Assembly: GCA_001792345.1 (NCBI GenBank)
Contig: MGGJ01000012.1
Location: 70,091 to 107,388 of the forward strand
Length of the DNA stretch: 37,298 nt
Direction: 5' to 3'
DNA from: Candidatus Woesebacteria bacterium RIFCSPHIGHO2_01_FULL_39_32
GTDB taxonomy: Bacteria > Patescibacteriota > Microgenomatia > UBA8517
Made by a program: the position numbers and the translations under genes. The number at the start of each line of letters is the position of its first letter. Within the stretch, counting starts at the first letter, position 1. Of this stretch, positions 1 through 37,298 are shown piece by piece. A model generated the notes under the pieces. It saw nothing but the letters and a program-made list of their open reading frames with translations, had not been told where the DNA came from and did not search any database.

Positions 1-210
1 GCATATTGAAAAAAATCTGATTTTCTTCAACTGATATATGTAGGAGTATATAGTAAGTATAATTATTTGACTTCTAGAATATAATTTTTTACAGTAGAAT
101 AATTCCTATAAATATTAGATTTATACTTGCATATATTTATACAATTTGAATATTTTGCGGAAATTTAGTAAATTTGAGACTTTCAAAAATACGTCATATA
201 ATTAGCTTTA

Positions 211-2931
211 ATGAAAGGTAGTTCGTACGATCACAAGTCAGTTGAATCTAAATGGCAGAAAGAATGGGAAGATCAAAAACTTTTTAGCCAAGTTGAATTA
301 GTTTTAGCAAAAAATAAGTTTTACAATCTTTGGATGTTTCCATACCCTTCTGCAGAGGGCTTACACGCAGGGCATGCTTTTGCTTCAACGGGGAGTGACG
401 TTTATGGTCGTTATACGAGAATGAATGGTTATACGGTATTTCAACCAATTGGATATGATTCGTTTGGAATTCATTCCGAAAACTATGCAATTAAAATTGG
501 CGAGATCCCTCAAAAAATGCTGGAGCGAACCACAAAACACTATGAACAGCAGTTACGTTCTTTAGGACATGCATATGATTGGACAAGAACGGTAACGACC
601 TCCTCGCTAGACTACTACAAATGGACACAATGGTTGTTTTTGCAATTGTTTAAATCTGGTTTAGCACACAGAAAAGCCGCACTGGTAAACTGGTGTCCTT
701 CCTGTAAAACAGTACTTTCTGATGAACAAGTAATGACTCCGGCGCAAGCTGGTAAAGATCCTAAAGACGCGCAGGGAAAAATCACTAAGCCAAAAGAGGG
801 TATGTTTGTTTGTGAACGGTGCGGAACTGTTGTTGAGAAAAAAGAATTAGAGCAATGGTTTTTAAGAATAACTGATTATGCCGATAAACTCTTGGAAAAT
901 TTAGGCAAAATAGATTGGCCGGAAAAAATAAAAATTGCACAAAGAAATTGGATAGGTAAGAAAGAGGGCATAACAATATCGTATCCAATTGAAGGTAAAG
1001 GAGTAAGTCTGGATGTTTGGACAAGTCGACCAGACACCAACTTTGGAGCTACGTTTGTCGTTGTTTCTCCCGAGTATGCAAAGAAAAACTTAATAAATTT
1101 AATAGTTGAAGACACTAAGCAACAATTTGAAGAGTATATCAAAAGCTCACTTTCTAAATCAAAAGATGACAGAATTTATGAAGGAAGGAAGAAAACGGGG
1201 TGTTTTACAGGTCTTTTCGCGATAAATCAACTTAATAATTACAAGATGCCTGTTTGGGTTGCTGATTTTGTGTTAGCAGATGTTGGAACTGGGGCCGTTG
1301 TTGGGGTTCCTGGACACGATAAGCGAGATTTTGAATTTGCCAAAGAATTTGGTTTGGAAATAAAAAGGGTTGTTGTCGGTTCCGACAAAGACGAATCGCG
1401 AATAACAAGAATTGAGCAAGCGCAGGAAGAAGAAGGAAAAATGATTAATTCTGAATTTCTGGATGGTTTAGATATACATAAAGCGACGAAAAAAATGATG
1501 GATTATCTAGAGAAAAAAAATTGGGGAAAAAGGAGTAAAAACTATCATCTTAGGGACTGGTTAATAAGTAGACAACGTTACTGGGGTGCACCCATCCCCA
1601 TGATATATTGTCAAAACTGCGCAAAAGATGGCAAATCTTGGTTTAGTTCTGAGGAAGCTAGAAATTTCCCTAAAATTGGAAATTGGAAATTGAGAATTGG
1701 AAATTCCGACTGGAAGTCGGGCGGTTGGTGGCCTGAAGAAGTTTTGCCTGTAGAGCTTCCTGAGATAAAGGATTATAAGCCCGAGGGAACTGGAAAGGGG
1801 CCTTTGGCCAACCACCCTGAATTTTACAAAGTAAAATGCCCTGAATGTGGTTCGGAAGCTATAAGGGAAACAGATGTAATGGATACTTTTGTTGATTCTT
1901 CATGGTACTTTTTAAGGTACCCTTCTGTAAAATCCAAAAGTAACACTTCGATGCCTTTTGATACGTATATAACGAAGAAATGGTTACCGGTTGATCTTTA
2001 TTTTGGAGGAGCAGAACATTCAGTTCTTCATTTAATGTACGCAAGATTTGTAACAATGGTGCTAAATGACCTCAAGTACCTAGACTTCGAAGAACCTTTT
2101 CCTAAATTTTTCGCTCACGGATTAATGATCAAAGACGGAGCAAAAATGAGTAAATCTAGAGGAAATGTGGTAAACCCCGATGAATACATCGAGAAATATG
2201 GTGCAGATACATTAAGGTTGTATCTGATGTTTATGGGGCCAATGGATGGTTATCCTGACTTTAGGGATACTGGAATCGAGGGGATGAGGAGATTTATCGA
2301 TCGAGTTTGGGATCTTTTTGTTAATCATAAAGATAATATTGTAGTGGAGGGAAAAGATGCAAAAGTTATACTTATCAAAATGCATCAAACTATAAAGAAA
2401 GTAAGCGCAGATATACAAAATTTTCGTTACAACACAGCTATTGCATCGATTATGGAATATGTTAATCTACTGCGAGATAAAGCCCAGTTGTCAGTTGTCG
2501 GTAATCAGTTATCAGACAATTCAAAAACAGAAAAACTACAATCCGATGACCGAAAACCGAAAACCGATATCCGAATTCGTTGTGCCGAGTGGGACGAGGC
2601 TTTAAAAACCTTGGTATTGCTTTTAAATCCATTTACACCACATCTATCGGAGGAGGTTTGGAATTCTTTTTTGAAGCAAAAGTCGGCTATCCAGACCCAA
2701 CCTTGGCCGAAGTTTGACGAAAATTTGACTATTGAGAAAGAAGTTACCATTCCAATTCAAGTCAACGGGAGACTTAGGGCAACTATAACTTTAGCTTCGG
2801 ACGAAGCTAAAAATAAAGACATAGTTTCCAAAAAGGCAAGGAATCTTAAAAATGTTTTGAAATCGTTAGAAGGTAAAAATATTAAAGAAACGATATTCGT
2901 CCCCAGCAGACTTATTAATTTTGTGGTCTGA
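211..2931 (+). CDS. leuS: leucyl-tRNA synthetase
   Basis: HIGH-type motif PYPSAEGLHAGHA, RQRYWGAPIPMIYC, KMSKSRGNVVNPDEYIEKYGADTLRLY, FVDSSWYFLRYP; full length. Confidence 0.97.
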   Translation: MKGSSYDHKSVESKWQKEWEDQKLFSQVELVLAKNKFYNLWMFPYPSAEGLHAGHAFASTGSDVYGRYTRMNGYTVFQPIGYDSFGIHSENYAIKIGEIPQKMLERTTKHYEQQLRSLGHAYDWTRTVTTSSLDYYKWTQWLFLQLFKSGLAHRKAALVNWCPSCKTVLSDEQVMTPAQAGKDPKDAQGKITKPKEGMFVCERCGTVVEKKELEQWFLRITDYADKLLENLGKIDWPEKIKIAQRNWIGKKEGITISYPIEGKGVSLDVWTSRPDTNFGATFVVVSPEYAKKNLINLIVEDTKQQFEEYIKSSLSKSKDDRIYEGRKKTGCFTGLFAINQLNNYKMPVWVADFVLADVGTGAVVGVPGHDKRDFEFAKEFGLEIKRVVVGSDKDESRITRIEQAQEEEGKMINSEFLDGLDIHKATKKMMDYLEKKNWGKRSKNYHLRDWLISRQRYWGAPIPMIYCQNCAKDGKSWFSSEEARNFPKIGNWKLRIGNSDWKSGGWWPEEVLPVELPEIKDYKPEGTGKGPLANHPEFYKVKCPECGSEAIRETDVMDTFVDSSWYFLRYPSVKSKSNTSMPFDTYITKKWLPVDLYFGGAEHSVLHLMYARFVTMVLNDLKYLDFEEPFPKFFAHGLMIKDGAKMSKSRGNVVNPDEYIEKYGADTLRLYLMFMGPMDGYPDFRDTGIEGMRRFIDRVWDLFVNHKDNIVVEGKDAKVILIKMHQTIKKVSADIQNFRYNTAIASIMEYVNLLRDKAQLSVVGNQLSDNSKTEKLQSDDRKPKTDIRIRCAEWDEALKTLVLLLNPFTPHLSEEVWNSFLKQKSAIQTQPWPKFDENLTIEKEVTIPIQVNGRLRATITLASDEAKNKDIVSKKARNLKNVLKSLEGKNIKETIFVPSRLINFVV

Positions 2932-2986
2932 GACACTCTAAACCTTCTTGTTTTAGGAGCAATTACAGGACTATTATCAAATTATC

Positions 2987-3667
2987 ATGTCTGAATTTGG
3001 GTTTCAGTCCGAAGAAACTGAAAAACTATCACCTTTCAATTTTGAGGAATTCCTTTCCACTCATCGAAATTCATTGACGCTTTTTCTCTTGGGGATATTA
3101 CTCATCGGCGGAGGAATTCTTTTTATGAAAGGGGGTATGTTTGGTGGTACTTCAAAGATAGAAGTTTTAGAAGAGGCTATGGAGGGTCAGAATACAGATT
3201 CAGAGATTGTGGTTGAAGTTTCAGGGGCAGTTGAAAAAGGGGGTGTTTATAAGCTTCCGGGTGGGTCAAGAGTAGAGGATGCATTAATTGTTGCCGGCGG
3301 AATTTCGGGAGATGCCGATAGGGATTGGATGAATAAAATGGTTAATAGGGCCGCAAAACTTATCGATGGACAAAAAATATTTATTCCAAAAATTGGTGAG
3401 AGTAGTCAGCAAACGTTGGGGTCGACTGCTAAAAATGATGGGGATAGCAAAGTATATCAAGGGAGTCCGCCAGATGGCGGAGCGGAGTTAGTTAATATCA
3501 ATACAGCAAGCCTTAATGAGCTGGATGAACTACCAGGAATTGGTCCTGTTTATGGGCAGAGTATCATTGATCACAGACCTTACTCAGATATCAGAGAGCT
3601 TCTTTCCAAAGGCGCTTTGAAGGACAATGTTTATGAAAAGATTAAAGATCTGGTAACAGTGTATTAA
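2987..3667 (+). CDS. comEA: ComEA-like DNA-binding protein (TM + SLBB + helix-hairpin-helix)
   Basis: N-terminal TM segment, VEVSGAVEKGGVYKLPGGSRVEDAL (SLBB), VNINTASLNELDELPGIGPVYGQSIIDHR (HhH); next to comEC. Confidence 0.9.
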   Translation: MSEFGFQSEETEKLSPFNFEEFLSTHRNSLTLFLLGILLIGGGILFMKGGMFGGTSKIEVLEEAMEGQNTDSEIVVEVSGAVEKGGVYKLPGGSRVEDALIVAGGISGDADRDWMNKMVNRAAKLIDGQKIFIPKIGESSQQTLGSTAKNDGDSKVYQGSPPDGGAELVNINTASLNELDELPGIGPVYGQSIIDHRPYSDIRELLSKGALKDNVYEKIKDLVTVY

Positions 3668-3674
3668 TCATTTT

Positions 3675-4766
3675 ATGAAGCGTTATCTTCTTTGGTTGCC
3701 CACATTAATTTTACTAATTGTAAGAATTGTCTATTTTTATCAAAACCAACCTTCATACCCTTACGGGACAATAATTAGAATAAACGATCGAGTTACTTCC
3801 GAGCCGATCCGTTACACCAACTCGCAATACATAAAGCTTCAAGGTTTCAAAATTTACTTGCCACTTTATCCCGAAGTTTATTATGGAGATGAGGTTATTG
3901 TGGAGGGCAAAGTCGAAGATGACGAGCTAAAAAATCCAAAATTGGTTGAAGTCAAAGAATCAAAAAGTGTTTTATATTCATTTCGAAAACGGTTAATTGA
4001 ATTCTACCAAAGAAACCTACCTCAACCTCACTCGTCATTAATAGCCGGGGTAACTATTGGTTCAAAAGCTTCTATTCCCAAAGACTTCTGGGAAGCTTTG
4101 AAGAGAACCGGAACCGCTCACGTTGTAGTCGCATCGGGAATGAATGTGACTTTAGTTTCTCAATTCTTAATTTCTTTTTTAGCCTTAATGCTTCAGAGAG
4201 GAAAAGCAATTCCTTTGGCTTTAATAGGAGTTTGGAGCTACGCAATTTTATCTGGATTTGATGCTCCAATAATCCGCGCTTCGATAATGGGATCTTTGGT
4301 TTTTATCGCTCAAGAGCTTGGCAGACTCAATTTTTCTATAAGAACACTGTTACTCACTGCTTTTGCAATGCTTTTTATTAAACCTGATTGGCTTGCCGAT
4401 GTGGGATTTCAGTTATCTTTTGCTGCAACGTTATCTTTAATATTATTTGAACCAAAAGTCGACAAATTCTTTCGAAAAACCTTGCCTACCGGTAGGCAAG
4501 TTCCTGATCTCATTCGCAAAGATTTTTCAACTAGTTTAGCTGCCCAGGTGGGGGTGGTACCCATTCTTTATTTTAGCTTTGGGCAATTTAACATTTTATC
4601 TCCGATTATCAATACTCTTATTCTTTGGACAATTGTACCGATGACCATGATTTCAATGTTGGGAGGACTAATTGGACTTATTTTTGAACCCATCGGTACA
4701 GTTATACTTTGGCTGACTTACCCTTTGACAAGCTGGTTTGTATGGACAGTCCAAATTTTTAATTAA
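3675..4766 (+). CDS. comEC: ComEC N-terminal part (OB-like + competence membrane domain)
   Basis: multi-TM, 'GTAHVVVASGMNVTLVSQFL' and 'WLADVGFQLSFAATLSLILFEP' typical of the Competence domain; downstream of comEA. Confidence 0.88.
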   Translation: MKRYLLWLPTLILLIVRIVYFYQNQPSYPYGTIIRINDRVTSEPIRYTNSQYIKLQGFKIYLPLYPEVYYGDEVIVEGKVEDDELKNPKLVEVKESKSVLYSFRKRLIEFYQRNLPQPHSSLIAGVTIGSKASIPKDFWEALKRTGTAHVVVASGMNVTLVSQFLISFLALMLQRGKAIPLALIGVWSYAILSGFDAPIIRASIMGSLVFIAQELGRLNFSIRTLLLTAFAMLFIKPDWLADVGFQLSFAATLSLILFEPKVDKFFRKTLPTGRQVPDLIRKDFSTSLAAQVGVVPILYFSFGQFNILSPIINTLILWTIVPMTMISMLGGLIGLIFEPIGTVILWLTYPLTSWFVWTVQIFN

Positions 4767-4785
4767 GAATTAGAATTTAAAAATT

Positions 4786-5691
4786 ATGCCGGGGCGTTAT
4801 AAATACCTATTTATCTTTTTACTTCTTATAACAGCTTTAGTTTGGATAACGGTTCTTACATATCCTAAGCAAAATCTCCGCCTCATCGCCTGTGATGTTG
4901 GACAAGGGGATTCTATCTTGGCAATTTACGGAAAAACCCAAATTTTAATTGACGGCGGACCGGATAAAAGCATCCTGGACTGTCTTTCTCAATATTTACC
5001 CTTCTGGGATAGAGAGCTGGAGGTAGTAGTTAATACTCACCCTCAAAAAGATCACTATATGGGACTAATTGAAGTCTTTAAGACTTATGGGGTTGATAGT
5101 TTTGTCGCTACACCGCTTGATTCTAGCAGTAAAGAGTACGGAGTGCTAAAAGAATTGGTGGGGAGTAAGGGGATAAGGGTCATTAACCCCCAAAGCGGTC
5201 AAAGATTGAGGATTGGTTTGATATATTTAGACATACTTCATCCGTCACAAGAATTCTTAGCAACAAATTTGCCTAGATTTTCTGAAGGTAGTAGAGAAAA
5301 TGTTTTGGGCGGTTACACTTCCAAAAAGGATCCTAATGATTTCTCGGTGGTCACGATTTTACGATTCGGTGAATTCGATGCACTACTAACAGGAGACATT
5401 AGTCAGGAAATTTCAGATGTAATAGCCGAACAGCTTATGGTGAGCGCTAGTCGAACCATTGACTATCTCAAAGTGCCTCATCATGGTTCCAAAAATGGAT
5501 TAACCCAAAAACTATTAGACGCATCAAATCCTGAAGTTGCGGTAATTTCTTCCCGCAAAAATAACTCCTACGGACATCCACATGAGGAGACACTCAAGTT
5601 ACTAAGAGATAAAGGTACTAAGTTACTAAGGACTGATGAGATGGGTGATGTTGGTGTCGAAAGTGATGGGAAGAAAGTTTGGGTTAAGTAA
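4786..5691 (+). CDS. ComEC C-terminal part: metallo-beta-lactamase domain with N-terminal TM
   Basis: CDVGQGDSILAIYGKTQILIDGG, NTHPQKDHYMGL, LKVPHHGSKNG, ISSRKNNSYGHPHEETL. Confidence 0.88.
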   Translation: MPGRYKYLFIFLLLITALVWITVLTYPKQNLRLIACDVGQGDSILAIYGKTQILIDGGPDKSILDCLSQYLPFWDRELEVVVNTHPQKDHYMGLIEVFKTYGVDSFVATPLDSSSKEYGVLKELVGSKGIRVINPQSGQRLRIGLIYLDILHPSQEFLATNLPRFSEGSRENVLGGYTSKKDPNDFSVVTILRFGEFDALLTGDISQEISDVIAEQLMVSASRTIDYLKVPHHGSKNGLTQKLLDASNPEVAVISSRKNNSYGHPHEETLKLLRDKGTKLLRTDEMGDVGVESDGKKVWVK

Positions 5692-5706
5692 TAAATTAAA
5701 GAAATA

Positions 5707-5937
5707 TTAAAGTCCTTTGTCAGGAGGAAGTTCTGGGGGGACAGAAGTAGGTATTACTTGCCCAGAACTTTGAAGCCATTTAGGTTTGGGTGCATCTTTT
5801 AACCTCGAAGCTTCGGGGGTAACAACCTCTCTCTGTCCAATTGTACTGATTATTAAATCACCAGCTGGTGTTCTTTCGTCTGTCTCCTCACCGAGAATTA
5901 TTAATGCGTTGGGATCATAATCAATTTCTACGACCAT
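5707..5937 (-). CDS. small hypothetical protein
   Basis: 76-aa ORF on opposite strand in otherwise unassigned interval; no recognised domain. Confidence 0.4.
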   Translation of the reverse strand: MVVEIDYDPNALIILGEETDERTPAGDLIISTIGQREVVTPEASRLKDAPKPKWLQSSGQVIPTSVPPELPPDKGL

Positions 5938-6034
5938 GTTTATTTATTTGTAGCAAATAATAGGAATAAGAAAAAGGGGAATTGTTATATTTGCTTAGAT
6001 TGAAAAGCAAATTGTGAAGTTTGTAGGTTGACAG

Positions 6035-6104
6035 ACCTGTTATGACATTTTCCAGGAGCTTTAAGCGCCTGGTTTCACTTCTAAAAGAAAATGACATATC
6101 AGGT
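6035..6104. ncRNA. possible structured RNA / long imperfect inverted repeat
   Basis: ACCTGTTATGACATTTTC pairs with GAAAATGACATATCAGGT (18 positions, 2 mismatches), enclosing CCAGG/CCTGG hairpin. Confidence 0.35.
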
Positions 6105-6111
6105 TCGATTC

Positions 6112-6136
6112 ATCCCCGCAATAAAGTTGCGGGGAT
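6112..6136. terminator. strong GC hairpin, possible terminator
   Basis: ATCCCCGCAA-taaag-TTGCGGGGAT 10-bp stem followed by a weak T-rich tail. Confidence 0.45.
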
Positions 6137-6155
6137 TTCTTGAAAGTGCTATAAT
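6127..6155 (+). promoter_or_regulatory. putative promoter of T-box-like leader
   Basis: TTGCGG (6127-6132), 17-nt spacer, extended -10 TGCTATAAT (6147-6155). Confidence 0.5.
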
Positions 6156-6164
6156 TAATTCATT

Positions 6165-6426
6165 AAAATTTAATAAAAGCGTTTAATCGGAGTCGCGATC
6201 CGAAATTCGAGCTTACTCGAGACGCTTTCCCGCAAAATCGGGAACGGAAGTGCCCGTAATAGCACTAGAGTGTCACTGGGAAAACCAAGCACTTGAATAA
6301 TGAGAATTATTCTTTCTGGTTGTCCCGACATTTGTCGGGATTTTTAGTGGAAAAGAATAATTAAAGAAGGGTGGTACCGCTCGGAAGAGCCCCTTTAGTC
6401 CTGAATTAATTTCAGGATTGAAGGGG
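6165..6426 (+). promoter_or_regulatory. T-box-like riboswitch leader with antiterminator and terminator
   Basis: T-box core AAAGAAGGGTGGTACCGC; antiterminator AAGGG-[TGGTACC]-GCTC-GGAA-GAGC-CCCTT; stem III AATTATTCTTT/AAAGAATAATT; mutually exclusive terminator at 6391-6426. Confidence 0.82.
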
Positions 6427-6431
6427 TTTTT
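6391..6431 (+). terminator. rho-independent terminator of the T-box-like leader
   Basis: CCCCTTTAGTCCTGAA-ttaat-TTCAGGATTGAAGGGG (16 bp incl. 2 G-U) followed by TTTTTT. Confidence 0.88.
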
Positions 6432-6445
6432 TGTTGGAGAAAATT

Positions 6446-7693
6446 ATGGAAAGAATTGGTAACACTGACCAGATTAATTTGTGTCTGGGTATTGAAACCT
6501 CTCTGAGAAAGTGGGGTGTTGGCTATGGAAAAAAAGATAGTTTATGGTTAATTACCCCTGAATATTTTCAGGTATCAAAGCGACAATTGGAACAAATGTC
6601 CTTAACTACAAGATTATTCCAAGACCTGATGTTTGGAAAAGATACAAAAGGCATCTACTTAAGAGGCGACTTTATACCTACAGTGGAAGGCGAAATGTTT
6701 CTAGCTGAGTATAATGATACCCCAGTTGGTGAGGGTGAGATTACGGCTCTTAGGTACATTTACGACAGCTTTGTCGATTTCCCCATAGGTTATAGGTGGC
6801 CATCCACCGATGCTTCGGCTGTCGTATCACAAACCTTAGACAAGCTGTATCCTAATAAAACTGTGGGAATCGTTGTTCCACCAAGAAGAACCAGCTATAT
6901 CAAAGATTACGAAATTTTAGCCAGCAATTGTCGTGCTCTTGGTGTATCTGTAAAAGTTATACATCCGAGCGAATCGAGAGATAGTTTGAAACAAGTGGGT
7001 GTTATTTACAGAACGTTTCAAAAAAATGATTTAGAGGGCTGGGAGTTAGGTAAGTATGCGCATGAGAGGGTGCTTGATGGAAAAAAGGAGATGTTTCCCG
7101 GGTTTCCTAAGACTGACTCAAAGCAAATCATGGCTGAAGTGTTTATGAAAAACGCCGTTGACTCAAGACTTAAAGGGTTGCTTCCTTGGACTTGGGAGGT
7201 TAATCCCGAAAACCCACCGATCTTTGAAGGGGTTAAAGTTAGTTGGGAGAAAGTGCTTACTGGAGATTTTCCAATACCACTAGTAGCAAAAGCAATATCA
7301 GGTAGAGAGGCGAAACAGATGTTTTTTTCCGAAGCCGATAATGACTTTTTAAAAAGGTCAGCGAGAGAGGCTTGGATTTTAAGACTAAAAAATATTTTGG
7401 AAAATTACCAGTCGGGAGAGAAATGGATAATGCAAGAAGATTTAACTAAAAAAGTTAAAAAATATAGCTTTCCTTATCTATCGCAAGAGGTTAGGCATCA
7501 TTTTACCGGTAATGTGATTAACCCCACTCATATGGCTGTTAAGCAAAATTTGGGTGCTAGAATCTGTTTTACTTGGGTTGGTTCACATTGGTATGATTCC
7601 CAAGTAGCGGAAATTGATGTGTCATTATTGGATAACAGAATAGTGCATACTACGAGTAATAGTATTCATGTACCTGCGGTTGTTGAGATATGA
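6446..7693 (+). CDS. conserved hypothetical, possibly ATP-grasp-like (glutathionylspermidine synthase-like) protein
   Basis: ATG at 6446 has SD GGAG upstream (track start TTG 6431); motifs 'GEMFLAEYNDTPVGEGEI', 'WIMQEDL', 'WDSQVAEIDVSL'-like C-terminus (actual WYDSQVAEIDVSLLDNR). Confidence 0.45.
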   Translation: MERIGNTDQINLCLGIETSLRKWGVGYGKKDSLWLITPEYFQVSKRQLEQMSLTTRLFQDLMFGKDTKGIYLRGDFIPTVEGEMFLAEYNDTPVGEGEITALRYIYDSFVDFPIGYRWPSTDASAVVSQTLDKLYPNKTVGIVVPPRRTSYIKDYEILASNCRALGVSVKVIHPSESRDSLKQVGVIYRTFQKNDLEGWELGKYAHERVLDGKKEMFPGFPKTDSKQIMAEVFMKNAVDSRLKGLLPWTWEVNPENPPIFEGVKVSWEKVLTGDFPIPLVAKAISGREAKQMFFSEADNDFLKRSAREAWILRLKNILENYQSGEKWIMQEDLTKKVKKYSFPYLSQEVRHHFTGNVINPTHMAVKQNLGARICFTWVGSHWYDSQVAEIDVSLLDNRIVHTTSNSIHVPAVVEI

Positions 7694-8154
7694 TCAAACT
7701 AATAATTTTTGATTTCAATAGGACGCTTTTTAATGTCGAGAAAGGAAGTCTGATTCCCAGGTGTCTTGAAATGCTTGATAAATTATCCGTTAGATACGAT
7801 TTAGCTATTTTGTCAACACAAAAAAGAGGGAGGGATTTACATATACAAAAACTATTTGGAAAAACGAAAGTCAAAAATACCGTTATCGTTGATGAAAAAA
7901 GCACTGAGAACTTTCAAAAAATAATGGCCAATTTTGATGTAGCTCCTTCGGAAACTTTGATAGTGGGGGATTATCTTAAGGAGGAAATCGCAATCGGTAA
8001 TAAAATTGGCTCATTTACTGTTTGGTTTAAAAATGGCAAGTTTTCAAAAGAGAAACCTGAAAATAAATACGAGAAACCAAATTTTATTTTAAGAGAATTG
8101 AACTATATAAATTTATTAGGAATTTTAAATGCGAAGGGTTTAGAGTTAAAATAA
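7690..8154 (+). CDS. HAD-superfamily hydrolase-like protein
   Basis: IIFDFNRTLFN (motif I-like), AILSTQ, ETLIVGDYLKEEIAIGNKIG (motif IV-like); note DxN instead of DxD. Confidence 0.7.
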   Translation: MIKLIIFDFNRTLFNVEKGSLIPRCLEMLDKLSVRYDLAILSTQKRGRDLHIQKLFGKTKVKNTVIVDEKSTENFQKIMANFDVAPSETLIVGDYLKEEIAIGNKIGSFTVWFKNGKFSKEKPENKYEKPNFILRELNYINLLGILNAKGLELK

Positions 8155-8158
8155 CTAT

Positions 8159-8542
8159 ATGAAGGTTGTATCAGTAAAACCAGTAATTACTTACAAAGAT
8201 CTGGACAAGATTGATATTCGAGTGGGGACGATTGAAGAAGTAATTGATATTGAGAAGTCGGATAAGCTGGTTAAGTTGATTGTAAACTTTGGGGATCAGA
8301 TTGACGCATCTGGTTTAGTAACCAGGTGTAAAAGACAAATTGTTGTCGGTCTTAAAAAAGAACGGGAAAATCCCAAAGAAATAGAGGGGAAACAAGCTTT
8401 ATTTGTAGTTAATCTTGAGCCAAAAGAAATGATGTGGGTTAAATCTGAAGGAATGCTTTTTGATATCGGCCATGCGGACGGAATTACGCCTGTTTTAGCA
8501 GTACCCGAAAGGTTGGTACCAGATGGTACGAGGGCCGGTTGA
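8159..8542 (+). CDS. tRNA-binding OB-fold protein (CsaA/MetRS-beta-like)
   Basis: DLDKIDIRVGTIEEV...SDKLVKLIVNFG...RQIVVGLKK...EGMLF..; typical tRNA_bind domain. Confidence 0.88.
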   Translation: MKVVSVKPVITYKDLDKIDIRVGTIEEVIDIEKSDKLVKLIVNFGDQIDASGLVTRCKRQIVVGLKKERENPKEIEGKQALFVVNLEPKEMMWVKSEGMLFDIGHADGITPVLAVPERLVPDGTRAG

Positions 8543-8569
8543 GAACTATAAAAATTTATAATAAGTATA

Positions 8570-9112
8570 ATGGTTATAAAAATTATAATTGAATCCAAAG
8601 GTTATAAATCTCTACCTTTCTATATTCAGTCTGAAATTATTTACGATTTTACAGTTGCCTTCTGCAATCATTATATCGATAAAAGGTCACGCACCCACGA
8701 TCAAATGGTCCAAGCCGCAAGAAGCGGAAAACAAAATATCGCAGAGGGCTATCTTCAGAAAAGCATCGAGGGAAAGTTAAAGCTTTTAGGAGTTGCGAGA
8801 GGAAGTTTGGAGGAGCTTCTCAATGATTATCAGGATTTTCTGAGACAAAAAGGTTTAATGATTTGGGAAGTGAATTCAACCAATGCTCGAAAAGTCAGAG
8901 CTTTGGCTTATATCAATTATAAAACTTATAACGATTATAAACTTTATATTAACAACTCGGAGGACGCTGCAAACTGTATGATTTGCCTCATAAACCAAAC
9001 CAACCGACTTCTTGACCAAAAACTTCGTTGGTTGGAAGAAAAATTTGTTAAAGAAGGTGGATTTAGAGAGAATCTTTTTAAGAAAAGAATGGAATTCAGA
9101 AAAAGGCTATAG
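8570..9112 (+). CDS. four-helix bundle protein (23S rRNA intervening-sequence/IVP-like family)
   Basis: SRTHDQMVQAARSGKQNIAEGYLQKSIEGKLKLLGVARGSLEELLNDYQDFLRQ. Confidence 0.85.
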   Translation: MVIKIIIESKGYKSLPFYIQSEIIYDFTVAFCNHYIDKRSRTHDQMVQAARSGKQNIAEGYLQKSIEGKLKLLGVARGSLEELLNDYQDFLRQKGLMIWEVNSTNARKVRALAYINYKTYNDYKLYINNSEDAANCMICLINQTNRLLDQKLRWLEEKFVKEGGFRENLFKKRMEFRKRL

Positions 9113-9146
9113 CGGTTATAATAATTATAAAAGTTATAAATTTTAT

Positions 9147-11033
9147 ATGAGAGATAAGATTATTGAAGCTCTAGTAAAAGCAACCGGTTTGGAAACTGGA
9201 GAAATCCATTTGGAAACTCCGGAGAATGAGGAGTTTGGAGACTACAGCTCGAATATTACGCTGCAATTATTCTCAAAATCCCAAATCCCAAATCCCAAAT
9301 CCCAAAAAAAAGACCAATCACCAATCACCAATCACCAATCAACCGGCCAGCTTGCCCAAGAGACTGTAAGTAAACTAAAAGCAGACAAAGAAATCGAAAA
9401 GGTTGTTGACAAAATTGAAATTGCAGGTCCTGGTTTTATCAACTTTTGGCTGAAAAAAGATGTACTAGTTGATAATTTGATACAGATTGATAATGAAAAA
9501 GATAAATACGGAAGAAGTGAGACAAAAAAGAACAAAAAAGTATCAGTCGAGTTTACAGACCCGAATCCCTTTAAAGAATTCCATATTGGACATCTATACT
9601 CAAATACAATAGGTGAATCTTTAGCAAGACTTCAGGAAGCTCTCGGGGCAACTGTATGGAGGGCAGATTATTTTGGTGACGCGGGAATCCATGTAGCAAA
9701 ATCGATTTGGGGTTTAAGAAAGAAAATGCAGGAAGATAATTTAAGTTTGGATCAATTGGGCCAGAAAGAATTGAAAGAAAGAATTAACTATATGGGTCAG
9801 GGATATACTATTGGCTCAGATGTTTACGAAGAGGATAAAGATGCGAAAAAAGAGATCGAAAGACTAAACACTGTTATTTATTTGGCCGCACAGAGAATGT
9901 GGAAAGAGAAAGAGGGAAGAGAACCAATTGTTAATTACGACCCAGAAAATAAATTTTCGGAAGAAGAGATTAATGAGATTTATGAACTTTATGTAAAAGG
10001 TAGATCTTGGAGTTTGGAATATTTTGAACAAATTTACGCTAGACTCGGTACAAAATTTGACGGCTATTATCCCGAAAGTGTTGTTGGAGAGATTGGTTAC
10101 AAGTATGTTTTAGACAATTTAGGAAGCGTATTTGAGAAGAGCGAGGGTGCAATTATATATAAGGGTGAGAAAGTAGGACTTCATACAAGAGTTTTTATAA
10201 ATAAACATAATTTACCTACCTATGAGGCGAAAGAGTTGGGTTTAGCGCCAAAAAAATACGAAGATTTTAAATACGACGAATCTATCATCGTAACTGGTAA
10301 TGAGATAAATGAATATTTTAAAGTCTTAATATCGGCTCTAAAGGAAATTAATCCGAAGTTGGGTAATGCAACGCTACACTTAGGTCACGGAATGGTACGT
10401 CTTCCTGAGGGTAAAATGTCAAGTAGAACAGGTAAAATTGTAACAGCAGAGGAGATTTTGGATGAAGTAAAGAGCATGGTCTTTAAAATTCTTGAAAAAT
10501 CGGATGTAACGGAATCCGAAAAGGAAAGTATTGCAGAAAAAGTTGCAATTGGGTCGATTAAATATTCTTTTCTCAAAACTGGCATCGGCCAGGATATTAT
10601 TTTTGACTTTGATAAATCTTTGTCTTTAGAAGGGAATTCCGGACCGTATTTGCAGTACACCTATGCAAGAACACAGAGTGTTGGGAAGAAGGCACTAGGC
10701 ACTAGGCAAAAGGCACTAGATTTTCAGAAACTAATGCCTAGTCCCTATTCACTAGTGCCTAACAGCGAGGAAATCGCGCTCCTTCGTACTTTTACCCATT
10801 TTTCCGACATAATTTCTATGTCCGCTAAAAATTACTCACCCAACTTACTATGTAATTATTTGTACGATTTAGCCCAGAAGTTTAACCTTTTTTACAATAT
10901 GCACGGTATTTTAGAACAAAGAACAAAAGATAAAGAACAAAGCAATTTTAGATTGGCGTTAACCTCTGCTACTGGCCAAGTCCTTAAAAACGGACTTTAT
11001 CTACTTGGCATAGAAGCTCCCGGAAGAATGTAA
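9147..11033 (+). CDS. argS: arginyl-tRNA synthetase
   Basis: VEFTDPNPFKEFHIGHLYSNTIGESLARL, WRADYFGDAGIHVAKSIW, KMSSRTGKIV, C-terminal DALR region; likely start MRDKIIEAL at 9147 rather than 9012. Confidence 0.95.
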   Translation: MRDKIIEALVKATGLETGEIHLETPENEEFGDYSSNITLQLFSKSQIPNPKSQKKDQSPITNHQSTGQLAQETVSKLKADKEIEKVVDKIEIAGPGFINFWLKKDVLVDNLIQIDNEKDKYGRSETKKNKKVSVEFTDPNPFKEFHIGHLYSNTIGESLARLQEALGATVWRADYFGDAGIHVAKSIWGLRKKMQEDNLSLDQLGQKELKERINYMGQGYTIGSDVYEEDKDAKKEIERLNTVIYLAAQRMWKEKEGREPIVNYDPENKFSEEEINEIYELYVKGRSWSLEYFEQIYARLGTKFDGYYPESVVGEIGYKYVLDNLGSVFEKSEGAIIYKGEKVGLHTRVFINKHNLPTYEAKELGLAPKKYEDFKYDESIIVTGNEINEYFKVLISALKEINPKLGNATLHLGHGMVRLPEGKMSSRTGKIVTAEEILDEVKSMVFKILEKSDVTESEKESIAEKVAIGSIKYSFLKTGIGQDIIFDFDKSLSLEGNSGPYLQYTYARTQSVGKKALGTRQKALDFQKLMPSPYSLVPNSEEIALLRTFTHFSDIISMSAKNYSPNLLCNYLYDLAQKFNLFYNMHGILEQRTKDKEQSNFRLALTSATGQVLKNGLYLLGIEAPGRM

Positions 11034-11034
11034 A

Positions 11035-12252
11035 ATGATAGATAGACTCCAACAAGCTCCACCCGAAATTTTACCTGTTGGAGAGGGTGTACCGTTTTAT
11101 TCTGAAAAAGTTCCTGGAGATGTAGAAAGAGGTTTGGGTGGAATGTATGGTGGATGGGGGAGGCGGGTTCCAAATGAAAACCTACCGTCATATGTTGCAG
11201 ATTTCCTCGGAAGATCACTTGACCCTAACGAAATACTCGAGCTTGAGTCTAAGGGATTTAAATCACGGTACTCTACTTTACATCTCAGATCTGATGATCA
11301 AAAACTTGAACAAGCTCTTGCGGAAACTCTGGTTGGAATGAAGAGTGTTGAAGGAGCTATTTGGGAGAATGGTTGGGATTCTAGTGAAATTGATGCTGTG
11401 GTTATTGGAATGTCTTCACCCTTGGATCCTGATTTTACAGTTGATTTAGCAAATCTTTCGGGGATATCGCCATACGCTAAAAAAGTGACGGTACACACTG
11501 CCTGTGATAGTTCTATGCGAGGTCTAAATTGGGTACTAGATCCGAAGAATGGATTATACGGAAAGAAAGTAATTCTTGGAGGCCTGGAAAATTTAAGTAG
11601 AAGTTTGACCGGCGGAGACGGTACACGACCAACTAAAGATACACAAGCCTTACAACTTTTTGCAAACGCAGTTGGATTTATAGGAATTGTCCCAGGAGTA
11701 TCAATTCAACCAATAGCTGTTAGGTCAGAGACTAAGTACGACGAAAAAGCCGCACTTCAAGTTGCTGTTAATTACCCAATGCCGACGCAGGGGGAAAATG
11801 TTGCGGAAAAGTATGATAGTTCTAAAAATCATTTAACAATATCAGGGAGAATTCCAAAACCTGGTGACGGTACAGGTGTAGTTATGGCTAATAATAAGGA
11901 AATGCTTAAGCTTTTCGGAATTAATACAGCAGAAATAGTTAAGCAAATTTTGATTGAGATGCAAGAAAACTTGGGACTACAAGGTGATCCGAACGCCTGG
12001 TTTCAATGGGTAGTAATGCACCATGCAAATTTAAAAATTATCGAGTTTCAAAGCAAAAAGCTCGGAAATGATAATTATCCTTTGGATTTGGCTGCATACT
12101 GGGTCGTTAATGAATTTGGTAACGTTAGTGCCGCCTCACCTATGATTTCTTGGCTAAGACAAAGTCAGAATATGGTTTCGGGTACTAGGGGACTTTTTAT
12201 TGGCTATGGAGCAGGCGGACATTACGACGTTATTGCTGCAGAAGTACCGTAG
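11035..12252 (+). CDS. beta-ketoacyl-ACP synthase III-like (thiolase fold)
   Basis: VHTACDSSMRGLNW (Cys), VVMHHANLKIIEF (His), VNEFGNVSAASPM (Asn). Confidence 0.78.
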   Translation: MIDRLQQAPPEILPVGEGVPFYSEKVPGDVERGLGGMYGGWGRRVPNENLPSYVADFLGRSLDPNEILELESKGFKSRYSTLHLRSDDQKLEQALAETLVGMKSVEGAIWENGWDSSEIDAVVIGMSSPLDPDFTVDLANLSGISPYAKKVTVHTACDSSMRGLNWVLDPKNGLYGKKVILGGLENLSRSLTGGDGTRPTKDTQALQLFANAVGFIGIVPGVSIQPIAVRSETKYDEKAALQVAVNYPMPTQGENVAEKYDSSKNHLTISGRIPKPGDGTGVVMANNKEMLKLFGINTAEIVKQILIEMQENLGLQGDPNAWFQWVVMHHANLKIIEFQSKKLGNDNYPLDLAAYWVVNEFGNVSAASPMISWLRQSQNMVSGTRGLFIGYGAGGHYDVIAAEVP

Positions 12253-12418
12253 TTATTTTTTAGAAGAAATCGTTTTTTCAACATCTTGGGTTATTTTTAA
12301 ATTGGGCTGTAGCTGATTTGATGTGGAACAATCGCTAGTGTGTGTGTGTGTGAATAGTGTAATAGTGGGAGAAATATTACCCTGGCTGATGCGGTATAAA
12401 ATCGGCTCTAAAAAATAT

Positions 12419-13615
12419 CTATTTATTAGTAGAAGAGGGTAGTTTTCGATCAGTAATATTTTCTACTCCAGACAGTAGGTCAGACGTAGATCTAGATAGC
12501 AATGATAGAATCAATTTAGCTGCATGTTGATAGACTCTTACTCCATTATCGAAGGGAGTACTCTTAGTTTCTCCACTCAAGCCCCTTACTTTCAGAGAAT
12601 CCTCGTCTACTTCTATCGAATTTAATATAAGCTTATGCAACCCAGCCGCATCCTCCGGAGAGAGTTGTAAACGATGTAGTTTTTCTTTTAGCCGATCTGG
12701 AGTAAAGGGTGTTATATTCCCGTGTTGAAAAGCAAGTTTGAGAGCTTTTTCCGACAAAGGTTTTGTTTGATCAAATAGAAGATAGAGAATTTCACCTTCG
12801 TGTGCAAAAAGTGGAACAACTGAACTTACATCTTTCTTTCCTATCATTTCTAGCTCGTAGGGAAAGGTATGTATTATTATCCACGCACCTTCAAGTTTTT
12901 GTGGGCTTGTTTGTTCTGTAGTCCAATTTACAGCAGAAGTAATAAATATTCCTTCAGATATCTCGGTAGTAGTACTTCTTCTTAGGTCAAGTTGTGCTTG
13001 ATATAACGGTTCTTTAAAATAGTATTCTATTTCTTGGGAGACTTCAGTTGAAGTCGTAGGAGCTTCAGAGAAGTGGGCCCCTGAAATAAGTTCGACAATT
13101 CTCATATCTGGAGGAATATAGCCGGATGATTTTGGGTCTCTCGGAGCCGTGAATGGGTTTGGGAAAACATTAATAGTTTGCTCCCTTCCGCCTGGGTTGA
13201 CAATAAAGTAGGTACGAGGAAGATCTGTTATTTTCGAAGGATCACTAATACTATAGCATTCTTGAATTCCATCGGGATGAATTCTAGATAAGCCTTGAAA
13301 TTCCGTACCGAAACGCAGATCACTCACACGATCACTCTTCTTAATTATTCCTAATACGCTTCCATCTGCAATTCTCACTTTTAAACCAGAGGGTAAATAT
13401 TCTATTTTAGTTGGCCCTTCTAAACCGGCTGCTTTTGTTAAAACATTAGTATAAGCAGAGACTGTTTGTCTGATCGAGTGTTCGAGTTGACCGCCAATTC
13501 TTTTATATTCTGTCAAAAAGTCGTACCCATGTCTTTCGGGAGATACGACTGTACCTTTTGCCCTATTGAAACTAGCAATTTGCGAACTGGGTTCTTCTGG
13601 GACTATGTCATTCAT
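12419..13615 (-). CDS. hypothetical protein, 398 aa
   Basis: long intact ORF, no recognised domain. Confidence 0.65.
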   Translation of the reverse strand: MNDIVPEEPSSQIASFNRAKGTVVSPERHGYDFLTEYKRIGGQLEHSIRQTVSAYTNVLTKAAGLEGPTKIEYLPSGLKVRIADGSVLGIIKKSDRVSDLRFGTEFQGLSRIHPDGIQECYSISDPSKITDLPRTYFIVNPGGREQTINVFPNPFTAPRDPKSSGYIPPDMRIVELISGAHFSEAPTTSTEVSQEIEYYFKEPLYQAQLDLRRSTTTEISEGIFITSAVNWTTEQTSPQKLEGAWIIIHTFPYELEMIGKKDVSSVVPLFAHEGEILYLLFDQTKPLSEKALKLAFQHGNITPFTPDRLKEKLHRLQLSPEDAAGLHKLILNSIEVDEDSLKVRGLSGETKSTPFDNGVRVYQHAAKLILSLLSRSTSDLLSGVENITDRKLPSSTNK

Positions 13616-13647
13616 TTTTAATCCTTAATATGTTTTTAATTATAAAG

Positions 13648-14274
13648 TTAAATTTTCGGATTGATTGTCTTTTCAAGTTCTTGGGAAACTTTCTTTATAG
13701 GAGCTGTTGCGATCTTTTCCACTTCCGAACCAACTTTGATAATTGGTTTTGTTACTTCATATACCATACTTGGGGGTTTGTTGGTAAGCTGTGCTTCAAG
13801 TTTTCTTTCAAGATAACTTGTGTCGACCTCTTTTAACATACTTTCCAATTCGGGGTCTTCTATTTTAACACCTTTCTCTTTGAGGTAAGTGTGCAGCAGT
13901 TGTAAGACTTTTGTAATTTCCCGCTCAGCAATCAAGTCAACTTGAATTCCCATTTCTTCCCGCAAGGAACTTATCAGACTTTGCCTATTTTGGCTCATGA
14001 GTACAATAACAGTTAGAATTATTGCTTCAAGGGATAATACTGTTGTTAGCATCGAGAACGGGAAGGGATCAAAAACAGCAATTGAAGGAATTTTACCGGT
14101 ATTAATTAGGATCCATGCGATAAAAACGATTGCATTTATTGTTAAAAATAAGACACTTCCAAAAAGAGACGTTAAATCATCGGCGAATCTGACTGCGAAA
14201 GAGCGTTTCTCGAGAGCTTTTGCCTCGAAACTTTTTATTAAGTGTCTGCTTACTTCGTGGGTCGGTTTGGACAT
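13648..14274 (-). CDS. DUF1003-like membrane protein
   Basis: two TM segments; 'PFPFSMLTTVLSLEAIILTVIVLMSQNRQS..LIAEREITKVLQLL' matches the DUF1003 pattern. Confidence 0.8.
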   Translation of the reverse strand: MSKPTHEVSRHLIKSFEAKALEKRSFAVRFADDLTSLFGSVLFLTINAIVFIAWILINTGKIPSIAVFDPFPFSMLTTVLSLEAIILTVIVLMSQNRQSLISSLREEMGIQVDLIAEREITKVLQLLHTYLKEKGVKIEDPELESMLKEVDTSYLERKLEAQLTNKPPSMVYEVTKPIIKVGSEVEKIATAPIKKVSQELEKTINPKI

Positions 14275-14335
14275 GGGTTATGCTATTAGTATATTGTATA
14301 TCGGAAATAAATAACAATTGTATAATGAGTTAATA

Positions 14336-16867
14336 ATGGATTTTTCAGAATTTACAGGTTTAACTACATCCTCGATCTTTACGGAACTTCAAACAAGTCT
14401 AACGGGATTAACTGCGGCTGAATCCAATGCTCGTCTGAAAAAGTACGGAGAGAACAAAATTACCTCAAGGGAGGTTACTTCATGGCAAATACTGGTTCGA
14501 CAATTCAAAAGCCCGTTTGTCTACCTTCTGTTTATTTCTTTTCTCATTTTACTTTTACTCGGCGAGATGATTGATGCATTTATGATCCTGCTTTTCGTAG
14601 GAATTAACGCCAGCTTAGGCTTTTACCAAGAATATAAATCGGAATCGGCAGTAAAACTTTTAAAGAAATATTTAGTCGCAAAAATTAAAGTAAGACGTGA
14701 CGGCGTAGAAACAAATATTGAGACACGATTTTTGGTTGAAGGTGACCTAATTACATTAGAACCGGGAGATATAATTCCTGCCGATGTACGGTTTATTAAG
14801 ACTTATAATTTGACTGCCGACGAGGAAGTTTTAACGGGAGAGTCTCAACCTGTACAAAAATTTGCAGACCCTATTAAAAAACACATTAAAGAAATCTATG
14901 AAGCAGAAAATATTGGATTTTCTGGAACTACTATCGCTGGTGGTAAGGCAGAAGCAGTAGTCTTTGCGACGGGTGGATCAACAAATTATGCAAAGATAGT
15001 TGAACTAACTTCCGGTGCCGAGCGGGAGAGTACCTTTGAAAAAGAGTTGGGTCGTTTTTCAAAATTTACCCTCTTGGTTGTACTTGCAACACTCATATTC
15101 ATCGTTGTCACCAGCGTTGCCATAAAGCCGAATCCATCATTTATTGAGTTGGCTCTTTTTTCTATTGCTTTGGCGGTTTCCGTTATTCCCGAAGCGTTGC
15201 CTGTGGTCACTACCTTTTCTTTGTCGATCGGTGCAGTTTCCCTTGCCAAGAAAAACGTTATTGTTAAACGTCTTTCCGCAATCGAGGATTTGGGAGCACT
15301 AGAGGTACTAGCAAGCGATAAAACCGGAACTTTAACCGAAAATAAACTTACTATTATTGATGTTTATTCGAAAGATAAGGACGAATGCATCTTGAAAGCA
15401 AATCTTGCTTCGGGAGATCTAGCACTTTCCCGTAATGTTCAGAATAATGCTTTCGATATTGCATTGTCAGTAAAGTTAGACGAATTAGGAGGAAGATATA
15501 GGTTAAATTTATATGAAAAGATAGATGAGATTCCTTTCGACCCAAATCGAAGACGCGTTACAGTAGTTATCGCTGACCATACCGATACATATATTGTCAC
15601 TCGAGGCTCACCTGAGGATATATTGGCTATTTGTAAACTTTCCGACAAAGGTCGTAAAAAACTTCTTGAATGGACTCGTTCAATGGGCGAAAAGGGAAAG
15701 CGTGTACTTGCGGTGGCGGAATGTAAACTGAATCAGAAAGATGCTAAAGACATTCTAAAATGCGAGAATAACCTTAAGTTTTTAGGTTTAATAACTTTTT
15801 CAGATCCAATTAAGGAAAGCGCGTACGTTGCGATCAGTAGCGCAAAAAAGTTGGGTGTGAGAGTTATGATTTTGACTGGAGACAGCCCCGAAGTTGCTGT
15901 AAGCGTTGCTAGACAGGTCAAATTAATAACATCCTACGATGATGTAATTACAGGTTCTGAATTCGAAGAACTAAGTGTAACCGAGAAGCATAAAGCGGTC
16001 GAAAAATATCAGGTTTTTGCCCGCGTGACTCCACAGCAAAAATACGACATCATAAAACTTTTACAAGAAAAATATTCGGTTGGGTTTTTGGGTGAGGGAA
16101 TTAATGATGCACCTGCTTTAAAGATTTCTGATGTAGCAATTGTTGTTGACGGAGCTAGCGATGTTGCCCGAGAAGCATCCGATATTGTCCTTTTGGAGAG
16201 AAGTTTAAAAGTCATTTTGGACGGAATTGAGGGTGGTAGAAAAGTATTTGAGAATACTTCAAAATACATTACAGCAACGATGGCATCGAATTTCGGAAAC
16301 TTTTTCGCCATTGCCATCATTGCTCCTTTTATTAATTTTTTGCCTATGCTTCCGTTACAAATTCTTTTGGTCAACCTTCTTTCCGACTTTCCTATGATAA
16401 TGGTTGCAACCGATAATGTTGATGAGGAAGCGCTTACTACCCCTAAACGTTATAACCTTAGAAGTTTTGCGACTTCCGCTTTATCTTTTGGATTTATTTC
16501 AACGAGCTTCGATTTTGTACTTTTTAGTTTATTTGTCAAACATGGAGAGGGACAACTTCAAACTTATTGGTTCATCGAAAGCATTCTTTCTGAGCTTTTG
16601 TTTCTATTTTCAATAAGAAGTCAAAAGGCGTTTTTTGCCACAAAATTACCCTCGAAACCCTTGGTTTATCTGACCATATTTACTATTATCCTTACGCTTG
16701 CTATACCATTTACTAGCATTGGCAGAAATATTTTCGGTTTTATTGAGCCCAACATGAAAGGCCTATTAATAGTCTTTGCAATTGTCTTTACCTATCTACT
16801 ATCAAACGAAGCAGTAAAATTATTTCTTCGTAGATTGGCCTCAAAAGGCCTCGCCTTGCGAGGCTAA
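14336..16867 (+). CDS. P-type cation-transporting ATPase (MgtA/P3-like)
   Basis: VLTGESQPV, IPEALPVVTT, ASDKTGTLTENKL, MILTGDSPEV, GEGINDAPALKISDVAIVV, DNVDEE; start 14318 or 14336. Confidence 0.93.
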   Translation: MDFSEFTGLTTSSIFTELQTSLTGLTAAESNARLKKYGENKITSREVTSWQILVRQFKSPFVYLLFISFLILLLLGEMIDAFMILLFVGINASLGFYQEYKSESAVKLLKKYLVAKIKVRRDGVETNIETRFLVEGDLITLEPGDIIPADVRFIKTYNLTADEEVLTGESQPVQKFADPIKKHIKEIYEAENIGFSGTTIAGGKAEAVVFATGGSTNYAKIVELTSGAERESTFEKELGRFSKFTLLVVLATLIFIVVTSVAIKPNPSFIELALFSIALAVSVIPEALPVVTTFSLSIGAVSLAKKNVIVKRLSAIEDLGALEVLASDKTGTLTENKLTIIDVYSKDKDECILKANLASGDLALSRNVQNNAFDIALSVKLDELGGRYRLNLYEKIDEIPFDPNRRRVTVVIADHTDTYIVTRGSPEDILAICKLSDKGRKKLLEWTRSMGEKGKRVLAVAECKLNQKDAKDILKCENNLKFLGLITFSDPIKESAYVAISSAKKLGVRVMILTGDSPEVAVSVARQVKLITSYDDVITGSEFEELSVTEKHKAVEKYQVFARVTPQQKYDIIKLLQEKYSVGFLGEGINDAPALKISDVAIVVDGASDVAREASDIVLLERSLKVILDGIEGGRKVFENTSKYITATMASNFGNFFAIAIIAPFINFLPMLPLQILLVNLLSDFPMIMVATDNVDEEALTTPKRYNLRSFATSALSFGFISTSFDFVLFSLFVKHGEGQLQTYWFIESILSELLFLFSIRSQKAFFATKLPSKPLVYLTIFTIILTLAIPFTSIGRNIFGFIEPNMKGLLIVFAIVFTYLLSNEAVKLFLRRLASKGLALRG

Positions 16868-16868
16868 A
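16838..16868. repeat. REP-like 31-bp repeat, left copy
   Basis: GCCTCAAAAGGCCTCGCCTTGCGAGGCTAAA with GCCTCGC-ctt-GCGAGGC hairpin; identical copy at 17587. Confidence 0.9.
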
Positions 16869-16873
16869 TTAAC

Positions 16874-17572
16874 TTAGTTTTCAATTATAATATTCGAAAT
16901 GTCTACATTATCCATTTTAGTATTTGTGTTGCCGTTAACGAAGGCAGAGTATGAAAGTAGGGGATTACGTTTTGAGAAAAACGCCAGGATATCATTGGGT
17001 TTAACCCAATTTGTGTTTTGTTTACCTGTATAATTCTCGTAAGAAGATAGTTGTATTTGCAAGGCCTCGCCTTGGGAGGTTGAAACTTCCAAAGCTTGAA
17101 GATGAATATAGCGTGTAAGATGAAGTAATTGCTCATCGGATTCTATAAGAACTGCTTTATATACGCCCTGATATAAAGAACCGACTCTTTTGTATTTTTT
17201 GTTAAAGTACATTGTGTATCTCGTACCAATTGAATTCATAAAAAGATCAATCGAAGTAGCATTTTTTTGTTTAACCAGAAAATGAAAATGGTTTGGCATT
17301 AAACAATAGGCAATAACAGATATTTCATCCGCGAAATTATTAAGTCTTAATTCTTTAATTATTTTTGCTTTTTCTTTATACGTTGTTGAGGGATTGGATA
17401 GTTTATCTTGTAGCAAGTCAGTATTTTTGGAAGTTAGATATTGTTTAAGATAAGAAAGGAATACAGCGTAATCCTGCGCGTCCTCGAAAATTATTCGTTT
17501 TTCAACGCCTCTGTTATAAATATGATAATATCCGTTTTCAGTATATTTTTTTCTTGAGTTCCTTGCGGGCAT
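16874..17572 (-). CDS. REP-associated tyrosine transposase (Y1_Tnp / RayT family)
   Basis: NGYYHIYNRGVEKRIIFED, YCLMPNHFHFLVKQ (HUH), GSLYQGVYKAVLIESDEQLLHLTRYIHLQAL (catalytic Tyr region); start at MPARNSRKKY. Confidence 0.92.
   Translation of the reverse strand: MPARNSRKKYTENGYYHIYNRGVEKRIIFEDAQDYAVFLSYLKQYLTSKNTDLLQDKLSNPSTTYKEKAKIIKELRLNNFADEISVIAYCLMPNHFHFLVKQKNATSIDLFMNSIGTRYTMYFNKKYKRVGSLYQGVYKAVLIESDEQLLHLTRYIHLQALEVSTSQGEALQIQLSSYENYTGKQNTNWVKPNDILAFFSKRNPLLSYSAFVNGNTNTKMDNVDISNIIIEN
17058..17080. repeat. degenerate REP-like sequence inside the transposase gene
   Basis: AAGGCCTCGCCTTGGGAGGTT resembles the AAGGCCTCGCCTTGCGAGGCT core of the flanking repeats. Confidence 0.65.
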
Positions 17573-17586
17573 ACTTACTTTGTCCA

Positions 17587-17617
17587 GCCTCAAAAGGCCT
17601 CGCCTTGCGAGGCTAAA
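17587..17617. repeat. REP-like 31-bp repeat, right copy
   Basis: identical to 16838-16868. Confidence 0.9.
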
Positions 17618-18623
17618 GAAGGGCTGAGGCAATTGAAAAATAAATTACTATACTAAGTAAGTCTTGCAAAATAGTAGTAAATGGACCGCTTCCAATTGCT
17701 GGATCCTTCCCGTTTTTTTGTAAAAACCAAGGAATAAGTGTTGCTATAAAGATTGAGCCTACTATACCCGAAAACATTGCACTTCCTACAATAAGAGTAA
17801 TTCTGGGATCTTTTAGCCAAACCAGTATAAATATTGAAATTAGAAAAGAAATAACTAACCCAATTGAAACAGCAACCTGAGCTTCCTTAAAAAGATATTT
17901 TGCAAGGTTAACTTTTTCTAAAGCAGCGTATCTTACAAATATTGTTTCGGATTGAGTTCCAACCGCGTCGTTCATATAAACAATTACTGGTATAAAAAAA
18001 GCTAAGGCTATTTCTTTTTCGAGAACCAATTCATAGCGCTTGACTATCATTGTTGCGGCTATTCCTCCCAGAAGTCCTAAAATTAACCAAGGAAGTCTGG
18101 CTTTGACTATTTGAGAAAATCTATTTTTAAATACGTCCAAAAAACCCTCTGTTGATAAGATGCCGGAAAATTTCATGAGTTCTTCAAGGTGTTCTTCGTG
18201 CATTATTTTGAAAATTTGTCCTGCATCAATAATTCCCAAAAAATGTCCATTTTGGTCAGTTATGGGTATGGATACAGCACCCTTTTTGACTGCTAGCTTT
18301 ATAGCCGTCTCTTGATGAGAGTGATCTGTTAAAACTTCGAAGTTTCTTTCCATAATTTTTTCGAGAATTTCTTTGGGGGGAGCCGCCAGGAGCTTTTTAA
18401 ATTCTACATCGCCTATAAGCATGTTTTCTTTGTCTATAACATAAATGCTTTCAGTATTTGGCCAACTACCAATCTTACCTTGGATTACCGAAAGAGCTTT
18501 TTCTACTGAATCCTGTTTATGAAACGTTAATTCAAAAGGGACGATATGTTTATCGAGAGCGTGTTTGGGATACGGATTTACCTTTGTCATTTTAGGTGGG
18601 GTTGTATTACAATAGTAGCACAA
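17613..18623 (-). CDS. mgtE: MgtE-family magnesium transporter (CBS domains + TM domain)
   Basis: CBS-like repeats; YMNDAVGTQSETIFVRY; DPAIGSGPFTTILQDLLSIVIYFSIA; likely start at MTKVNPYP. Confidence 0.9.
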   Translation of the reverse strand: MCYYCNTTPPKMTKVNPYPKHALDKHIVPFELTFHKQDSVEKALSVIQGKIGSWPNTESIYVIDKENMLIGDVEFKKLLAAPPKEILEKIMERNFEVLTDHSHQETAIKLAVKKGAVSIPITDQNGHFLGIIDAGQIFKIMHEEHLEELMKFSGILSTEGFLDVFKNRFSQIVKARLPWLILGLLGGIAATMIVKRYELVLEKEIALAFFIPVIVYMNDAVGTQSETIFVRYAALEKVNLAKYLFKEAQVAVSIGLVISFLISIFILVWLKDPRITLIVGSAMFSGIVGSIFIATLIPWFLQKNGKDPAIGSGPFTTILQDLLSIVIYFSIASALL

Positions 18624-18651
18624 ACGCCCAGAGTGGCGATTTTCTTTTTCA

Positions 18652-19926
18652 ATGGATTATAAGCTTACAGCTCTCAAAAACGGACTTCGGGTTATTACTG
18701 TACCAATACCGACTCTTGAGTCGGCTGCTGTCACCCTTTGGGTAGGAGTCGGATCACGTTTCGAAGAAGAAAAACAAGCAGGAGTATCACACTTTTTAGA
18801 GCACATGGTATTTAAAGGAAGTAAAAAATTCCCTTCAGCACGTGCGGTATCGCTGGCGGTTGATTCAATCGGAGCAGAAAGTAATGCAGGGACTTCCCAT
18901 GAGTGGACGGATTTTTACATTAAATCACAAGCCTCCCAAGTTGAGCGGTCATTTGAAATCTTAACAGATATCGTTCTTAATCCACTATTAAAATTACCCG
19001 ACATTAAACGCGAAAAGGGTGTCATTTTGGAAGAAATTTCGATGCATAAAGATAATCCTATGGAAAGAATAGGAGATATTTTTACTAATCTTACTTTTGC
19101 TGGGAATTCCCTTGGAAGAGACGTTATCGGATCGGTAGATACTGTGAGGGCAATAACAAGGGACGACTTTGAAAATTATCGGCAATTACATTACAAGGCA
19201 AAAAATATGGTTTTAACGGTTTCCGGAAATATCCATGAAGATAAGATTATACATATAGCTGATAAATATTTTGGTGCTCTTGAAAGTGGTACAAAAGAGG
19301 AAGCCAAAAAATTTACTCCGTCGATTAAAAAACCTGGAGTAAAAGTCGAGTTTAAAGACACAGAGCAAGCACACTTAATTTTAGGTTTTTATGGATACAA
19401 TCGTATACACTCTCGACGCTATGCAGAAGGATTGTTATCTGTAATATTGGGAAGGGGCATGAGCTCACGACTTTTTACAGAGATAAGAGAGAAAAGAGGA
19501 TTGGCTTATGCGGTAGGATCTTCAATCTCGCGTTTTGTAGATACGGGAGTTTTCGGTACATACGCGGGAATTAATCCTAAAAATATTTCTAAGGTGATTA
19601 AAGTTATTCTTGACCAGTCTTATGGAATCGCCATGGGTAAATATCCTCTTAAGGAAAAGGAGCTCAAAAAGGCAAAAGAGTTTGTAAAAGGTCGGACCGC
19701 ACTATCTTTGGAAGATACGATTGAAGTAAATGAGTTTTTTGGCCAAAGAGCTTTGTTTCTACCTGAAATAGATACTCCCGAGGAATTTTTCAAAAAGGTT
19801 GATGATGTTCATTTGGAAGAACTTGAAAGAGCCGCAAAAGAGATCTTTGTTCCTGAAAAATTAAATCTTGCTATCATTGGCCCTTACAAAAACGATAAAC
19901 AATTTAGTAAAATACTGTCGAAATGA
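18652..19926 (+). CDS. M16 family (pitrilysin-like) zinc peptidase
   Basis: GVSHFLEHMVFKGSKKFP (HxxEH), EKGVILEEI. Confidence 0.93.
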   Translation: MDYKLTALKNGLRVITVPIPTLESAAVTLWVGVGSRFEEEKQAGVSHFLEHMVFKGSKKFPSARAVSLAVDSIGAESNAGTSHEWTDFYIKSQASQVERSFEILTDIVLNPLLKLPDIKREKGVILEEISMHKDNPMERIGDIFTNLTFAGNSLGRDVIGSVDTVRAITRDDFENYRQLHYKAKNMVLTVSGNIHEDKIIHIADKYFGALESGTKEEAKKFTPSIKKPGVKVEFKDTEQAHLILGFYGYNRIHSRRYAEGLLSVILGRGMSSRLFTEIREKRGLAYAVGSSISRFVDTGVFGTYAGINPKNISKVIKVILDQSYGIAMGKYPLKEKELKKAKEFVKGRTALSLEDTIEVNEFFGQRALFLPEIDTPEEFFKKVDDVHLEELERAAKEIFVPEKLNLAIIGPYKNDKQFSKILSK

Positions 19927-21014
19927 AAAGTTTGGAATTTCCAATTATCGGTACAAAGGTCAGGGATATGCCTGCCGGCAGGCATGGTTTAACCAGAAAA
20001 TTTGATATCGAAAGTCCCCAAGGCCGCAAGAAATATTTTCAGGCTAAAGTCGGCGATGAAATAAAGTCGATAGAAAAATTTCTGAATAAAGGAAATACTT
20101 TTATTGCTTATTTTTTGGGTAAGAAATCTTCTGGTAAGGGAACTTATTCAAAACTTCTGATGGAAATCTTCGGTGAAGATAAAATTGCCCATGTGTCTGT
20201 CGGAGATTTGGTTCGCGAGACAGACGATTGGAATACTTTTAAAAATACTAAGAGATTTGAACGTTTGAAAAATTACTATAGAGGCTATGTTTCTTTTGAG
20301 ACAATTGTCAAATCTCTGTCCAGTCGTTCGACTACAAAATTGCTTCCCACTGAATTTATTTTGGCACTTTTGAAGGCTCATATTGATGAGCTTCAGGGGA
20401 AAGCAATCTTTATCGACGGATTACCCAGGGCAATGGATCAGGTTTCGTATTCTCTTTATTTCAGAGACATTATCAATTACAGGCAAGACCCCGACTTTTT
20501 TGTTCTAATCGATATTCCCGAATCAGTTATCGATGAGAGGATGAAGTACCGAGTGGTGTGTCCAGTTTGTCAGACTTCGAGAAATATAAAACTTTTGATA
20601 ACAAGTAAAATTGAGTACGATTCTAAGAACAAAGAATTTTATTTAATCTGCGATAATCCAACTTGCAAAGGAGCACGGATGGTTCGTAAAGAAGGTGATG
20701 AGAAAGGACTTGAGCCGATACGTGAGCGGTTAATGAATGACGAGGAGCTGATAAAAACCGCATTTAAACTTCATGGTGTTCCGAAGATTTTACTTCGGAA
20801 TCATGTACCGATAAGTGAGGCTGAAAAATATTTTGACGACTACGAACTTACTCCTGAATATGTATTGAAATGGGATGCAAAAGCAAAGAAAGTAAAAGTA
20901 ATAGAAAAGCCGTGGACTGTAAAAGATGACAATGGAGTAGAATGCTACAGTCTTCTTGCCCCTCCAGTTGTTGTAGCATTCATTAAGCAAATGGTTGAGG
21001 TATTAGGTTTGTAA
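19923..21014 (+). CDS. adk: adenylate kinase-like nucleoside monophosphate kinase
   Basis: FLGKKSSGKGTYSKLLMEIFG (P-loop), HVSVGDLVRE, FIDGLPRAMDQ; Cys-containing lid. Confidence 0.8.
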   Translation: MKSLEFPIIGTKVRDMPAGRHGLTRKFDIESPQGRKKYFQAKVGDEIKSIEKFLNKGNTFIAYFLGKKSSGKGTYSKLLMEIFGEDKIAHVSVGDLVRETDDWNTFKNTKRFERLKNYYRGYVSFETIVKSLSSRSTTKLLPTEFILALLKAHIDELQGKAIFIDGLPRAMDQVSYSLYFRDIINYRQDPDFFVLIDIPESVIDERMKYRVVCPVCQTSRNIKLLITSKIEYDSKNKEFYLICDNPTCKGARMVRKEGDEKGLEPIRERLMNDEELIKTAFKLHGVPKILLRNHVPISEAEKYFDDYELTPEYVLKWDAKAKKVKVIEKPWTVKDDNGVECYSLLAPPVVVAFIKQMVEVLGL

Positions 21015-21042
21015 ACTCTACACATAAGTTACAATAAAATAT

Positions 21043-22152
21043 ATGGATGAAACATTTGATGATGGATCGATTGCTCCGACAAAGGAATCTAAATCAAAGA
21101 AAGCTAAAATTGAATCTAAATCAGGAATAAAACCTCTTAATAGAAGACAATTTCTACAGGTTGCTGGATTAGGGGCGGTGGGAATTGCTGGATCGACAGC
21201 AGCTGCTCGTACTGTAGAAAGGGGCGCACGTGCTTTGGCACTTGCTACTCCAGAGAAATTTAAAGATCCGCTTGCAAATATAATAAGAGAAATGCAGGGT
21301 GAGTTTCCAGATACAGATTGGACGGCAGATCCGGAAAAGTGGGCAAATGCAATTAGAAGCGGATTTTCGCGGGCTAATCTTTCTCAAACTCCAGAAAATC
21401 TAGGAATTGCACTTACACTTATCAGAGCATCGAGTGGTTTTAGAGAAGTGCCACCCGTATATGGTCAACTTCCGACTCCGCCTGAAACATCCTTTGATAC
21501 TTTAAAAAAACAGTGGACTGGTGGCCCCATGGAAGTAAATTTTAACTATGTTATGGAATTGGAAGGAATCAGCGAAAAAGAGGCTTTACAAAAACTAAAT
21601 TCTTTAGATGAAGGTTTGTACTACGGAGCCAGCATGCTTAAAGACATTTTACAGTATTACAAGGATATTCCCGATGAAAAACTCAGACTTGGATGTATCT
21701 TTGCAGATTGGAATGCGGGTGTGGGCAGATCCGTTAGAGCGGGTCTACAGGCGGCAGTATCTAAGCTAACATGGATTCCAATGAGACAAACAGGGCTTCT
21801 TCTATTGGAGGATCCTAAGACCAAAAGTGTTCCAGTTATAGACGCAATAGTAAAATTTGATAAAGTATTTAATCTTCCCCCAGATGCCGTGCGTTCAGAT
21901 TTAGAAAAACCAACACCTGAAATTAGAGAAACAGTTACTTGGAAGCAAGTAGAAAAGGTTTTAGGACATGCAATTGAACCTACTCCTGCAGACATTGATG
22001 TACCTGGTTTAGTTGGAATGGCCAAAGAGGCAATGCTAAAAGAAGGTAGCTCAAAAAAGTATGCAGACCATCGTTTAAGCGAGTACAAAGTTGTAGGAAA
22101 TATAGTTAGTGCTGCAATAAAAGAAACGCCTCCGCCTATTGCGGGGAGTTAA
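21043..22152 (+). CDS. hypothetical secreted protein with Tat-like signal
   Basis: PLNRRQFLQVAGLGAVGIAGSTAAA N-terminus. Confidence 0.65.
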   Translation: MDETFDDGSIAPTKESKSKKAKIESKSGIKPLNRRQFLQVAGLGAVGIAGSTAAARTVERGARALALATPEKFKDPLANIIREMQGEFPDTDWTADPEKWANAIRSGFSRANLSQTPENLGIALTLIRASSGFREVPPVYGQLPTPPETSFDTLKKQWTGGPMEVNFNYVMELEGISEKEALQKLNSLDEGLYYGASMLKDILQYYKDIPDEKLRLGCIFADWNAGVGRSVRAGLQAAVSKLTWIPMRQTGLLLLEDPKTKSVPVIDAIVKFDKVFNLPPDAVRSDLEKPTPEIRETVTWKQVEKVLGHAIEPTPADIDVPGLVGMAKEAMLKEGSSKKYADHRLSEYKVVGNIVSAAIKETPPPIAGS

Positions 22153-22203
22153 TGTATAACTAAAATCTTTAATTATGGAATTCGCGTAGTATAATATAAG
22201 CGT

Positions 22204-22836
22204 ATGCAAGAAAGATTACTAGAAAAAATTGTTTTGAAAATTCCTGGAGTCAGAAGGGTAGTGGATGCTCCCTATGATCAGGGAAGAAGAGATTTTATGC
22301 AAAGATCTATTGCGACGGTTGGAGCTGTTGCTAGATTCACGCCCACGGCGGCTTTATTAGTAAAAACCGCTGAATATCTTCCTGGTTGTTCTCCACTTGA
22401 AGACGAATTGTTAGAAAGGGCTAGGGAGATAGAGGAGGCAAAAAATAAATCCACAACCGCAAGTAATTCTGGGGGTACTGATCCAGGTGACGAAAATGTA
22501 ATTCATACAGGTGGAGATTTTGATGTAAGTACTGGAACTAGCCAAGAGCAAGAACTTGCAGGTATTGAATTAAAAGAAGAAACATTACGTATCAATCCAG
22601 TAGATGGTGTAAACACCGAATTTACTACAGTTTCCGAATCAGGAGATATATTTAATTGTAGAGAATTTAACCCAGGGAGCAGAGAAGTGGGACTCCAATG
22701 TACTGATGCTAGTGGAAATTCTGTTGACTTAAGTCTAGTACCAATTAGCATTACAAAACAAGAAACTGTGGATACTTCAAGGACAGATGGTAATTTTACT
22801 GTAACAGAGTTGCTGGTAACGTTATTCAAGCCCTAG
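22204..22836 (+). CDS. hypothetical protein with Tat-like signal
   Basis: GRRDFMQRSIATVGAVARFTPTAALL...GCSPLEDE. Confidence 0.6.
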   Translation: MQERLLEKIVLKIPGVRRVVDAPYDQGRRDFMQRSIATVGAVARFTPTAALLVKTAEYLPGCSPLEDELLERAREIEEAKNKSTTASNSGGTDPGDENVIHTGGDFDVSTGTSQEQELAGIELKEETLRINPVDGVNTEFTTVSESGDIFNCREFNPGSREVGLQCTDASGNSVDLSLVPISITKQETVDTSRTDGNFTVTELLVTLFKP

Positions 22837-22891
22837 ATGGTTTTTCTTTATATTAAGCTTTAACGAATAGATTTTACCCAGAAGATTACTT

Positions 22892-23119
22892 CTAATATCT
22901 TACATTTGAGACGAAAGTTGTTGCAAAATAGAAGGCTTCTAGAGAAGTAATAAGTATTGCCCCAAGTATTGCCCAGAGAATGTTTTTCTTTGATAGGAAA
23001 TATACGACTACAAATGAGACTGCAAATGTGAGAAGAAGATAAACCGGGCGATTGTAACTCACGAGAGAGCTTAAGATTAATTGCATTTCTTGAGAACGTG
23101 TTGGAGCTTGAATACCCAT
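22892..23119 (-). CDS. small membrane protein
   Basis: 75-aa ORF with two predicted TM segments in a gene gap. Confidence 0.5.
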   Translation of the reverse strand: MGIQAPTRSQEMQLILSSLVSYNRPVYLLLTFAVSFVVVYFLSKKNILWAILGAILITSLEAFYFATTFVSNVRY

Positions 23120-23161
23120 TCTTCAGATTAAGTTACCTTAAATTTCTTGTCAAATGGTATT

Positions 23162-23221
23162 TGGTCGGAGTGCCCGGATTCGACAATTTGTAAGCAAATT
23201 GGTTACTTTCCGGGGACCGAC
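23162..23221. other. nested inverted-repeat element with tRNA 3'-end-like sequence
   Basis: GTCGG/CCGAC, CCCGG/CCGGG and CAATTTG-taag-CAAATTG nested; minus strand ends TCGAATCCGGGCACTCCGACCA. Confidence 0.5.
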
Positions 23222-23232
23222 AGATTTATCTG

Positions 23233-23304
23233 TCGGAGAGGAGGGAATTGAACCCTCTGCCTCTCGGACCCGAACCGAGCGGTCTACCGATGACCTACTC
23301 TCCG
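23233..23304 (-). tRNA. tRNA-Pro(CGG)
   Basis: minus strand: acceptor CGGAGAG/CTCTCCG, D arm GGTC-ATCGGTA-GACC, anticodon arm CTCGG-TTCGGGT-CCGAG, T arm GAGGG-TTCAATT-CCCTC; no encoded CCA. Confidence 0.92.
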
Positions 23305-23329
23305 TCAATATCTGTTACAATTATAGCAA

Positions 23330-24025
23330 ATGTTGGGGACTCTATATATCATCGCGACACCAATCGGAAACCTTGAAGATGTTACATTACGAGCCATTGA
23401 GATATTAAAAGAGGTAGATATAGTATTGGCCGAAGACACAAGGGTTACAAAGAAATTATTAGATTTTGTGTTTTTTTTCAAGTCAAAACTGACTGCTCAC
23501 CACCCACAGCTAATTAGCTATCACCAGCACTCAGGAGAAGAAAAGAAACTTGAAATATTAAATTATCTGTTACAAGGCAAGAATATCGCACTTGTAACCG
23601 ATGCAGGTACTCCGGGCATTTCAGATCCCGGAAATGAGCTTATCGACTATTTACTTTCATACAAACCCGAATTAAAAATTATTCCTATTCCGGGAGCTTC
23701 GGCTATTACAACCGCACTTTCCGTTTCAGGTTTTCGAGCAGACAAATTTGTCTTTATTGGCTTTTTACCTAAAAAGAAAAAGGAGAAACTTTTTAAATGG
23801 TTGAAAGAGGGAAAAATTACTTTCGCATTTTACGAATCTCCACATCGCATTTTAAAAACTCTTGAGACTTTAGAAGGAGCTTTTGGAAGCTACACACGAG
23901 TTTTTATAGCACGCGAACTTACAAAATTATACGAGACTTTATATCGAGGGAAAATCAAAGATGTAATTGCAAGTCTCAAAAAAGAAAAGGTAAAAGGTGA
24001 ACTGACGGTGGTTGTTGAAGTATAA
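23330..24025 (+). CDS. rsmI: 16S rRNA (cytidine1402-2'-O)-methyltransferase
   Basis: GTLYIIATPIGNLEDVTLRAIEIL, AEDTRVTKKLL, TDAGTPGISDPG, IPGASAITTALSVSG, FYESPHRILKTL. Confidence 0.96.
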   Translation: MLGTLYIIATPIGNLEDVTLRAIEILKEVDIVLAEDTRVTKKLLDFVFFFKSKLTAHHPQLISYHQHSGEEKKLEILNYLLQGKNIALVTDAGTPGISDPGNELIDYLLSYKPELKIIPIPGASAITTALSVSGFRADKFVFIGFLPKKKKEKLFKWLKEGKITFAFYESPHRILKTLETLEGAFGSYTRVFIARELTKLYETLYRGKIKDVIASLKKEKVKGELTVVVEV

Positions 24026-24033
24026 GATATTTT

Positions 24034-24543
24034 CTATCCGTTCAAATTTACTTTGACCCTAATATCAATTTTTGAGTTTGGGTCATTCATCCAAACAACT
24101 TTCGGAGTAATTTTGTAGAATCTGTATATTTTTTTCCTGGCTAGATATTTCTGAACAAAGTCAACCACTACTTTTGGGTCGGAATTTGCATACGGATACT
24201 TACGGGAAATATAACACTTGCCCGCTTTTAAGGTGTCTTTAAATGAAAGTTCTTCAATTTTGGCTTCGATCTGTAGTCCAGTGCTAGTACCCCAAGCTTG
24301 TCGAGAATCAAAGATTGCACAAGCTCCTTTACCGTTTAACCTTATATTTTGACAGTGTTTAGAACTTGGTATGGATACAAAATACAAGTTCCACTTTTTG
24401 TCATAGGAATAGACAACTGGAGAAATCCAAGGGTTTCCCTGCATATCTGCCGTTGCCAGCGTAACCAGTTGATTTTGCCCGATGATTTTTCGAGCCAAAC
24501 CGTCTAGTTTCTTTTGTCTAAAGCCCGAGATTGTATTTTCCAT
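24034..24543 (-). CDS. pyridoxamine 5'-phosphate oxidase-fold protein
   Basis: LVTLATADMQGNPWISPVVYSYDKKWNLYFVSIPSSKHCQNIRLNGKGACAIFD. Confidence 0.75.
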   Translation of the reverse strand: MENTISGFRQKKLDGLARKIIGQNQLVTLATADMQGNPWISPVVYSYDKKWNLYFVSIPSSKHCQNIRLNGKGACAIFDSRQAWGTSTGLQIEAKIEELSFKDTLKAGKCYISRKYPYANSDPKVVVDFVQKYLARKKIYRFYKITPKVVWMNDPNSKIDIRVKVNLNG

Positions 24544-24598
24544 AGACCTCGAGGACTTTACAGAAATTATCTAATTATGTAAAATTGTTGTGTAAAAA

Positions 24599-25459
24599 AT
24601 GAACACTATCTCACAAGAAACTGATTTAAGAACAAAGATTATTAGTGATTATTTAGAGCAGCTGGGTTATTCAAGTGAAGCTATAAAAATATATATAGCA
24701 CTTATTAAGAACGGACCATCGACCCTTCTGAAAATTTCTAAAGATAGTGGTATTGAGCGCACAAAACTCTATCGACTTATTGACGACTTTGTTGAAAAGG
24801 GAATAGTTGAAGAAGTTCCGGCATACAAAAGGAAAACTGTCAAAGCGGTTGATTTATACACGATTGAGCTGTTAGTTAGGGAAAAACAATCAAAAGCACT
24901 CAACCTAAATGAAACATTTCCTATATTTTCCGAAGCAGTTAAAGATTATTCAAAAGACTTTTTACCAGGTGTGAATGTAGTTTACTATCGTGGGATTGAG
25001 GGGATGAAGCAGATGATTTGGCATATAACTCGGTCAAAAGGATTATTTAGAACTTGTTCATATCGATTCTGGAACGATATAGTCGGAGACAAGTTTACTT
25101 TGGATATAAATCGCGAGATGATAGCTAAAAAGTTTAAAGTACATGACCTTTACTCTGATCAATACATTTTATATAAAAAAAATTGGATGAAAACGAAAGG
25201 TATAAAGCCGGCAGGGGATTGGAGTTTTTGGAACGCTCGCTATATTTCGGAAAAGATTGTCAAGATAAATCAAAATATCGATATCTATAATGACATCGTT
25301 GCCTATTCATATTGGGATGAAGGTGATGTTTTCGGCGTCGAGATTCAAAATCAACGTGTAGCAGATATGCAAAAACAAATCCACGACGTTTTATGGAAAT
25401 TGGGTAAAAAGCGAAATGAATTGGATTGGGCAAATCCAGTTTGGAGAAGAAAGGGTTAG
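24599..25459 (+). CDS. TrmB-like transcriptional regulator
   Basis: LEQLGYSSEAIKIYIALIKNGPSTLLKISKDSGIERTKLYRLIDDFVEKGIVEEV wHTH; C-terminal effector-like domain. Confidence 0.75.
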   Translation: MNTISQETDLRTKIISDYLEQLGYSSEAIKIYIALIKNGPSTLLKISKDSGIERTKLYRLIDDFVEKGIVEEVPAYKRKTVKAVDLYTIELLVREKQSKALNLNETFPIFSEAVKDYSKDFLPGVNVVYYRGIEGMKQMIWHITRSKGLFRTCSYRFWNDIVGDKFTLDINREMIAKKFKVHDLYSDQYILYKKNWMKTKGIKPAGDWSFWNARYISEKIVKINQNIDIYNDIVAYSYWDEGDVFGVEIQNQRVADMQKQIHDVLWKLGKKRNELDWANPVWRRKG

Positions 25460-25767
25460 GAAGTCATCCTCTTGCCGATTATCGCCAAAAGCACCCAAAG
25501 TATAAATGCCGTGCCTAGAGCTTCTTTTAATCCTAATATATTTGTTGCAGAGGAAATTAGTATAGCAAAAGTAAGCATAACAAAAAGTAGAATTGCCATG
25601 CTCAAGCTCCACCATAATTTTTCCACTTCATCTAGATAGGTTTTCTTTTGCTCCACGTCTGCATACAAAAATACCATCTTTTGGGCACGCTTAATTATAA
25701 TGATGGAGTAGATAAAAATGAGCACAACCGATCCTAGTGAAGGTAATATGATATTAACTAGCGACAT
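25456..25767 (-). CDS. small membrane protein
   Basis: hydrophobic segments; converges on and overlaps the TrmB-like gene end. Confidence 0.55.
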   Translation of the reverse strand: MSLVNIILPSLGSVVLIFIYSIIIIKRAQKMVFLYADVEQKKTYLDEVEKLWWSLSMAILLFVMLTFAILISSATNILGLKEALGTAFILWVLLAIIGKRMTS

Positions 25768-25879
25768 AAATTAATAGTAGCACTTTTTTCAATATACTAT
25801 CTATGCCTAATAATTACAATTTAGTTAATATAAATTGAAAATTTTAGAGTCTTGATTGAAAAGATGACACTAATGTACA

Positions 25880-27256
25880 ATGGCGACAGGCATGGAGAAC
25901 AAATACACGCTTGATGATATTTCAAAGAGGCTCAAAGTTAGCACGCGGACACTATTGCGAGAAATTAAAAGAGGAAAGCTGAAAAGCCAAAGGGTTGGAA
26001 GAAGACACTTGGTATCGGAAGTGGAGATAGAAAGTTATTTGGGCAAAGGAAGAGATGAAGATTATCTCGAAAAAACCATAAGCATGTTTTTAAAAGACGT
26101 GAAGGTAGAAATGATAAGTACTTTACAAAAAATGGTTTCTCGGCCATCTGTTGCAAGCGAAGTTGGACAGGAAGCGAAACTGGCCAATCTTATTAAGCAT
26201 AAGTTTGATAAATGGGGTATAAGAAGTAACGTCTATGAAGAAGGTAGTGAAGTTGCGGTTAGAGCTTCATATGGATTAGCTGATGATGGGATATTGCTTG
26301 ATTCTCCTTTAGATACACTACCACCTGGTGATTTAGTCAAGTGGACCTACCCTCCTTTTGATGGGGTAATTAGAAAGGGAAAAATGTATGGCAGAGGTAC
26401 GGCGGATTGCAAAGCTGGTATAGTAGCGATGATGTATACAATTTTATTTTTTAGAAAATTTTTCGATGAGGAAAAGTTAAGAATTGAGGTTGTTTTTGAC
26501 GGTGGAGAGCAAGACGGAAGCTTTGCCGGTATGAAGTTGGTTTTAAAAAGGGGCCTTCCTGTTACGGCAGGAATTGTCGGCTATGCGGGAGATATGAAAG
26601 ACATTTTGGTGGGAGCAAGAGGTTACCATAGATATTGTTTTACAATTCATGGGGAGGCGGTTCACACTGGGAGTCGTTATAAACCAGGAATAAATGCGAT
26701 TTCTAAGATGACTAAGTTTATTAATGAGGTTGAAAGTTACGAATTCCCCAAGCCATTAGGCTCACTTTTTTCATTTGGTGGGAGGCTGACTTTCTCAAAA
26801 ATTGAAGGGGGGAGAGCTATTAATATGGTGCCCGATTCTTGCTCTGCCTGGCTTGATGTAAGAACAACACCAGAAATTAGCAAGGACAGACTTGACGAAG
26901 ATCTTGCAAAAATAATAGATAAAATCAAAGTTAGAGATAAGAATTTTAAGATCGATGTACAGTATATGGTTGGACAGCAGGCTTATATGGTTAATCCTAA
27001 AGGGAAAATAGTTGAGTTGATTGGTCAGAGTTGCCAGGTTGTCTTAAATAGAAAAATGTATTTGACTGCAAGCGGGCCCGCCCACGTCGGAAATCTCTTA
27101 AACGAATCTAATATCCCAACAGTTGTCTTTGGACCGATGGGTGAAAACGTACATTCTTATGATGAATATATCGAGATTTCCTCGATTCCAAAGGTAGTTG
27201 AGATATATATTAGGACTATTATAAAATATTTTGATATTGATAGTAATTCTTTTTAA
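25880..27256 (+). CDS. N-terminal HTH (MerR/excisionase-like) fused to M20-family peptidase fold
   Basis: YTLDDISKRLKVSTRTLLREIKRGKLKSQRVGRRHLVSEVEIESYLG followed by M20 motifs GKMYGRGTADCKAGIVAMM, HGEAVHTGSRYKPGINAI, NVHSYDEY. Confidence 0.88.
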   Translation: MATGMENKYTLDDISKRLKVSTRTLLREIKRGKLKSQRVGRRHLVSEVEIESYLGKGRDEDYLEKTISMFLKDVKVEMISTLQKMVSRPSVASEVGQEAKLANLIKHKFDKWGIRSNVYEEGSEVAVRASYGLADDGILLDSPLDTLPPGDLVKWTYPPFDGVIRKGKMYGRGTADCKAGIVAMMYTILFFRKFFDEEKLRIEVVFDGGEQDGSFAGMKLVLKRGLPVTAGIVGYAGDMKDILVGARGYHRYCFTIHGEAVHTGSRYKPGINAISKMTKFINEVESYEFPKPLGSLFSFGGRLTFSKIEGGRAINMVPDSCSAWLDVRTTPEISKDRLDEDLAKIIDKIKVRDKNFKIDVQYMVGQQAYMVNPKGKIVELIGQSCQVVLNRKMYLTASGPAHVGNLLNESNIPTVVFGPMGENVHSYDEYIEISSIPKVVEIYIRTIIKYFDIDSNSF

Positions 27257-27257
27257 G

Positions 27258-27329
27258 TGCCCCTGGGGGGAATTGAACCCTCATTTTACCCTTAGGACGG
27301 GTCTGCTCTGTCCGTTGAGCTACAGGGGC
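27258..27329 (-). tRNA. tRNA-Arg(CCT)
   Basis: minus strand: acceptor GCCCCTG/CAGGGGC, D arm GCTC-AACGGACA-GAGC, anticodon loop GTCCTAA, T loop TTCAATT; no encoded CCA. Confidence 0.9.
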
Positions 27330-27346
27330 GTATTTATAATATATTA

Positions 27347-28189
27347 TCACACAAGAAGCGCTATTCCCAAGATGGCCAATATGCTTCCCAGGATTTTTTC
27401 TCGGAGAGAATCACTTTCTTTTAAAAATATTATCCCAAGAGGAACTGAAAAGATTGCCATGCTTTGAAATATTGCGTTTACCTTCGCAACGGGCCCTCCG
27501 TATTCAAAAGCCCATACTAAAAGATAAACTAATAAAATACTAAAAAGCGTTACAATGGCTTTTAAATATAAATTCTTGGTTAGATTAACAACAAGATCTT
27601 TTGGCTTTTTGGTCATGAAAGGTAAAAGGACAACTGTAGGAAGGCTCATTGCGAATATGATCGTGTGAGTGGGAGTTAAATTGGATAGAATCTTCATTAG
27701 TATTGTTATGACGCTGGTTGTAAAAGAAAAAATCAGTGCATAGAGATACTTGTTGTCCAAGATTTGTTTTTGGGGGGCTGAAACAATTGCTACTGCAATA
27801 AATATAATTATTATACCAATGTAATCTTTAAACACGAGAATTTCTCCTAAAATGAGAGCCGATAAAAGCGGTACAAATATAATTCTTAAACGGACAAGGA
27901 TAGTAGATACGGAAAGATGGGTATTGACGTGCATGAGCATAAAAAGATACACATTAAGGGTATTTACGGCTCCTATGATAAGAAGGAAGATATGGTTATT
28001 AAGATCAGTTGCGAGTCTTATATCTTTCAAGAAGAGGGGAAGGAAAATTAACATTCGTGCGCTAGAAAACCACCAGGTCATACTCACAGCAGTCTCTTTG
28101 TCTTTTAAAAGGTGTCTGCTGTAGTAGTTAAATCCAATATCGGATAATCCTGCGAAAATTGAAAGAAAAATCCAAGTTAAATTTGTCAC
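27347..28189 (-). CDS. EamA/DMT-superfamily transporter
   Basis: about 10 TM helices in two similar halves; ...LILGEILVFKDYIGIIIIFIAVAIV... and ...GIIFLKESDSLREKILGSILAILGIALL. Confidence 0.82.
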   Translation of the reverse strand: MTNLTWIFLSIFAGLSDIGFNYYSRHLLKDKETAVSMTWWFSSARMLIFLPLFLKDIRLATDLNNHIFLLIIGAVNTLNVYLFMLMHVNTHLSVSTILVRLRIIFVPLLSALILGEILVFKDYIGIIIIFIAVAIVSAPQKQILDNKYLYALIFSFTTSVITILMKILSNLTPTHTIIFAMSLPTVVLLPFMTKKPKDLVVNLTKNLYLKAIVTLFSILLVYLLVWAFEYGGPVAKVNAIFQSMAIFSVPLGIIFLKESDSLREKILGSILAILGIALLV

Positions 28190-29433
28190 TATTTAATTCC
28201 CAAAGAATAAAGATTTGGGGGAGATGAGTTTGCTCCAAGATTAGTCAGAATAAGAAGTCGATCAAGAGAAAGGGTTGGATAAGCGTGTGGTACAACATAT
28301 GCTCCCGAATATACCACTTGTCGATTAGTACCGTCATAATCGGCAATTGTGATTTTACCTTCTTCAGCAACGATAAGATGCCGCGATGTTGGGTACCAAG
28401 ACATCGTTCGTTTGGTTTCCTCAACTAATGTGTTCCAATTTATAGGTTTTCCTTCATCTACGTAATGCAAGCTTCCTAGAAGTACAATTTCCTTCTTGTC
28501 AATAAGAAAGTTTCTATCCTCCTCGATGTCATAGACATAAGTAAAACCGCTCTTTAGTCCACGATCCTCTGGTTGGGTAGAAGAACCCGGGAGCTCAGGT
28601 ATGAGTTTATTAGGAATTGTGGCGCTTCCACTTGCCGTATACGAAACCATATCTTTATCAGGTGAAAAAACGATATTTGAGGCTTTGCGTGATAAAATAT
28701 CTTGTATTTCATCCGGCAGTTTCCTCATTTGTGCAGCAAGGCGCTTTGCCAGTTCTTTCTCCCATTCGTTTAAAATTTCCAATCTTTGTGCAGAGACATT
28801 AACCCTTTGAGATTGGGGAGTAAAAGAGCTTGTATCAAGCAAAAATACACCGGTAGTTGTTGTGAGAAGAATCTCTCTTGTGTCAGGAGAAAATACCCAG
28901 CTTGATCCTAATAAATTTCCGTCTGTAATTCTTCTTGGTTCTCTGGCAAATCCAAGTGGTAAATTTAGAGTTTCCATGATCCATAAACCCTCGGCATCCT
29001 GATTATTTTGGTTAATCGGTACAACGTATGATAGTTTTGCTAAATCAGGAGAAAGTAAGGGCGCTTCAACTCCGGAAAATGTTGTTGTTGATAAAGAAGG
29101 GGCAATTCGGAAAAGGTGTGCTGTTGCTTCCGTGACATCTTCGGCTTTAAAGGTCAGGCGTTTAGTCCATGAGATGTAGCCGTCCTTACGAACGGAGATG
29201 TCGTAGGTTCCAGGGAGAAGCGGAAAGTTTGCGTTTGTGGCGGCTTTTAATGTACCGTCGACAAACACCTGTGCTGCGTCAGGATCGGATTTTATGACGA
29301 AAAGGCCATTCGGCGAAAATTCTAAAGTTTCCTGATTTAACCTATAACCTCTAGCATATTGAAAAGCTATTGTACCGACGACACCGACAACCAAAATAGT
29401 AAGAAAAAGAAGTAAAAGGCGTATCTTGACCAT
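28189..29433 (-). CDS. PEGA-domain membrane-anchored protein with beta-propeller-like region
   Basis: N-terminal TM; GLFVIKSDPDAAQVFVDGTLKAATNANFPLLPGTYDISVRKDGYISWTKRL. Confidence 0.85.
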   Translation of the reverse strand: MVKIRLLLLFLTILVVGVVGTIAFQYARGYRLNQETLEFSPNGLFVIKSDPDAAQVFVDGTLKAATNANFPLLPGTYDISVRKDGYISWTKRLTFKAEDVTEATAHLFRIAPSLSTTTFSGVEAPLLSPDLAKLSYVVPINQNNQDAEGLWIMETLNLPLGFAREPRRITDGNLLGSSWVFSPDTREILLTTTTGVFLLDTSSFTPQSQRVNVSAQRLEILNEWEKELAKRLAAQMRKLPDEIQDILSRKASNIVFSPDKDMVSYTASGSATIPNKLIPELPGSSTQPEDRGLKSGFTYVYDIEEDRNFLIDKKEIVLLGSLHYVDEGKPINWNTLVEETKRTMSWYPTSRHLIVAEEGKITIADYDGTNRQVVYSGAYVVPHAYPTLSLDRLLILTNLGANSSPPNLYSLGIK

Positions 29434-29470
29434 TGATTAGAATTATACTGCAAATTGGATTTCTTTTCCT

Positions 29471-29542
29471 CCCCGATGAGATAGTACTTACCGCATCTCA
29501 TGGGGTCCCGCTAGATGTTCCTAAGAAACTATCTAGCTGGGA
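29471..29542. repeat. two tandem imperfect hairpins upstream of mreB
   Basis: CCCCgATGAGAT..ATCTCATGGGG (29471-29505) and TCCCgCTAGAT..ATCTAGCtGGGA (29506-29542). Confidence 0.7.
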
Positions 29543-29543
29543 C

Positions 29544-29572
29544 TTGTTGAAGTTGCGTGACCACCATATAAT
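29544..29572 (+). promoter_or_regulatory. putative promoter upstream of mreB
   Basis: TTGTTG (29544-29549), 17-nt spacer, TATAAT (29567-29572). Confidence 0.4.
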
Positions 29573-29573
29573 G

Positions 29574-29641
29574 GCCCCAGAAGAACTCTTACTTGCTCGC
29601 ATGTTCTACGTTCATGCCTCGCAAGAGCGAGTCTTCGGGGC
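29574..29641. repeat. multi-tier hairpin in mreB leader
   Basis: GCCCC/GGGGC, GAAGA/TCTTC, CTTGC/GCAAG, GCATG/CATGC nested in order. Confidence 0.7.
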
Positions 29642-29660
29642 AAGCGGAGAAATATATTTT

Positions 29661-30668
29661 ATGTTACGTAAACGCATCGCGATTGATTTGGGGACTGCAA
29701 ATACTTTGGTGTGGGTTGCGGGAGAGGGGATAGTTGCCAATGAGCCAACTGTCGTTGCGATTTCATCAGAAGATAGTCGTGTAGTTGCAGTTGGGGAAGA
29801 AGCAAAAAGAATGCTGGGTCGTACTCCGGAATCACTTATTGCCTCGCGTCCTATGAGAGAGGGAGTAATTGCGGACTACCAAGTGACCGAGGCAATGCTT
29901 CGCTACTTTATCGGTAAAGTTGTAGGACGGGTTCAAATATTTCGACCTGATGTTATGATTTGTGTACCGGCAGGCTGTACTCAGGTTGAAAGGCGCGCCG
30001 CACTCGATGCTACTCTTTCTGCGGGGGCTTCTCACGCATATCTCATAGATGAACCGCTTGCTGCGGCAATCGGCGCCGGCATTCCTGTATCTGCCCCATC
30101 CGGACACATGATTGTGGATATTGGAGGTGGAAGCTCGGAAGCAGCCGTAATCTCACTAGGAGGAGTTGTGGTACATAAATCCGTAAGGGTTGCTGGTAAT
30201 AAAATAGATGAAGCTATTCAGGATTACTTGAAGAAAAAGCACAGTCTTATTGTCGGAGATCAGACAGCCGAAGGGCTAAAAATTAAGATTGGTTCTGCCA
30301 TAAAGCTTCCAAAAGAAGAAAAAATGGAATTGTCGGGAAGGGATTTAGTTTTTGGCTTGCCCCGGAGTGTTGTGATTACTTCAAGTGAAGTCACAGAGGC
30401 AATTAGGCCTACGCTAATGCAGATAATAGGTTGCGTTAAAGGAGTTCTTGAGGATACACCCCCCGAATTGGCAGCCGATATTATCGATAAAGGAATCGTC
30501 ATGAGTGGTGGAACGAGTATTTTGCGGAATTTTGATCGGTTGGTAACTGAAGAAACAGGAGTTCCGGCTCATGTCGCTGAAGACTCATTACTATGTGTAG
30601 TCAGAGGAACTGGAGTTGTAATGGAAAATATTGAATTATGGAAAAGAAGCGTTATCACTAAAAGATAA
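29661..30668 (+). CDS. mreB: rod shape-determining protein MreB
   Basis: RKRIAIDLGTANTLVWV, IVANEPTVVAI, GRTPESLIASRPMREGVIADYQVTEAML, DIGGGSSEAAVISLGGVV, GIVMSGGTSILRNFD; likely start at 29661. Confidence 0.95.
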   Translation: MLRKRIAIDLGTANTLVWVAGEGIVANEPTVVAISSEDSRVVAVGEEAKRMLGRTPESLIASRPMREGVIADYQVTEAMLRYFIGKVVGRVQIFRPDVMICVPAGCTQVERRAALDATLSAGASHAYLIDEPLAAAIGAGIPVSAPSGHMIVDIGGGSSEAAVISLGGVVVHKSVRVAGNKIDEAIQDYLKKKHSLIVGDQTAEGLKIKIGSAIKLPKEEKMELSGRDLVFGLPRSVVITSSEVTEAIRPTLMQIIGCVKGVLEDTPPELAADIIDKGIVMSGGTSILRNFDRLVTEETGVPAHVAEDSLLCVVRGTGVVMENIELWKRSVITKR

Positions 30669-30958
30669 AAAATTTAATCTCATAATTATTATATATTTAT
30701 TATAAATTATTGAGGACACTTTGAGGATAACTATATAAATATTGAAATCACCGATTGAGATAATTTTTTGAACAAATTGTGCATTTTTCTAACTAGAGAG
30801 TTTTAACAGTTAATCCTGTAGTATAATAAGTAATAAATCTAAGATTGGCAAAGGTTAAGAGTTTAAAGCAATTGTACCTTTGACTTAATATAATTTATGG
30901 GTTTATTTTTTTAAAATATAATCTTTACCGAAATTTACAAGAAGATACGACTAGGATA

Positions 30959-31831
30959 ATGAATAAAACGGCCCTTAATAGCCTAAAAATACTAAATGTT
31001 CGGATTGATAGCAGTTCGACCGCCTCACTGCTAAGATTTGTACGTTCAAGATTGACTTCTAGGAGGAAGTTTTTTATTGTAACTCCCAATCCGGAACAGG
31101 TGATGCGTGCTCAAACAGATGAAGTTTTTAAGAAAATACTAAATTCAGCCGATATTTCTATTCCAGACGGTGTCGGCCTTGTTGCCGCGCATAAATTTCT
31201 TATGCTACCTTCTACAGATTCTTACGTCTTGCGGCCTTTTTTATATTTTGCACAAGGGCTTGGTGTCGGATTCTCTATTTTTTTTGATCGTAAATGGGTA
31301 GAAAGTAGTCTTCAAGTCATTCGGGGACGCGATTTGTTTTACGAACTTATTAAATTGGCAAATAAAAAAGGGTGGAGAGTATTTCTTGTGGGCGACGAAC
31401 TGAGGAGTGCTCAGAAGGCCGCAGATATTCTTTCGAAAAATTATAAGAATGTGAATTTATTTGCAGCTACTGGACCGAACCTTGATCAAGATGCTAATCC
31501 TAGGACTAAAAAGGACCGGATAGTTGAGAATGCGACCATAGACAAAATTAATAAACTAAATCCTGAACTTTTGTTTATTGGCTTTGGCGCACCGTTACAG
31601 GAGAAGTGGTTGTACCGTTACCGCCAAAAACTAAATTATGGTGGAGCAATGGTCATTGGTGGCACATTCGACTATGTGTCAGGTAAAAAGAGTATACCTC
31701 CTAATTGGGTTTCTGAATCAGGACTTGAGTGGCTCTGGAGACTAATCTTTAGTAATCAAAAGCCCAAAAGAGTATTCAGTGCTTTTCCTTCCTTTCCTCT
31801 AAAAGTATATCTTCACAAGTTGAATCGTTAA
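30959..31831 (+). CDS. WecG/TagA/CpsF-family glycosyltransferase
   Basis: VTPNPEQVMRAQTDEVFKKILNSADISIPDGVGLVAAHKF, FLVGDE, PELLFIGFGAPLQEKWLYRYRQKL, VIGGTFDYVSGKKSIPPNWVSESGLEWLWRL. Confidence 0.93.
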   Translation: MNKTALNSLKILNVRIDSSSTASLLRFVRSRLTSRRKFFIVTPNPEQVMRAQTDEVFKKILNSADISIPDGVGLVAAHKFLMLPSTDSYVLRPFLYFAQGLGVGFSIFFDRKWVESSLQVIRGRDLFYELIKLANKKGWRVFLVGDELRSAQKAADILSKNYKNVNLFAATGPNLDQDANPRTKKDRIVENATIDKINKLNPELLFIGFGAPLQEKWLYRYRQKLNYGGAMVIGGTFDYVSGKKSIPPNWVSESGLEWLWRLIFSNQKPKRVFSAFPSFPLKVYLHKLNR

Positions 31832-31950
31832 AGCGCGATTTCTCTATTGACATAGATGTTCCTGTTTGATACTTTGTGATTAGCTTAGTATTAATTTAGG
31901 CTTGCAACTATAACAAAGTGTATTTTTCTGAAAACTAACGACTCTTTTAT

Positions 31951-32175
31951 ATGGCTGAGAAAAAAGTGAAGGATATTAAACTAAAGCTGATTGATCTTCC
32001 TGATCTTCTTACTGTAAAGGAAGTAGCTGAGCTTCTTCGAGTATCTCCTTTGACCATTAAACGTTGGGGTAAAAGGGGTAAGCTTCCTGCAATTCGTATA
32101 AATTCCCGTGGAGATCGACGCTATAAGAAAGAGGCAGTTTTATGGTTGCTTGGAATACAAGCGAAAGAGGAATAG
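31951..32175 (+). CDS. helix-turn-helix (excisionase/HTH_17-like) protein
   Basis: LLTVKEVAELLRVSPLTIKRWGKRGKLPAIRINSRGDRRYKKEAVLWLLG. Confidence 0.85.
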   Translation: MAEKKVKDIKLKLIDLPDLLTVKEVAELLRVSPLTIKRWGKRGKLPAIRINSRGDRRYKKEAVLWLLGIQAKEE

Positions 32176-32198
32176 CCTCTTTCTTGGCACCACTAAAG

Positions 32199-32254
32199 CG
32201 TTGTAAAAAAGAGGCAGTTCTTTGGCTTCTTGGAATTCAAGAAAAAGCTGATTA
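32199..32254 (+). pseudogene. duplicated 3' end of the HTH gene (remnant)
   Basis: gttgtaaaaaagaggcagttctttggcttcttggaattcaagaaaaagctgattag encodes CKKEAVLWLLGIQEKAD*, parallel to YKKEAVLWLLGIQAKEE*. Confidence 0.75.
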
Positions 32255-32321
32255 GAAGCTATTTCAATATCCTGCTTTGAGTTTCACTTTTGGGTGGCTC
32301 CGCGGAGCTTGTAGCGGATAT

Positions 32322-32359
32322 TTTACAACTGGTTGTAAACTTCATAAAAGAAGTATAAT
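32322..32359 (+). promoter_or_regulatory. promoter with overlapping inverted repeat (possible operator)
   Basis: TTTACAAC-tg-GTTGTAAA (32322-32339) followed by TATAAT (32354-32359). Confidence 0.5.
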
Positions 32360-32370
32360 TTATTCAAAGT

Positions 32371-32829
32371 ATGACTAAAGAAAGGATAAACGAGTTACTT
32401 GTCTTTTTGGAAGTAGAGATTCAAAAGGCAAAAGAAAATGCGAAAAAAACCGACGAGGCCTCAAAATTTATAGTGACAGGTCCTTCACAATCTGGCGATA
32501 AGTATCATGCTCAAAATGCTGCTTCCTTGGCCCAATCATATGTTAACCGACTTGAGGAATTGAAGCTGGAAATTAGTTCCGCCAAAGATGGGGTTTCTCA
32601 AGTTGCCGAACCCGAAAGCTTTATAGAGATTGAATATGAGGATAAAAGTACTCTTGAATTCTATTTAGTTGACAATGCGGTAAGTTTAACCAGATTTCTT
32701 TTTATATCTAAAGATTCACCGCTAGGTTTAGCACTAATTGGTAAAAAGGTCGGCGATAGCTTCAGTTATGAACTAGAGGAAAATAGTAGTAAAAGAAAAT
32801 TTTCAGGAAAAATACTTCTGATAGAATAA
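32371..32829 (+). CDS. GreA/GreB-like transcription elongation factor
   Basis: coiled-coil N-terminus and C-terminal 'SPLGLALIGKKVGDSFSYEL..SSKRKFSGKILLIE'. Confidence 0.72.
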   Translation: MTKERINELLVFLEVEIQKAKENAKKTDEASKFIVTGPSQSGDKYHAQNAASLAQSYVNRLEELKLEISSAKDGVSQVAEPESFIEIEYEDKSTLEFYLVDNAVSLTRFLFISKDSPLGLALIGKKVGDSFSYELEENSSKRKFSGKILLIE

Positions 32830-32873
32830 TTTTCTGCAAGGTTCCGAATCTTCTTGGCAATACAGTATCATGC

Positions 32874-32902
32874 TTGATTTTTTTGACTTATAGTTGTAAA
32901 AT
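32874..32902 (+). promoter_or_regulatory. putative promoter of 950-aa gene
   Basis: TTGATT (32874-32879), 17-nt spacer, TAAAAT (32897-32902). Confidence 0.45.
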
Positions 32903-32989
32903 ATAGACCTAAGTAAGGCTTAAATGTTTAACTTAGCATTATTAGAATTATTCTCTAAATCAGCAGGTTTTTCAAAAACCGTTTAGTTT

Positions 32990-33014
32990 AACCCTCCAAA
33001 TCGGAGGGTTTTTT
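32990..33014 (+). terminator. rho-independent terminator-like hairpin just upstream of the 950-aa ORF
   Basis: AACCCTCC-aaatc-GGAGGGTT running into TTTTTT; ATG at 33028. Confidence 0.75.
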
Positions 33015-33027
33015 CTAGGTTAAAAAT

Positions 33028-35880
33028 ATGTCTTTAACTCAAGAAAGAGATAAGAATATTGTAGAAGTTGGTTTAGGAAATAACCCATCGAGATTAAGGT
33101 TATCCAGTGTAGGAGTTGAAAGTGAGCCAGTTAATCCCCTTGAACATTATTTAAGTTTGATAGGACAGTCATTTACTGCTGCCGAGTCGGATAACAGGGT
33201 ACTAGAGTTATTAGATCAGGACCCAAATATTGTAAGTATTTCAATTTCTCAAACAGATCGAGAAAAAGGTAGAGGCATAAGTCCAAGGCCCAGAATCGAA
33301 GAAATAGAATTCAGGTTTGACAGAAATCAGAGATTCCAACTCCCGCCCAGTATCGCCTTTACCACTATTATTGGCGAGAGTTTATTTTATAGTTCATTAT
33401 CAGAAGTTGGTGATTATGGTCCCAAGTTTGTTAGTCAAACAGCCAGTCCTGATATAATTACACCTTTTAAAGAACCCGATATCTCATTACCCCAAGTAGT
33501 AGGTAATCTTGTCGTTGCTGGCTCATTTGTTGCAGGAAATATTTTCACACCAAATTCATCTGAATCAATTGCAAATAGAAATTTAATTTCTGCCCAGAAT
33601 AGTCCTCAAGGAAAAGAGACATCCTTACTAACTTTTTACCAAGAAAATTTAGATCTACTAATACCACCATCGCTTGCAAAACCAGTGAATGAAGTTGCAA
33701 AGTTATCAGGTGCAGTTTACGAAAACGGAATGGGATTGTCCGAACTTGCCGCTACGGTTATTAATTCCCATCCCGAATGGAATGCGACCGAGAAACACAT
33801 GGCAACATTTCTTGTTGGGTCATATATTGCAGTTACACCCGATGATCGCTTAGTTGCCATTGGCCGCAATCCAAATAATGAAGAGGCACTTATTATAAGA
33901 GATATTACTAACAATCCTTTACTGGCTACAAAAATAGTTATTGAGAAGACTATTTGGACAATTGGCGAGCTAATTAAAAGTAAAGTAAATAATGCGGCTG
34001 GAAAAGAAGTTTTGCAGCAAGGCAAAAGCGACCTTCCTACTGAAGTATTGGAATCGCTAACTACACCAACCGTAGCTAACCCTGATCGGAATAGTTCTAC
34101 CACTCAACACCTTACAAGTGAAGTCGCTCAGAATGAAATAAACAAGTGGGAAGGATTACAACTTGATGAAAGTAAGGTCGGATTAGGAGTCAATTTCATT
34201 GAAGTTGATACTGGTAATGTTTTTGAATCAACAGGGGATTCTTCATTGGAACTAATGTTAGGAGTAGGAGTAGGAGTAGAGCCTGTTAAACCTCTTTGGT
34301 TTTTGGTGATAAAAAACACCGATTCGGGTAATGATCCGAGGGCTTTCGGATTGGATTTGGATGAAGATAACTCAAGCGTAGAAGATAGACATATGGAATG
34401 GGATTTAGTAGAGCTAGATAACGATGGCCCAAGAACGACACAAAGAAAGCTGATATTAAGCCAGAATGGATCGGGAAGTTCAGTTTTGAAATTAGTTGAA
34501 CCTACAGGAGAAGAATCATTTTTAGTCTCACCGACCGATTCTGAAGGCGCTGAAGGCCAACCGACTGCTATTCCACCGGACACGAGCGACTCAATATGGG
34601 AACAACTTGGATTTTATTCAGTAGCCGAAGCACAAGAGAATCCTAGCGAGGAAGCTGCAACTGAAACGTCTGAAGAATCGGATAAGAATTTTCAAATAAT
34701 TGAATCTATACCCAACGATTTTAAGTTTTTAGATGGAAGAGTAGTGAAGGCAATGGTTTCTGGAATAAAAACTGACGAACAAACCGACTTAATTTCTGCA
34801 GTTGATGGAAATGGAAATATTATTTCTTATAAGTTATATTCAGGTGAATGGGCGACTAATCCATTTTTAGAGTCCGGTTTCAATTGGAATTTTTATGTAG
34901 ATGGCAATGGAGTAATTTACCAACATCACATAATCGAGGATAAAGGACATGAACCCTATCCTATACAAGGGATTAAATATCTTTTACCTGACCAACTCCC
35001 AGATACTTATTGGGATGAGAATAATCCAACCGATTTTAATCCTCGGGCATGGCCTGAAGATGGGACATTGGCAGTTTTAGATAGACATGGAAATATAATT
35101 ATGTATTATTCAAAATTAGAAAAATATTGGTGGTATGCCGGATACCAACAAGAATTGCCTGGTAATATGGTTTATAGGATAAGTGGTGCGGCGTTGGAAA
35201 GTTTGGGTTTTAGACACATACCTGCCAGTGAAGACAAATGGCCTGGTGTTACGGATCATTGGTTAGATGTAAGAAATATGATCGACTGGTTCGCATATAC
35301 CAGAAGGACTGGTAGTTTTATAAGCTTTGAGAATTTTATGAAAAGGAATGGGTCTGGAGAAATATTTAGCTATAAATCATGGGTATATAATTTACAAACA
35401 GGGGAATATGAGCTTACAAAATTAAGCTCAAATACGAGATTAATTTTTACCGCGACAGTTTCCGGAAGGAGTAGATATAGTTATGGCATTATGAACGGTG
35501 GAGAAGCTAATGCGGTGAATGGCGGGGGAGGATTATGGACGAGTGTACAGTTAAATCCGGATAATTCCGTATCAATTATTTCAGGTGAACCTTTTGATTC
35601 TATGGAAGATTCCGAATGGCCTTTTGGACGATACGTTGATGCCGGCGTTACGCCTTTTAGCTCCTATGTTGCAGGTGTATTGGGAGCCAGCGATAAAAAT
35701 CAGAAAGAAGGTATAGATAGGGATTTCCCAGTGAACCGTTTACCTAATGATTTAGCGGATAAATGGTTGTTTCTGATTTATAATTATTTAGTGGATATAA
35801 GGCAAATGCGCCCGGAAGATGAATATTCTTTAAGCCAAGTTACTCCTATAATCATACCTGATGTACAGATAACAAAATAA
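33028..35880 (+). CDS. large hypothetical protein, 950 aa, possibly exported/surface associated
   Basis: intact ORF with low-complexity acidic linker; no recognised family. Confidence 0.8.
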   Translation: MSLTQERDKNIVEVGLGNNPSRLRLSSVGVESEPVNPLEHYLSLIGQSFTAAESDNRVLELLDQDPNIVSISISQTDREKGRGISPRPRIEEIEFRFDRNQRFQLPPSIAFTTIIGESLFYSSLSEVGDYGPKFVSQTASPDIITPFKEPDISLPQVVGNLVVAGSFVAGNIFTPNSSESIANRNLISAQNSPQGKETSLLTFYQENLDLLIPPSLAKPVNEVAKLSGAVYENGMGLSELAATVINSHPEWNATEKHMATFLVGSYIAVTPDDRLVAIGRNPNNEEALIIRDITNNPLLATKIVIEKTIWTIGELIKSKVNNAAGKEVLQQGKSDLPTEVLESLTTPTVANPDRNSSTTQHLTSEVAQNEINKWEGLQLDESKVGLGVNFIEVDTGNVFESTGDSSLELMLGVGVGVEPVKPLWFLVIKNTDSGNDPRAFGLDLDEDNSSVEDRHMEWDLVELDNDGPRTTQRKLILSQNGSGSSVLKLVEPTGEESFLVSPTDSEGAEGQPTAIPPDTSDSIWEQLGFYSVAEAQENPSEEAATETSEESDKNFQIIESIPNDFKFLDGRVVKAMVSGIKTDEQTDLISAVDGNGNIISYKLYSGEWATNPFLESGFNWNFYVDGNGVIYQHHIIEDKGHEPYPIQGIKYLLPDQLPDTYWDENNPTDFNPRAWPEDGTLAVLDRHGNIIMYYSKLEKYWWYAGYQQELPGNMVYRISGAALESLGFRHIPASEDKWPGVTDHWLDVRNMIDWFAYTRRTGSFISFENFMKRNGSGEIFSYKSWVYNLQTGEYELTKLSSNTRLIFTATVSGRSRYSYGIMNGGEANAVNGGGGLWTSVQLNPDNSVSIISGEPFDSMEDSEWPFGRYVDAGVTPFSSYVAGVLGASDKNQKEGIDRDFPVNRLPNDLADKWLFLIYNYLVDIRQMRPEDEYSLSQVTPIIIPDVQITK

Positions 35881-35928
35881 GATTGAAAATAGTCTTGCAA
35901 CCTCGTAAAATAATTGTTAAATTGAAAT

Positions 35929-37298
35929 GTGATCAAAAGGGTAATACTCGTATCTTCACTTTTATTAAGTTTATTTTTTTTATCTGCAATATACTTATTT
36001 GGGATAGTACTCTCTTTCTATGGACAGTTACCTCAAATTAGTCTGATAGGGTGGCGTATGTCCAATATCCAGGTAATAAGTCATATATCGAATTTGGATG
36101 TTCCTCTTACAAGTCAGTCAAGATTTGCATATGAATATTGGACTAAGATGTTGGGTGTAAATGTTTGGGACACTTCATATATTATTGATATTTTACCCGC
36201 GGATAATTTATCATATAATCCTAAAAGTACTTCCGCACCATATACAACTAGACTATTAGATGGTGATAGATTAATTTATGCCATAGGGACTCCCAGTAAA
36301 ATCGAATCGCAGAAAATAGTTAAAATCCCGATATATTTTTCAGACTCTTTTATTAAATCGACTAATAACGATAATCCATTATTTATCCGAAGGTTACTAA
36401 ACAATCTTGTGATAAAAGGAATATTAATTAATAAAGCGGAAAAGTATTCCGATGTTGTATTTACTACTAGGGAAACTGAAATATTACGGAAGTTAAGTAC
36501 TTCAGACTTTCTACCATTGGGGATAATATTAGAAGGTACTGCAGTAATAAATAATTTTCCTTGGGATTTGCTGAAGGAAATAAGAAGTAATTTCAGTTTG
36601 AAGTTAATTAAGGAGATTTTCGCACAAGGCTGTTGTACTTTAGGAGTATATGAAGATTTTTATGAATGTTCTATTTCTGGTAGCGGTTGCAACAATCCCG
36701 GTAGACGATGTTCTGGAGGTGGTGGTACATGTCAGTATGTTGAAACTCAGTGTGTTGATGCATACGAAGGAGATTTGGATAGCTGTAATGTGGGAGCTGC
36801 TTGCTGCTATGGTGGGTGTAGTTGTGGCGGTGGTGAGCCGACACCGACGCCGGGGGGTGATGGGGGTGGAGTGCCGAATCCTTGTGATAATATCAAAGGT
36901 CAGAAGGTATCAAACCTAGCTCCTTTACCCCCTGAAGTTAATAGTGCAACCGTACATGGCTGTTGGGCTTCGAACAGTGAACCGGAGGATTATTGTGCAT
37001 ATGGTTTTGACATTTCCAATAACCCATATTCCAGCGGCCCTACCAGAAACGGCCGCTGGGACGTATGGGTTGACGTACCAGCAGGATGCAGTGTGGGTTA
37101 TACACTTTGTGAAAATTCGACGGGTTGTGAATCTAATCCACCCACACCGGGAAATTCTGTGACATTTCGTTGTGGTTCCGGTGATGTTTGGGATGTATGG
37201 TGGCATTTTAACTGTCTAGCCTCTTCTATACCTTCCTGTGCTGTTTCTTTAAATCCTTTACCTGCAATGAGTGTCGGACAAAGTATCAAGCTTATACC
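35929..37298 (+). CDS. secreted Cys-rich surface protein, truncated by window end
   Basis: GTG start; stop-free reading of 456 codons to the window edge; signal-like VIKRVILVSSLLLSLFFLSAIYLFGIVL; Cys-rich CCTLGVYEDFYECSISGSGCNNPGRRCSGGGGTCQYVETQC..CCYGGCSCGGGEPTPTPGGDGGG. Confidence 0.88.
   Translation, partial: MIKRVILVSSLLLSLFFLSAIYLFGIVLSFYGQLPQISLIGWRMSNIQVISHISNLDVPLTSQSRFAYEYWTKMLGVNVWDTSYIIDILPADNLSYNPKSTSAPYTTRLLDGDRLIYAIGTPSKIESQKIVKIPIYFSDSFIKSTNNDNPLFIRRLLNNLVIKGILINKAEKYSDVVFTTRETEILRKLSTSDFLPLGIILEGTAVINNFPWDLLKEIRSNFSLKLIKEIFAQGCCTLGVYEDFYECSISGSGCNNPGRRCSGGGGTCQYVETQCVDAYEGDLDSCNVGAACCYGGCSCGGGEPTPTPGGDGGGVPNPCDNIKGQKVSNLAPLPPEVNSATVHGCWASNSEPEDYCAYGFDISNNPYSSGPTRNGRWDVWVDVPAGCSVGYTLCENSTGCESNPPTPGNSVTFRCGSGDVWDVWWHFNCLASSIPSCAVSLNPLPAMSVGQSIKLI

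Follow-up and report, generated by a model that had tools for sequence, protein, structure and literature searches.

We identified positions 6176-6432 of the window (the whole stretch of DNA analyzed, 37,298 nucleotides) as a transcriptional T-box leader upstream of the arginine-tRNA-ligase (argS) operon, and from its sequence and relatives we consider it, with a probability of about 0.87, to be a tRNA-Arg-responsive element that attenuates this operon. The leader appears to be a new T-box form, compact and equipped with two terminators. Its parts, the specificity match, their conservation and the mutual exclusion by pairing are supported directly by sequence and comparison (Table 1). The leader is flanked on its 5' side by a probable promoter (TG-n-TATAAT, 6147-6155) and on its 3' side by gene 1 (ATG at 6446); a simple promoter scan favored a shifted pair, TTGAAA/TAAAAT at 6140-6169, over the TATAAT at 6150-6155. 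The source genome (1.17 Mb, 95% complete; G000) was recognized from the window alone as CPR-like, and it does belong to the Patescibacteria (CPR).

An Infernal comparison with the Rfam model RF00230 had been proposed as a check on the original prediction of a T-box, and it supported that prediction. A permissive Rfam scan matched the model at its full length with 43.1 bits (E = 3.8e-8; 701 bases), and a genome-wide search of the 1.17 Mb gave E = 1.5e-8, but the score does not reach half of the 93-bit gathering score, which is a statistical cut-off and not a statement about mechanism. A default Rfam gathering scan therefore misses the leader. Matches of the leader to GcvB, ncr1575 and carA were sub-threshold, at chance level, and were rejected. 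The predicted fold of the leader is markedly stable, at -104.2 kcal/mol versus -68.6 ± 4.9 kcal/mol for shuffled sequences (z = -7.35).

Table 1. Positions of promoter, leader elements, operon genes and cognate tRNA gene (window coordinates unless another locus is given).
Feature	Position	Strand	Details
Probable -10 box TATAAT	6150-6155	+	TG two bases 5'; start near 6162; read from sequence
Stem I, branched	6176-6228	+	Base AAAGCGT 6176-6182 / ACGCTTT 6222-6228; minimum free energy (MFE) fold
Specifier hairpin	6187-6203	+	TCGGA 6187-6191 / TCCGA 6199-6203; 7-nt loop GTCGCGA 6192-6198
Specifier codon CGC (Arg)	6194-6196	+	Loop slot compared across relatives
Second hairpin inside stem I	6207-6220	+	TCGAG 6207-6211 / CTCGA 6216-6220; MFE fold
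Short stem II hairpin	6227-6244	+	TTCCCG / CGGGAA; loop CAAAAT (A-rich, conserved)
Stem IIA/B pseudoknot	6244-6266	+	ACGG 6244-6247 / CCGT 6254-6257; AGTGC 6249-6253 / GCACT 6262-6266
Proposed antiterminator 1, 5' strand	6267-6288	+	Pairs with 6317-6333; duplex -18.8 kcal/mol
Extra conserved hairpin (GUGUC hairpin)	6269-6293	+	AGTG 6269-6272 / CACT 6290-6293; Rfam alignments
Stem III	6305-6362	+	AATTATTCTTT 6305-6315 / AAAGAATAATT 6352-6362; 5' AATGAG, 3' AA; 11 perfect pairs
Proposed antiterminator 1, 3' strand	6317-6333	+	Covers 5' arm and loop of terminator 1
Nested intrinsic terminator 1, in stem III loop	6323-6345	+	TCCCGAC 6323-6329, ATTT, GTCGGGA 6334-6340, T5 6341-6345
T-box antiterminator	6367-6395	+	AAGGG 6367-6371; bulge TGGTACC 6372-6378; A1 CCCTT 6391-6395
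Antiterminator A2	6379-6390	+	GCTC 6379-6382 / GAGC 6387-6390; GGAA loop
Terminator 2	6390-6432	+	CCCCTTTAGTCCTGAA 6390-6405 / TTCAGGATTGAAGGGG 6411-6426; T6 6427-6432; 16 pairs counting G-U
Gene 1, 415 aa	6446-7693	+	
HAD-type phosphatase-like gene	7690-8154	+	
tRNA-binding domain protein	8159-8542	+	MetG C-terminal/Arc1p-like
Four-helix bundle protein	8570-9112	+	Similar to 23S rRNA-intervening-sequence protein
argS, fifth gene	9147-11033	+	ORF opens 9012, likely ATG start 9147; TIGR00456 364.8 bits, over cut-off
tRNA-Arg, anticodon GCG	L122 1499-1573 (G000 C2)	minus	

The specifier had been left unassigned in the original prediction; comparison of relatives gives CGC. Relatives with the same element share a 5-bp hairpin with an invariant A-U closing pair and a 7-nt loop of the form GU-NNN-GA, in which we observed three values of NNN: CGC, CAC and UGC. 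The CGC slot precedes argS operons (the window and L079), argH (L096, L106, L110) and argF (L143, L174), and also occurs in L027, L036 and a few others ahead of genes of unknown role. CAC precedes hisS (L089, L090, L098), hutH (L104) and tRNA-His genes (sixteen distinct places), and UGC was found in L092, ahead of a gene of the cystathionine beta-synthase/cysteine synthase family. Gene identities came from HMM matches, that of the argF of L143 among them; those for L090, L098 and L174 were read from translations or sequence. A pattern search of 374 genomes with NNN left free returned 33 matches, 29 of them CAC or CGC, and the reversed control pattern matched nowhere in the same 374 genomes. 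The T-box bulge tracks the amino acid as well: it is UGGG in His leaders (tRNA-His has C73), UGGA in the Cys leader, and UGGU or UGGC in Arg leaders.

The source genome encodes a tRNA-Arg(GCG) whose anticodon is the exact complement of CGC; most bacteria have the anticodon ACG instead. Its A73 fits UGGU, so the bulge is complementary to its ACCA end, the kind of tRNA end that the original prediction had matched to this bulge. Short of experiment, and judged from sequence, the cognate tRNA is settled as tRNA-Arg; the suggestion of tRNA-Arg made at the outset is supported by codon, by tRNA and by the argS, argH and argF genes downstream of the same element. Anticodon loops are laid out as U33, the triplet, a purine at 37 and A38, and the GU-NNN-GA loop on its 5-bp stem has the same layout. 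By analogy, the loop could contact the anticodon loop-to-loop, like a pair of complementary anticodons, a proposal to which we give even odds.

Within the 53-nt stem I of the window, the second hairpin creates a three-way junction, unlike most relatives. The stem I base and its two hairpins had been drawn this way in the original prediction, and the same branched plan recurs with other sequences in the Arg leaders L110 and L174. An alternative base, AAGC 6177-6180 / GCTT 6211-6214, is possible and lies closer to the form of the relatives. Ultrashort stem I T-boxes have a K-turn at the base of stem I; in the relatives an asymmetric internal loop separates AGC/GCU from the specifier hairpin, and in the window the three-way junction takes its place.

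At the 3' end of the leader, every element of the T-box antiterminator is present as originally described. Antiterminator and terminator 2 share positions 6390-6396, and because this strand is common to both, the antiterminator excludes the 16-bp terminator, again as described. Terminator 2 has a predicted energy of -26.1 kcal/mol versus -9.1 for the antiterminator alone. Relatives conserve both the bulge and the terminator/antiterminator pairing, so the outcome named beforehand as refuting a T-box did not occur. The G-U wobble at the base of A2, which has been described as a steric sensor (PMC7583486), is absent from the leader, where the pair is G6379-C6390; the A2 base is G-C or A-U in several relatives too.

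Alignment of 39 leaders supported the upstream architecture. Across the specifier stem, stem I base, stem II, IIA, IIB pseudoknot strand and GUGUC hairpin base, 92.2% of cells were paired and 19 of 24 pairs changed on both sides; the covariation score of 0.521 (0.178 ± 0.011 when shuffled) was reached by none of 500 shuffles, and pairing fell to 20-41% when columns were slid by one to three. The specifier stem was 100% paired, with four of its five pairs altered on both sides. Stem II was 93.8% paired (5/5 pairs with double-sided changes), in a region where the row of the window is imperfectly placed. Both helices of IIA/B, an element with the F-box-like CCCGTAA, covary; the pseudoknot helix was 87% paired (4/4 pairs with double-sided changes). 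The base of the GUGUC hairpin was 82% paired, and its strict motif occurred in 32 of 96 leaders versus 5.4 when shuffled. T-box stem III is described as flanked by purines, RRRxG and AA (PMC7583486): in the leader the 3' AA is present and the 5' AATGAG fits RRxG only. The pseudoknot, the hairpin at 6269-6293 and the nested terminator at 6323-6345 had not been part of the original prediction. The GUGUC hairpin and the nested-terminator stretch are insertions relative to the Rfam T-box consensus.

A nested hairpin followed by a U tract was present in 24 of the 96 related leaders, 37-54 nt 5' of the T-box; the reverse strand gave 3 and shuffled sequences 0.3. These hairpins have unrelated sequences across leaders, are G+C-rich and carry 5-6 U directly 3', and the stem III that encloses them averages 9.8 pairs versus 6.6 in shuffles. 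His leaders have a comparable hairpin, GGACC-GCGGGA-GGUCC-U6-7, inside the antiterminator, where it overlaps the tRNA-binding bulge. A control on viral contigs proved poor and was set aside, with about 3 real-looking T-boxes (L261, L271, L274) among its 14 motif matches; we therefore base the statement that Firmicutes T-boxes have no nested terminator on the insertions relative to the Rfam consensus.

The 5' arm of terminator 1 can pair with the GUGUC region upstream (proposed antiterminator 1), in the window through 6268-6274/6327-6333, 6278-6281/6323-6326 and 6283-6287/6317-6321. The window duplex is by itself modestly unusual (p = 0.03 versus shuffles of the site). Over 28 leaders, the duplex between GUGUC region and terminator 1 of the same leader averaged -12.8 kcal/mol, versus -9.8 ± 0.47 when partners were permuted between leaders, and none of 5000 permutations was as good; 17 non-redundant leaders gave z = -4.3. 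Four control region pairs also showed a slight same-leader excess, with z from -1.2 to -2.4. For stem II/IIA-B and the nested terminator, pairing found no support over permutation (z = -1.6). The fold predicted for the nascent RNA contains the antiterminator-1 helix and switches once the terminator's 3' arm has been transcribed. Terminator 1 is the minimum free energy structure once fully transcribed, and escape must therefore be kinetic or ligand-driven. On these modeled folds, the T-box switch is preceded by another switch between mutually exclusive structures. Three leaders ahead of tRNA-His or hisS (L086, L090 and L098, at about 1500-1700) have stem I with a CAC loop, IIA/B, the GUGUC hairpin and a terminator, and in them the T-box antiterminator sequence is absent, which suggests that the first switch may act alone.

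We infer tRNA dependence, the direction of both switches and the starvation logic as follows. As in known T-boxes, uncharged tRNA-Arg would base-pair at two places, the anticodon with CGC and the free 3' end with UGGU; once bound, it would hold the antiterminator, so that RNA polymerase would read into gene 1 and on through argS. Charged tRNA-Arg would be unable to pair with the bulge, terminator 2 would form and the operon would be off. At an earlier step, which we propose here, polymerase would meet terminator 1 inside stem III and would avoid it when 6267-6288 pairs with its 5' arm. Binding of the tRNA at stem I/II/IIA-B may shift this choice to read-through, so that the leader would ask whether tRNA-Arg is bound and then whether it is uncharged; we hold this reading at just under even odds. 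More tentatively still, we propose a two-checkpoint T-box of Patescibacteria, in which an anticodon-arm-like hairpin would read the anticodon, the tRNA would overcome the nested terminator via the GUGUC-region antiterminator, the aminoacylation test would follow, and the first module would work alone, without T-box sequence, before hisS and tRNA-His genes.

Other readings of the specifier and of the whole element were weighed against the same comparisons. Reading the specifier as GCG (Ala) would leave an A behind it, in keeping with the purine that usually follows a T-box specifier, and the genome encodes a tRNA-Ala(CGC). The same shift by one gives ACG in the hisS and tRNA-His leaders and GCG in the cysteine leader, neither of which fits, and the downstream genes are argS, argH, argF, hisS and hutH; we regard the alanine reading as extremely improbable. 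A Val (GUC) reading was likewise rejected on disagreement with the downstream genes. The tRNA response might also have been lost, leaving a degenerate T-box or an unrelated attenuator, as could be argued from the sub-threshold Rfam score and the missing stem II S-turn and A2 G-U pair. A leader that is conserved, covaries and fits tRNA-Arg at both contacts argues against such loss, which we judge very unlikely.

A stronger challenge to the two-checkpoint T-box is that the leader is an ordinary short-stem-I T-box, in which the nested hairpin and U tract serve as a pause or a stem III cap and terminator 2 alone decides. A pause ahead of the antiterminator would allow time for tRNA binding, and 72 of the 96 relatives have no detectable nested terminator and yet should work. 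On the other hand, a G+C-rich hairpin followed directly by 5-6 U, of unrelated sequence from leader to leader, describes a terminator and not a cap; the same leader has a strand further 5' that fits its 5' arm; and in L086, L090 and L098 the upstream parts are retained together with a terminator but without the T-box antiterminator. We consider the pause or cap a serious contender, if somewhat short of an even chance.

Several known systems come close to the leader. With the Firmicutes type described by RF00230 it shares the codon-anticodon contact, the IIA/B pseudoknot with its F-box-like sequence, stem III, the UGGN bulge for the tRNA 3' end, the exclusive terminator and a cognate synthetase gene in the operon. 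Unlike that type, it lacks a long stem I that contacts the tRNA elbow (the distal AG bulge/terminal loop of the long stem I class is not in the 53-nt branched stem I), displays the specifier in an apical loop, has a short stem II without S-turn and G-C in place of G-U at the A2 base, and adds both a hairpin between IIA/B and stem III and a second terminator inside stem III. Ultrashort stem I T-boxes, found at actinobacterial ileS and mostly translational (PMC7583486, PMC10651847), likewise present the specifier in an apical loop with the IIA/B pseudoknot adjacent. In contrast to these, the window leader ends in a terminator rather than in sequestration of the ribosome-binding site, its stem I is branched, and a short CAAAAU-loop hairpin stands in place of the stem II S-turn; the fixed GU-NNN-GA loop on a 5-bp stem, the invariant A-U closing pair and the use of Arg, His and Cys codons also set these leaders apart. 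The GU-NNN-GA hairpin adds a compact way of displaying a codon.

Three RF00230 matches were found in the source genome: L001 (82.8 bits; C13), the window (43.1) and L003 (33.4; C9). The operon downstream of L001 contains two tyrS genes, the first identified by HMM and the second read from its translation. L001 resembles the window leader in its GUGUC-type hairpin and in the nested terminator in stem III, and differs in its score, full stem I, UAC specifier and two-tyrS operon. L003 (C9:10961-11107, minus strand) lies directly upstream of aspS (read from translation) and does keep an AGTAGAA-type stem II. Its apical loop carries AAC (Asn) and not an Asp codon, which would fit a non-discriminating AspRS.

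RF00230 matched 95 of 287 sampled Patescibacteria genomes at E <= 0.001; among close relatives, 47 of 95 matched at 0.01. Five named control genomes were positive at these thresholds, and all come from groups with reported T-boxes. Within the class, model R1, made from the GU-NNN-GA leaders, matched 112 of 374 genomes (1e-4), a count that also takes in other T-box forms, and across 84,980 species the exact motif occurred only in Patescibacteria or unnamed MAGs. The original prediction's remark that T-boxes are best known from Firmicutes and Actinobacteria understates their presence here. In a published survey, T-boxes were abundant in Firmicutes alone and few in Actinobacteria, Chloroflexi, Deinococcus and two Proteobacteria; the survey left open whether they were invented in Firmicutes or lost elsewhere (PMC2494555); their occurrence in a third of the sampled Patescibacteria genomes bears directly on this question. 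No published T-boxes in Patescibacteria, and no report of T-boxes directly before tRNA genes, were found in the literature searched. We claim a new T-box form and not the first Patescibacteria T-box, because the 23,535 entries of TBDB may include members of candidate phyla. Riboswitches appear in a 2024 review solely as tools for engineering (PMC11665869); the leader is a native, testable tRNA-sensing switch for hard-to-grow Patescibacteria.

Downstream, argS lies four genes after gene 1, as originally noted. On the plus strand we saw no strong terminator between genes from 6446 to 12252 and a single weak hairpin, within argS. Gene 1 had been called ATP-grasp-like; Pfam/NCBIfam and a PDB sequence search returned no match, and no ATP-grasp domain was detectable. 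The label is conceivable though unproven, since the Tyr operon opens with a gene that has a PPDK_N ATP-binding domain. The AlphaFold model of gene 1, from a two-row alignment, has a pLDDT of 33. One relative was found in the family, 29-30% identical and beside a HAD gene and lysS (L182), and a whole-GTDB scan was without a relative. Upstream, window 6004-6143 is strongly structured, with a long hairpin ACCTG..CAGGT (~6035-6108) and then a terminator-like hairpin CCCCGC/GCGGGG; this is possibly a small RNA or another leader remnant. Still further 5', ComEC is encoded as two ORFs (3675-4766, membrane domain, and 4786-5691, metallo-beta-lactamase-like domain), behind comEA-like and leuS genes.

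His-type leaders sit directly 5' of tRNA-His in L085, L086, L088, L091, L099, L100, L101, L107 and L108 and again in L144, L163, L167 and L211-L214, and L019 has a Tyr T-box upstream of tRNA-Tyr. These place T-boxes directly upstream of tRNA genes, which, to judge by this arrangement, they would control. The source genome itself has two tRNA-Tyr genes (C13:18486-18556, L114, and C13:151265-151349, L138), one only 71 nt long, without a long variable arm and just upstream of the Tyr T-box, whose operon holds the two tyrS genes (L005 11282-13809); the genome possibly carries a second tRNA-Tyr/TyrRS pair. Tandem T-boxes occur in L055 (G058 C3:25376-25700), the first with a GGC (Gly) apical loop. 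The same family includes further very short T-boxes: apparently thrS leaders with antiterminators AGTGGAACCACGG (UGGA bulge) in L054, L057, L064 and L065, and in L058, L067, L069 and L075 apparent trpS leaders whose tiny apical loops carry UGG.
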